In this document: piece after piece, positions 1 to 64,000 of the stretch
How positions within the stretch are numbered: position 1 is the stretch's first letter
Layout: each line of letters begins with the position of its first letter
NCBI GenBank assembly: GCA_964017185.1
Contig: OZ024869.1
Location: 52,540,761 to 52,604,760, forward strand
Source: Rugalucina vietnamica
Taxonomy: Eukaryota; Mollusca; Bivalvia; Lucinida; Lucinidae
Direction: 5' to 3'
DNA length: 64,000 nt
The notes under the pieces: generated by a model
The model's input: only the letters and a program-made list of their open reading frames with translations
The model's database searches: none
What the model was told of the DNA's origin: nothing
Translations under genes and position numbers: made by a program

Positions 1-28
1 GATTAGAAATTGATGGACTCAGTTTATG

Positions 29-33
<5 letters not shown>

Positions 34-76
<43 letters not shown>
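34..76. repeat. (GATA)n microsatellite
   Basis: About eleven GATA units, followed by a broken unit. Similar GATA tails follow the LINE near 7343. Confidence 0.9.
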
Positions 77-77
<1 letters not shown>

Positions 78-940
78 TGCTAGATAGCATCAGTACCACT
101 TCAAGTAATGAACCGAGTGGACATGCCAGAGTGAGCGACATTGGGATGTTGACCTGAATCCGTTGTGCTTTATGACAACCAAAAATGGACCGGTTTAAGG
201 TTTACACCAGTTGAAATCTCTACCAAAATGTATCTTAATTTATATCCAACAACTGTTGTTTTACTATTGAATGAAAACTAAATCATACTTATAGCGATGT
301 ACACAAAGAAAATCATCTGAATTGAAGATCAAAGATTTCTTCTGCATTTCTGACTGTACGCAGAGTGTTGCATCTTAATTGGGTTTTAAGACATTTTAAT
401 TGAGTAAATACATAGATATGCTGCCTATCTGGAGCACTGATATTTGTTGCTAGACTTTAATTTTTGGTTTCTTTTTCAGCAAAGCTTTTAGAAAAGTTAT
501 AACTTGTGAAATTTGTATTTTATATATTGATCTAAGCAATTTTGTGCCTCTTTTGAGCTTCTGAAGAATTGTAAATAACAAAACAAGTTGTCAATTGTAT
601 CCACCTTTTCCTTTCCAGCTTTTAGCTTTAGCTTTCTCTCTTCTTCTTCCATATTTGCTCATTTATTCATTTCATTTTTCCTTTTCGTCATTTCCCAAAA
701 AAATGTCATCAGACACGAATGTACTTGAAATTGAACGAATGGTTTCCAGCCAGTCAGTCTCGTCACCGCAGGATACTGCAGGATACCATATGATACGTTT
801 ATCTGGACCATTAGCACAGTATCTGGACACATATTAGCAAATTCAGCTTGCTAGCATTTTCAGGCTGCTTTCCAATCCTTTTTTTCTCAATGAATTATGA
901 TTGATATTTAAGATTTCAAATGCAGACTTCAATTTCAATC
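77..940. other. No gene or element recognised
   Basis: AT-rich sequence. The 80-codon open stretch at 595-837 has no domain, no homology I recognise and pyrimidine-rich coding, so it is not called. Confidence 0.5.
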
Positions 941-1000
941 TGAATCTGAATCTGAATAGTTTATTGGTGACACGCCATGTTGAGTTTATTATCAATGACG
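941..1000 (-). mobile_element. 3' tail of a CR1-like LINE
   Basis: An (AATCTG)n stretch followed by AGTTTATTGGTGACACGCCA matches the 3' end of the LINE at 4438-4485, in the same orientation. Only the tail is left. Confidence 0.6.
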
Positions 1001-1326
1001 GGCATAAATGACAGAAAGAAAGAAGAAGAAAAAAGAAAAGAAATGGTAGTGAGCATTATATGTAAAAGAAGGTCAGTCAATAAAAAATGATCATTGCAAA
1101 TGTTTTGTCACATCTGAATATAGACTCGCACACTCAGCTGATGAGTACAATCTCAATGGAGCGAAACGTCTCTTCACCATTCCGAAGGTACTTTGAGCCT
1201 CGCGTCCATCCGTAAATCATTTGTATGTTTATGGTGGTGGATTACTTGTAAATAATTCCTCGAACTGAACTTTTAATTGTACGTGGCTCTTAACCTGTGA
1301 TGTGTATGTTTATCTAAAGTGTAAAA

Positions 1327-1497
1327 AAGTACAAGTAGGCAAAGATCAGGAAAAGGCGCAATCAGAAAAAGACTCCCACTCCAAAAACCAAGGTGGGAAA
1401 AAACCAAACTAACAATCAGGCACTTATACCATGAAAACATTTCGTAAGCCGAATGAGCATCTATTTTCCCAATAGGTGGCCACTCAGTTACCTTAAC
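1327..1497 (+). repeat. Interspersed repeat K, copy 1
   Basis: Begins AAGTAGGCAAAGATCAGG and ends near AGGTGGCCACTCA. About 90 percent like the copies at 7035-7198 and 53698-53850 (the latter reversed). Length about 165 bases; no A/B box seen, class unknown. Confidence 0.7.
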
Positions 1498-3137
1498 TTA
1501 ACTAGAAATATGCAAACATACATAAGGCGCCAACAGCAGTATCGACTTGGAACAATCAGTAACACAAAGTTACTGGCGGGTTTAAATCGATTTTACACGG
1601 CCGTAACCTCACCCTAAGCTTCTGCAGTGGTTCATAACATTTAGTTAGTTCTTCTGTCCTCGTGGTGAATCTCTAACTAGTAATATCATCAAGAACAAAC
1701 AAATAAATCATGATAAACATCCTGATGAATCAAAAACCAGGACTCACAGATTCAGTAAGCTGCCCGACGATGGAGATCCCTGGGCGCCAAATAACTTACT
1801 AACTCCGGAGCTAAAGAAAAACATCAGTTGGACCCCGGTGGGCCAAGCAACAGACAAGAAGCTCCGGCCCCAACCAACTAAAATAAATAGCTTTAAGTCG
1901 GGGCCATCATAGAGTCTGACGCCCGACCCACCGGCGTGCAATTAAAGAAGGCAGCATAGTTATCAACCGTGATTGGGTTAAAAACTAAGCATGCAGACTG
2001 TCGCATAACATTCAAGTTATCCTATACGTCTGTAACGTGTTATGATTTTTCTAAACTGAAAAGAAAAATCATTACTTCCTATAAGTTTCTTAAATTTGTA
2101 AACCAAGTCACCATAAAATTCTGGTTCCGAAAGACCCTCACTTAAAAGCGTCTTTAACCCAACATTATATTTGGAAATCAATTCATAGTGTCTACGATAA
2201 AATTTAGAAAAGGTTTTTCGAAGTTTATGATACCGATAGCCCTGTTGGAGAAGTTTGGCCGTTAAAGATTTATTTCGAGCGTTAAAGCTTTCTTAAGAAG
2301 ATTTTACTGGACTACTCCAGGTGTGCCTAGGAAGGCAGAATTAATACGGATACAATACAATACAATACAATACAATGGCGAGAATAAGCCGTTTTTACAC
2401 ATCGATTGTTTCACCTAGAATTCCATCGTTAATACAAAGTAATGCTCACCGACACTTGGCCATTGGACGTAACACACTTTTAACTTTCTAACAATCAAGT
2501 TTTCTCCACAAAATTCTGCATCTTCTTTTTTAACAGATTCGTTTTTCAGCTGTTTGTCAATCGTTTTCTCTCGTGTCGGGCCGTTTCCGGAACGAGCCGA
2601 ACACATATGCCGACGTTACGGAAACTGACGTCGAACATTAATTTACTCAAAGTTGTTGTTTATTAAAGCCATGTATAGAAGCAGATCTTGACGTTTAAAT
2701 TGTGTGCAGTTCAGTCCCCTTGTGACTATATATATATTGATTAAATCAGCCGTTGTCTAATTTAAGCACATTTTTGAACATAAAACGTAATTCAGCTTCA
2801 GTAAAGATATAGTAATAAGAACCACAATAGAAAAAAGTAAGTCAAACATACATGTACATGTAACAACAAGTACAATTAACCTGACATAATTCAGTAGACA
2901 TATAGGATAGAAGAATTCGGTAGTACTGAAAGAGGATGATCTTTTCATAAAATAAATAATTTTCTGGTTTGAACAATACGAAGACGACCTGAAGTGTCGT
3001 GCAGGGCTTTCTAGTGACAACCAACACTACCATCAGTAACCAACGCAGATGAAATCATAACGTTGGCATCAGGGGGCAACGTCCTCCCGGGAGCAAAATG
3101 CCATATGTCATTATGACAAGTTACAAATAAAATATAG
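1498..3137. other. Intergenic, no gene found
   Basis: Holds a (TACAA)n tract at about 2346-2376 and several short chance open frames without family features. 3011-3137 may be the left flank or outer part of the hammerhead element. Confidence 0.5.
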
Positions 3138-3140
3138 TAT

Positions 3141-3186
3141 GGACTATATTGCGCAATTTCGGGTAATGAACCCTCATCAGTAGCCC
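3141..3186 (-). ncRNA. Hammerhead ribozyme 1
   Basis: On the minus strand: stem I GGGCUA pairs with UAGUCC (one G-U), then core CUGAUGA, stem II GGGU-UCAUU-ACCC, core GAAA, then a palindromic stem III AUUGCGCAAU, with the predicted cut after the A that follows it. Every invariant core base is present. The very short palindromic stem III suggests action as a dimer, as in other animal type I hammerheads. Confidence 0.72.
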
Positions 3187-3515
3187 TTTTTAAACCGGCA
3201 ACGAACGCCAGACTATTGTGCTGCAATTTCGAGAATTAACACGAGGAGTCTAAATCAAAGACATATTCCTAAATTGGGTAAAATATTTTTAAACTTTGCT
3301 TAGAAGTAGGTTTCTAAACGTGAGTTTTTTTGAACACTCTGAATATCTTTACTGATCTCAAAGGGCCGAAATAAAAATATAATCTGCACTATGGATGATG
3401 TACGGGGAGACTTTTTACGGCCGACACACGGCACAACACCAGCTGCAGTAATAGCAAATAAAATATAAAGGTTTGATCCTTTGGAAGCAGTAAAACATTC
3501 AAAGGGAGATAGTAT

Positions 3516-3561
3516 GGACTATATTGCGCAATTTCGGGTAATGAACCCTCATCAGTAGCCC
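3516..3561 (-). ncRNA. Hammerhead ribozyme 2
   Basis: Identical to the fold at 3141-3186, same strand, 375 bases away. Confidence 0.72.
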
Positions 3562-3725
3562 TTTTTAAACCGGCAACGAACGCCAGACTATTGTGCTGCA
3601 ATTTCGAGAATTACAAGCCACTATTACAAAGAAATCGCACCCCACTGCCCTAATATAGCTTAGATAAGCTCCAAGATTATTTCTCTGACCGCATACCTAA
3701 AAAATTCCAATGCAGCTACCCTAAA

Positions 3726-4437
3726 ATGCCAGATTTTAACATAGACCTGAATGGTATTTTAAAACTTTTAGCAAATCTTAAACCGGATAAAGCCCCAGGT
3801 CCTGATGGAATTAAACCTGTTGTCCTAAAAGAACTTAGGGAGGAGATTGCACTAATCATCCAATTAGTATTCCAAAGGTCATTGACCACTGGAAAGATAC
3901 CTGCATAATGTTAGCCCGGTCTTCAAGAAGGGTAGTAAAAGTGATCCTGCCAATTATAGGCCCATCTCCTTGACATGCATATTGTGTAAGGTGATGGAGC
4001 ATATAATTGCATCAAAGCTTACACAACATTTCAATAAACATAATATCCTCTATGATCTCCAGCATGGTTTCAGGGAAAGGAGATCATGCGAAACACAACT
4101 TATTTAACTTGTTGAAGACCTGGGCAGGAAACTTGTAGAACGTAAGCAGGTAGACCTTGTCTTGCTTGACTTAAGCAAGGCATTTGACAAGGTCAGCCAT
4201 TCTAAACTTCTGTTCAAATTGTCCCAGCATGGAGTGAAAGGAGATACTCTAAATTGGATTAGAGTTTTCCTTGTGGGTCGAACCAGGGCCGTAGTGCTGG
4301 AGGGGGAGAGCTCATCTGAGGTCCCTGTGACATCGGGCGTGCCCCAGGGATCTGAACTTGGGCCTCTCCTCTTCCTGCTCTATATAAACGACCTACCACA
4401 AAACATCCAATCTCAGGTCAGACTTTTTGCCGATGAT
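3726..4437 (+). pseudogene. CR1-like reverse transcriptase, N-terminal part
   Basis: Frames at 3726-3908 and 4162-4437 carry the fingers/palm motifs up to the F-A-D-D catalytic box. A frame shift lies near 3905 and a stop near 4108. Confidence 0.75.
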
Positions 4438-5893
4438 CTGAATCTGAATCTGAATCTGAATAGTTTACTGGTGACACGCCAAATGACATTATTTCACCAG
4501 GGGGTTCGGATGGGGGAGAAATTAGTCCCTTGAACGCACGAGTGAAGCGAATTTGGACACACAGTCATCAGACATTTCAGCAGAGGAGACAAGTGAATCG
4601 GGGAGGTCATTCCAGTCCCTGATAGTCTGTGGAAAGAAACTACTTTTGTACGCTTCTTTGCTAGCTGAAGGTATCTGAAAAGCCAAAGAGTGTTGATTTC
4701 TACAACGGCTATTCTTTGGGATAAGGTCAGCTGTGGGTATTCTGGCTTTACCCTTTAGACCTTTGTATAGCAATATAAGTCTACTATCCTTCCTCCTTTT
4801 CTTAAGAGATTCCCATTTCAGTTGACCTAAAATGCCAGTCATGCTCCCAGTTTCAAAAACATAATTTCCCGTCACAAACCTTGCCGCACGATTTTCGACC
4901 TTTTCCAGTTCTTCCTGGAGGCCATGAGTGTGAGGGTCCCAAACTGAGCTTCCATATTCCAAGACCGGCCGCACCAGTCCTTTATAAGCTGCTTCTTTCA
5001 CATCTGGGGGACAAAAATACAAATTTCTCCTCAAGAATCCGAGAGTTCTGTTAGCCTTTGTACAAACATTGGATCTATGAGTATTCCATTTCAAATCATC
5101 TGTGATAGTTACACCCAGGTATTTTATGCTTTCAACGTTTTCCAGTAAAGTGCCATCAAGGGTGTAGTTAGCCTGTATCTTACTAGACCGTTTATTTGTC
5201 AGCTGCATCATGTTGCATTTGACGGGTTGAAATCTCATTCCCCATTTTCTAGCCCAACTGCCTAAGCGATCAATGTCTCTTTGAAGTTTCAATGTATCCT
5301 CTTCATTCTTGATTTCACGATAGCAAACACAATCATCAGCAAAGAGTCTTATTTCAGACTCGATGTCTGCTGAGATGTCATTTATATACAAGGAAAACAG
5401 CAAGGGGCCGAGAACGGTGCCCTGAGGGACACCCGACACAACTGGAGCCCAATCCGATTTAATACCATTAACCACTACCCTTTGTTGTCTGAAACAAAGG
5501 AAAGCATTTATCCAATTCAGTGTTGTTCCACCTATTCCATAGCTGAACAATTTGCTTTTAAGGAGTTCATGAGGAGGAGTATCGAAAGCCTTTTCAAAAT
5601 CGAGTATAAAAGTGTCGACCTGGCCTTTTTTGTCTAAGATTTTGGCCCAGTCATTTATCACTGTAGTCAACTGAGTTTCACAGCTATGCCATTTCCTAAA
5701 TGCGTGTTGCCTGTCCGACAAGAGTTCATGTTCATCAAGATGGGCCATAATATTAGAGCATACAATATGTTCAAGAAGCTTACAAGGAATGCATGTCAAA
5801 GAAACAGAGCGGTAATTGCGGGCAAGTGACCTGTCGCCCTTCTTAAACAGGGGGCAAATATTAGCAAGAGACCATTCTTTAGGAATTTCACCT
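4438..5893 (-). mobile_element. 5'-truncated CR1-like LINE nested in the first LINE
   Basis: Inserted head-to-tail against its host exactly inside the F-A-D-D box. GAT flanks both sides (4435-4437, 5894-5896), a minimal target duplication. The 3' end on the left shows an (ATTCAG)n tail on its own strand, typical of CR1 elements that end in short repeats rather than poly(A). Confidence 0.82.
4522..5893 (-). CDS. Reverse transcriptase of the nested CR1-like LINE (partial)
   Basis: An open frame of about 457 codons from the truncation point to a stop at 4522. It has L-D-F-E-K-A-F-D, V-S-G-V-P-Q-G-T-V-L-G-P, L-F-A-D-D and Y-L-G-V-T, then a C-terminal W-N-D-L-P. The catalytic aspartates are present. 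The endonuclease and any ORF1 are missing through 5' truncation, so it cannot move itself. The lack of stops suggests a fairly recent insertion. Confidence 0.82.
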
Positions 5894-6375
5894 GATACGG
5901 CTGTCTATCTGACAGTTGGTTCCTCCGATGATAAGGACATCCTTCAAGCCGACCTTGATACACTACAAATATGGGAACGAGCCTGGGACATGGAGTTTAA
6001 CCCAAGCAAATGTCAGGTACTCCACATTTCAACGTCTAAACCACTGAATACCCAGTATACCCTCCATGGTCAGGTGCTTGAATAAACCAACACAGCTAAG
6101 TATCTTGGTGTAACTCTGTCCAAGGACCTCAGCTGGAATGAACAAATCAACTCTATTACTGCTAAAGCAAACAGAACATTAGGATTTGTCAAAAGAAATG
6201 TAAAAACTAAAAATTAAAAAGTAAAAGAACTGGCCTATAAAACATTAGTACGTCCCCAGGTCGAATATGCTTCCCCTGTTTGGTCCCCCCCCCCCACACT
6301 AAAGAAATTGAAATGATTCAGAGAAGAGCATCTAGATGCGTAAAATACAATTTCTCCTCCTATGAAAGTGTTACT

Positions 6376-6690
6376 ATTTTTCTTTTGTATTTTTCTTTTG
6401 ATCCTTTGAGATCAGTGAAAATATTTGGAGTATTTCAAATATATCATACGTTAAGAATCACCATCTTAACAGAATTTTGAATTTTGGCCTCTTTGGGAAT
6501 ATTCGTCTTTGATTTAGACTATACTGGTGTAAACTTTGGAAATTGCAGCTATCATGAATGTCTGGCTTTCGCTGCCAGTTTTGTAAAGGGTCACTGATGA
6601 AGGTGCATTACCCGAAATTGTACAATATGGCCCACCTTTTCTCTTTGAATGTTTTTACTGCTTCCAAAGGATCTAACAATTATATTTTAT
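6376..6690 (+). mobile_element. Single retrozyme-like monomer inserted in a LINE
   Basis: 315 bases, diverged copy of the unit at 3138-3613, opposite strand. It splits the reverse-transcriptase reading frame of the LINE between E-S-V-T and D-M-L. TTACT at 6371-6375 and 6691-6695 is a 5-bp target duplication. Confidence 0.65.
6588..6633 (+). ncRNA. Hammerhead ribozyme 3, diverged
   Basis: Stem I is GGGUCA with UGGCCC, still fully paired although both strands differ from the other copies. Core CUGAUGA and GAAA are intact. Stem II keeps GGU/ACC but its first pair is A-C. Stem III is AUUGUACAAU, again palindromic. The paired changes support a real RNA fold. Confidence 0.65.
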
Positions 6691-7034
6691 TTACTGACAT
6701 GTTGTGTGAGCTTGGTTGGAGATCTCTTGCAAATAGACGAATTGATGCCCGAATGATACTACTGTACAAGATTATACATGGATACGTAGCAATAGAACTA
6801 CCAACATACTTTGAGAGACACATAAAATACACTCGTCACATGCACCCTCTTGTGTATAAGCAGATTCATACAGCTGTCAGTTATTATCAGCACTCTTTTT
6901 ATCCTGCATCAATAGTCCTCTGGAACAGACTTCCTTCAGAGGTTGTCCTATTGGAAGATCTTGACTCCTTCAGAAATGGAGTCTGTAAGATCAATCACTT
7001 GTCACCTTAAATTTCATACACTGTTTTTAAAAAG

Positions 7035-7198
7035 TTACAAGTAGGCAAAGATCAGGAAAAGGCGCAATCAGAAAAAGATTCCCACTCCAAAAACCGAGGT
7101 GGGAAAAAAACCAAACTAACAGTCAGGTACTTATACCATGAAACATATCGTAAGCCGAATGAGCAGCTATTTTCCCAATAGGTGGCCACTCATCTTTT
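7035..7198 (+). repeat. Interspersed repeat K, copy 2
   Basis: Same sequence as 1327-1497; it interrupts the 3' region of the host LINE. Confidence 0.7.
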
Positions 7199-7599
7199 AA
7201 TCTCACATCTTCTTCACTAACACTTTTATCTTTTATCAAGTCTCACTATTGCACTTTTTATATCCTACAATCTTTCTTTTATTCATGCACTGATAGCGCA
7301 ACTGCACATAATACTCGAAAGAGGGTGCTGCAGTATGAAAAGATAGATAGATACTCCAAACTTAAAACAAAACCTTTTATTACCCAACATACTATATAAA
7401 GAGAAATAAAACATTTCAGGCTGTTTTTTTAACAATTTTAGTTAAACCCAGTTTAAACCAGTTTCAATGAACTGTTTCATGTCATGTGACGAACTGTTTC
7501 ATGTGCAACAGTTTTTACTGTTTCCCAGTCAAGTGACATGTTTTGCATGCTTTTATACTGCATGCTTTTATACTGCATGTATACCTGCAAATATTGTCA

Positions 7600-7990
7600 A
7601 ACAAAAAGTAATCAAAAGCAAACAACAAACAAATAAATCAAACAAACAAACAAAACATATGACCAAACAAACAAAAACAAGCACACAAACAAACATAAAA
7701 CAAACAATTCAAACCAAGCATTAATCACAAATAAGCACATGAAATAATCTAAGAAAACAGAAACAAAAAACTAACAAAACAAACAAAAAACAAACAAGCA
7801 AAACAAACAAAAATGGAATAAAACACAACAAACAAACAATCATACAAACAAAAAATGAACCAAAGAAACAAACAGGATAAACAAAACAAAAACAGTAAAA
7901 TAAGCAAACAAGTAAATCAACTTAAGTGCCAAACCTTCAAGCAAGTAAACAAACAAGCAAATCAGAATCAAACAAGCAAACATGAGCTGT
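7600..7990. repeat. (AAAC)n low-complexity tract
   Basis: Repeated AAACAAAC with drift. Open frames here are simple-repeat artefacts. Confidence 0.85.
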
Positions 7991-8110
7991 ACAACAAAAC
8001 CAGGATATGAGCATGTTTCAACCTTATTTTCACTTTTAACATTTAATGTTACAACCAGTCTTATCATAATATAGTATGTGTATGGTATTAAGTTTGAGTT
8101 GGGTAATAAA

Positions 8111-8285
8111 ACAACTATTTCAAACCTTCCTGTGTGACAGTCATAACTATCACCCCTCGGAGCTGTGGATGACCTGATAAACTGTTGCCCTCGGCCTTCG
8201 GCCTCGGGCAACAGTTCATCGGGTCATCCACAGCACCTCGGGGTGATAGTTTTGACTGTCACACAGGAAGGTATGAAATAGTTGT
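8111..8285. repeat. Near-perfect 175-base palindrome
   Basis: Two arms of about 85 bases around a GGCCTTCGGCC centre at 8198; the arms start AACTATTTCA and end TGAAATAGTT. Likely a fold-back transposable element. No coding. Confidence 0.85.
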
Positions 8286-8848
8286 ATAATACTTTATCGT
8301 ATTTTTTTCTATTTTACATTCTTCCCTAATTTTTGTTCAAATACGTCTGTTTTAATAAAAGATATGATGAAAACTTAATTTTCTGGTCTTATTAAAAAGA
8401 TTAGTCCACCGAAGCCCATTAAATGTTTTGTCCGCTATGTGCAGATGTGTGTTTTATGAAACGCGATTTTCAAACAAATCTGCAAAAAGAACACTGTTTA
8501 TAAAATTTCCTCACATCTTCAAATACATGTAAATGCATGGCTCTATCTTAACGTCCTCAACTGTTTCTCAAATAAAAAAAGAACACCACATTTTTATATC
8601 GACACAAGTAGAGTATATAAAGATGAGTATATAAAAGAAAAGTGTATGTAGACTGTAAAATCCATATTGTATCAGTGTTATAAATAGATGCCGAGTTGTA
8701 TATGGGCCGAGTTTGTCATGGGACGAGTTTGTATGGGCCAGGTTTGTCATGGGCCGAGTTTGTTATGGGCCGAGTTGTCTAGTCATCCGCACCGTAGACG
8801 ATGCGCTTCGTAACAAGTCGTTTCGGTCAAACTACTTTTATTATTAAT

Positions 8849-9028
8849 GGCTACGTTCGGGGTTCTCCCAACGGTAAAATCTGCAAATCTACCAATGGTA
8901 CTGTTGGTACCATTTTTACCAATGGTAACCAGAAAACAGTGGCTACGTTCGGGGTTCTCCCAACGGTAGAATCTGCAAATCTACCAATGGTACTGTTGGT
9001 ACCATTTTTACCAATGGTAACCAGAAAA
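8849..9028. repeat. 92-base tandem duplication with CCAAT-type palindromes
   Basis: The segment starting GGCTACGTTCGGGG at 8849 recurs at 8941 almost unchanged. Each unit has ACCAATGGTA and TACCAATGGTAA arms, joining the larger 420-base block that follows. The outer CTACGTTCGG at the left and the ACTACGAACG near 9853 at the right suggest that the whole 8849-9867 stretch may have been an inverted-repeat element. Confidence 0.7.
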
Positions 9029-9866
9029 CCCTGAACGCTTTTCTGCTGCCAATGGTACCATTGGTACCAACGGTACCATTGGTAGGTCACATGGTGGAAT
9101 TTTTTATCATATTGATCAAAACACCTCACTTGTTTTTGTCTTTCTTATTTACTTCATGTATATTGTGTTATTTGTAACATTTCAATTTGCATGTATGACA
9201 AAAGTATTGCTTATTTATGAAATTCATTATATATTTTTAGGCTCGCCATATTGAATCACGTGACTTTTCCCGCGTTGGTAGAATTGCCCACGCTGTAGTC
9301 TGTCTGCAGCATTTGCTGCCGTATGTTGGTAACATTGGTACCATTGTTACCAATGGCATTACCAATGGTACCATTGGTAAAACCTTGAACGGAATTTGTC
9401 TACCAATGGTACCATTTTTACCACTGGAAAAAACTACGAACGCACGCCCTGAACGCTTTTTTTTGCTGCCAATGGTACCATTGGCACCAACGGTACCATT
9501 GGTAGGTCACATGGTGGAATTTTTTATCATATTGATCAATACACCTCACTTGTTTTTGTCTTTCTTATTTACTTCATGTATATTGTGTTATTTGTAACAT
9601 TTCAGTTTGCATGTATGACAAAAGTATTGCTTATTTATGAAATTCATTATATATTTTTAAGCTCGCCATATTGAATCACGTGACTTTTCCCGCGTTGGTA
9701 GAATTGCCCACGCTGTAGTCTGTCTGCAGCATTTGCTGCCGTATGTTGGTAACATTGGTACCATTGGTACCAATGGTATTACCAATGGTACCATTGGTAA
9801 AACCTCGAACGGAATTTGTCTACCAATGGTACCATTTTTACCATTGGAAAAAACTACGAACGCACG
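9029..9866 (+). promoter_or_regulatory. Tandemly duplicated block with promoter-like motifs upstream of the RhoGAP gene
   Basis: Two units, 9029-9446 and 9447-9866, repeat at a 420-base offset with few differences. Each holds, within 31 bases, a YY1-like CGCCATATTG (9244, 9664), a TCACGTGA E-box (9256, 9676) and an E2F-like TTTTCCCGCG (9265, 9685). Each also carries many ACCAATGGT half sites, often joined as the 18-base palindrome ACCAATGGTACCATTGGT. The block lies 0.6-1.4 kb before the RhoGAP start codon on the same strand. The motif match is direct; promoter activity is inferred. Confidence 0.45.
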
Positions 9867-9869
9867 CAT

Positions 9870-10455
9870 TATTATTTTGAGCGAAGCGAAATGTAGTATA
9901 GATTTGCATAGGCTTTTATGTCATTTTTCTCCCATAATCTTTGAATTACTTGAACATTCGGTGAACATCCAAATAAATGATTAAAATGTGATTTGAGGCG
10001 ATATTTACCTATGTAGCATTTTTTTTCGTTTCGGCTAAAATTGATTCCTAGAATTACACAAGGGCAAAGTAAGACCTTCCGGATATGATGGGATACTTGA
10101 GAAGAAATTTAGTCATTTTTGCCATAAAATCTAGCTTAGATGATGGTTGTTGTCATGTTTAAAAATCTATAGATTTAGCAATATGTTTTTGAAAATCATG
10201 TAACTCTACTTTAATGATTGGTTTAAACCCAGAACGGCGTTTCAAGCTTATATTTTCCGCCACTGATACGACCCAGGAAATTAAGAACTGTCAAACTTGT
10301 CTTGAGTCTGAGAAAAAATCAGTGTGGCATTTTATGATTTGAAGTCATGACTTTTGACGATTAGCAGAACCATTCAAATGGCATGTTTCATCTATTGCAT
10401 TGCATTTCCACAATGAAGAACAGTTGCGCATAGCCTAAATATTTCTGAGCAAAAT
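9870..10455. other. Upstream region of the RhoGAP gene
   Basis: No TATA box, repeat or exon is evident. It probably holds 5' UTR or an upstream intron, but no start site can be placed. Confidence 0.4.
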
Positions 10456-11022
10456 ATGGCTGAATCATTTACTATTGGCTCTGTGCGTCTTGCAAGGGCA
10501 TTATATGACTATACATACGAAGATGACAATAACCAGCTTGTGACAATGAAAATGGGAGAAACATATCACTTGCTAAATGATGACAGTGAGGACTGGTGGC
10601 AGGTCAAGCGACCCAATACGCTGACATCATTTTATGTTCCGCGTACTTATGTTGAAGTGATAGGAGCTAATCAGTTAAATTACAACTCACAAGAGGATAT
10701 AATAGATAGTGGCTTTTCAGGAAGTCAAGGGTCAATTGATCAGGAAGACATTAATCAAAATGTGCATGTGAAATCTTTAACAAACACACAAAGCCAAAAT
10801 GGATTAACATCCTTTAAGCCAAAAATGGAAGACGGTAACAGTGAATCTCTGTATATAAATTACAATGGTGGTGCTAAAAATGTCACTAGTATTCAGGTTC
10901 AATACCATGGCAAAGCTCAAAGGCCAACTGACTTTGGATCACAAGATTGTGGTGAATATGCAAATCTGGATGATCTAAGAGCAGCTGCTGGAATGCAGCC
11001 TCCTGTAGAGAGTTATGATGAG
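10456..11022 (+). CDS. ARHGAP12/27: Exon 1: start codon and SH3 domain
   Basis: Encodes residues 1-189. The SH3 signature is clear: A-L-Y-D-Y near residue 15, E-D-W-W-Q-V near residue 46 and the Y-V-P-R-T-Y-V strand that ends the fold. After it comes an acidic, Ser/Asn-rich linker ending S-Y-D-E. The ATG at 10456 is chosen because it lies directly before the SH3 with no upstream in-frame continuation. The donor is AG|GTAATC at 11023, phase 0; reading past it leaves family-like sequence and stops at 11160. A 5' untranslated exon may exist upstream but is not seen. Confidence 0.9.
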
Positions 11023-14000
11023 GTAATCGCTATTCAGTTATCACATTTACATTGTTTTAATTCAGAATACTGGAAGTTTACTGGAGAAACACATAAAATA
11101 ACAATAGCACAACAAGGGTGCTTTAGCTGGGAAAGATTAGTCATAACCCGTAAAAGTTAACCCAGTTCAATAGCCAGACATTTCAGCAAAGGTTTGAGTA
11201 TTTAAAATTCAGTCCAGACTTAGTCTGAGGAAAGCATTGCTAATTGATGAAACTCATAAAGAATTGGTGAGGCTTCTTCAGGGTCATTCACATGATTCAT
11301 GAATACATACTGAGATGGAAGTTCATACAACTCTGTTATTGTGGATGCATACATTTTTAAGTTACCGTTAATCAACCTATTCTTCAATGAATGCATGTCA
11401 TACATATAAACGTATGTTGTTGCCTTGTGGAAATAGCTCTCTTGCTCACAGCACTTTTTTCACAGTACAATATCAATCTCTACATTCTCATCCTAACATT
11501 AGAGTAATATGTCTGTGCTGGTTCTCGCAATCAATGTTTTGAGCAAAAGCAAGAAAAATATCAAACTTTTTCAACGGAATTTTTCTCAATTTTTACAGGT
11601 CTTAGGAAAATATGTGTATTGCATGGGCATATTTTCATAATGAATGTTGAGTCTCAACATGATCTTGAATATTATACATCATCAAGGTCAGATTGTTTTT
11701 GCTGCATATTTACAGCTGAGCAGCAAACATTGCTTGCATGTTTGACCTGGTCAGAATGATCATTTATTTTTATCATTCAGTCTCCTCAGAGCGACTATGC
11801 CAATCTACAAGAGCTTCACTTTGAGCCACCAGTGGAACCAGCCTCCCCACCGTTACCAGAACAGTCAAAATTCCAGAAGACGATCATGAACAAATGGGAC
11901 ATGTTTCTTGACCCAGAAACTAACAGGATGTTTTATGTACATAAAGACACAAAAGAACGCAACTGGAAGCCACCGAGGGATAAGAACATGCCAGGAACGT
12001 TCCATAATGAAATGTACAAACAGGTAAGAGTGTTCACGTTTCTCCTATTTACCTTAATATGTAAACTGGAGACTAACAAATAAATGAAATAGATACAGTG
12101 AGTGTATGGCGATTGGGATATGAGCTATGTCACAGTGCAGGTTCTATCTAGTGGTGTTTTTATCGCACCTGCTTTTAGCAGGGTGCCATATAGGAGTCCA
12201 AATTTCTGTCCGTCCGTCTGTCCGTCCGTCCGTTCGTCCGTCCGTCAACATTTACGTCGAAGTTTAGTTTTCTCGACATCAGTGATAGCTGCGAGTCTGA
12301 AACCTTGCATAGTAATTGTCCTTGACATACCCTTCAAGCCGCCACCTTGACCCAGTACCCTTGACCTATATTTCACAGTCCACTGACTTTGAAAATTTTT
12401 ACGTCGAAGTTTAGTTTTCTCGACATCAGTGATAGCTGCGAGTCTGAAACCTTCAGGGTTCGAAAAACCCGGGTATTAAACCATAAAACCCAACCCAGTG
12501 GGTTTCTGCGGGTAAACCCGTATACCCACTGGGTAGCGGGTAGTGACCAGTATTAGAAATTTTATGATCTTTATATCTAATGATGATACTCGAGTATTGA
12601 GCAAGGTATTAAGGCATTTTAGAAATGAATGTACAAGTAACAAGACATTTGAATTTATCTCATTTGAATAACCTATTTAGATTGTGTGAAGCAATCCCAA
12701 AAGAACAATCAGCTATCTAACCAAGCTAGCAGGATTGCATTAGGGGTGTTTGACGATTAGAAAGAATTGAAAAGATACAGAGGTTTAACTTCTCGTTGAG
12801 TTTTTTTGTTGTACTAAATGGCTGATCGACATGCACAGAAGAAAGACTTGGTCTGTGACAGACTTATGATAAGAGAATGGTAAAAGATATTTCTACTGCC
12901 ATAAAAATAATCAGATAAATCTAGCTAAGTCACATTTTACCTATAATTCATCATTTAACTACCATGCCATATGTCATTACAGCTAGACATACAAGGCAGT
13001 CAACTTAGAACAAACATACCAAACAATTAGTTAGCACCTCATTTTAGCAGTGCCTAAATAGGTGCCATATGGGGTATTGTTATAAAAGTGTTATCAACAC
13101 TTCCTAGAGCAATAATTAGGTGAAAACACAAACAAATGATTAAAGCAATTGTCTACCAAATGTGAGAGACTGATTGATGACATACTTTCATTGCTAGCTT
13201 TCATTGAAGTACAGTTCTAAAACTATCATAATTAGCTCGTACTAATATTCAAAATTGATGGTGTCATGGAATTTTAGTGGATGTAATATAAAGTACACAT
13301 TAGTAGTAAATTTTACTTAGTGTATGTTTTTAAAGAAATTTTTTTTTTTTTTTTGTCTGTCAAATTACTGTAAAATACACAAATGTGAACATCAAAAATA
13401 GTGAGGACCCACTAAGTACCCACTTTTTCAAAATAAGGCTTAAAGCCCAACCCGGGTTTACCCGGGTAAAACCCGTGGGTAAACCCGGGGAGAGATGGGC
13501 ACTTCGAACCCTGGAAACCTTGCATAGTAATCGTCCTTGACATACCCTTCAAGCCGCCACCTTGACCCAGTACCCTTGACCTATATTTCACGGTCCACTG
13601 ACTTTGAAAATTTTTACGTCGAAGTTTGGTTTTCTCGACATCAGTTATAGTCGTGAGGGTGAGACCTTGCATAGTAATTGTCCTTGACATACCCTTCACG
13701 CACGCACCTTGACTCGCTGACCTTGACCTATATTTCACGGTCCATTGACTTTGTTAATTTTTACGTCAAAGTTTGGTTTTCTCTGCATCAGTGATAGCTG
13801 CGAGTGTGAAACCTTGCATAGTAATTGTCCTTGAAATACCCTTCAAGCACACACCTTGGCCCGCTGACCTTGACCTATATTTCATGGTCCATTGACTTTG
13901 TTAATTTTTAAGCCAAATTGTTTTTTTCTGCAGTGATAGCTGTGAGTGTGAAACCTTGCATAGTAAATGTTCTCCACATACCCTTTCAGAACACACCTTT

Positions 14001-17000
14001 CTTTACCTGGTGCTTTTGACCTATATTTCACGTTTTTAGTTATTTTGCCCGATGCAGGTGGGATATCGACCTCCGCGGAGTTCTTGTAATTTTCATTTAG
14101 TACTTAGTAGACATATGTACATGCATTACTCATGAGAAGTTATAATTTGCTTGTATGAAAAAAATGAAATGTGGTGTTCATGTATTATTTTATGATAGCA
14201 AAATATGTCAACTGAATTTTCACTAAAAACAGATTTTTTTTTTTATTTTGATTTTATTTTTGATATTGCACAGTTTGGATAGCCAACATGGAAATTAGCG
14301 CAGCACCTAACATTGGTGGTAAAAAGAGGTTGTAGTGCAATAATATAAATTGTGTCAAAATATAATGAGTATTGTTTGTTCTTGTTGTAATAAAAAGACA
14401 TGCTCCTGGTCACAGGTTTTACAATTAATCATTTTTCTCATTTTGGTTATTTAATATCTATATTCAAAGCGATCAAGAAGCTCTAGTGATTGCCATGATT
14501 ACGAAGAACCAATTTCGCCGATATCCCCTCTGCCCTCCTCATTTAACTACAAGAAAAATCGTAAGAGTAGATCCCTTGACTTTGGCAGACCGTTTCAAGT
14601 ACCCCATATTATACCCGAGGGGTGGAGCTATGATGTTAATGAGGAGGGTAGAGGCGTGTTTATCAATGAAACAACCAATGAAAAGGTTTGTTTTATTATC
14701 GTCATTCTGAAACTACGTTCAATTTGAGCCACGACGTGAGAAAACCGGTCTTCGGGTTTCCGACCCGGTCTGACACAAATAGGCCTCTACAAAAAGATAG
14801 CTAAAAGGTTGAAAATTCGGATTCAAGAAGGAGAGGAATTGTACTATCTGAGTAGCGAAAACAAAGGCGTTGATCAGCTTCGCAGTTACTGCGAAGCTGA
14901 TCTGCGCCTTTGTTTTCACATAGGCAAAAATCTGGTTTTCTCATGACGCGGCTCATCTCATGTAATCATACTGTACACCATGGTAAATGGTCTATTATTT
15001 TGAATGAAAATGTGAGAAAGTGCCCAAAATCAGATATTTTATCTAGTAGTTAGAATCAAGTTCAAAGAAAAGCTTTACAATGTTTGTCTTCTCTCGGGAA
15101 ATTTTTATTTCAAGATATAAAGTTTTAAATGTTCAAAATTCTAGACCTTTACTACATATTATTAAAAGTACATTTGCATCATGGATGCCCTTGATCTAGA
15201 CATACATTGCAATGAATCCAACATTTTAAGTTGATATTATTTGTTATTTTTAATGTCTTTTCCTAAATTAAAATCTGTCTGCAGACAGCAGTGTTTCATT
15301 CGACATGGTTTGGTAACCTTTTCATGTGCAATTTGATATTTAGTTTTAATAATAAGAAAATGTAGCTTGTTTCGTAGCTTGTCCTTTTTATAAGCCAGAA
15401 GATCTTCCATGAAGAGTATTGTTCTTTAACTCATTTAAGTCTGGCGTCCCTTTTGTGGGACATAGGCAAACAGGATAGCCCCAGATGTGACTCCGCAGAA
15501 CGCGGCGTCCCATCTGGGGCTATTCTGTTTGCACAGAGAAATTTCATCGAAAAATGAGATAAAAAATATAAATCACTCCTAACACCCCTAAAAATGAAAG
15601 TGGACTCGCCCAGTTGATAATGATGGGAGAATCCATTTGTCAAATATGGGTTATTGAATATGCACCATGTACTGGTAATTTGCCTATAGAAAGCTTTCAA
15701 ATTCAATGGGATATTAAATTGACTTATAATTATCAGAGACAGCAATCAATCATTTTGCTATTAAGTCAGGCCATGTCAAATGAAAAATTCCTTATACTGT
15801 ACAGTAATCACTCGATACATGTACCTAGAAACTTTCTGCAAGGGGTACAATGTTTGAGTGTTTTAGTGGACATCACTCATATTTGAGCCGCATCATGAGA
15901 AAACCAGATTTTTGCATATGCGAAAACAAAGGCGCAGATCAGCTGTGCAGTAACTTTGATTTAGCTACTCGGATAGTACAATTCCTCTTCTACTTTTAGC
16001 CAAAGTTTCAAGCCTCTAGCCCTCTTCTGTGACTGTACAGGCTGATTTGTGTCGCACCTGGTCGCCAAAGATTTCAGAAAGAACATGGAAGATAGAGTTA
16101 ACATATGGCAATAAGTCAAATATGCCATAGCAAAGAAAAATATTCAAAAATAAAACAAAATGGCTACTAAAACTGTGAGTAAAACACTCCTACTTTGTAA
16201 CACTTGGTCTGTGGGCAGCCACATCACCTTCCTCATTGCACATTTGAGCCGCCTCATGAGAAAACCAACAATGTAATTTTTGAACAGGTCCGACACAAAC
16301 GGGCTATACAGCCACAGAAGACAGCTAGAAGCTTGAAATTTCGGATTTAAGAATGAGAGGGATTTACTTTCAGAGTAGCGAAAACAAAGATGCTGATCAG
16401 ATTCACGGTTACTGCAAAGCTGATCTGCGTCTTTGTTTTCGCCTCTGCAAATTGTTGGTTTTCCCATGAGGTGGCTCATTTCTTTTTTCGTATGTTCAAA
16501 CCAGTTTTTCTCAGGAATGACTGTTAAGTCCCAGTTCACATAGTCTAACTGTATTCTGTAATGTACTTGACTTTTTGTTTTCAATTTCCTAAAAATCATC
16601 TTTATCATAGAATGCAACTTATACATGCGTATTATAAATGCACAAGCCATACTGTGCAGTTTTATCTTTTCTTTCCTAAAAGAAGCTATGTATTGCTATA
16701 CGTATACCTTCATTTGTTATTTTATTCTCACTAATATATTTAACCCTAATACCCTTATTCACATTAATCAAAATTTCTAGTTTTACAACTTCTTTAGACT
16801 TCAGTTGGGTTGTACTGATCATATGTGTGTGTTATGCACCAGTCATTTGTAACCCTGGCCCCCCAGGCCTGGGGATATCGGGAACTTTGACTGTTTATCC
16901 AGTAAACCCCTGATATAAGCTCAGCGCTGTAAGGACAGTCGTTTGGTAAAAACCCTGCTAATTCCACCCCCACCCCCCATTCCCAGTTTGTGGAGTTTTC

Positions 17001-20000
17001 ATTAATTACGTTGCCATTTTTACATAGTGAAAACCGCAGGCAGTTCTCTAGCACTGTCGGAACAATACAAAGTACTACCACAACTCATTTCTGCCACTTT
17101 CCCCCCACCCTCCCATGGGAGTGGGGTGGGGTGGGGTAGGTGGTGCGCGGGCAGAGGTTACAAATCATTGATGCATTAGGTTTTAAATAAGCCCCTCATG
17201 TTTTCTCCGAGTTGTTCACATATGTTTTATTTGTCAGTTACATATGTCGCGTCATGAGAAAACCGGATTTTTACCTATGCGAAAACAAAGAGCAGATCAG
17301 CTGTGCAGTAACTGCACAGCTGATCAGCACCTTTGTTTTCCCTACACGGATATTACTTAATACCCAAAGTTTCAAGATTCTAGCTTTTTTCTGTGGGTGT
17401 ACAGGCCGTTTTGTGTTGGACCTGGTCGGAGATACCGAAGACCAGTTTTCTCGCTACCCGGCTCATATTTCTTTTAGCAGAAAAACCAACACTGACAAGA
17501 TAATAGTTCCATGTAATATATGAACGAAACATCATGTTTACTTTTAAAAGTAATTTCTTGCAAAAAGGATGAAAATAAAAAAAAAGTACTCTCGATTCTG
17601 CTTTGATTGAAACTGAGTTAGTCTACACATCAAAATGTTGGAGTGGTGAAGACCTTTCCATAATTCACTGATATAGATAATGTAATTTTGATTGATTACT
17701 AATTAAGTTGCTCATTGGGCACCTGAGAAATAGATGGGTTGCTTGTGTACCCTGGCAAATTTTATATAGACTACTGACTGACCATCTGATTACTGGTTAA
17801 CTGCTCAGAATGTCTGAGCCCCTAGGAAAAACGGTTCAAGTCAAACCAACCATATAAGCCTTTTTTGGTTTGCTTGGGTGATTATTTTTTCAAGCACATT
17901 TTGGCTGTCATGACATCCTAATCACTATGTTGAGTAGAAGTCCCATCCTGACATGAGCATAGCTTTGACTGGGACGCTAAGCTACTACTTAAGCAAACAA
18001 AAGCTAATTTAGATTCCTGTTTATTTCCTAGTGGTTGTCAGCTACAGATGACTGTGGGCGTCAATATTATTATTGTTGTCATGGCGGCCAGATGGAGTCG
18101 GCGTGGCAGTTACCCACTGGGGTTTGTAAAACTCTGACCCTCTCTTAATGAATGTGCAATGTTTCGTGTATCTATTCAGACTTGGAGTAGATTTCTCTCT
18201 CTAGAATTGGATGTTCCATGATATTGTTCTTCTATTCATCCTATTCCTCCACCCTGGAAATCCTACCCATGAAGTGAATCTTTTTGGAATGCACAGTTCC
18301 AGGGTCACTTATTCAACTCTTTTTCAGTGTAACAAAAGTTGTGCATCGTTCATTGCCTTCAGCATCAAAGTTTTTCTATACTCCACACTTCTTTGTGTTT
18401 TGTATTTATGTGTGTATTTGCAAATTCTATGTACATATAGATTTTTGAAATCTTTCAATTTGTTTTGCTATCATTTTTTGACTCATTTTTGCTGGGGCTT
18501 TTGCTTCATAAGCATTTAAACCATGTTTATGTAGTTTGATAGGTTTTAACCAACCAAATCTGGAATTGTGAAAATATGCTCCATTATATACATGTATGTG
18601 TATTAAAATAATTGTTTCTAAGGATGACAACTTTATTTAAGCCCCAGATCAGATAACCTGCTCAGGGCTTGCACTGTTTGCCACAGGTTCTGTTTTCAGC
18701 TTATATGATGACAGTAAATGAGCCGCAGCATCAGAAAACCAACAATTTGCACATGCGAAAACAAAGATGCAGATCAGTTTTGCAGTAATTGCACAGCTGA
18801 TCAGCGCGTCTCTTCTACTTTTATCCAAAGTTTCAAGCTTCTAGCTTTCTTCTGTGACTGTACAGGTCGGTTTCTGTTGGACGTGTTCGGAAACCACATT
18901 ATTGGTTTTTTCGCGTCGCGGTTCATTAATGTTTGATATCCAATTATTTAGGTTTTGTATGGTACAATCTGTTACAATTTTCGATCTCTGAAAATGAGCC
19001 TGTGCATGAGAAAACCAACAATTTGGGTTTCCAACCAGGTCCAGCACAAACCAGCCTGTACAGTCACAGAAGATAGCTAGAAGCTTGAAATTTTGGATGA
19101 TGGAAGAAGAGGGATCACACTATCCATGTAGCAAAAACAAAGGCACTGATCAGCATCCCGGTTACCGCGAAGCTGGTCTGCGCCTTTGTTTTGGCATAAG
19201 CAGATTGTTGGTTTTCTTATGCAGTGTCTCAAAGTGTTTCTTTTTCGATACTGATCAGATCTCAGTCTGTACATGTGCCTGGAAAACTGCATAGGGGATT
19301 TATGAATTATTATAGGTTATATTTTCTGAGACATAAACATGCATGTCTTTCGGGTAACCTTTCTTTTACCATATGAGCCGCGTCATGAGAAAGCCAACAA
19401 TGTGGTTCCCAAACAGGTCTGACACAAACTGAGCTGTACAACCACAGAAGATGGCTAGAGACTGGAAATTTGAGATTTAAAAAGTAGAGGAAATGTACTA
19501 TCCTTGCAGCGAAGACAAAGGCACTGATCAGTTTCGCAGTACTGCGAAGTTGATATGCGCCTTTGTTTTCGCATATGCAGCTTATTGGTTTTCCCATGAC
19601 GTGGCTCATATTTCTATTTCATTCATTCTTTGAAGCTTTATGTTGTTTTTAACCTTTTTTTTTTTTTCGCATTACATATAGACACTTCAGTGTTTTGAAA
19701 AAGAATAGGTAGTATTTTCAGTGTATTTCATGTTGGGCAGTATGCACAATATACAACTTTAAGGTTTGTGGGGAATACAGTAGCCTAGAGCATCACATAC
19801 CCAATTGAGAGGTTGGGTTTTGATACCCACTGGCACAAGTTTGTTTCCTTGATAAAGAAACATGACCAAGACACATTAATTCGCCATAGCACTGGTTATT
19901 ACCCAGGCAGCAGAGATTCTGTCCGAATATGACAGAAAAAATGTTGATTTGGACATTAAATCACAAGACAGACAAAAAAAAAAAACAAGTAGAACTTTGC

Positions 20001-22170
20001 TAATTATGAGAAAAAAGAGTGCATGATGATAAATTGCAGATGCTATGAGCCTTGTCACGAGAAAACACAGATTTTGGCCTGTGCGAAAAGAAAGGCACAG
20101 ATCAGCTGGGCAGTAACTGCATAGCTGATCAACACCTTTGTTTCCACTACACGGATAGTACAATTCCTCTTCTTCCTAAATTCAAAATTTCAAACTTCTA
20201 GCTATCTTCTGTAGCTGCACAGGACAGACCTGTCAGACCTGGTCGGAAACCCCAAAGACCGGTTTTGTCACGTTGCGGCTCATAAATTGGCTGACTTCTG
20301 TGGTTAAGTTAACTTTCATCTTAAGCACAAATGTTCTGTTAAATTACAGTGGTTTGTATTGTCACCCTATGAAATTTGATCTGTATGTATGGTATCACAT
20401 GCAAGAAAAAAGAAAGTTATTGGCTGAAACAGCTCATAGGTAGAATTAGGCTTGTAGCTATATTAGCCATGCATGCATGAGAAAACCAACAAAATACTTA
20501 GGCGAAAACAAAGGCGCAGATCAGCTGTGCAGTAACTGCACAGCTGATCAGCCCCTTTGTTTTCGCTACTTGGATAGTACAGTTCCTCTTCTTCCTAAAT
20601 CCGAAATTTCAGGCTTCTAGCCATCTTCTGTAGCTGCACAGGCCGGTTTGTGTCAGACCTGGTCGTATCCCAAATTGTTGGTTTTCTCACGAACAGGCTC
20701 GATTAATTCAAATGTGTTTCTGCGGCTGCTCAGGTTTGTGTCATAGTTCAGCCTGAGCTGAAGACAGGGTTTTTTGTGACGAGGCTCATCCAGGAAGTTA
20801 ATCCATCTTGTAGCTCTGTTTTCGGCCAAACCGCAAATTTATTAAAAATAGACTGAATTGTCACGACATAATTTGAGCCGCATCATGAGAAAACCGAATT
20901 TTCGCCTTTTCAAAAAAAAAGGCGCAGATTAGCTGTGCAGTAACTGCACAGCTGATCAGCGCCTTTGTATTTATTACACAGATAGTACAGTCCATCTTCT
21001 TCTTAAATCCGAAATTTCAAGCTTCTAGCCTGCTTCTGTGACACTACAGGTTGGTTTGTATCGGACCTGGTCGGATACCCCAATGACTGGTTTTCTCGCG
21101 TCGTGGCTTATTTACATTCCCAAGTTTTTTTTTTGTTTTTTTTTTTTTAATTTCAGTTTTACGTCCCTTTCAAGATTATTTCAGCTCATATGAGATGGGC
21201 CAATCAGTAGGTGGGGCGAAAACGGGAGAACCCCCGAGAAAAACCACCTGACACACCCGCAAGCAGAACTTGGCTTGTCTCACATGTGGCCATAGCGGGG
21301 CTCGAACCCACACCAGACACAGCAGTGTCCCAAGTTTTTGGACATGCTATTGACATGCTATAGCTGACTGTACTGTCAGTGAATAGACATTTCTTGCACA
21401 CTTGCCGAGAAGATATCAGTATATCCAAGGTGTTGGAAAGGGTCAGGAATTCTTATCTACCCCTGGTTGTCTGACCTGTTTGTTTTACAATTGGTTGGAT
21501 CTAGGATGTCATGTAACTTTGTTGTTAAGCGCACACGTCACAATGACATCGGAAACATTCTATTTCAAAATGGTAGACGCGATTGCATTGTTTTTCAATG
21601 TAAATCTTATGAAAATCAAGCGTCGCTGCATTAAGATGTGCAACATTGCTTTAATCTGACCTTTGGGTCAAAGTTTGGCATCACGAGGCAAGCATCGTGA
21701 TGTCAGAGTGCCTCTGGGACAGATTTTTCTATCCATCCCTGACACTCGTGTAAGATTCTTATTTTCCTGGTGATTAAGTCACTTGCCTTGTAAACCATGG
21801 GTTTTCAGTTCAATCCCGGGCTTCTCTAGTCTTTCACATGAGATCTTAAAACACAAATGCTACCAACCAATCATATGAGGTGTGACGAAGAAACATATGT
21901 ATGCTATTTTATTTAAATTTCACTTCTGCTTCTGAGCCCCTTTGGTTCCTTTCAGCAATATATTTGCATATGCAAACATTTTGGATGTTTAATGTTAATG
22001 TTCTAGTTATTATGTATTAATTTCCTTAGATTAATACTACTTTAAATGTTAAATAAGCAACATTACAATTTAATTGTTTTCCCATAAAAGACAGGAAATT
22101 TATTTTTTGCTATATATATAATTATGTCCCCCCAACCGAAGGTGGGGGACATATTGTTTTTGGTGCGGTT

Positions 22171-22216
<46 letters not shown>

Positions 22217-25200
22217 TCGGCGTCCGCGTCCGCGTAGCTTCTTTCTTACGCGATATCTTTTGAACCAGTGGATGGATTTTGACCAAACTTGCATAGATAC
22301 ATGGTTGGGAGGGGGGAAAGAGTTGATTAGATTTTGGTGACCTTGACCTCATTTTCAAGGTCACCAGCCCATGAAAACTGATCAAATTAGGTTTTCTGAC
22401 GCGATATCTTCTGAACAAATGAATGGATTTTGAGCAAACTTGCACAAGAGCATTGTTGGGAGGAGGCTCAGAGTTGATTAGATTTTGGTGACCTTGACCT
22501 AATTTTCAAGGTCACGAGTCCATAAAAACTATTGAAATTAGTCTTTCCAATGCAATATCTTGTTAACCTATTGATGGATTTTGACCAAACTTGCACAGAA
22601 GCATTGTTGCAAAAAGGCTCAGAGTTGATTATATTTTGGTGACCTTGACCTAATTTTCAAGGTCACGAGTCCATAAAAAATGTTGAAATTAGTCTTTCCA
22701 ATGCAGTATCTTGTAAACCAATCGATGGATTTTGACCAAACTTGCACAGAAGCATTGTTGGGAGGAGGCTCAGAGTTGATTATATTTTGGTGACCTTGAC
22801 CTAATAATCAAGGTCACGAGTCAATAAAAAATGTTGAAATTAGTCTTTCCAACGCGATAACTTGTAAACTAATGGATGGATTTTGACCAAACTTGTACAG
22901 AAGCATTGTTGCGAGAAGACGCAGAGTCGGCTAGATTTTGGTGACCTTGACCTAATTTTCAAGGTCACAAGTCCATAAAAACTGTTGAAATTAGTCTTTC
23001 CAATGCAATATCTTGTAAACCTATTGATGGATTTTGACCAAAATTGCACAGAAGCATTGTTTGGAGGAGGCTCAGAGGTGATTAGATTTTGGTGACCTTG
23101 ACCTAATTTTCAAGGTCACGAGTCCATAAAAAATGTTGAAATTAGTCTTTCCAACGCGATAACTTGTAAACCAATAGATGGATTTTGACCAAACTTGCAC
23201 AGAAGCATTGTTGCAAGAAGGCTCAGAGTTGATTAGATTTTGGTGACCTTTATCTAATTTTCAAGGTCACGAGTCCATAAAAAATGTTGAAATTAGTCTT
23301 TCCAATGCAGTATCTTGTAAACCAATCGATGGATTTTGACCAAACTTGCACAGAAGCATTGTTGGGAAGAGGCTCAGAGTTGATTATATTTTGGTGACCT
23401 TGACCTAATAATCAAGGTCACGAGTCCATAAAAAATGTTGAAATTAGTCCTTCCAACGCGATAACTTGTAAACGAATGGATGGATTTTGACCAAACTTGT
23501 ACAGAAGCATTGTTGCGAGAAGGCGCAGAGTCGGCTAGATTTTGGTGACCTTGACCTAATTTTCAAGGTCACAAGTTCATAAAAACTGTTGAAATTAGTC
23601 TTTCCAATGCAATATCTTGTAAACCTATTGATGGATTTTGACCAAACTTGCACAGAAGCATTGTTGGGAGGAGGCTCAGAGTTGATTAGATTTTGGTGAC
23701 CTTGACCTAATTTTCAAGGTCACGAGTCCATAAAAAATGTTGAAATTAGTCTTTCCAACGCGATAACTTGTAAACCAATAGATGGATTTTGACCAAACTT
23801 GCACAGAAGCATTGTTGCAAGAAGGCTCAGAGTTGATTAGATTTTGGTGACCTTGATCTAATTTTCAAGGTCACGAGTCCATAAAAAATGTTGAAATTAG
23901 TCTTTCCAATGCAGTATCTTGTAAACCAATCGATGGATTTTGACCAAACTTGCACAGAAGCATTGTTGGGAGGAGGCTCAGAGTTGATTATATTTTGGTG
24001 ACCTTGACCTAATAATCAAGGTCACGAGTCCATAAAAAATGTTGAAATTAGTCTTTCCAACGCGATAACTTGTAAACGAATGGATGGATTTTGACCAAAC
24101 TTGTACAGAAGCATTGTTGCGAGAAGGCGCAGAGTCGGCTAGATTTTGGTGACCTTGACCTAATTTTCAAGGTCACAAGTCAATAAAAAATGTTGAAATT
24201 AGTCTTTCCAACGCAGTATCTTGTAAATCAATTGACGGATTTTGACCAAACTTGCACAGAAGCATTGTTGGGAGGAGGCTCAGAGTTGATTAGATTTTGG
24301 TGATCTTGACCTAATTTTCAAGGTCACGAGTCCATAAAAAATGTTGAAATTAATCTTTCCAACGCGATAACTTGTAAACCAATTGATGGATTTTGACCAA
24401 ACTTGCACAGAAGCATTGTTGCGAGAAGGCTCAGAGTTGGTTAGATTTTGGTGACCTTGACCTAATTTTCAAGGTCACGAGTCCATAAAAAAATGTTGAA
24501 ATTAGTCTTTTCACTGCAATATCTTGTAAACCAATCGATGGATTTTGACCAAACTTGCACAGAAGCATTGTTTGGAGGAGGCTCAAAGTTGATTAGATTT
24601 TGATGACCTTGACCTAATTTCCAAGGTCACGGGTCCATAAAAACTGTTGAAATTAGTTTTTCCGATACGATATCTTGTAAACTAATAATTGATGGATTTT
24701 GACCAAACTTGCTCAGAAGCATTGTTGTGAGGAGGTTCAGAGTTAATAAGAATTTGGTGATTGTGACCCAATTTTAGACAGGGTCCAAAACAAGTTTAAA
24801 CTATCAGACCTTACATGGTGTCTTCCCTAGAAAAACTTCATATCACAAGGTAGCTACACTTCAATTACTAAACGGTTGGGGGGACATAGTTTTCCTCAGA
24901 AAACACTGTTTTAATTTCACTTCAAACTACTTGTGCATGCCACATCATATGACAGTGCGTTGGTTGTCGTGACAGTATTAGCTTTAAGATTGTATAGACA
25001 TGTATATATAAATATATAAAGTTATATAAAGAAAGTCAAAAATGGATTCTCTAAGAGTGACTGAACAGCAGAGTATGGCTGTTATGGAATATAGAAATTT
25101 TGAAGCTCCTTGGTTGCACTTGAAGCCATGTCACCTTAATAAATTCAGCAGTCAATATATAGAGACTGAGAGTGATGCTGGATATAGGGATAAGGTAATT

Positions 25201-27620
25201 TATGTGATAGTTTGGAGAGTTTCATGTCAAATGACCTATCAGGAAAACATGTCCGTGCAATGAATATCCCCTTAAACCTCATTTTTATATAGTAAAACTG
25301 GGGTTTGCAGGGGTATACCTAATTTGCTTATTTTTGATCCAAAACATAGATTGTGGGTACTTGTTATTCCGAGGCAGTTCTAATGTGTACTCACGATCTA
25401 TGTTTTGAGCAAATATATTAAAAATATCAATTTTTTTCCAGTGAAATTTTCGATTTATACAGCTGAAAAAATTCTCTTTATATTTCAGAAGTTTTTGTAA
25501 TGTATGGCGCTGGGAATGTTCTAAAAATGAGCCGCGACGCGAGAAAACCGGTCTTCGGGGTTTCCGACCAGGTGCGACACAAATCGGTCTGTACAGTCAC
25601 AGGAGCAGGCTAGATACTTGAAATTTTGGCTATGAGTAGAAGAGGAATTATACTATCCGAGTAGCGAAAACAAAGGCGCTGATCAGCTTCGCGGTAACCG
25701 CGAAGCTGATCTGCGCCTTTGTTTTCGCCTAGGCAAAAATCCGGTTTTCTCACGATGCGGCTCAAATGTGATAGTTTGAAGAGTTTCAAGTCAAATGACC
25801 CTGCGGTTAAACTAAGGACCAAAATAGGGACTTTCAAGCTGAAGGCATTTTTCTGAAACTCTATTCGATGGATAGCTCTTATGGAAACTAATATAATTTG
25901 AATTCATTTGTTGTCAAATTTTATGCTCTGTAACATGCCTTAGACAAACTTGTATATTTTATGTAAAACCTGTTTTTTCTTGTTTTTAAATTATTATTGA
26001 TGTCTTATTCAATTTCATTTTAGATTGATTACAGAAGGAAATATTCTGTCCAGGAATTTGAAACAAAGGCAGACTAAAATCAAGCAGAGCATCTTGAAAT
26101 ATTTGCTTGATTTTCTTATTCAGTAAAATTTATTTTTTTTTCTACAACAGAATAATTTAATTTAATGTCACAAACATCTATATTTTCAGAGGTTGTCCGG
26201 TGAAAACAGTCCAACCAAGTCACCGACGGAGGACGTCCTAAATCCTCTACCGAAGTCCAGCTCCCAGAGTGCCTTGACCGACCAGCGTTCTGTGGAGCGG
26301 TCACAGGTATCAGACCGATCAGACCGATTCCGAAAGTCCCGCTCTGTTATGATTGAAAATCTTCATTTTCCTACTCCGCCTACTAATCCATCAGGACCGC
26401 CGCCTCCCAAGTCTGCCACTTTGCCGCCAAACTTTCAGAAAGAAGAAGTTGTAAGTGATTTTTATAGCTCAGGATTTTTTTTGGTCAGTTTTTCGTAATG
26501 ACCAGACATAGAAAAGCAAACTTCATTTTAGATCTAATATTCTTAAAAAAAAGTGCTTTACCGCCAGATCTGGAAACTTATGCTTAAAACATTTTTTTTA
26601 GTATTTTATAAATTGATTTTTTTTTGTTTGTGTTTGTCCCCCCACCCCCATTAGTCATAGGACTAGGCCAGCCCAGAAGCAGTCAGATCTTTGTATACCA
26701 TCTTTGTTAAACCTGCCTGCAAGAAGCACAACATCATGTTCTGCTAATATAGCTTCATATGCTTATGTTTGCTTATATAGCCAGAAAACTACTTTGAGAC
26801 AATAAATTGCTTCCCAGTGTACCAGCTTGTTGCAGAGAAAAACATTTATGTAACATTGATATGTCTGAATTTAAATACATGGTATGTACCAAATATTCCA
26901 TTCTTGAGAAGCATCAAAGTAATCAAAATTACAAACAAACAAAAATATGATAGTCAAAACAAGAGGCAGTAGTCCTGAGTACTTGCTTGTTGCTTTGTTT
27001 TGCAATATTCTTGAATTTTGGAGGGGTTCAGGGCTTTTATCACTTTTGTCTATATCACTGAACCTTGTTTGGTTTGATCTAAGATATTGAGTGTTTCAAT
27101 CTTTAAATACTCCAGTCCATCTGAGCTTGGTGAGGGAGCATGCCCTTGAAATTTTTGCGGCCCATGAAATTTATGTGTCCCATGAAATTTTTGCGGCCCA
27201 TGAAATTTATGTGGCCCATGAAATTTTTTGCAGCCCACGAAATTTGCAGCTTATGAATTGTTTGTACCACATTATGAGAAAGTCTACATTCGTAAAATGC
27301 AGATCATTTGCATGGTTACAGTGCAACTGATTAACCCCTTTTTCGCTAAACAGAGCTTTATGAATTTAAAATGCCATGTCCCTGGCTACCTCATGCTCTT
27401 TAGCATGGCTTGTGTCAGATACTTTACACAGATTTTCTCAGGACATAGCTTTATACTTACACTTTGCCTCTCTATTAATCTTTTAATTGCTTAAACTATA
27501 TCACTTTTCTTGTAAGCTCTTTGCTTCTTTGGTTTTGGCTTTCAAGCTTACAATAGCAGGGTTGGATGACTTTGCAACATTATGTCTTCATTTTTTTTGG
27601 TAATGACAAGTTTTGACATG

Positions 27621-27654
<34 letters not shown>

Positions 27655-30600
27655 TCATTTATTTTGAACTGCAAGAAACCACAGACAATAATAACATACA
27701 TACAATGTCTTATTATTCTAAGTTATACGAACGGAGCAAAGAAGAGCAGCAGAACACAGCGCGTCGGAGACGAGCTGCACCTACTCCTCATCTTTGCGCA
27801 GTTTGCCAACTTATAATGTGACACCAAAACAACTTACTCAAGAATAATTAGTCAGTCTACCAGAGCGTTGAATGAGATCATCCCCGGTTTGATCCCAGAC
27901 CCGCAACACCTTTATTAGTTTGATATTATTGAAAATAGCTTCTAGGGTTTTTAACAAACAAGAAGAAAAAAAAGGAAACAAGTATAGGAAGATCGGTCAG
28001 AACCGCTACTAACTTAATAGTTGACAGTGAATGGTTATAAATGGATGGGAAGGGCAAATTCGATTTGTATATAATTAGTCTTAAAAAGACGGATTAAACA
28101 ATGGTATATATTTTTGCCACTTGGTCCGGAACCCACAATAATTCTGAACGAGATTTGCCATGTATGCTTCTGTTTTATAGTGTGATGTTATTAATCTTAG
28201 AAAAGCGTTGAATGATGGCAGATTTCCTTCACTTTTAGCCCTAAAAATATGTTTTTTGCCCCAAAGTATAATTTTATTTAAAATTTCATCAAATTTCGAA
28301 TTTCCAAATAAGATGTCTGATGTATTTAATATTAGGTTTTCAAAATTGCAATTATCTTCCAATAATAATACCAATGTTTCCCAAAAATACTGTACATATT
28401 CACAGTCCCAAAACAGATGTTTAATTGTTTCCTTCTCTTCATTACAGAAGGAGCATTTATTATCACTTTTTATTTTCATATTACATAGGAGGTTATTAGT
28501 TCCCAGAATCCTATGGATTATTCTGAACTGAAACCATCTTAAATTTGTGTCTTTTATTGAAGCAAAAGGAAGTGTTAAAACTTTTCTCCAAGAAAAATTT
28601 GGTTCCAAATGTAATTCCATTCTCCATTTATCAAAGGTTATTGTAGGCATTTTAGCATTTATATAACACTGGTAAATATTTCTGCAGCCTTTTTTGTGTT
28701 TTAATATAATGTTTAGTGGTAAGGGCCGTATTGGGCCCATCTCCAATTCTGTTATTTCACGAATATTTAATGCATTGATATAGTTTCTCACACTGGCAAT
28801 CAAGCCATAGAATTCTAGAAAATTGGTTTGGACTGTATATATCCTTCTAAATTCTTCATATGATACTAATTGTCCGGTTGAACTCATCAAGTCTCGAATT
28901 GATAAAATACCATTTTCAATCCATGAATTATAAAAAACCGAGGTATCTCCGACCTTTATATTTTTATTACGCCATAACATAACGCCCATAAGGTCATTAA
29001 AATTCTGAGGGGTCACCAAATCTATGAAGGTTTTATACGTTCTTAGTATGTCATTCCAAAATTTATTGCTGACATTATTCAGTTTCCTTTCTGTTATAAA
29101 TTGACTCCCAAATGTAATACAATCTTTGATAACAGAATACCTATCTAGGGTACATGTAAAATATTTACTTTTTGTAGTTAACAGTCTGCGAAACCACGTG
29201 AGCCTTAGGGAATCAATGAAACTATCTAAGTCAATCATTTTGAGACCGCCTTTTTCATAATTTTGTATAATTATAGATCTTTTTACTTTATCGGGACCCC
29301 CATTCCATAAATAATTGTAAAACATATTTTGTATCTCTCTTATTAGCCTTGCGGATGGCTTTGGAAGGGAGATAATTAGGTGATTCATCTTTGATAAAGC
29401 TAGGCTTTTTATAACAGTTATCCTCCCAAGGGGGGTTAAGATTCTCTTTGACCAACTTAGAAATACTTTTTTCATTTCTTCTATTTTGGAAGAGTAATTT
29501 ATTTCAGTTATTTTATCTAAATCTTTAGGGAATTTTACTCCCAAGACCGTGAATTCAGAGTTATCCCAACATAAATTGTGTTCTTCACAAAACGTTACTT
29601 TAGAATTTTTTTCGGATCCAATCCATATCAACTTAGTTTTATCCATATTAATACAAAGGCCGGAGATATCTCCATATAGCTTTAAAACTTTCAAACAATT
29701 TTCTAATGACTTTTTACTGCCATCAAGTATTAAAGTTGTATCATCAGCGTATTGGGAAATAACAAATGATGTAGTCTCCATCTTTATACCTTTAATAGCT
29801 TTATTATTAGCTCACCTGAGCCGTCAGGCTCACAAGGTGAGCTTATAGTATACCCATGCTCCGTCGTCCGTCCGTCCGTCCGTCCGTCGTCCGTCCGTCG
29901 TCCGTCCGTCGTCCACCATTTTCAAAGATCTTCTCCTCTGAAACCGCTTGGCCAATCAAAGCCAAATTTTACATGAAGCATCTATGGGAAGGGGGAACCA
30001 ATGTGTATATAAATAATCCAGGTCACATGACCAAGATGGCCGCCATGCCCATATATGGTAAAAACCCTTCAAAAATCTTCTTCTCCGGAACCACTGGACC
30101 GATTTCAACCAAACTTGGCATGAAGCATTAATGGCTCAAGCACTACAATGTATATATAAATCATGACCCTATGATGACCTTGACCTATTTTACGGCAAGG
30201 TCAACATAGGTCGCGAATGCATTTGAATGGGAAAAATTGTTAAATTGTCATTTAAAGGAAAAATCTTGCAGAAAATGAGCAGTAGGACTGAATATTAATG
30301 ATTCTGAAAAAAATTGGGCACCAGGGGCATGCGCGGATCCAGAGGGGGGGACCGGGGGTCCGGACCCCCCCTGGAATTTGAAAATTTTACCTAAAAAAAA
30401 GGTAATTTAGGGATTTTTTGGGGGTTGGACCCCCCCTCGTCTGTGACCAAAAATTACCATTTTCGTTGGACCCCCTCTCATGAAAATTTCTGGATCCGCG
30501 CATGAGGGGCTCATCCGCCCCCACCCCGGGGCAATATACATGTATATCTCCATAATATTCAAACATCTTCTCCTCTGAAACCGCTTGGCCAATCAAAGCG

Positions 30601-33600
30601 AAATTTTATGTGAAGCATCAATAGGAAGGGGTAACAAATATGTATATAAAAAATCCAGGTCACATGACCAAGATGGCCGCCATGCCCATATATGGTAAAA
30701 ACCGTTCAAAAATCTTCTTCTCCAGAACCGGTTGACCGATTTCAACGAAACTTGGCAAGAAGCATCGATGGCTCAAGCACTACAATGTGTATATAAATCA
30801 TGACCCTGTGATGACCTTGACCTATTTTACGGGAAGGTCAACATAGGTCACCAATGCATTTGAATGGGGAAAACTTTTAAAATGTCATTTAAAGTGAAAG
30901 TCTTGCAGGAAATGGGCAGTAGGACTGGATATTAATGATTCTGAAAAAAATTGGACCCCAGGGGCTCATGTGCCCCCACCCCGGGGCAATATACATGTAT
31001 ATTTCCATAATATTCAAACGTCTTCTCCTCTGAAACCGCTTGGCCAAACAAAGCCAAATTTTAAGTGAAGCATCTATAGAATGGGGGAATCAATGTGTAT
31101 ATAAATAATCTAGGTCACATGACCAAGATGGCCGCCATGCCCATATATGGTAAAAACCCTTCAAAAATCATCTTCTCTGAAACCAATAGACTGATTTCAA
31201 GGAAACTTGGCGTGAGGCATCGATGGCTAAAGTACTCCAATGTATATATAAATCATGACCCTGTGATGACCTTGACCAAGTTTATGGCAAGGTCAACATG
31301 GGTTGCCTGTGCATCTGAATTGGGAAAACTGTTAAAATGTCATTTGAAGGAAAAAGCCAACAGGAAATTGGCAAATGGACAGAATATTGAAGATTCTGAA
31401 AAAAGAAAATGGCCCTGCACTGGAGTTAAATACCATAATATTCCAACATGTTTATTGGTATATGCAGCTGATCTCAGGTGAGCGTTTACAGGACCATTGG
31501 TCCTCTGGTTTCTTATTAGAGCAGCTAGTATTTCGGCACATAATATGAAAAGATAGGGTGAGAGGGGGTCTCCTTGTCTACAACCACGTTGAAGATAAAA
31601 CCACTCTGATAGGTGCCCATTGACAATTACACACGACTGTATGTTTTTGTAAAAGACATGAATCCATTGTTTAAAATCATTCCCAAAATTAAAGAAATCT
31701 AGAACGTCAAAAAGGAAGTCCCATGAGACAGTATCAAATGCCTTTTCGAAATCGATCAATAGAAGCATACCTGGTATTGCGTTTTTCTCTGCATATTCTA
31801 TAACGTCATACAAAAGTCTTATGTTTTCTCCGATAAAACAGAAATAAAACCGGTTTGATCTTCATTAATAATATAAGGTAAAACGCATTTTAGTCTTTCA
31901 GCAATACATGCAGATGCTAATTTGTATGAAGTATTCAACAATGATATAGGTCTCCAATTTTTCAAATATAACTTGTCCTTATTTCCCTTTGGTAGGCATG
32001 TAATAACTCCATATTTTAAAGAATCCGATAACTCCCCTTTAACAAAGCATTCATTAATCGCTCTCAGTAAAAAGGCTCCTATATCGTTCCAAAAGAATTT
32101 AAAAAATTCATAGGTATATCCATCAAAACCAGGGCTTGAATTATTTGAAGTTTTCTTAAGACAAAAAAGAAGCTCGGAGTAAGTAATGGGGCCCTCAAGC
32201 TTGTTTTTATTTGACTCACATAACCTTGGAATATCATAGTTGCCAAGAAGAGATTCTAAATCGGTAGCATTTCTATCTTTTATAGAATATAATTTCTTAT
32301 AAAACTGCATTGTTTCTTTTAAAATTTCCGATTGTTCACTTATTATTTCACCCTCCTTATTTTTCAAACTGTTCATACATTTACTCACGAAGTTCCTATT
32401 CTCTAGATTACAAAAATATTTTGTTACTTTTTCACCATCTGAAATCCACCTGGCTCTTGAGCGTATTTTAACTCCTTCCATTTTTTTATTCCTTATATCT
32501 TGGAGTTCATTTCTTTTTCTCTGTAATAATTCATGGTTAATATTGTTTGCCTTTTCTAATTTCTCTATTTCATCTAATAATTTGTTTTCATGATTTATTT
32601 CCATTTTCTTTTTATATGATGAGTAAGCTATGGTTTTTCCTCTAATTTCCATTAATAAAGTATCAAAAAATAATTGGTCGCTAATTGAGAAAAGTAGATG
32701 CTGAGCCGAAATTTTGACATGATATTGAATGTCTTATAGATACAGTAATGTATACCAAATCTTATTTAAATAATGCTTTCTTCTCATTATTTAAGAGAAC
32801 AGTGTGAATTTAAATAATAATCATTTCTAATCATTAGAAATAAACAAAAAACGCATAAAATTATCTTTTGTATCCATATGTATCATTGTACATATATGTA
32901 GATGTATGTGTATTTTGAAATTATCACATCTTCTATCTATTGGTGCAGCATGTAGCTTTTACTAATTCCTAGAGAAAGGGCAGTGGCATAGTAGTAGAGC
33001 AACTGACTTCGTATCGAGAGGTCTTTGATTCAAAGCCCACTAGGGTGCTGTGTTGAGTCCTAGACCAAGTAAAATTACTCCCTAAAGGAATGGTTAATAC
33101 CAAAGAAGCAGTGGCCCCATTCCGACATGACTGAAAAATTGTTGACAGGGATGTTCACCCATAACCTTATTCCTGGTTAATGTTAAAAATGATTCTTTAC
33201 AAATTGCAGGTAAAGCCTAGAGTTTTAAGCTATAGATTTCAGGATCCCTATCTTAAATCTTTTCGCTCTGTAGAGGTAAACTTCTGGGGTAGTGTTTTCT
33301 CTAAAAAAAAAATCATGCAAGGGGAAGATGGCCATTTTATCGTGGTATGTGAAAATTATCTTGTCTTGACCAGTTTGATTTTTGGCTCGCCTGCACGAAG
33401 TGCACAGAGCTATTGTTGTCACCTCGGTCATCCCCGTTTACGTTTAAGTGTACGTCCGCGTCACACTTTCGGTTAAAGTTTTTAAAATTGTTATATCTTG
33501 ATAGTCACTGACCAGAAATCATTCATATTTGGAACATTGCTGCATATGAGGGTCCTCTGTGATTTAGTGTGAAGGGACCCGTGGGGTCGTGCCTGGGGGC

Positions 33601-36600
33601 GGGGCTAGAGGTCAATATCTAGAACACCTTTGTACAATGCTCAGATGCTGTGTTAGTTTCTCATGAACTGTAAAGCCTAGAACTGTCAAACTTTACATAT
33701 GGCTTCTCCTCGATGTCCCGACTCGGCACCCACATTGACCTACTGACCTTGACCTATATTTCATGCTCCAGTGACTTTGTCATTTTTTAATCCAACCCTT
33801 AATATCTCATCAACTATAAAGCCCACAACCATCAAACCTTGCATATGGCTTCTCCTCGATGTCCCGACTTGGCACCCACATTGACCTACTGACCTTGACC
33901 TATATTTCATGCTCCAGTGACTTTGTCATTTTTTAAGCCAACCCTTAATATCTCATCAACTATAAAGCCTACAACCATCAAACCTTGCATATGGCTTCTC
34001 CTTGATGTTCCGACTTTGCACCCACATTGATCTAGTGACCTTGACCCATATTTTGTGCTCTAGTGACTTTGTCATTTTTGAAGCCAACTCTTAATATCTC
34101 ATCAACTATAAAGCCTACAACCATCAAACCTTGTATATGACTTCTCCTCGATGTCCCAACTCGGCACCTACATTCACCTAGTGACCTTGACCTATATTTT
34201 GTGCTCTAGTGACTTTGTCATTTTTGAAGCCAACCCTTAATATCTCATCAATTATAAAGCCTACAACCATCAAACCTTGCATATGGCTTCTCCTCGATGT
34301 CCCGACTTTGCACCCACATTGATCTAGTGACCTTGACCTATATTTCGTGCGCTAGTGTCTTTGTCATTTTTAAAGCCAACCCTTAATATCTCATCAACTA
34401 TAAAGCCTACAACCATCAAACCTTGCATATGGCTTCTCCTTGATGTCCCGACTTGGCACCCACATTGACCTACTGACCTTGACTTATATTTCACGCTCCA
34501 GTGACTTTGTGATCAATGTGTTCATTGTTAGCTTATTTATGCAAATAGCTCCCTATACAAAATACATCTACAGGCAAGGTCAAGGTCACGGGTCATAGAT
34601 TTTAACAAATTTAGTGGCAAAGCACAAGTCAGGCAAGCTACGCTGTCCTACGACAGTTCTTATTGAATAGATATAAGAAATAGACAAAATATACGAAAAA
34701 GAAATTATCATTCTGTAACTTTTGTTTCTTATGTTATTTGATACCCTGGTCAAGTAAAAATAATTTCACATGCCAATAGGTAGCATCAATTATAGCTGAA
34801 ATCATGGGTTTAGCAGAAATCATGGTTTACAAAACATTTTGTATTATAGAAGTATTCTCATGATTTTGCCTGATTTAATGGTTCCAGGTTTTATTTACTG
34901 TCATGATTGTTTCCCATTTTTTGTTTGTTTTATACGGTATGTGTACTTCGTTTAGGTTGGTGAAAATATGCATTTCAGTGTGTCTAATAAGGGGGCGCTT
35001 TTTAGGGATTTGGGAAGAATTGTCATTTATTTTCAGGGATTTGGGTGGCAAGCAGTTCTTTTGGGTTTTAAGGGAGCAGGGATCTGAGGAAAAACTTTTT
35101 TAGGGAGCTGGGCAGAAAGGCTGTTTTTCTTTCAGGGAGCAGGCAGCTAAGACCCCCACCACCCCCTCAGAATGTGGATCAAAAGGCGCTTATGCCTCAC
35201 TTAAAATTGTGAAAAACAGATGTACTTTGAATATTGGCTATTAAATGTAAATACTCTCTTTCTATTGACTTGAATTCAAAATTCATGAGGAAATATTCTT
35301 GATATTAAACACAAATTAGCATTATTTTTAAGTTGAAGCTTTCAAATAAGCATTGTTTCATTGAGGTTAAGAGTTTTAAAAGTAGCCTGATTTTATTTCA
35401 TATCAGCTTGTTGATAAAAAGAGACTCATAGCTATTTTGAAAATGTTAGACATTAATGAGCCGCCTTGTGGGAAAACCAACAATTTGGTTTCTGAACAGG
35501 TCTGACACAAATCAGGCTGTACAGTAACAGAAGCAGGCTAGAAGCTTGAAATTTCAGATTTAAGAAGAAGAGGAAGTGTACTATCCGTGTAGCAAAAACA
35601 AAGGCGCTGATCAGCTTCACAGTTACCACGAAGCTGATCTGCGCCTTTGTTTTCGCATATGCAGATTGTTGGTTTTCTCACAAGGTGGCTCATTTATTTG
35701 TCATTTCTTTATATCCGCATGTTCAGTATCAATTTTCGGGTTGAGATTTTCGTCAAGAAAATCAGCCTTCAAGTTTCGTACCAGAATTTACAATTACAGA
35801 AAATAGCCAGGTGCTTAAAATTTGGATTTAGGAAGTATAGGGAGTTGCAAAAAGCAAAGCTGCTGCCAATATGTGTCTATTTTTTTTTCCTCCCATATAA
35901 TGCTAATAGCAAGTTTACCCATGACATTGCTGAGGTTGGGTTGAAATTTAAAATGCTGTCAACTGATATGTATACAGGAAGATAGTTTACCATCAATGGT
36001 CATGAGTAATTTTGGTGACTGTTATACATACAAGTGAACTTAAAATTTATGTATTTTGTACTTGATTCTTGTCTTGAGAAAACCTGTCTTCAGAGGTTCT
36101 GACCTTCAAGGACACAAACCAGCATTCCCAACCATAGCATAGGGGTTCAATTTTTCCTGTATGTAATTTACGCGGAAAACTGTATATGTGTATATTCTTC
36201 TCAATATTTGACTAAGGCACTGATCATACTGCATTGATTTGTAGGCTGAAATACACTGGCTGACACATGCATTGTATTATGAGAAGACTAGCTTTTTGCA
36301 ATGTACCCCTACTTTGGGTATCTAAGTTTCTATTGTCCTTCTGCTTCAAGTTTTCGATGGTCTTCTGTATTTGCACACTGCATAGTAGTCAGTCCATAAC
36401 CCATGAAGACAGGCTTTCTTTATACTATAACACACACAGCTCATGGACTTTGCTTTGGTGTAGGCTTTATTTATGATGTTCATGATGCTGTAAGATTCTA
36501 TATTGTATATCATATCAATTTCATAATTGTATTTCATTGCACTGCTTTTTTAGGGGAGACAGTGTTGATATATGAGTCGCATGATGAGAAAACCAGATTT

Positions 36601-39600
36601 TTGCCTATGGGAAAACAAAGGTGCAGATCAGCTGTGCAGTAACTGCACAGCTGATCAACGCCTTTGTTTTTGCTTCACGTATACTACAATTCCTCTGTTA
36701 CGTATAACCAATATTTCAAGATTGTACCGGTAGTTCTTTTCTGTGACTGTACAGACCAGTTTGTGCCAGACCTGGTCGGAAACCCGGAAGAGAGGTTTTC
36801 TCGTGTCGCGACTCATATGGGTGCAACCATCAATTTGATGATGTATATGAATGCAACTATTATTGTGCATACAGGAACAGCATTTGTTCCTGGTGAAACT
36901 CACTGAATCTCTTATTTTTTCTATTTCTTCTCTTTAAACCCTTTATCTTTTCTATTTGTCACAACTTAGAATTGAGCCACTTCATGGGAAAACCAACAAT
37001 CTGCATAAGCGAAAACAAAGGCGCAGATCAGCTTCGTCGTAACCGCAAAGCTGATCACGCCTTTGTTTTCACTACACGGATAGTACACTTCCTCTTCTTC
37101 TTAAATCCGAAATTTCAAGCTTCTAGCCTGCTTCTGTGACTGCAGCCTGGATTGTGTCAGACCTGTTCGGAAACCACATTGTTGGTTTTCCCACGAGGTG
37201 GCTCAATTATTACTGCATTTAATCAGTGATGGTTTTGTACTAGGAAGTTTAAGGAAAGGCAAAATCAAAAAGTTAAAAGGAAATTAAATGAAGAAAAATC
37301 ATCATCAATTACAGAGCAAATACTTACATTTGAATTAGAGCTCATTATATAAGGATAAGCTGCCAAAATGTGCAAAAGTCACTTTTCATATGTTCAAACT
37401 TTAGCCCAAATTTAATGTTTAAATGTTTTTTATGTGCACCTTGTACACTTTACCAGAACCACATCATAATATTTCTCTTGGCCTCATTTTGTTCTAACAT
37501 CCCATGTTTATGCTGTTGCTGGTTATGAGCCTTGACATGAAAAACCAGACTTAAAGGTTGTATTGTCTACCATTTAAGTCTAAAACCAGTCTCACCTTGG
37601 GCTTTTAGCTAGATCGGTTGCGGATCTGATTAGTATTGAAGAAGATCCACGATTGATCCTAATGTTTCCTGTACATTTCTTTCAAAAACATTTGGTCAAG
37701 AAGTTATTTCTATGGCTATTCTGCCTCTTCTGATACAAGAAGGGCTTTTGTCAGTTGTTGGTAAAAGAGATATGCACTAAGTACTGGTAACATGCTTCTG
37801 GGAGCCTTGCCCAAGAACTGTGTTTATAGGAAAACTGACTTTCCCAACATGACCTTATCTGTTGACTGTGGGTGTAAAGCATTAACTCTAAAACATGATC
37901 TAATTGAGCTTTACAAATGGTGTAACAACCCTGCCAGCCAAGCCATGTTAATAACATGGCTTGGCTGGCAGGGTTGTTAAACCATGTAGGCATACACCAT
38001 TGCTGGATTTCTTATTTCAAGGCTTCATCACTGTAGCTGTCTTACTAATTCTACCATAAAGAAAGAATAAGTTTGACCCTGCTGCTTGACCTCACAGGAT
38101 GATTGTCTGTATAACCAAATTGCCACAATGTATCTAGTTGCTTTATTCATTTTCTAGTTTCATGTGAAAAATGTGGACATGTCTTACTTAAAATTATGCT
38201 TCATAATAAAAGCAGTGTGATCAACAAATGCATGTGAGCCACTGCATAAGAAACCCAACAAAATGCTTTGGCGAAAACAAAGGCGCAGATCAGCTTCGCG
38301 GTTACCGCGAAGCTGATCAGCGCCTTTGTTTTCGCTACACGGATAGTACAATCCTCTTCTACTTAAATACAAAATTTCAAGCCTCTAACCATCTTATGTG
38401 ACTGTACAGCCCAGTTTGTGTCGGACCTGATCGGAATTCAAATGGTTAGTTTTCTCATGCACAGGCTTATGTCTGTTAGCATAAACCAACCGGCAGGGTC
38501 AAACTTGCACTGTACTAACTGTAGCTTTTCAATAACCTGATGTATTTTCTAGTCTTTAGATGGGGTAGGGTCAAGGAGAGAGCAGCGACTTGACAACCCT
38601 CATCCTATCCCTCCTTTCTCACAGTCTTGTCAACTTAATGTAAGTCTTTCATCATCATCTTTGTCATTTTGGTCAGCATCAGCATCAACAATACCATCAT
38701 CATTGTTATCAACACTACCACTATCATCATCATCATCATTGTCATCCTCTTTGTCATAAGTATTGCAGCATTTTCAGCATCATCATTGTCTTCATCATCA
38801 GCAACTACATCATCATCATGATTATCAGCAGCACCTCCATTATGATTACCACCACCACCATCATCATCACTATCATCACCATTACCATCATCACCATTAT
38901 CTACATTGTCACCCCAACCACCATTATCATTATCACCACCATCATCATCATTGCCATCATCATCACCATCATCATCAACAATTTCACCATCATCATCATC
39001 ATTGTCATCATTGTTGCGCTGACCATTTGTGTGGTTTAGATTACATAACCAGTAAATGTTTTTCTCTTGAATTGAAGGACATCAAGAATGACACTTTTAC
39101 GGAGGAAGATGAATAAGCCGCGTCATGAGAAAACTGGATTTTTGCCTATGCGCAAACAAAAACGCAGATCAGCTTCGCAGTAACTGCGAAGCTGATAATC
39201 GCCTTTGTTTTCGCTACTCGGATAGTACAATCCCTTTTCTACTTGTATCCAAAATATCAAGCTTCTAGCCATCTTCTGAGACTGTACAGGCCGGTCTGTG
39301 TCAAACCTGGTTGGAAACCCTGAAGACCGTTTTTCTCTCGTCGTGGCTCATATTTGCCCTGACTGTTGCATCTGAATATTTATGGTAGTTTTGCAGCCCA
39401 TTATCATGTTACATAAGTCATGCTCATAAACTATCATTAAGGCAATTGAAATCATTGTAATTTAGCTGGTGAATAGGGAATACTTATGTGTAATCATACA
39501 TGGTGTAATGACATGCATAAATTTGCATGAATTAAATTATAGTTAGATTCTGTAGTAAATAAACTGACATGTAATGGTGATATATACCTATGAACGAAAT

Positions 39601-42600
39601 TGACAATTAGAATAGTTGGCTTTGATGATGAAGTTGCAGTTTGCATAGTGGCAGCTTAGATAATTAGAATGACTGTAATCTTCATGTACATTTATTAGTG
39701 TTCCTTAAATGCATAATTATCATAGTAGTGATGTGATGGAACATACACATTTGGCAATATTTACTTATATTTCGATGTTTATTTGTTCATAGCTCTTGCC
39801 AGACCGGTAACAGGCCCTTGACCTAAATAGTGACAGCTCAGAAAAATTTAGGGGCCTTATTTATTCATGCAGCAAAGCTTTTATATATCTGAATGTGCTT
39901 TGCAGTTGGATATCCAAACATTGCATGGCATTTATGTAACTATGTTATGTGGAGTGCTGAAATATGAGCCTGTGCATGAGAAAACCAACAATTTGCATAG
40001 GCGAAAACAAAGCCGCAGATCAGCTTCGCGGTAACCGCGAAGCTGATCAGCGCCTTTGTTTTCGCTACACGGATAGTACAATTCCTCTCCTACTTAAATC
40101 CAAAATTTCTAGTCTTTAACCATCTTCTGTGACTGTACAGGCCGGTTTGTGTCGGACCTGGTCGGAACCCCAAATTGTTGGTTTTCTCATGCACAGGCTC
40201 ATATATATGTTTGTCCATGTGCACATTCTACAATATAAATGTTGCATGAAGTTACACAGATTACTCTCAATGTTCTCTCACCTTTGGCATGCAAAGCATG
40301 CTCATTGTCACAGACATTTCACAGATTAATACGTAAAATGAGTTTCCATTGTCATAATTCATGTACATGCACGTAACTTTCGGATGATTATATGTCACAT
40401 ATGTATACCCCTTAACATCTAACTAATGACATGTTTTTGTGTCATCTGAACACTGACATGTTATGACATGTGACAGTTGATGTGATGTTGTGAATGCATT
40501 TTCAGGACCATATGTTATGACTGATTATGTGTCATCGAACTTGTTATGCTGTGGTTTTATCCTAATCAGCTCAGCATCTGTCTGCTGACATTTGTTGTGA
40601 CATCTGACTTTTAATTTGTGAGCCGCATCATGAGAAGACCAGATTTATGCCTGTGCAAAAATAAAGGTGCAGATCAGCTGTGCATAACTGCAAAGCTGAT
40701 CAGCACCTTTGTTTTCGCTACATTCACTGTACAATTCCTCTTCTTTCTAAATAGGAAATTTCCAGCCTCTATCCATCTTCTGTGTTTGTACAGCTCGGTT
40801 TTTGTCGCACCTGGTCGAAAACCCCGAAGACCAGTTTTCTCGCATCGCAGCTTATGTTATTTATGTGACATCTTACTTGATATAATGTTTTCACATATCA
40901 ATTTTTAAAATACTGAGACATTGACATAATTGCTTTGACATCTTGCTACTGACATGTTGTTTTTGTGAATAAATTTCAGGAACCTATAGAAGGCGTGCTA
41001 AGTAAACAAAAGATCGAGAAAGGTGGCAAAGCAGGGTAAGCTCTAAACTTAAATGAGTCGTGCGAAAACAAAGACGCAGATCAGCTTCGCGGTAACCGCG
41101 AAGCTGATCAGCGCCTTTGTTTTCGCTACACGGATAGTACAATTCCTCCACTTTCTAAATCCAAAATTTCCAGCCTCTAGCCATCCTCTGTGCTTGTACA
41201 GCTTGGTTTGTGTCAGACCAGGTCGAAAACCACATTGTTGGTATTCTCATGACGTGGCTCAAATCACATCATGAAATCTCATGAGACCATTATCTCAGAA
41301 AACATCCTTTTAGAATTTTTGAATGAGAATGGCTTAAAACACACCTAATGAGATTGGCTACATGTAATATGCCTCTACTAATGTCCTCCTCAAGAGGGGG
41401 TTGTGATTGGAATACAATACAGGGCAAATAATGACAAAGCTGATCAGCGCCTTTGTTTTTGCTACAGGGATAGTACAATTCCTCCACTTTCTAAATCCAA
41501 AATTTCCAGCCTCTAGCCGTCTTCTGTACTTGTACAGCTCAGTTTGTGTCAGACGGGGGGACTCAGACCTGGTTGAAAACCACATTGTTGGTTTTCTCAT
41601 GACATGTCTGAAATCTCATCATGAAATCTCATGAGACCATTATCTCAGAAAGCATCCTTTTAGACTTTTTGAATGAGAATGGCTTAAAACACACCTAATG
41701 AGATTGGCTACATGTAATATGCCTCCTACTAATGTCCTCCTCAAGAGGGGTTGTGATTGGAATACAATACAGGACAAATAATGACCTCAAAAATCCTTCT
41801 AATGGAAATTTAAAGCACTTGTACACAGGGTTTGAAACCAGGAACTTAAATATGACATAACAGGACTGTATCTGTGCATAATGGTTAGTCCAATCACTGT
41901 TAGCAATTTCAACAGTCTCAATACTGTAAATTCAGAAATATTTGTGAGAACTTATTTTTTGCGATTAATCACAAATTTATTTCCTCACAGATTTTAAATT
42001 CTCGCTAATAAAGATTTACTAAAAGCTTTATAAATTGAATGAGTACATGGTTTTGAATTGAAGAAATCACTAATAATTCGGAAATAGAAAATTTGCAAAA
42101 TAAAAGTCACACGAAAATTTCCGGATTTACAGTGAATCTAACTCTAAAGAATAACACTAACATGTTCTGAATATGCGTGTATGTTTTAACATTTTACAAA
42201 TCTTTCAGGAAGAAGAGCACCTCCTATGTTAAGTTAGAAGGAACAAACCTTGTCTTTCATCAGCTTCAGAAGAAAAATAAACCTGGTCAGATAGAGTATA
42301 TGGTACCTCTGCAGACCTGTACAGTGGAGAAAAATCCTAAAGAAATTACCAACAGGAAAAATACCATTTTAGTAAGTCAAATGATCAATAATTGAGCCAC
42401 ATCATGAGAAAACCAACAATGTGGTACCAGAACAGATCCAACACAAGCACAGAAGATGGCTAGAGACTGGATTTTGAAAGTAGAGGAATTGTTTAGCAAA
42501 CACAAAAGTGCTGATTAGCTTTGCAGTTACTGCGGTGGCTCAATTTTAAAATCTCTGAGTTGGAATTTAAGAATGTGTGTTAAGTAAAGCACATGTAAAA

Positions 42601-45600
42601 GTGGTTTCTTTTGATGGTAATGTTTAACCTCAAAGGAAAGTTATATAGATTTGCATACAAAATGGTTCAAAATTGGACAACAAATGGTTTTTCAGAGATC
42701 CATTTGGTATATTGTACATAGCTGCGTCATGAGAAAACTAACATTTTGCATATGCGAAAACAACGGCGCAGATCAGCTTTGCAGTTAAGCTGATCAACGC
42801 CTTTATTTTCACTACACGGATAGTACAATTTCTCTACTTTCAAAATCCAAAATTTCAAGCTTCTAACGATCTTCTGTTTGTGTCAGACATGTTTGGAAAT
42901 CCTGAAGACTGGTTTCCTCCCATCGTGGCCCTTATAGTACCCAGGAACATAGCTTCATCATCACACATGGTGAAAGTTTTCAGTATTAATACTGAATTCA
43001 GTATTGGGAAGATTTTAACCCAATGTATTGGTATAGGAAAAAACGGATTTTCAGTATTGGGAATTTTTTGAACTTTCACCCTGTGACCCATGATCATGTG
43101 ATTGAAAAATTGTTGATGGAGATGTTTAACCTAAAATGAAAGTTGTATGGGTTGCCATACAAAAAAGTTGGAAATTAAACAAACAAATGTTTTTTTCAGA
43201 GATCCATTTGGTGTATTGCACATATGTAGTGCTATAATTTTCTGTGTTTCATTGTAGGTATCCACAGAAGATCTAGCTTCTCAGACGTTACTACTGTATG
43301 ATGATGAGAGTAAAATGCAGGACTGGTTTGTACGACTAAAGATGAAGATTCAGGAAGTGGTAAGTGTGTGGCATCAAAAGAAGCTCTGTTTTTAGCTCAT
43401 CTGAGCCAACAGGCTCAAAAGGTGAGCTTATAGTATACTGATGCTTTGTCTTTCATTGTCGCCCATTAACCATTTTCAAAAATCTTTTTGTCTGAATCTG
43501 TTAGGCCAAATTTTATGTGGAAAAAGTGTATACAATGGCTGCAGTGTATAATACAATGTATAAACGTGTATACAATGGCTACAGTGTATAATACAATGTA
43601 TAAAAGTGTATACAGTGGCTACAGTGTATAATACAATGTTTAAAAGTGTATACAATGGCTACAGTGTATATAACAATGTATAAAAGTGTATACAATGGCT
43701 ACAGTGTATAATACAATGTATAAAAGTGTATACAATGGCTACAGTGTATAATACAATGTATAAAAGTGTATACAATGGCTACAGTGTATAATACAATGAA
43801 TAAAAGTGTATACAATGGCTACAGTGTATAATACAATGTATAAAAGTGTATACAATGGCTACAGTGTATAATACAATGAATAAAAGTGTATACAATGGCT
43901 ACAGTGTATAATACAATGAATAAAAGTGTATACAATGGCTACAGTGTATAATACAATGAATAAAAGTGTATACAATGGCTACAGTGTATAATACAATGTA
44001 TAAAAGTGTATACAGTGGCTATTCAGAAAGATTGTGCAGCCTATAAAAATGGTAGATGAGTTAATGATGTTATGTGAGTATTCATAGTAGAGGTCATTTT
44101 TCACCTTGGCTGCCTCATGTCAATTTTCAAAGTGTAAATCTCCTGTAAGTGTTCTCAGGACCATTGGTCCTCTTGTTGTTTATGAGCACTACAATTTTAC
44201 AGCTCAGCTGGGTAGAATAAGTCTTTCTTTTAAAGTTTTTGATTATGTTTTGGGTCCTTTCCTTAAGCTAATTTCATAACATAACTGTTTTTTCGAAATT
44301 TTAGGATTTTGTTTAATGTTTCAGGGTGGGCCAGCTGAACCACAGCCACAGTCAATGCAGCCTGGTATAAATGAGAGAAAACCCTCATTTAGAAGTAAGA
44401 GATGGTGTTATTAGAGCCGCATCATGAGAAAACCAGATATTTTGCATTTGCGAGAATGAAGCCGCAGATCAGCTGTGCAGTTACCGCACAGCTGATCAGC
44501 GCCTTTGTTTTTGCTGCACAGATAGTACAATCAATCCCTCTTAACTTCAAGCTTCTAGCCTTCTTCTGTGACTGCACAGACAGGTTTGTGTCGGACCTGG
44601 TCTGAAACACTAAAGACCGGTTTGATCGTTTTGTGACTCAATGCATGTAGTTATTTTTCTAAAAGGTCCTCAATAGCATTGCCAAAATTTTAACATCACT
44701 CATGAAGAGCAAGATGACTAGCTCTTTTCCCAGTGAGGTAGCCATTGGTATATGAAAATTGTTCAGTAGCTATTAAATGTACTGCATTGAAACAGTACCT
44801 GCATCAGGTTATACGAAACAAGTAGATTCTCTATCAGAAAGTAATGGCGTTGAATAGAATGATCAATTTTTCAGAAAAAGCATAATGAAAAAAAAGAAGG
44901 AAAAAAAAAAAAATAAAAAAAAAGAACAAAAAGTACACAAAGAAAGGAAACAAATATTTTGTATTTTCAGAGTGATCAGATTCATCATTTCATGTACACC
45001 TGGGGCCAGTTGTTCAAAATTAATGACATTGTTAGTTAACGATTTGTTAAAATTTCAAACATGTATATATTACAAATACACTGTTATTTTTTGTTGATAA
45101 AATGATACATTGCAAAGGATTCTCACATTTTATCAACAAAAAATAACAGTGTATTTGCCTATGTAGTTGGCATTTACTTAACAAGTTGAGGACTTAACGA
45201 TGAGGGCCCAGTTGTTCAAAACTAACGACGTCATTAGTTAATATTACAAATATTTGTTAATTTAGCTGATATTTGCTTAACAAATTTATGTATTAACGAT
45301 ATCGTTAAGCTAACGATGCTTTGAACAACTGGCCCGAGGTTATTATACCCCCCGCAAAACGAAGTTTTAGGGGGGTATACTGTTTTCAGTCTGTCCGTAA
45401 TTCGTCATTCCGTCATTCCGTCAACATTTTGACATCTTTGCTGAATAACTTAAGTAGTTTTTGCCCGATGTTCTTTAAATTTTCAACACACCTGCACCAT
45501 AAGACAACACATGTGTGGTATGAATTTAGGGGCCAAAGGGTCAGTTTTGCAAGAGTTATGGGACTTTTTAAACCTATACATAGAATGTTTGCCATAGTGC

Positions 45601-48600
45601 TAATAGTGCATACTTCGTGAAATCAACTCCTCCTACAGCTTTCAATATTCTCTTTTGATACTTTGCAGATATGTGCCAGAGATATTGAAGATATGCATGA
45701 AGAAGTATTATGCTGAAAAAATGAATTTTGACAAATTTACAGCATTTTGAACTTAGCCAATTTTCGATAATTGCCATATTCAATAATGGTTGGTAGTGCA
45801 TAGTTTGTGAAATCAACTCCTCCTAGGGCTTTCAGTATTTCTTTTCAATACTTTGCAGACATGTTCCACACATATTGAAGATGTGCATGAAGAATTATAA
45901 TGCTGAAAAAATAATTTTTGACAAATTTACAGCATTTTTCAACATAGCCATTTTTTGACCATTGCTTATATACAATAATGATTGGTAGTTCATAGTTTGT
46001 GAAATCAACTTCTCCTAGGGCTTTCAGTATTTCTTTTCAATACTTTGCAGACATGTTCCACACATATTGAAGATGTGCATGAAGAATTATAATGCTGAAA
46101 AAATAATTTTTGACAAATTTACAGCATTTTTTAACATAGCCATTTTTGACCATTGCTTAAACAATAATGGTTGGTGCATATTTTGTGAAATCAACTCCTC
46201 CTAGGGCTTTCAGTATTTCTTTTCAATACTTTGCAGACATGTTCCACACATATTGAAGATGTGCATGAAGAATTATAATGCTGAAAAAATAATTTTTGAC
46301 AGATTTACAGCATTTTTCAACATAGCCATTTTTTGACCATTGCTTATATACAAAATTGGTTGGTAGTGCACATTTTGTGAAATCAACTCCTCCAAGGGCT
46401 TTCAGTATTTCTTTTTGATACTTTGCAGACATCTTCCTCACATATTGAAGATGTGCATGAAGAATTATAATACTGAAAAATTAATTTTTGACAAATTTAC
46501 AGCATTTTTTAACATAGCCATTTTTGACCATTGCTTATATACAATGAAATCAACTCCTCCTAGGGCTTTCAGTCTTTGCAGACATGTTCCACACATATTG
46601 AAGATGTGCATGAATAATTATAATACTGAAAAAGTGATATTTGACAAATTTACATCATTTTTCAACATAGCCATTTCTTGACCATTGCTTATATATAAAA
46701 ATGGTTGGTAGTGCATACTTTGTGAAATCAACTCCTCCTAGGGCTTTCAATGTTTCTTTTAGATTCTTTGTAGATTGGTTCCAGATATATTTTAGATGTG
46801 CATGAATAATCTTCATGCTGAAAATTTAATTTTTGACAAACTTACTGCTTTTATTTAACTTAGCCAATTTTTACCATTTCTCATGATAAACAATGATCAT
46901 AGTGCATACAGTGAAATCAACCTCAAGCTTTCAATATATTCTTTTAATATCTTATAGATGTGACTGGCATACTGGGATGTACATGAAGGATTATAATGCT
47001 GAAAAGATATCTTTGACAAATTTTCTGCATGTTTGACTTAGGAAGTTATTGGCCACCTTCAGATAATTTTGCAGGGGGTATACTGAAAGCATTGCTTGCA
47101 GCCAATTTCTAGTTGGTCCAGTTCTTTGACATTTTGTCTCCAAATATTTTGTATTTTCAGAGTGATCAGATTCATCATTTCATGTACACCTGGGGCCAAT
47201 TGTTCAAAATTAACGACATTGTTAGTTAACGATTTGTTAAAATTTCAAACATGTATTTATTACAAATAAACTGTTATTTTTTGTTGATAAAATGATGCAT
47301 TGCAAAGGATTCTCACATTTTATCTACAAAAAATAACAGTGTATTTGCCTATGTAGTTGGCATTTACTTAACGAAATGAGGACTTAACAATGAGGTTCAG
47401 CTAACGAAGTTTTGAACAATGGGCCCCTGTTAACTCATTTAAGCCTGGCGTCCCTTTTATGGGACATGGGCAAACAGAATAGCCCCAGATGTGACACCGC
47501 AGTTCACGGCGTCCCATCTGGGGCTGTTCTATTTGCTTAGAGAATTTTCATCGAAAAATTGAATAAAATTTAAAAATCACTCCTGACGCCCCTAAAAATG
47601 AAAGTGAACTCACCCAATTGATAATGATGGGAAAATCCATTTGTCAAATATGGGTTAATCATTCCTTTTATTTCACAGAGGGCAAAGGTCACTCTAGAAA
47701 TGACAGCAAATCGGAGTCCAATACCAGTAAAAGTTCTCTCAAAGATTTTCTACAGGTTTTCATAACACGGAGAAAAAATCTACAAGAGATCGAGGCTAAA
47801 GGAATCTACAAAAGTAAGAAAAATGAGCCGCGAGGCAAGATGACAGGTCTATTGGGTTTCTGACCAGGTCTGACATAAACGAGCCTGTACACTCTCAGAA
47901 GAAGGCTAGAAGATTGAAAGTTAGGATTTAAGGAGTAAAGTAATCAAACTATCAGTAAAGTGAAAACAAAGGCGCTAATCAGCAGTGCAGTTACTGCACA
48001 GCTGATCTGCATCTTCGTTGTTGAATAGATATTTTCCATTTACTGACTATTGTATAATAATCATTCTAAGCTTCTCTTTAATATTTTATTGTCTAATATT
48101 GCCATAAAATGTATGTGACATGTATCTTTATGTTTCTATTTTGTTCACTATAATATTGTATTTTGTAGGCTAGAAGCAATATGTTTGCTTAATGCTGAAT
48201 AAATATGTTTGTTTGTTTGTTTGTTTGTTTGCATACGCAAAAACCAGTTTTTTGCATTACAGCTCAAACAATGTGCCTGTACTTATCAGGGTTCTTGAAC
48301 TAGTACATGTACACGTGTGAGACGTCTCTGAAAAATTGTGACGTACCTGACCTGTATACTTTTATTTGTCCATGATGTCTCAAATTATGTATTTTTACCT
48401 GCTTAATCAATCAATTATCTCACTGCTGTGTCTGGTTCAGGTTTTAGACCCGCACAGGACAAAATGTGAGTCAAACTCAAGTTCTGCTTGCAGGTGTGCC
48501 AGGTTTTTCTCGGGGTTCTCCATTTTTAGCTCACCTGAGCCGTCAGGCTCACAAGGTGAGCTTATAGTATACCCATGCTCCGTCGTCCGTCCGTCCGTCC

Positions 48601-51600
48601 GTCGTCCGTCCGTCCGTCGTCCACAATTTTCAAAGATCTTCTACTCTGAAACAGCTTGGCCAATCAAAGCCAAATTTTACATGAAGCATCTATGGGAAGG
48701 GGGAACCAATGTGTATATAAATAATCCAGGTCACATGACCAAGATGGCCGCCATGCCCATATATGGTAAAAACCCTTCAAAAATCTTCTTCTCCGGAACC
48801 ACTGGACCGATTTCAACCAAACTTGGCATGAAGCATCGATGACTCAAGTACTACAATGTATATGTAAATCATGACCTTGCGGTGACCTTGACCTATTTTA
48901 CGGCAAGGTCAACATAGGTCGCCTTTGCATTTGAATGGGAAAAATTGTTAAATTGTCATTTAAAGGAAAAATCTTGCAGAAAATGAGCAGTAGGACTGAA
49001 TATTAATGATTCTGAAAAAAATTGGGCACCAGGGGCTCATCCGCCCCCACCCCGGGGCAATATGCATGTATATTATCATAATATTCAAACATCAGATCTT
49101 CTCCTCTGAAACCGCTTGGCCAATCAAAGCCAAATTTTACTTGAAGCATCTATGGGAAGGGGGAACCAATGTGTATATAAATAATCCAGGTCACATGACC
49201 AAGATGGCCGCCATGCCCATATATGGTAAAAACCCTTCAAAAATCTTCTTCTCCGGAACCACTGGACCGATTTCAACCAAACTTGGCATGAAGCATCGAT
49301 GACTCAAATACTACAATGTAAATATAAATCATGACCTTGCGGTGACCTTGACCTATTTTACGGCAAGGTCAACATAGGTCGCCTTTGCATTTGAATGGGA
49401 AAAATTGTTAAATTGTCATTTAAAGGAAAAATCTTGCAGAAAATGAGCAGTAGGACTGAATATTAATGATTCTGAAAAAAATTGGGCACCAGGGGCTCAT
49501 CCGCCCCCACCCCGGGGCAATATACATGTATATTATCATAATATTCAAACATCTTCTTCTCTGAAACCGCTTGGCCAATCAAAGCCAAATTTTACATGAA
49601 GCATCTATGGGAAGGGGGAACCAATGTGTATATACATAATCCAGGTCACATGACCAAGATGGCCGCCATGCCCATATATGGTAAAAACCCTTCAAAAATC
49701 TTCTTCTCCGGAACCACTGGACCGATTTCAACCAAACTTGGCATGAAGCATCGATGACTCAAGTACTACAATGTATATGTAAATCATGACCTTGCGGTGA
49801 CCTTGACCTATTTTACGGCAAGGTCAACATAGGTCGCCTTTGCATTTGAATGGGAAAAATTGTTAAATTGTCATTTAAAGGAAAAATCTTGCAGAAAATG
49901 AGCAGTAGGACTGAATATTAATGATTCTGAAAAAAATTGGGCACCAGGGGCTCATCCGCCCCCACCCCGGGGCAATATGCATGTATATTATCATAATATT
50001 CAAACATCAGATCTTCTCCTCTGAAACCGCTTGGCCAATCAAAGCCAAATTTTACTTGAAGCATCTATGGGAAGGGGGAACCAATGTGTATATAAATAAT
50101 CCAGGTCACATGACCAAGATGGCCGCCATGCCCATATATGGTAAAAACCCATCAAAAATCTTCTTCTCTGAAACCAATAGACTGATTTCAAGGAAACTTG
50201 CCATCAAGCATCGATGGCTAAAGTACTACTGTAAGTTCGGAAATTTTCGCGTGACTTTTATTTCGCGATTTTTCGATTTCCGAATTATTAGCGAGACTTT
50301 GGATTCGCGAACGAGGACTCATGCAGTCTATAAAGCTTATTGTTATTCATTATTAGCGAGAACTTTATTTTCGCGAGTCAACGAATTCGCGAATATTAGC
50401 GAAAATTAAGTTCTCGCGAAAATTTCCGGATTTACAGTATAATGTATATATAAATCATGACCCTGTGATGACCTTGACCAAGTTTATGGCAAGGTCAACA
50501 TGGGTTGCCTATGCATTTGAATTGGGAAAACTGTTAAAATGTCATTTGAAGGGAAAAGCCAGCAGGAAATTGGCAAATGGACAGAATATTGAAGATTCTG
50601 AAAAAAGAAAATGGCCCAAGGGCTTCATCTGCCCCTGCACTGGAGTTAAATACCATAATATTCAAACATGTTTATTGGTATATGCAGCAGATCTCAGGTG
50701 AGCGTTTACAGGACCATTGGTCCTCTGGTTTTTGCCCCACATACTGATTGGCCTGTCTCATATGAAGTGAAATAATCTTGAAAGGGACTTTAAATCTTCT
50801 CCAAATGAATGAATTCCATCACCATGTTTTCAGATGCTGTTTTCGGTGCTGAATTAAAGCAGTTATGTGATAAAGAGAAAGTAAAGGTGCCAAACTTTGT
50901 GACCCGGTGTGTTGAAGCTATAGAGAAGCGAGGTAATATTTGAATTTTAGCGCAATATTGTTTTATTATGCAATTATGTTTGCATGTGTAGTCTAAAAGT
51001 ATCTATACTATTTATCCTTTAAACTGGAAATTTGTCCAGAAAATTGATTATTAGTCTTGACTTTGATTTTACAAGATCATCATGTAGATTTTTTATCTAC
51101 ATTAAATCTAAATATTACAAGTACAAGGTTACTTTGCAGTCCTTATTGCTTACAATTTGGGAGCTTGGTTGCCTAGTGGTAGAGGATCAGACTCCAAATT
51201 GAGAAGGTTCAAACCTCACTGGCACCAAGTGGTGTCCTTGAGCAAGACATCCTGTAGTTCTGGCTAATACCCAGGAAGCAGTGACTCTGTGCCACCATGC
51301 CTGAAAAATTGTTGACCCATTACAAAAACATGCCCATACAAATATACAGAGATTTTTAAAGTGGTGAAAAATGAATATGTTCAGTAGGAAAATTTTGATA
51401 TTTTCTTATTTTTGCTTAAATCATAGATTGTGGGTACATGTTAGAACCCCCTCGTCGAGGCGGTTCTAACGAGTACCCACAATCTATGTTTTGGAGCAAA
51501 AATAAGAACAATAGCTATACCCCTGCATACTCCAGTTTTGCTATATAAACGTGGGGGATGTGGTACATTTAACTACAATACAGACAAACAAACAAATAAT

Positions 51601-54600
51601 GTTTCCACTGGCATTTGAACAGTGCAGAGTGTGTTCAGACTGCAGCTTAAAAATAAGATAATTTTAGCTCTTCCAGGAGAAAATAGGTTTTTAGGTTTCC
51701 CACCGATCAAGACGACACAAACCGGCCTGCACAAACACAGAAGCAGTCTAGATCCATGAAATTTGAGACTTAAGAAAAAATATGAATTAACTATTAGACA
51801 GTAACTGCACAGCTGATCTGCGCCTTTGATTTCGCATAGGCAAAATCCGGTTTTTCTCATTTGGTTTCTCTTGTTTTCTGACAGGTCTGGAACACGAGGG
51901 TATATACAGAATAACAGGCAATGTGTCACAGATACAAAAACTCAGGTGTAGTGTAGATCAAGGTAAGACTGAACAGTGGTCTAGTGTTTCTAGTGGAGAC
52001 TGTATTCCTTGCACATCAGGGGCCAGTGTTCAAAATTAAAGATGTCATAAGTTAACGATTCGTTAAAATTTCAAATGGTAATATTACAGATACACTGTTA
52101 TTTTTTGTTGAAAAAATGTGAGAATCCTTTGCAATGCATGCAAAGGATTCTCACGTTTTTCAACAAAAGTAACAGTGTATTTGCTTTTGAAGTCGATTTA
52201 TAGTTAACAAATTGAAAGCTTTAACAACAGCTTTAAGCTAACAAAGTTTTGAATATCTGGGCCCAGATAGAAAAATCCATTGTTTTAAACCTGGGTAAAA
52301 AATCCTTGTCCTATACATGTTATCTAACCCAGGCATAATGTCACACTAAAGAAGAAAACAACAACATTGTTTGTATAGGAAAAATTTGCCGTTACATGCT
52401 GGCATTACAATGTCAAAACGTTCGATTTCAAAATTCTGGACGCAACTGAAAAATGCAATGCTTGCATATATATGTCTAATGTATGCCCATCTATTTTTAT
52501 TTTCAGATGAAAAATATGATTTAGATGACCCGCAGTGGGATATGAATGTTCTAACTGGGGCCCTTAAACTGTTCTTTAGGGAGCTGAAGGAACCCTTATT
52601 TACCTACTCATTGTTTGATAAATTTTTATCCAGTTATTGTAAGTGTAATGAATTATATCAATACGAATCATTATCATTATCCAGTTATTGTAAGTGTAAT
52701 GAATTTTATTATATAGCTATAAATATCAAATGATTAAAACGTAGGGATAAAAGCCGAGTAACAAGTGTGCAGATATCAGACGATATCTGCACACTTACTT
52801 GATATTGCACACTTTGTTAAAAGCGAATAAATCTTTTTATGAAACATTGCCAAATTCTTGACTTGAGAGTCATCATGCAAAATTGTAAAATTTGGACGTC
52901 AACTCTAATGACGTCATCTTCATCTGACGTCACGTGGAAAATGACGTCATACTGGACCGAAACGTCAGCTGAAGTTTGTCACTTTCAGATTAAAGCAACT
53001 TAAGCCGAAAAAAGAAAACAAAATGTCAGCAATATTGATTACATTGCAAAATATGCTTCTGAAAAGTAACAATGCAAAAACGATATCATCTGATATTGCA
53101 CTAGTGCAAAAATGATATCACTTTTGGATATTATCGCCGTCTTCGTGTAGATATATCAATTTCGTAAGGCTAACTCTCAACAAAACATCAAATATGAGAA
53201 GCAGATATTTATAGCTATATAATAAAAGGGTTATCGCACTGATATCGGCGAATATTGTCCCTCGTTGGGATATCTACGGACGCTCGCAAGCTCGCGTCCT
53301 TCGATATCCCAACTCGGGATAATATTCACCGATATCAGTGCAATAACCCTATAATATCAATACGAATCATTATCATTATCCAGTTATTGTAAGTGTAATG
53401 AATTATATCAATACGAAAATTTGCCCATGCAATATGTGGATATTTTTTTTTCAAAAGTGAAATTGAAAATTGCATTGGAAAAAATATGATATTTTTGCTC
53501 ATAACATAGACTGAGGCAGTTCTAACAAGTACCCACAATCTATAGTTTGGAAGAAGAATAAGAAAAAGAGGTATACCCCTGCATACCCCAGCTTTGCTAT
53601 ATAAAAGTGGGGTTCAATGGGGTATACATGTCACGGACATGTTAAATGTTTAAATAAGAATTTCACTGTCTCATAGTAACACTTTGGTAAGTCTTGCATT
53701 GTACTCATATGAGTATAGCTGCTCATTCGGCTTACGATGTTATTATTGTATATGATTGTTAGTTTGGTTTTTTCCCACCTCGGTTTTTGGAGTGGGAATC
53801 TTTTTCTGATTGCGCCTTTTCCTGGTCTTTGCCTACTTGTACCTTTTCCTGATGTTAGTACAAAGTTTTGACCATTATATCAAATAAGTAAATGAACAAA
53901 TGGCAAAAGTGAATGAAGACCAAACACAAACTGGTTCATTTAGAAATTTTGTAAGAAGCAATCATTGGCTAGGAACTAATTTAAACATAACCAAAACCCA
54001 CAAGAGAATCCCAAAATGGTGATATAGAAGAAAAAAAGTAGAACAAAATGATTGCAGCTACCACTGAGGATAGGAATGACATATGCATAACCTGGTACAT
54101 CATATATGGCTGACTGCTGAAGTACTGGTGCTCATGAAGTGAAAAATATGTTTATTTTGTATGTACATTTGAATATCCTCTATGTTCTCTACCTACAGTG
54201 GGTAAGCTAAAAGTGTATAACATTGTACATGTATTTGTAAACAATTTTATCTCTTTTTCAGTGAAAGAATTAAATTCTGAGAGATTAAAAGGCATCAAGA
54301 GTACTATGCAAGACTTACCAAAGTGTCACTATGAGACAGTGAAATTCTTATTTAAACATTTAACAAAGTAAGTATTGGTGAAAAAAAAAACAACAACAAC
54401 AACAAAAAAAAAAAAACAATTTGTCAGGATAGTATTCAAGAGATAAACATCATTCTAAGCAGTTCTGCTTGGCAAATCATTTTTGCTTCTTAGACGCTGA
54501 TTGTCTGGTGAGGCAAAGCCAGGGAAGTTCTTGACTATCGGTTTGGGAAATACCCTGTGAAACCACAGTGCCCAGAAGGCGACATTCAAATCATTGATAC

Positions 54601-56051
54601 ATACTGATGCAGGAATAATTTGATAGTTTTTTCAATATGAGAAACATATCTGCAACATAAAAAAAAAAAGATTTTTGCCTATGCGAAAACAAAGGTGCTG
54701 ATTAGCTGTACAGTAATTGCACAGCTGATCAGCGCCATTGTTTTTGCTCCGGATGGTACAATCCCTCTTCTTCTTAAATTCGAAACTTAAAACTTTTAGC
54801 CTTCTTCTGTGGCTCTTTCGGCTGGTTTGTGTCAGAACTGGTCGGAAACCCTGAAGACCAGTTCTTTTTACATGATTCATATTTATACCCCCTGCCAAAA
54901 CGAAGTTTTAAGGGGGGTATACTGTTTTCACGTTGTCCGTCCGTCCGTCCGTAACGTTTTGTTTCTTTAATATCTTGAAGACCCATTGATGGAATTTAAT
55001 GAAACTTTGCAGGCATCTGCATATCTATGGAGCAAATATGTTCATGCAAAAATTAAGGGCTAGGGGCCAGTCCCCTTTGAGTTACTTCCCTTTATAGTTC
55101 TTGATGGCTTTTGTATACAGTGAAGATAGTGCATTTACGGGCGGATCAACTCCTACCACAGTTTTTGTTGGAACTTTTTGATATTATGCCTTAATGATGT
55201 AGACCCATTAGACATTTGCATGAAGAAATGTTATTGCGAAAAAATAATTTTGGACGAAATGACAGCTATGAGAACTTAGGCAATTTTCTTAGTTTTTTTT
55301 TACAAGTAATAGCTTTCACGGGCCGATCAACTCCTACCAATGTTTTTGATGGAACAATTTGATATCATGCCTACATGATGTACACCCATTGGAAATTTGC
55401 ATGAAGAAATTTTATTGCGAAAAAATAATTTTTGACAAAATGACAGCTATGTGAACTTAGTCAATTTTTCTTAGTTTTTTTTTTTTTACAGGTAAGGGCT
55501 TTCATGGGCCGATCAACTCGTACCACATTTTTTGATGGAACAATTTGATATCATGCCTACATTATGTGCACCCATTGGGCATTTGCATGAAGAAATTTTA
55601 TTGTGAAATAATAATTTTTGACGAAATTACAGCTATGAGAACTTAGACAATTTTTATTAGTTTTTCTTACAGGTAAGGGCTTTTGCGAGCCGATCAACTC
55701 TTACCTCAGTTTTTGATGGAACAATTTGATATCATACCTACATGATGTACACCCATTGGACATTTGCATGAAGAGGTTATATTGCCAAAATAATTTTTGT
55801 GGTAAACAGTCACCCTGCAGGGGGTATTTAATAAGCATTGCTTATTGACTATTTTTTCATTATGTTTGTATATTTTCAGAATAATGGACTCGAGCAAAGA
55901 GAACAAGATGCAGGCTCATCAACTCGCCATAGTATTTGGACCTACGTTAATCTGGCCGCAGGTCCAGTCTTCCAACCTCGCTACTAGCATGGTGCACCAA
56001 AGTAGGATTGTGGAATATGTGCTATTAGAATATAAGAATATATTCAGATGA
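10456..56051 (+). CDS. ARHGAP12/27: Rho GTPase-activating protein, ARHGAP12/27-like (17 coding exons)
   Basis: This is a Rho-family GTPase-activating protein with the order SH3 - WW x3 - linker - PH - RhoGAP, which is the architecture of ARHGAP12 and ARHGAP27. Family members switch off Rac/Cdc42-type GTPases at membranes and cell contacts. Joined exons: 10456-11022, 11781-12023, 14470-14685, 18032-18121, 25036-25194, 26190-26450, 38553-38639, 40980-41035, 42209-42371, 43258-43359, 44325-44394, 47679-47813, 50834-50932, 51885-51962, 52507-52638, 54262-54367, 55880-56051. They total 2736 nt, or 911 residues plus stop, close to the 850-890 residues usual for vertebrate relatives. All junction phases agree. 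SH3 is at about residues 9-68, WW modules near 225-255, 318-343 and 343-370, PH at about 544-648 and RhoGAP at about 716-911. The arginine finger is R758. Introns make up 94 percent of the span and are full of mobile elements. Exon 5 is the least certain part. Three WW modules favour ARHGAP27 over ARHGAP12, but one ancestral gene may stand for both. Confidence 0.9.
11497..11642. repeat. Fold-back family B, partial copy
   Basis: Has AATCAATGTTTTGAGCAAAA and the terminal ATTGCATGGGCATATTTTC seen in complete copies; the other arm is lost. Confidence 0.6.
11781..12023 (+). CDS. ARHGAP12/27: Exon 2: WW domain 1
   Basis: Residues 190-270, acceptor TTCAG| at 11780 and donor CAG|GTAAGA at 12024, both phase 0. 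A D-Y-A-N-L motif repeats the E-Y-A-N-L seen late in exon 1; both are tyrosines that could be phosphorylated (inference). A proline-rich stretch leads into a canonical WW module with tryptophans at about 228 and 251, an F-Y-V core and a W-K-P-P end, so it should bind proline-rich ligands. Confidence 0.88.
12161..14065. mobile_element. Tandem-repeat element I with short inverted ends
   Basis: Ends TATCGCACCTGC (12161) and GCAGGTGGGATA (14065) pair at 11 of 12 positions. After the first end is a (GTCC)n tract (12210-12245). Units of about 140 bases contain ACGTCGAAGTTT, TCAGTGATAGCTGCGAGT, CCTTGCATAGTAATTGTCC and CCTTGACCTATATTTCAC. A hAT-type element is nested at 12454-13513. Confidence 0.7.
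12454..13513. mobile_element. hAT-type non-autonomous DNA transposon
   Basis: 1060 bases bounded by CAGGGTTCGAA and TTCGAACCCTG (11-base inverted ends) and by an exact 8-bp target duplication GAAACCTT (12446-12453, 13514-13521). The CAGGG start and 8-bp duplication are hAT hallmarks. Subterminal AACCCG/CGGGTT repeats are dense at both ends, as for transposase binding sites. No transposase frame. Confidence 0.88.
14090..14469. other. Intron sequence, nothing recognised
   Basis: AT-rich, with a short poly(T) tract near 14232. No repeat family seen. Confidence 0.4.
14470..14685 (+). CDS. ARHGAP12/27: Exon 3: Ser/Lys-rich linker and start of WW domain 2
   Basis: Residues 271-342. Acceptor TTCAAAG| at 14469 is the only in-phase AG that keeps the frame open from the preceding stop at 14452. 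A Ser/Arg-rich basic linker (K-K-N-R-K-S-R-S-L-D) is followed by I-P-E-G-W-S-Y and V-F-I-N-E-T-T-N-E-K. That is the first three-quarters of a WW module, with its second tryptophan supplied by the first codon of exon 4. Donor AAG|GTTTGT at 14686, phase 0. Confidence 0.85.
14725..14955 (-). repeat. Fold-back family A, copy 1
   Basis: Ends TGAGCCACGACGTGAG and CTCATGACGCGGCTCA. Inner palindrome has CTTCGCAG/CTGCGAAG. Lies 40 bases after exon 3. Confidence 0.85.
15426..15654. repeat. Fold-back family E, copy 1
   Basis: Starts TTAACTCATTTAAGTCTGGC; inner arms ATAGCCCCAGATG and CATCTGGGGCTAT fold around a GC-rich loop. About 93 percent like 47430-47656. Confidence 0.75.
15884..16063 (+). repeat. 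Fold-back family A, copy 2 (truncated)
   Basis: Left end TGAGCCGCATCATGAG intact. Half of the inner palindrome and the right end are lost. Confidence 0.75.
16245..16478 (-). repeat. Fold-back family A, copy 3
   Basis: Ends TGAGCCGCCTCATGAG and CCCATGAGGTGGCTCA; flanked by TT on both sides. Confidence 0.85.
17245..17465 (+). repeat. Fold-back family A, copy 4
   Basis: Inner palindrome CTGTGCAG/CTGCACAG is exact. Left tip changed to TGTCGCGTCATGAG. Confidence 0.82.
17717..17985 (+). repeat. SINE-like repeat L, copy 1
   Basis: Shares ACTGACTGACCATCTGATTA, GGTTCAAGTCAAACCA (box-B-like) and ATGACATCCTAA with 63168-63358. Probably tRNA-derived. Confidence 0.55.
18032..18121 (+). CDS. ARHGAP12/27: Exon 4: WW domain 3
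   Basis: Residues 343-372, acceptor TTTCCTAG| at 18031. It starts with the tryptophan that completes module 2 and continues D-D-C-G-R-Q-Y-Y-Y into a second tryptophan followed by Q-L-P, as in the last WW of ARHGAP12/27. The loop H-G-G-Q-M-E-S-A is a little longer than usual. The donor is placed at GGG|GTTTGT (phase 0), which is a weak site; a GTAAAA four bases later is an alternative but would break phase. Confidence 0.8.
18122..18718. other. Intron 4, no element recognised
   Basis: T-rich sequence; the open frame at 18211-18519 has no coding features. Confidence 0.4.
18719..18925 (+). repeat. Fold-back family A, copy 5
   Basis: Ends TGAGCCGCAGCATCAG and CGCGTCGCGGTTCA. The right half of the inner palindrome is shortened. 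Confidence 0.8.
18995..19231 (-). repeat. Fold-back family A, copy 6
   Basis: Left end TGAGCCTGTGCATGAG belongs to the GTGCAT subtype; right end TTATGCAGTGTCTCA is partly matched. Confidence 0.8.
19374..19609 (-). repeat. Fold-back family A, copy 7
   Basis: Ends TGAGCCGCGTCATGAG and CCCATGACGTGGCTCA; flanked by TA on both sides. Confidence 0.85.
19780..19945 (+). repeat. tRNA-derived SINE-like repeat M, copy 1
   Basis: A-box-like TAGCCTAGAGCATCAC, B-box-like GGTTTTGATACCCA, and the tail TTACCCAGGCAGCAGAG...ATGACAGAAAAAATGTTG shared with 32979-33180 and 51163-51315. Confidence 0.55.
20045..20282 (+). repeat. Fold-back family A, copy 8
   Basis: Ends TGAGCCTTGTCACGAG and TCACGTTGCGGCTCA; flanked by TA. 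Confidence 0.82.
20466..20788 (+). repeat. Fold-back family A, copy 9 plus right-end fragment
   Basis: 20466-20700 is a copy with an exact inner palindrome but an eroded left tip. 20720-20788 is a second, separate right-end fragment (GTTTGTGTCA ... GACGAGGCTCA). Confidence 0.75.
20874..21110 (+). repeat. Fold-back family A, copy 10
   Basis: Ends TGAGCCGCATCATGAG and TCGCGTCGTGGCTTA; inner palindrome CTGTGCAG/CTGCACAG. Confidence 0.84.
21127..21335 (-). repeat. tRNA-derived SINE-like repeat, minus strand
   Basis: A poly(T) run (minus-strand poly(A) tail) at 21127-21150 is followed by unit sequence and, near 21300, a minus-strand B box GGGTTCGAGCCCCGC. The A box is not clear. Confidence 0.5.
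21336..22122. other. Intron 4, mostly unassigned
   Basis: 21765-21835 has a tRNA-like stretch with GTTCAATCCCGGG, probably another SINE remnant. Otherwise nothing recognised. Confidence 0.4.
22123..24888. mobile_element. Inverted-repeat-bounded element carrying a satellite array (element H)
   Basis: The ends TATGTCCCCCCAACCG (22123) and CGGTTGGGGGGACATA (24873) are exact 16-base inverted repeats. Between them a CG-rich GGCGTC/GCGTCC tract (22175-22235) is followed by about 17 units of about 151 bases. Each unit has GTGACCTTGACCTAATTTTC, AAGGTCACGAGTCCATAAAA, GATGGATTTTGACCAAACTT and AGAAGCATTGTTG. No coding frame. Confidence 0.88.
22330..24750. repeat. 151-base satellite with four-monomer higher-order units
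   Basis: Marker variants recur every 604 bases: CCTAATAATCAAGG at 22799, 23402 and 24006; GCAGAGTCGGCTAG at 22920, 23524 and 24128. So the array grew by copying blocks of four monomers, at least three times. Confidence 0.82.
25036..25194 (+). CDS. ARHGAP12/27: Exon 5 (tentative): linker segment
   Basis: An open stretch with a GATAAG|GTAATT donor at 25195 in phase 0, which fits between exon 4 and exon 6. The acceptor AAAG| at 25035 lacks a good pyrimidine tract. The encoded 53 residues are hydrophobic and charged mixed sequence with no domain I recognise. Because exons 4 and 6 join in phase without it, this could be an optional exon, an alternative first exon (ATG at 25042), or chance. Confidence 0.45.
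25240..25503. repeat. Fold-back family B, copy 1
   Basis: Starts CAGGAAAACATGTCCGTG. Inner arms AACATAGATTGTGGGTAC and GATCTATGTTTTGAGC are partly decayed. Begins 45 bases past exon 5. Confidence 0.75.
25528..25764 (-). repeat. Fold-back family A, copy 11
   Basis: Ends TGAGCCGCGACGCGAG and CTCACGATGCGGCTCA; inner palindrome CTTCGCGG/CCGCGAAG exact; flanked by AA. Confidence 0.87.
26190..26450 (+). CDS. ARHGAP12/27: Exon 6: Ser/Pro-rich linker
   Basis: 87 residues, acceptor ATATTTTCAG| at 26189 and donor GTT|GTAAGTG at 26451, both phase 0. It is rich in S-P and S-S-S motifs, has a R-S-D-R-F-R-K-S-R-S basic patch that resembles a kinase target, and a G-P-P-P-P-K polyproline stretch that could bind SH3 or WW modules, possibly its own (inference). 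Base composition is clearly less AT-rich than the flanking intron. Confidence 0.85.
26451..27156. other. Intron 6 start, nothing recognised
   Basis: AT-rich with a short C-run near 26640. No repeat family or frame of note. Confidence 0.4.
27157..27245. repeat. Short tandem repeat of about 20 bases
   Basis: Five units of GGCCCATGAAATTTWTGY. Confidence 0.8.
28081..29781 (-). pseudogene. L1-like reverse transcriptase, C-terminal part
   Basis: Resumes with S-Q-Y-A-D-D-T-T-L-I-L, the catalytic box, in a 566-codon open frame. Near its end is C-S-F-C-N-E-E-K-E-T-I-K-H-L-F-W-D-C, the zinc-binding motif found after many LINE reverse transcriptases. Confidence 0.88.
29809..31510. mobile_element. Tandem-repeat element C, copy 1
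   Basis: Starts AGCTCACCTGAGCC with hairpin GGCTCACAAGGTGAGC and a (GTCC)n tract; ends CAGGTGAGCG then the palindrome AGGACCATTGGTCCT. Three units of about 450 bases, each with AAGATGGCCGCCATGCCC and GATGACCTTGACC. It splits the L1-like LINE. Confidence 0.82.
30329..30504. mobile_element. Small inverted-repeat element nested in element C
   Basis: Ends CATGCGCGGATCCAGA and TCTGGATCCGCGCATG are exact 16-base inverted repeats; AGGGG on both sides is a likely 5-bp target duplication. The body has G-runs paired with C-runs. Confidence 0.8.
31510..31813 (-). pseudogene. L1-like reverse transcriptase, middle part
   Basis: L-L-I-D-F-E-K-A-F-D and R-Q-G-D-P-L-S-P-Y-L-F, the palm motifs typical of L1/Tx1-group enzymes. 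It ends at the inserted element after A-A-L-I-R-N. Confidence 0.85.
31819..32652 (-). pseudogene. L1-like reverse transcriptase, N-terminal part
   Basis: A basic coiled region, then A-R-W-I-S-D-G-E-K-V-T-K-Y-F, S-S-P-G-F-D-G and N-W-R-P-I-S-L-L-N. It ends at a frame shift at about 31816, after D-Q-T-G-F-I. Confidence 0.82.
32979..33180 (+). repeat. tRNA-derived SINE-like repeat M, copy 2
   Basis: A box TGGCATAGTAGTAGAGC, B box TTTGATTCAAAGCCC and tail AAGCAGTGGCCCCATT ... TGAAAAATTGTTGAC. Confidence 0.65.
33385..34665. mobile_element. Tandem-repeat element J
   Basis: Starts GGCTCGCCTGCACGAAGTGC and ends GTCAGGCAAGCTACGCTG (weakly inverted). About six units of 146 bases with CTTAATATCTCATCAACTAT, CTTGCATATGGCTTCTCC and CTGACCTTGACCTATATTTC. 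Confidence 0.75.
34670..35456. other. Intron 6, nothing recognised
   Basis: AT-rich, with a degenerate TTTTAGGGA repeat at 35000-35140. The 66-codon open frame there is repeat-derived. Confidence 0.4.
35457..35692 (-). repeat. Fold-back family A, copy 12
   Basis: Ends TGAGCCGCCTTGTGGG and CTCACAAGGTGGCTCA; the CCTTGTG variant is matched on both arms. Confidence 0.87.
36060..36400. repeat. Fold-back family A, decayed remnants
   Basis: 36063-36125 (GAGAAAACCTGTCTTCAGAG) and 36272-36400 (ATTATGAGAAGACTAGCTTT) keep pieces of the family without complete ends. Confidence 0.5.
36573..36815 (+). repeat. Fold-back family A, copy 13
   Basis: Ends TGAGTCGCATGATGAG and CTCGTGTCGCGACTCA: the G-to-T change in TGAGTC is matched by GACTCA. 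Flanked by TA. Confidence 0.87.
36973..37205 (+). repeat. Fold-back family A, copy 14
   Basis: Ends TGAGCCACTTCATGGG and CCCACGAGGTGGCTCA. The inner loop is slightly mispaired. Confidence 0.85.
37900..37985. repeat. Perfect short palindrome
   Basis: Arms AACAACCCTGCCAGCCAAGC and its complement meet at CATGTTAATAACATG near 37952. About 28-bp arms with no mismatch. Confidence 0.85.
38235..38469 (+). repeat. Fold-back family A, copy 15
   Basis: Inner palindrome CTTCGCGG/CCGCGAAG exact; ends TGAGCCACTGCATAAG and CTCATGCACAGGCTTA. Lies about 85 bases before exon 7. Confidence 0.85.
38553..38639 (+). CDS. ARHGAP12/27: Exon 7: linker before the PH domain
   Basis: 29 residues, acceptor GTATTTTCTAG| and donor AAT|GTAAGTC at 38640, both phase 0. 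It reads S-L-D-G-V-G then an Arg-rich stretch and H-P-I-P-P-F. No domain. A (TCA)n-rich microsatellite begins about ten bases after the exon. Confidence 0.75.
38650..39020. repeat. (TCA/CAC)n microsatellite
   Basis: Imperfect TCA, CCA and TCAT units over about 370 bases just after exon 7; the His-rich open frame here is a by-product. Confidence 0.9.
39115..39350 (+). repeat. Fold-back family A, copy 16
   Basis: Inner palindrome CTTCGCAG/CTGCGAAG; right end TCGTCGTGGCTCA. Confidence 0.84.
39965..40201 (+). repeat. Fold-back family A, copy 17 (best preserved)
   Basis: Ends TGAGCCTGTGCATGAG and CTCATGCACAGGCTCA are exact complements, and the inner CTTCGCGG/CCGCGAAG arms are exact. Flanked by TA on both sides. 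A good reference copy. Confidence 0.9.
40619..40854 (+). repeat. Fold-back family A, copy 18
   Basis: Ends TGAGCCGCATCATGAG and CGCATCGCAGCTTA; inner arm shortened by one base. Confidence 0.82.
40980..41035 (+). CDS. ARHGAP12/27: Exon 8: first strand of the PH domain
   Basis: Acceptor AAATTTCAG| at 40979, phase 0; donor GCAGG|GTAAGC at 41036 leaves phase 2. It encodes E-P-I-E-G-V-L-S-K and then a Lys-rich loop K-I-E-K-G-G-K-A, the beta1/beta2 start of a PH domain where phosphoinositide-binding lysines usually sit. Confidence 0.85.
41054..41261 (+). repeat. Fold-back family A, copy 19
   Basis: Left arm partly deleted (TGAGTCGTGCGAAAAC), inner palindrome exact, right end CTCATGACGTGGCTCA. Starts 18 bases past the exon 8 donor. 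Confidence 0.83.
41101..41790. repeat. Tandem duplication of about 337 bases
   Basis: The unit from GCTGATCAGCGCCTTTG (41103) through TGATTGGAATACAATACAG recurs from 41440. It copied half of fold-back copy 19 plus flanking DNA, giving a truncated second fold-back fragment at 41438-41611. Confidence 0.85.
41922..42134. repeat. Inverted-repeat element F, copy 1
   Basis: Ends TACTGTAAATTCAGAAAT and ATTTCCGGATTTACAGT. Same family as 50227-50439. Confidence 0.72.
42209..42371 (+). CDS. ARHGAP12/27: Exon 9: PH domain core
   Basis: Acceptor TCTTTCAG| at 42208, donor TTTA|GTAAGT at 42372. It continues the PH fold: S-Y-V-K-L-E-G-T-N-L-V-F-H, a Lys-rich loop, then P-L-Q-T-C-T-V-E and K-N-T-I-L. Enters in phase 2 and leaves in phase 0. 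A degenerate fold-back copy starts 21 bases past the exon. Confidence 0.9.
42393..42542 (-). repeat. Fold-back family A, copy 20 (degenerate)
   Basis: Left end TGAGCCACATCATGAG; inner palindrome reduced; right end GGTGGCTCA. Starts 21 bases past exon 9. Confidence 0.72.
42720..42932 (+). repeat. Fold-back family A, copy 21
   Basis: Left GCTGCGTCATGAG, shortened inner palindrome, right CCCATCGTGGCCCTTA. Confidence 0.75.
43258..43359 (+). CDS. ARHGAP12/27: Exon 10: end of the PH domain
   Basis: Acceptor TTCATTGTAG|, donor GAAGTG|GTAAGTG, both phase 0. It ends the PH domain with T-L-L-L-Y-D-D and the C-terminal helix M-Q-D-W-F-V-R-L-K; the tryptophan (about residue 637) is the invariant PH tryptophan. 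Confidence 0.9.
43394..44175. mobile_element. Tandem-repeat element C, copy 2, with a 40-base minisatellite
   Basis: Starts AGCTCATCTGAGCC and ends AGGACCATTGGTCCTC. The usual 450-base units are replaced by a minisatellite. Starts 34 bases after exon 10. Confidence 0.78.
43524..44022. repeat. 40-base minisatellite
   Basis: About 12.5 units of AAAAGTGTATACAATGGCTA plus CAGTGTATAATACAATGTAT with few differences. Confidence 0.92.
44325..44394 (+). CDS. ARHGAP12/27: Exon 11: PH-RhoGAP linker
   Basis: Acceptor AATGTTTCAG| at 44324 in phase 0; donor AGAA|GTAAGA at 44395 in phase 1. Encodes a Pro/Gln-rich stretch ending R-K-P-S-F-R. No domain. A fold-back copy starts 18 bases past the donor. Confidence 0.82.
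44413..44640 (+). repeat. Fold-back family A, copy 22
   Basis: Left AGAGCCGCATCATGAG, inner CTGTGCAG/CCGCACAG with one mismatch, right TTTTGTGACTCA. Starts 18 bases past exon 11. Confidence 0.82.
44951..45200. repeat. Segment duplicated at 47141-47390
   Basis: Both begin CAAATATTTTGTATTTTCAG and run on into fold-back family D with about 97 percent identity. They bracket tandem-repeat element G. Confidence 0.85.
45003..45335. repeat. Fold-back family D, two adjoining copies
   Basis: 45003-45203 starts GGGGCCAGTTGTTCAAA and has long inner arms (AATAACAGTGTATTTG), its right end cut. 45204-45335 is a short complete copy from GGGCCCAGTTGTTCAAA to TTTGAACAACTGGCCC. Confidence 0.78.
45344..47082. 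mobile_element. Tandem-repeat element G, copy 1
   Basis: Starts TATACCCCCCGCAAAACGAA with hairpin partner AGGGGGGTATACTG; ends GCAGGGGGTATA. About eight units of 170-190 bases with GTGAAATCAACTCCTCCTAG, TTTGCAGACATGTTCCACAC and TGACAAATTTACAGCATTTT. Confidence 0.82.
47192..47426. repeat. Fold-back family D, copy 3
   Basis: From GGGCCAATTGTTCAAA to TTTGAACAATGGGCCC. Confidence 0.8.
47430..47656. repeat. Fold-back family E, copy 2
   Basis: Matches 15426-15654. It ends about 22 bases before the exon 12 acceptor, so the branch point of that intron probably lies in or at the edge of it. Confidence 0.78.
47679..47813 (+). CDS. ARHGAP12/27: Exon 12: basic region leading into RhoGAP
   Basis: Acceptor TTATTTCACAG| at 47678, phase 1; donor AAAA|GTAAGA at 47814, phase 1. 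After a Ser/Asn/Lys-rich segment comes L-K-D-F-L-Q-V-F-I-T-R-R, then L-Q-E-I-E-A-K-G-I-Y-K, the conserved lead-in of ARHGAP12/15/27 RhoGAP domains. The exon is squeezed between two inserted elements, one ending about 22 bases before it and one starting about 11 bases after it. Confidence 0.88.
47824..48028 (-). repeat. Fold-back family A, copy 23 (right end lost)
   Basis: Starts TGAGCCGCGAGGCAAG 11 bases past exon 12. Inner CAGTGCAG/CTGCACAG; ends in the palindrome. Confidence 0.78.
48538..50730. mobile_element. Tandem-repeat element C, copy 3
   Basis: From AGCTCACCTGAGCC through (GTCC)n to AGGACCATTGGTCCTC. Four units; units 1 and 3 and units 2 and 4 pair off, with a repeat distance of about 915 bases. 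Element F is inserted in the last unit. Confidence 0.87.
50227..50439. mobile_element. Inverted-repeat element F, copy 2, nested in element C
   Basis: CTGTAAGTTCGGAAATTTTC and the complementary GAAAATTTCCGGATTTACAG end the element; TA flanks both ends. Intact C units show the empty site GTACTACAATG. Arms rich in TTCGCGA/TCGCGAA. Confidence 0.85.
50834..50932 (+). CDS. ARHGAP12/27: Exon 13: RhoGAP domain start
   Basis: Acceptor CATGTTTTCAG| at 50833, donor GCGAG|GTAATA at 50933, phases 1 and 1. Encodes V-F-G-A-E-L-K-Q-L-C, V-P-N-F-V-T-R-C and A-I-E-K-R, the first helices of the RhoGAP fold. Confidence 0.92.
51163..51315 (+). repeat. tRNA-derived SINE-like repeat M, copy 3
   Basis: A box TGGTTGCCTAGTGGTAGAGG, B box GGTTCAAACCTCA, then GTGTCCTTGAGCAAGACA and the tail TGAAAAATTGTTGAC. 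Confidence 0.72.
51318..51560. repeat. Fold-back family B, copy 2
   Basis: Inner arms CATAGATTGTGGGTACATGT and GAGTACCCACAATCTATG around a CCCTCGTCGAGGCGG centre. Confidence 0.8.
51665..51868 (-). repeat. Fold-back family A, copy 24 (degenerate)
   Basis: Lacks clear tips but keeps GACACAAACCGGCC and CAGCTGATCTGCGCCTTTG. Ends about 16 bases before the exon 14 acceptor. Confidence 0.65.
51885..51962 (+). CDS. ARHGAP12/27: Exon 14: RhoGAP catalytic arginine
   Basis: Acceptor TTTTCTGACAG| at 51884, donor CAAG|GTAAGA, phases 1 and 1. Encodes G-L-E-H-E-G-I-Y-R-I-T-G-N, the signature with the arginine finger (about R758) that completes the GTPase active site, so the protein should be catalytically competent. 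Confidence 0.95.
52019..52264. repeat. Fold-back family D, copy 4
   Basis: From GGGGCCAGTGTTCAAAA to TTTTGAATATCTGGGCCC; inner arms GAGAATCCTTTGCAATGCAT are an almost exact palindrome. Confidence 0.8.
52507..52638 (+). CDS. ARHGAP12/27: Exon 15: RhoGAP core
   Basis: Acceptor TTATTTTCAG| at 52506. Encodes D-V/T-G-A-L-K-L-F-F-R-E-L style core (here L-T-G-A-L-K-L-F-F-R-E-L) and E-P-L-F-T-Y, a hallmark of RhoGAP domains. Donor TTATT|GTAAGTG at 52639, phase 1. The donor and about 50 bases around it are repeated directly after the exon and again at 53354-53405; use of a later donor would shift the frame and reach a stop at 52733. Confidence 0.92.
52630..52706 (+). repeat. Duplicated exon 15 splice-donor segment
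   Basis: CCAGTTATTGTAAGTGTAAT occurs at 52630, 52680 and 53380. The first is the used donor. The second and third each restate the exon end and GTAAGTG. Confidence 0.88.
52707..53353. mobile_element. Fold-back element splitting the duplicated donor segment
   Basis: Flanked by 52-base direct repeats (52656-52706, 53354-53405). Inside are hairpin GTGCAGATATCAGACGATAT, three TGACGTCA sites, and a right-end palindrome around GCTCGCAAGCTCGCG at 53283-53297. Confidence 0.65.
53411..53643. repeat. Fold-back family B, copy 3
   Basis: Right end TATAAAAGTGGGGTTCAATG then CACGGACATGTT; inner left arm partly deleted. Confidence 0.72.
53698..53850 (-). repeat. Interspersed repeat K, copy 3
   Basis: Reverse complement of 1327-1497. 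Confidence 0.72.
54262..54367 (+). CDS. ARHGAP12/27: Exon 16: RhoGAP helix region
   Basis: Acceptor CTTTTTCAG| at 54261, donor ACAAA|GTAAGT at 54368, phases 1 and 2. Encodes L-K-E-L-N-S-E-R, D-L-P-K-C-H-Y-E-T and F-L-F-K-H-L-T, matching the helix that precedes the conserved Asn-containing block. Confidence 0.9.
54668..54880 (+). repeat. Fold-back family A, copy 25
   Basis: Left tip replaced by an A-run. Inner CTGTACAG/TTGCACAG with mismatches, right end ACATGATTCAT. Confidence 0.72.
54884..55828. mobile_element. Tandem-repeat element G, copy 2
   Basis: Starts TATACCCCCTGCCAAAACGA, has GTCC units, ends GCAGGGGGTA. Four units of about 185 bases with GGGCCGATCAACTCCTACCA. Same ends as 45344-47082 but different unit sequence. 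Ends about 52 bases before exon 17. Confidence 0.8.
55880..56051 (+). CDS. ARHGAP12/27: Exon 17: RhoGAP end and stop codon
   Basis: Acceptor TATATTTTCAG| at 55879, phase 2. Encodes E-N-K-M-Q, then L-A-I-V-F-G-P-T-L-I-W-P, the most conserved RhoGAP block, and the final helix I-V-E-Y-V-L-L-E-Y. The TGA is at 56049-56051. The 3' UTR follows but its end is not fixed by sequence alone. Confidence 0.93.
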
Positions 56052-57110
56052 GGTTATGTTTCGGCGAACATTTACATTGGTCTAGATGTAGATAGGAATT
56101 TATTCTACGGTTACTTGTGAGAGATGATTTTCTCCAAAAGCAAGAGATGCGCAGTGTGTATGGACAAAAGTCTAGACCACAAGTGATAACGCCCATGGCA
56201 TGGAGTGCAATTTTGTAACAAGTGTTGGACTTCTTGTGTCCAGTATTAACAATTTCTATACTAAGGGCCTTCATATGCACTTGAATCATCTGTACGGTAA
56301 GCTGATGGTCTCGTTCGATAACCACACTCTTAGCTATCTGATCATATGAGCCGCGTCGCGAGAAAACTGGTTTTCGGGATTTCTGACCAGGTCCGACACA
56401 AACCGGTCTATACACCCACAGAAAGAAGCTAGAATCTTGAAATTTTGGGTATAAGTAGAAGAGGAATTGTACTATCCTTGTAGTGAAAACAAAGGTGCAG
56501 ATCAGCAGTGCAGTTACTGCACAGCTGATCTGCGCCTTTGTTTTTGCATAACTGTACAGTTGATCTGTGCCTTTGTTTTCACATAGGTAAAAATCCGGTC
56601 TTCTCATGACGCGGCTCATATAAGACTGTCTAAGCCTTTCTTTTCTTGTCTTGAAAGTGGCAGTTGTTGAAGCAAGTTGAATTTTACTATAGGCAAAGGA
56701 TGAACCACTTAACCTAGTGCCTGCTTTACAACAGTTGAACTCTGGAAAGTCAGTTGCAATTATATTGAGACATTTGGTGCTTTAAAATTTGTTAAATTCA
56801 TGGATTGAGTTTATATGTGGCATGTTAAACGCTACATTAGTGTGACCTATCTAAGGCATACCTGCTACGTTGTTTTTGTATGTACAGCGTATGCACGGTG
56901 TATCGGAGCTGCCATGCATGTGCTACCTATTTTTAAGTGTGCACATAATAAAACGTAGCACCTCGGCGTACGAGGAGTATGAGCAACATGTGCTCGCGTA
57001 TGTACTATGTACATGTGACATACCTTTCGTATCATGATACGCCGTAGTAGGCGAGTCGATATATAATAGTGTGACGGTAGTGTAAAGATGCTCTGTAAAA
57101 AAAAAATAAA
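56052..57110 (+). other. Probable 3' UTR and flank of the RhoGAP gene
   Basis: No splice signal is needed after the stop. AATAAA occurs at 56947 and 57105, either of which could be the poly(A) signal. A family A copy (56347-56619) would be inside the transcript. Confidence 0.4.
56347..56619 (-). repeat. Fold-back family A, copy 26
   Basis: Ends TGAGCCGCGTCGCGAG and CTCATGACGCGGCTCA. The inner GCTGATCTGCGCCTTTG arm is present twice, adding about 37 bases. Confidence 0.86.
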
Positions 57111-57323
57111 ACTGTGATACAACATAAAGTGAGATTGTTAGGGTAGTTAGGAGATAGTATGGTTTCTATAGGAAACTACTGTTCGAATAAACTTTTTAGG
57201 GTCCACCAGTTAGATTGATAACTGATGGTTATATATTTGATAAGAAAGTTAAACTTCTAAGACAGTTGCACCATTAGTTACTAAAATTGTACACACCTGT
57301 GATTGCTAGACTGATTTTGCATT

Positions 57324-57560
57324 CGAGCCTGTGCATGAGAAAACCAACAATTTGGGTTTCTGACCAGGTCCGACACAAACCGGCCTGTACAGTCACAGAA
57401 GATGTTTAGAGGCTGGAAATTTTGGATTTAGAAAGTAGAGGAATTGTACTATCCGTGTAGCGAAAACAAAGGCGCTGATCAGCTTCACAGTTACTGCGAA
57501 GCTGATCTGCACCTTTGTTTTCGCCTATGCAGATTGTTGGTTTTCCCATGCGGTGGCTCA
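57324..57560 (-). repeat. Fold-back family A, copy 27
   Basis: Left CGAGCCTGTGCATGAG, right CCCATGCGGTGGCTCA. Confidence 0.84.
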
Positions 57561-58157
57561 TTTATATTACAGCAACCACTGATTAAATGTTGTAAAAATT
57601 CTAATATTGTACAAACACATTCCATTGATAAATCAGGTCTGCAGACATATCAATATTTTTGATATTCAAAATCAAGCATAGCTCATTATTTTTTATACAT
57701 CATGAATTACTTTTGTACCATTCCACAACACTTTATAATAACGGTCTGTATTTTGAGACTTTAAGTTTGCTTACTTCTTCATAAACATTTTGCATTATAA
57801 CTGCTAAAGTATACACTTCTGTGCCATTGGGGTTCAAACCCAGGACCTTTTGAATCAGTTTGATACACTACCATTTGGCCACCATGCTACCCACACTAAA
57901 GTTTGATGGTAAATTGAATGATAATGCGGATCAATATATGTTTGTGTGTGGTGGTTTTGAATGCGAGTATTTGACAGAAAATGTAAGTTTTCAATAATAT
58001 AATGTGTTCATTAAGTTTTCCAAAGCATATTTTTATTAAATGATAAAACATTTGTGCTCCAGTTTATTTGTTATTTAAGTGCTGGAATTTAAACTACACA
58101 AGCCTGTTCAGGATCTTTCACACAAAATATTCTGCTCTGCTATAGAAACTTGCTATA
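57561..58157. other. Mostly unassigned
   Basis: 57830-57895 has a reversed B-box-like GGGTTCAAACCCA, probably a SINE remnant. No gene. Confidence 0.4.
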
Positions 58158-58430
58158 CATTACGAAAACACACCCATGCAATATACAAATATTTTTTTTA
58201 AGTTGTAAAAATTGAAAAATTTCAGTAGAATTTTTTTTTATATTTTTCTTATTTTTGCTGAAAACATAGATTGTGGGTACAAGTTAGAACAGCCTGGCTG
58301 AGGCGGTTCTAAAGAGTACCCACAATCTATGTTTTGGAGCAAAAGTATGTATACCCCTGCATACCCCAGTTTTACTATATTAAAGTGGGGTTTAAGGGGG
58401 TATTTATTTCACGGACATGTTTTCCTGATG
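58158..58430. repeat. Fold-back family B, copy 4
   Basis: From CATTACGAAAACACACCCAT to CACGGACATGTTTTCCTGAT; inner arms AACATAGATTGTGGGTAC and GTACCCACAATCTATGTT. Confidence 0.85.
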
Positions 58431-58579
58431 GACTTGAACTAAGTGGCATTGCAAAATGATCAAGAAGTTTTATGTTATGGCTTTGTGTATGATTTATAAG
58501 CCATTTTATGAGGAAACTTGTTTTTACCCACACAAAAAAGATAGATACTCAGTGATCCTTCCACTGCCAAAGGCATAAA

Positions 58580-58803
58580 TGAGCCACCACCTCAGAAAAC
58601 CAACAATCTGCATATGCAAAAACAGAAGTGCATATCAGAGTAACTGCACAGCTCATCAGTGCCTTTGTTTTCGCTTCATGAATAGTACAATGCCTCTTAT
58701 TTCTTAATCTGAAATTTCAAGTTTCTGGCTTTTTTCTGTGGCTGTACAGCCTCGTTTGTGTTGGACCTGGTTGGAAACCAAGATTGTTGGTTTTCTTATG
58801 CAA
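58580..58803 (+). repeat. Fold-back family A, copy 28
   Basis: Left TGAGCCACCACCTCAG; inner palindrome shortened; right end eroded. A further remnant begins at 58971. Confidence 0.75.
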
Positions 58804-59222
58804 AAGCAGAACTGTCTGGCTGTATCAGTCTTGTGTGGCTGTAGACAAGTAATCTAATGTAGCACTGTTTCTGTTTGCACGGACAAACTCACAATATTCT
58901 CATATCATGCCATATTTGACTATGCAATATATGATTTCTCATTGTACCATATTTATTTTATACTCACATATGAGCTGTGCCATGAAAAAAAATAGTCTTC
59001 AGGACAGAACAGAACAGAATTTGATTTGACTTAATGTACATTTAAATCAGAAATTAATGATCAGGCAAGATACAAACCAGCTCAACAGACTGAAAAAATG
59101 TTGAGTGGGGTGTTAAAAACAATACAATAGATACAAACCAGTCCACACAAACAAAGTAATTAGGATAAAGAAACTAAGGATTATACTAAAGGGTGCTTAT
59201 CAGCCACAATCTTGTACAGTTT

Positions 59223-59498
59223 CATCATGAAAACATGTCCGTGTAATGTATACCCCCTTGAACCCCACTTTTATATAGCAAAACTGGGGTATGCAGGGGT
59301 ATACCTATTTTTCTTATTTTTGCTCCAAAACATAGATTGTGGGTTCTCGTTAGAACCGCCTCGCTGAGGCGGTTCTAACGTGTACCCACAATCTATGTTT
59401 TGAGCAAAAATAAGAAAAAAATCCAAATTTTCAGCTGAAAATTTTCAATTTTTAAAGCTAAAAAAATCTCTGTTTATTGCATGGGCAAGTTTTCGTTT
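59223..59498. repeat. Fold-back family B, copy 5
   Basis: Opposite orientation to 58158. Centre AACCGCCTCGCTGAGGCGGTT is near-perfect. Confidence 0.87.
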
Positions 59499-59499
59499 T

Positions 59500-60408
59500 G
59501 CGCTTTGTGCCTGTGTTGTTGCGATAAGTACCTGTATTGTTGGTATATCATGGTAAGATAGTTTATTTTTTTCATAGCCAGTCTCATATGTGTAAAGCTG
59601 TTACAGATGTTACTTGTTACTGTTGTTACTATTTCTTCCTCATGTTACACATGTTTCTTCTGTATGATAATATGATTTTGTATAAGGACCTATAAATAGT
59701 ACATTTTGTAAAAAAAGAGACATTGAAACCCGAACAGTTCATTACATCACATCATATTGAATATTTCAATGGTTTATCCTCCTTCAATCATTTTGTAAAA
59801 TTTTTCATAAAATCTGGTAATTTTTTTCTATCCACCTATGTTGATGCCAAGGCAAGCTTTGCCTTTTTATCCTCAGTTTTGTATCTAAGATCTGACTATG
59901 CGTTAACATGCGGATGATTCCTTTAATCTGGTATATTTTTTAATCCTGCAAAAACAAAGCTTCAAGAAAGAACTGTGTGTTAAAGTATTTAATTTTCATC
60001 TTATATCAAGATTAAAAATGCTGTTAATTAAAACTATTCCATAGTGGTTGTATTTTAGTGCATCTTGAGCTGTACATAACGTACACAAGGTCACTCTACG
60101 TTCATTAAGTGGACAAATAAGTGGACTTTGTCGTAAGATTTCTGGCTGAAGTTTATGAAGGAATATTGGAATCTTTAGCCATCAAGAAGAAAAGACCAAC
60201 CTATTAAAACACTCGGGAAGTGTAAAAACACTTGACATTAGAAAAGTCAAGACCATGTGTTCGCCACAATGTTTTCACTTTTCAAGTGTACATTTGGTAA
60301 AAGTTCATGAGGCTTTCATTTTAAAATTGTGAGCTATTTCATGTCTCACTACTTTTTTTTTAAAAAATTCTCCATCTGGCAGTTTAAGCAGGCTCCAACA
60401 ACATCATA
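59500..60408. other. No gene or element recognised
   Basis: AT-rich. The small open frame at 59723-59917 shows no domain. Confidence 0.45.
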
Positions 60409-60645
60409 TGAGCCGCAACTTTAGAAAACTGGTCTTCAGGGGTTCCGACTAGGTTTGACACAAACTAGCCTGTGCAGCTACAGAAGATGGTGGGAAGCTT
60501 GAAATTTTTTATTTAGGAAAAAGAGGAAATGTACTATCCCAGTAGCGAAAACAAAGGTGCAGATCAGCTTTACAGTTACTGGGAAGCTGATCAGCGCCTT
60601 CGTTTTCGCATAGGCAAAAATCTGGTTTTCTCATTATGCGACTCA
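60409..60645 (-). repeat. Fold-back family A, copy 29
   Basis: Left TGAGCCGCAACTTTAG, right CTCATTATGCGACTCA; TA on both sides. Confidence 0.83.
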
Positions 60646-60789
60646 TATTGCACTGTCATTGTCATACATACACATTTGAAATCTTTCTCAATACAATGTA
60701 CATGTGAACCAACAAACCACATATTGGGTCCGAAACTTGATGAACCAAACTATGCAACAATATAAGATTGAAAATTTCATATATCTAGC

Positions 60790-61585
60790 ATAAGGGGACC
60801 AGTGATCGATCAAAAATAGACATGTTTGATAAATTTTCGGATCAGACATGCATTGGAGAATGCATGTGTACATACCATATTGAAGCTTGAAACTTCGCCA
60901 TGTTTGGTCAATAAGTCAATTTATGACGTCATCACGTCACATTCTCAATGACGTCATTTTAAGACACCCACCATTATACAGTGTGATTCAGGGTCAGGTG
61001 GACCAGTGATCGATGACCTTCTTTTTCTCTCCAAAACCGCGGCTAACTTGGAAGGTATGTAGATTTTTAAAAGAATAATTATTGTTTACCTCTAGCCATG
61101 AAACACATTTTAGAAATTTTCAATGAGTTTAATGAAATTAAGCAGCGAAATGAGGTGGTAAAAAAACCAAACATAAACGCCCATAGAAACAATGGAAAAC
61201 TGTTGCAAAAATAGCTCGAAAATCACAGACATTGTCCATTAATCGCAGCGTTATCCTATACAATTTGGAATGTGGATCAGATTTGTTTAGTATGCAGTAA
61301 AGTTAAAACATTTAGCCAGTCGGAACGAATGCTCATCGTTTCATCTTGAAGAATTTATTGGACAATCACAGCTTTTAAGCAGTACAACTAAGACACCTCT
61401 TCGTAAAGTGCCAGAAAATGCAAGATAGAAAAGCTTTCCAAATAAATTTAATGTTTGTAAGGTAATATAATGTGATGTAACTTGAGACAAGCATAAAATT
61501 TATTTCAGGTATCTTTTGAGAATTAATAGCCGATAACCACTAGTTGATCGATCACTGGTCCCTGATTGATCACTGGTTGCCTTAC
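60790..61585. mobile_element. Inverted-repeat element N
   Basis: Left GCATAAGGGGACCAGTGATC and right GATCACTGGTTGCCTTACGC pair over most of their length; GACCAGTGATCGATGAC recurs at 61002. Two TGACGTCA sites lie at 60924 and 60949. No coding. 61628-61710 after it is a family A remnant. Confidence 0.65.
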
Positions 61586-61989
61586 GCTACATCAAGTAAG
61601 AAGATGGTTGAAATTTTTATACTGTTAATGCAGTAAAACAGAATAGCTGGTCAGCTTTGTGGTTACTATATTGTTGAGATGCACCTTCGTTTTTGCATAT
61701 ACAAACCTTAAATGCTTCTAGTATTTTTCACATCACTTTATCATATAGCCTTTTTTCTAACAGCCATACGCATTATATTTTGCACTGAAAACAATCATTA
61801 AATTAAAACAATCATTATCGAATTACAAATGTATTTATAAGAACCATTTGCTCATATGTCACACATTCCTTATATGGAAAAGATAACTATTCCATAAGAT
61901 TAACCACAAAATGTAACAAAACAAGTAAAAAAGAAATATTTGTTGATAACCCTGTGTTTGTTCTTTCGTCATTCCTTTAACAATCCCTA

Positions 61990-62322
61990 CATTACGAAAA
62001 CATGCCCATGTACTATACAGATTGTTTTTTTTAAAGTTGTAAAAATTGAAAATTTTCAGTAGATTTTTTTTTTCTTATTTTTCTTATTTTTGCTCAAAAC
62101 TTAGATTATGGGTACACGTTAGATCTGCCTTTGCGAGGCAGTTCTAACGAGTACCCACAATCTATGTTCTTACTACGAGTACTCACAATCTATGTTCAAT
62201 CCTCGGCAAGGTGGTTCTAACGAGTACCCACAATCTATGTTTTGGAGTAAAAATAAGAAAAATAGGTATACCCCTGCATACCCCATTTCGCTATATAAAA
62301 GTGGGATTCAAGGGGGTATACA
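61990..62322. repeat. Fold-back family B, copy 6
   Basis: Inner right arm (GAGTACCCACAATCTATGTT) is present three times, so the copy is about 60 bases too long. Confidence 0.82.
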
Positions 62323-62329
62323 CACAGTG

Positions 62330-62444
62330 TAGATGGTTCAGACTGATAGAGAGCACAGTGGCCTACTAGAATACTATACACAAGAAATCAAGCGGTTCTT
62401 AGTTTGAATCCCACCTCTAACGAGCTGTGTCCTTAGCTTGTCAC
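62330..62444 (+). repeat. SINE-like fragment
   Basis: B-box-like AGTTTGAATCCCACC and GAGCTGTGTCCTTAGC; sits between two family B copies. Confidence 0.45.
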
Positions 62445-62724
62445 CATTACGAAAACTTGCCCATGAAATATACAGAGAATTTTTGAGCTTTAAAAATTGA
62501 AAATTTTCATCTGAAAAATTTTGATATTTTTCTTATTTTTGCTCAAAACATAGATTGTGGGTACACATTAAAACTGCCTCACCGAGGCGGTTCTAACGAG
62601 TACCCACAATCTATGTTTTGGAGCAAAAATAAGAAAAATAGGTATACCCCTAAAAATCCCAGTTTTACTATATAAAAGTTGGGTTTAAAGGGGGTATTCA
62701 TTGCACGGACATGTTTTCCTGATG
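62445..62724. repeat. Fold-back family B, copy 7
   Basis: From CATTACGAAAACTTGCCCAT to CACGGACATGTTTTCCTGAT; inner arms nearly exact. Confidence 0.86.
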
Positions 62725-63167
62725 ACTACATGATTGAATTATTGAATTGGATATCATGTAAAGCGATAACTAAAGCTAAACAAGAGAAATTCAAGAAAAG
62801 CAGTCTGATTGGGTTTCCATTTTCAGATAATAGTCATTTAGGAATGTCGAAAACAAAAAAAAAAATCTTGTGATGTTGCTCCTTGAGAGATTCATGACCA
62901 GTGTATTAATGCGTTGCCTGACAGCAAGACTCCATTTTCCAATATGACATTTGGAGAATTGATTAGAAAATCATAGAAAACAAAGACTGAATTGGCTATA
63001 AGGCCTGTGATTAACCATAACCACATTAACCATATGGCTACGTAGCCTGTTGAATTCAGCAGTGCTGGTTTTATCATCGTTCTGAAGCTTCTTTCACTTG
63101 AAATTGCCCCTGTCACTTGAAATTGCCCCTGTCACTTGAAATAGAAGGGCCTCCATGCAAACCCTCT
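62725..63167. other. No gene recognised
   Basis: Holds three short tandem TCACTTGAAATTGCCCCTG units near 63096-63140. Confidence 0.45.
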
Positions 63168-63358
63168 GCCAACTGACTGACCATCTGATTACTGGTTAAC
63201 CGCTCAGGGCTGGGCCTGCTCAGGAAAAGTGGTTCAAGTCAAACCATCCATACATATGTAAGTTATAATTGAATGACATCCTAAGTTTGGGTAAAAGTCT
63301 CATAAAATGAAGGCAAGGTCAGGACATGACCATAATATTTGACTGGGACATTAAGCTT
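63168..63358 (+). repeat. SINE-like repeat L, copy 2
   Basis: Matches 17717-17985 over CTGACTGACCATCTGATTAC, GGTTCAAGTCAAACCA and the tail GACTGGGAC. Confidence 0.55.
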
Positions 63359-63528
63359 CAATTCAAACAAATTGTAATCGGACCTTTCCATTGTCATGGT
63401 GTGGAAGGAAATAGCTGTGAAATGCAATGGTAAAATGAGAAAAAAAAATGCAGAAATGGACTGAATCATATTTAACTATACTTAGTGGAAAAAGTTTAGT
63501 CAGTAACTTTCATGAGCTCCATGTTTTT

Positions 63529-64000
63529 AGCTCACCTGAGCCGTTAGGCTCACAAGGTGAGCTTATAGGATGTCCATGATCCGGCGTCCGTCCGTCCGTC
63601 GTCTGTCCGTCGTCCGTCGTCTGTCCACAATTTCAAAGATCTTCTCTGAAACCGCTTGGCCAACCAAAGCCAAATTTTATATGAAGCATCTATAGGAAGG
63701 GGGAACCAATGTGTATATAAGAAATCCAGGTCACATGACCAAGATGGCCGCCATGCCCATATATGGTAAAAACCCTTCAAAAATCTTCTCCAGAACCGGT
63801 GGACTGATTTCAACGAAACTTGGCATGAAGCATTGATGGCTCAAGCACTACAATGTGTATATAAATCATGACCATGTGATGACCTTGACCTATTTTACGG
63901 CAAGGTCAACATAGGTCGCCAATGCATTTGAATGGGGAAAACTTTCAAAATGTCATTTAAAGTCATTTAAAAAGAAAGTCTTGCAAGAAATGGGCAGTAG
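63529..64000. mobile_element. Tandem-repeat element C, copy 4 (cut by window end)
   Basis: Starts AGCTCACCTGAGCC, with GTCC tract and the first 450-base unit. Confidence 0.82.

Follow-up and report, generated by a model that had tools for sequence, protein, structure and literature searches.

Two insertions and their LINE surroundings

A non-coding repeat with hammerhead ribozyme motifs was found at two places in the window (the whole 64-kb stretch of DNA that was analysed). The first is a tandem array on the minus strand (array A/B, about 3127-3610), which is 484 bp long, comprises 1.3 units with a period of 375 bp and has a GC content of 0.382. Its outer limits were taken from putative target duplications (TSDs), which are themselves weak. 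In minus-strand order, the array consists of a 105-bp segment with hammerhead B (3509-3613, the 5' unit), an interval of 270 bp and an exact copy of the segment, with hammerhead A (3134-3238, the 3' unit in the ribozyme sense). These terminal direct repeats agree at 105 of 105 bases, so that the insertion of the array looks recent, and the spacing of 375 bases that a sequence-only reading of this DNA had given for the two copies proved exact. That reading had also described the element as lacking a protein frame, and no recognisable one was detected in the array: Pfam searches up to E = 0.1 returned nothing for the three stop-to-stop frames of at least 60 aa that overlap it, and the longest open reading frame starting with ATG had 27 codons. 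The array is the one tandem locus of this element in the 64-kb window. One short B-box-like word (GTTCAA) is present in the A/B unit and was not counted as evidence.

The second insertion, copy C, is a diverged monomer of 315 bp on the plus strand (about 6376-6690) with a GC content of 0.327, and it lies inside a LINE reading frame. Comparison of copy C with A/B by blastn gave pieces of 73% and 80% identity, and the alignment extends along the unit; copy C lacks some 70 bp between the tail word of one unit and the AT-rich start of the next. When the flanks were joined at the putative duplication TTACT, the LINE frame continued across the empty site and could be aligned to the window's second reverse transcriptase. 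The alignment score at the exact TTACT join was 161 and alternative joins within about 20 bases reached up to 169, so the LINE protein supports the region of the insertion and not its exact base. The long frame at 6558-7010 that overlaps copy C is the LINE's own and had no Pfam match. Between both insertions lie an RVT_1 piece of the LINE interrupted by copy C (4108-4533) and the RVT_1 of a second, inverted LINE (4522-5904). The sequence-only reading had treated 3138-6690 as a single element with three hammerheads, but array A/B and copy C are separate insertions that point in opposite directions and are parted by LINE fragments, and the span is the neighbourhood of two insertions, not one element.

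A blastn search of the window with 3100-3700 and 6380-6700 (E up to 0.01) recovered A, B and C only. A conserved 26-mer of the element, with up to 3 mismatches allowed, was found at 1 place in the window, in A/B; copy C was missed by this search because of an indel. Exact patterns of the element had 0 matches in viral contigs and 0 in prokaryote genome contigs, which is expected for an animal element. The window also carries an SH3 exon and a SECIS match and was read, with the LINEs, as part of an animal genome; its repeat types may suit a bivalve or another marine invertebrate.

Hammerhead motifs, pairing and model folds

Hammerheads A (3141-3186) and B (3516-3561) were located on the minus strand by a descriptor scan and fold models, and their inferred cuts lie between 3147 and 3146 (between AUA and UAG) and between 3522 and 3521, respectively. 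Hammerhead C (6588-6633) is on the plus strand, has an inferred cut after 6627 and carries an A.C mismatch at the base of stem II. All three are of type I, and their positions, strands and sequences had been given correctly by the sequence-only reading. Each motif consists of a stem I of 6 pairs, CUGAUGA, a stem II with a 5-base loop, GAAA and a 10-nt palindrome, which confirmed the cores and the palindrome described before. The palindrome includes A15.1 and U16.1 in A, B and C, and is followed by A17 and the second strand of stem I; these position numbers, and H17 below, follow the hammerhead numbering. Stem III is made up of 3 pairs (A15.1-U16.1 included) and a tetraloop, and the 3 pairs are kept in all three copies.

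The descriptor was composed after the motifs had been seen and called for a stem I of at least 5 bp, CUGANGA, a stem II of 3 bp or more whose base may be mismatched, GAAA, a stem III of at least 3 bp including A15.1-U16.1, and an H17 other than G. In the 64-kb window it matched exactly 3 times, at A, B and C, and 300 dinucleotide shuffles gave 2 matches in total. The simpler pattern CTGAYGA...GAAA had 8 matches in the window, and 3 of the 8 (A, B and C) satisfied the descriptor. As A is identical to B, the motifs amount to just two independent hammerhead sequences.

A covariance-model match had been put forward as a check of the motifs, and none was obtained at the Rfam thresholds. At gathering scores the whole 64 kb had no hammerhead match, and neither did a 4.3-kb region at E values up to 10. 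Single-copy scans of 111 nt took in A and C; B has the same sequence as A. Copy A gave a weak RAGATH-1-hammerhead alignment, with 16.5 bits against a cut-off of 56.3 (E 0.97) and the core in register; copy C had no hammerhead match. The sequence-only reading had named a missing covariance-model hit as a refutation, and for Rfam this formally applies. We nevertheless give more weight to the descriptor counts, to the sequence that the copies share and to their layout, and A, B and C are an example of short-stem hammerheads that fall under Rfam thresholds.

The two distinct sequences were compared at the 13 hammerhead pairs. Nine pairs were invariant, 2 were changed on one side, 1 was changed on both sides (U-A to C-G), and the pair at the base of stem II (1 of 13) was broken in copy C. 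The paired substitutions claimed for stem I therefore stand as one two-sided change, which is thin at 1 pair in 13 and with two distinct sequences. In a shuffling control for covariation, 257 of 500 shuffles reached the observed value, no discrimination being possible with two sequences. Shifting the pair partners by 1-3 columns reduced the paired cells from 96% to 15-50%, and the high score is favoured because the structure was drawn from these same sequences.

Folded in isolation, the 46-mers did not give a complete hammerhead as their minimum-energy structure; the hammerhead lay 2.7 (A) and 5.0 (C) kcal/mol higher. For four short stretches, the single-strand folding energy had z values from -0.61 to -0.01 and was therefore not used as evidence. 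Cofolding of two A hammerheads resulted in the exact double hammerhead, and the same structure was obtained from the unconstrained fold of the 484-nt array at 37 °C. In the array fold the pairing probability of the palindrome was 0.88-0.91 at 15-37 °C; that of stem I was 0.46-0.57 at 37 °C and 0.009-0.14 at 15-25 °C, while the palindrome and stem II stayed. Of 100 arrays with shuffled context, 14 had the exact double hammerhead as their minimum-energy fold. Cofolding of copy C formed no hammerhead, and this copy is probably inactive.

These models support cleavage of tandem transcripts through a stem III dimer in cis, as in the newt repeats, for which passages of PMC6155905 describe dimeric cleavage. 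The suggestion that the palindromic stem III serves dimeric cleavage thus agreed with the cofold of A and with the array fold at 37 °C, but the loss of stem I below 37 °C, the failed cofold of copy C and the published behaviour of invertebrate retrozyme hammerheads speak against it. The latter, those of the mussel included, are described as cutting well as monomers in excerpts of PMC7229834 and PMC7761336, and one excerpt gives a monomer cleavage rate of about 0.1 per minute for a cloned mussel repeat. The family therefore does not need dimer action, and the dimer may aid cleavage rather than be required for it.

The 375-nt circle gave a different model. The probability of hammerhead stem I in it was 0.07-0.16, and in single-hammerhead circles with shuffled context stems I and II were part of the minimum-energy fold in 18 of 100. 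Given this result for shuffled circles, the low hammerhead pairing is not special to this element. Compared with shuffles, folding of the A/B unit as a circle (375 nt) had a z of -0.75, and so showed no excess of structure, and that of a 310-nt stretch of copy C a z of -1.97. The A/B circle was 62% paired, against the 'above 70%' self-pairing given in the available text of PMC4918200. Most metazoan circles permit hammerhead formation, with some mussel circles excepted, according to the available part of PMC7229834; the modelled circle disfavours the hammerhead, unlike most of those.

A tandem satellite or SINE-like relic, in which a hammerhead-shaped sequence has been retained with no cleavage or circle stage, would agree with single hammerheads that are not the model minimum-energy fold and with the broken stem II base and failed double-hammerhead cofold of copy C. 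We consider such a relic very unlikely, as the core and the stem I pairing are retained between copies whose blastn pieces are 73% and 80% identical, as the identical A/B repeats point to a recent insertion, and as an ARAGORN search of the window found no tRNA. A SINE of the tRNA type was dropped on the latter result, and the GTTCAA word alone was not taken as support for one.

Insertion ends and class of the element

The 12-mer TATATTTTATTT occurs 3 times in the 64 kb, where 0.03 occurrences are expected, and all of these are within the element. It forms the 3' end of array A/B (3125-3136, minus strand) and that of copy C (6681-6692, plus strand), and the word count also revealed an interior copy in the full unit (3456-3467, minus strand). 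Both insertions terminate inside this tail word. Measured beyond the inferred cut, the distance is 64 nt in the full unit (to the end of the first ten bases of TATATTTTATTT) and 63 nt at the end of copy C. The terminal unit of the array ends 20 nt beyond its inferred cut because 44 nt are absent between hammerhead and tail, and given these 44 nt, which the interior unit has and the last unit lacks, the AT-rich tail of the array could be partly host sequence. The 5' ends are unlike: the array begins 89 nt ahead of its first cut and copy C 252 nt ahead of its cut. The best-conserved 25-base window of the unit is located just ahead of the tail, with 24 of 25 bases kept and one indel. In a two-strand model with no shuffle control, this part forms a long stem both with the AT-rich beginning of copy C (-33.4 kcal/mol) and with the corresponding stretch of the unit (-27.3 kcal/mol).

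Putative TSDs were present at both insertions and served to fix their exact limits. For array A/B this is TTACAA at 3121-3126 and 3611-3616, which overlaps the element in part and whose first three bases at 3611-3616 also belong to the 105-bp repeat; for copy C it is TTACT at 6371-6375 and 6691-6695. Among 2000 random placements with equal slack, matches of at least 6 bases were found in about 4.5% and of at least 5 in about 10%. Such matches are not rare by chance and the TSD evidence is therefore weak.

Two 105-bp repeats that flank 270 bp, together with a possible 6-bp TSD, could also be read as a small LTR element (a TRIM or a plant-like LTR retrozyme) with 105-bp terminal repeats, a short internal part and a 5-6 bp target duplication. 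The available text of PMC6934838 gives 100-250 bp for TRIM terminal repeats and describes bivalve TRIMs without a clear PBS, and the plus strand of the array, opposite to the ribozyme strand, has a single run of 8 purines within the final 30 bases of the internal part. Simple word checks found, however, neither TG..CA ends nor a TGG near either internal start, where a PBS would lie, and the ribozyme strand had no PPT. In addition, the hammerhead is of type I by its layout, whereas those of plant retrozymes are mostly of type III in the excerpts of PMC4918200, and copy C is a monomer opened elsewhere, not a solo repeat. With the border, PBS and PPT checks against it, the LTR or TRIM identity was dropped as extremely unlikely. 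The element is like the plant LTR retrozymes (PMC4918200) in a unit bounded by two hammerheads and a self-cleaved circle as the proposed intermediate; the LTRs, PBS, PPT, 4-bp TSDs and mostly type III hammerheads of the plant elements were not found here.

Remnants of a Penelope-like element (PLE) would explain the 105-bp repeats as pseudo-LTR pieces with a hammerhead, placed in tandem by the insertion habit of PLEs, the coding part having been lost. PLEs have type I hammerheads, tandem or partial tandem arrangements, AT-rich targets and possibly a short tail beyond the hammerhead (PMC11167929), and array A/B and copy C both finish in a common tail word beyond the hammerhead. PLEs with minimal hammerheads (PMC11167929, PMC7761336) resemble the present element in the type I motif, the partial tandem and the tail. 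They differ in that a stem III is present here and no reverse transcriptase or endonuclease match was obtained: the three frames of the array had no Pfam match, and thus no RT or GIY-YIG endonuclease was found there. Stem III has 3 pairs and a tetraloop, whereas PLE motifs usually go without helix III in the available portions of PMC7761336 and PMC6155905, and copy C stands by itself as a unit of 315 bp. We regard a PLE remnant as unlikely.

The element is very probably a non-autonomous, non-LTR (metazoan) retrozyme. Members of this group are non-coding repeats of 150-450 bp with type I hammerheads and low GC, without LTR, PBS and PPT, and their RNAs measure about 170-400 nt, as set out in the available part of PMC7229834. 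Self-cleavage, circular RNA in tissue, numerous genome copies and a circle with much self-pairing also mark the group. The traits found here are a type I hammerhead core in 3 copies, a 375-bp unit, no recognisable frame, a GC content of 0.33-0.38 (below 50%) and no LTR, PBS or PPT; TTACT (5 bp) and TTACAA (6 bp) compare with a TSD trait of more than 4 bp where TSDs occur, neither being rare by chance. The retrozyme reading made from the sequence alone thus fits the anatomy, motif type, unit size, GC and the lack of LTR, PBS and PPT, though its single-element span does not hold. As a retrozyme the element is an ordinary member of the described group.

By published description, its closest match is with the retrozymes of the mussel Mytilus galloprovincialis, which are repeats of about 350-390 bp with abundant circular RNA in the excerpted PMC7229834. 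Both have type I hammerheads, a non-coding tandem unit (375 against about 350-390 bp), a GC content below 50% and no LTR, PBS or PPT; the element differs from what that text describes in its short possible TSDs (5-6 bp) and in that its cleavage and circles are predicted. TSDs of 15 bp are reported for Nematostella, and the matches here are shorter. The axolotl and newt retrozymes (about 330-350 bp in the same part of PMC7229834) are similar in unit length and likewise have a palindromic loop on stem III that lends itself to cleavage as a dimer. Stem III has 3 pairs here, A15.1-U16.1 counted, against the 1 or 2 given there for two axolotl motifs, where the counting convention is possibly different.

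Proposed cycle and carrier enzyme

For such a retrozyme, transcription that reads through the tandem locus would give an RNA that cuts itself between AUA and UAG; cleavage would probably be most efficient where the 10-nt palindromic stem III joins two hammerheads of the same RNA by pairing. The 375-nt unit so released would be closed to a circle by a host RNA ligase and would hold one hammerhead per circle. The model fold of the circle favours other pairings, so the circle would tend to remain closed. The reverse transcriptase of another element may then copy the circle, at times for more than one turn, starting within the RNA near TATATTTTATTT, and the product would be inserted into the genome. 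Both the ligase step and the use of a foreign reverse transcriptase were drawn from the available text of PMC7229834. A target-primed, perhaps Penelope-like, enzyme is indicated by the common 3' end and the differing 5' ends.

LINEs or PLEs are named as possible carriers of animal retrozymes in the excerpts of PMC7229834, with PLEs as the strong candidate, and the available passages of PMC7761336 state that animal retrozymes have no conserved motif that indicates the mobilising element. On its own RNA, the PLE enzyme starts at an internal site 111-118 bases into the frame, the hammerhead cut being at 26; it prefers ATT sites, gives a fraction of its copies a tail and inserts in vitro without a need for hammerhead cleavage (PMC11167929). 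Mutation of the core at C3 or G8 abolished cleavage by the PLE hammerhead of that study. The common 3' end with differing 5' ends is similar to what a Penelope-like reverse transcriptase leaves as a tail and follows the same logic as internal initiation by the PLE enzyme (PMC11167929); two insertions are no proof and we treat them as a lead.

We tentatively propose, as a possibility that we ourselves hold to be doubtful, that the element bears the footprint of its copying enzyme. The common end at TATATTTTATTT, the varied 5' ends and one insertion of more than one turn of the unit would then reflect a Penelope-like reverse transcriptase that starts at an internal site of a circular template, and the palindromic stem III would serve as a switch that is on in tandem transcripts and off in the one-hammerhead circle. 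If true, this would provide evidence from sequence that PLEs mobilise animal retrozymes, which has been proposed but is unproved. If copies throughout the genome have this internal 3' end, the question of the carrier enzyme would become testable from sequence alone.

LINE sequences and the border of copy C

A decayed LINE at 3654-7010 (+) was broken up by a second, inverted LINE and again by copy C, a diverged retrozyme monomer. The second LINE (4522-5904, -) contained an open frame of 460 aa with RVT_1. Copy C had the 13-bp unit TATTTTTCTTTTG twice at its 5' border (6375-6400), and this doubling perhaps reflects a slip or untemplated addition during the insertion. Other LINE frames were located on the minus strand at 28081-29811, where both RVT_1 and zf-RVT scored above the cut-off, and at 31819-32733, where RVT_1 remained below it.

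Probable host-gene exons and a SECIS_1 match

Candidate host-gene exons at 10417-11160 and 11760-12083 (+) carried an SH3 domain and a WW-like stretch, the latter under the Pfam cut-off. They are probably exons of an SH3-domain host gene, perhaps a Rho-GAP. The only Rfam match within the window that reached its gathering score was SECIS_1 at 1851-1918 (-), with 39 bits versus a gathering score of 35. Two minus-strand frames near this match had no Pfam domain above the cut-off, and no selenoprotein to accompany it was identified.

Tandem arrays

Three tandem arrays with units of 146-151 bp were present at 13514-13999, 22240-24775 and 33659-34510. The listed consensus units of all three had TGACCTTGACCTA in common, and the arrays are possibly related satellites.
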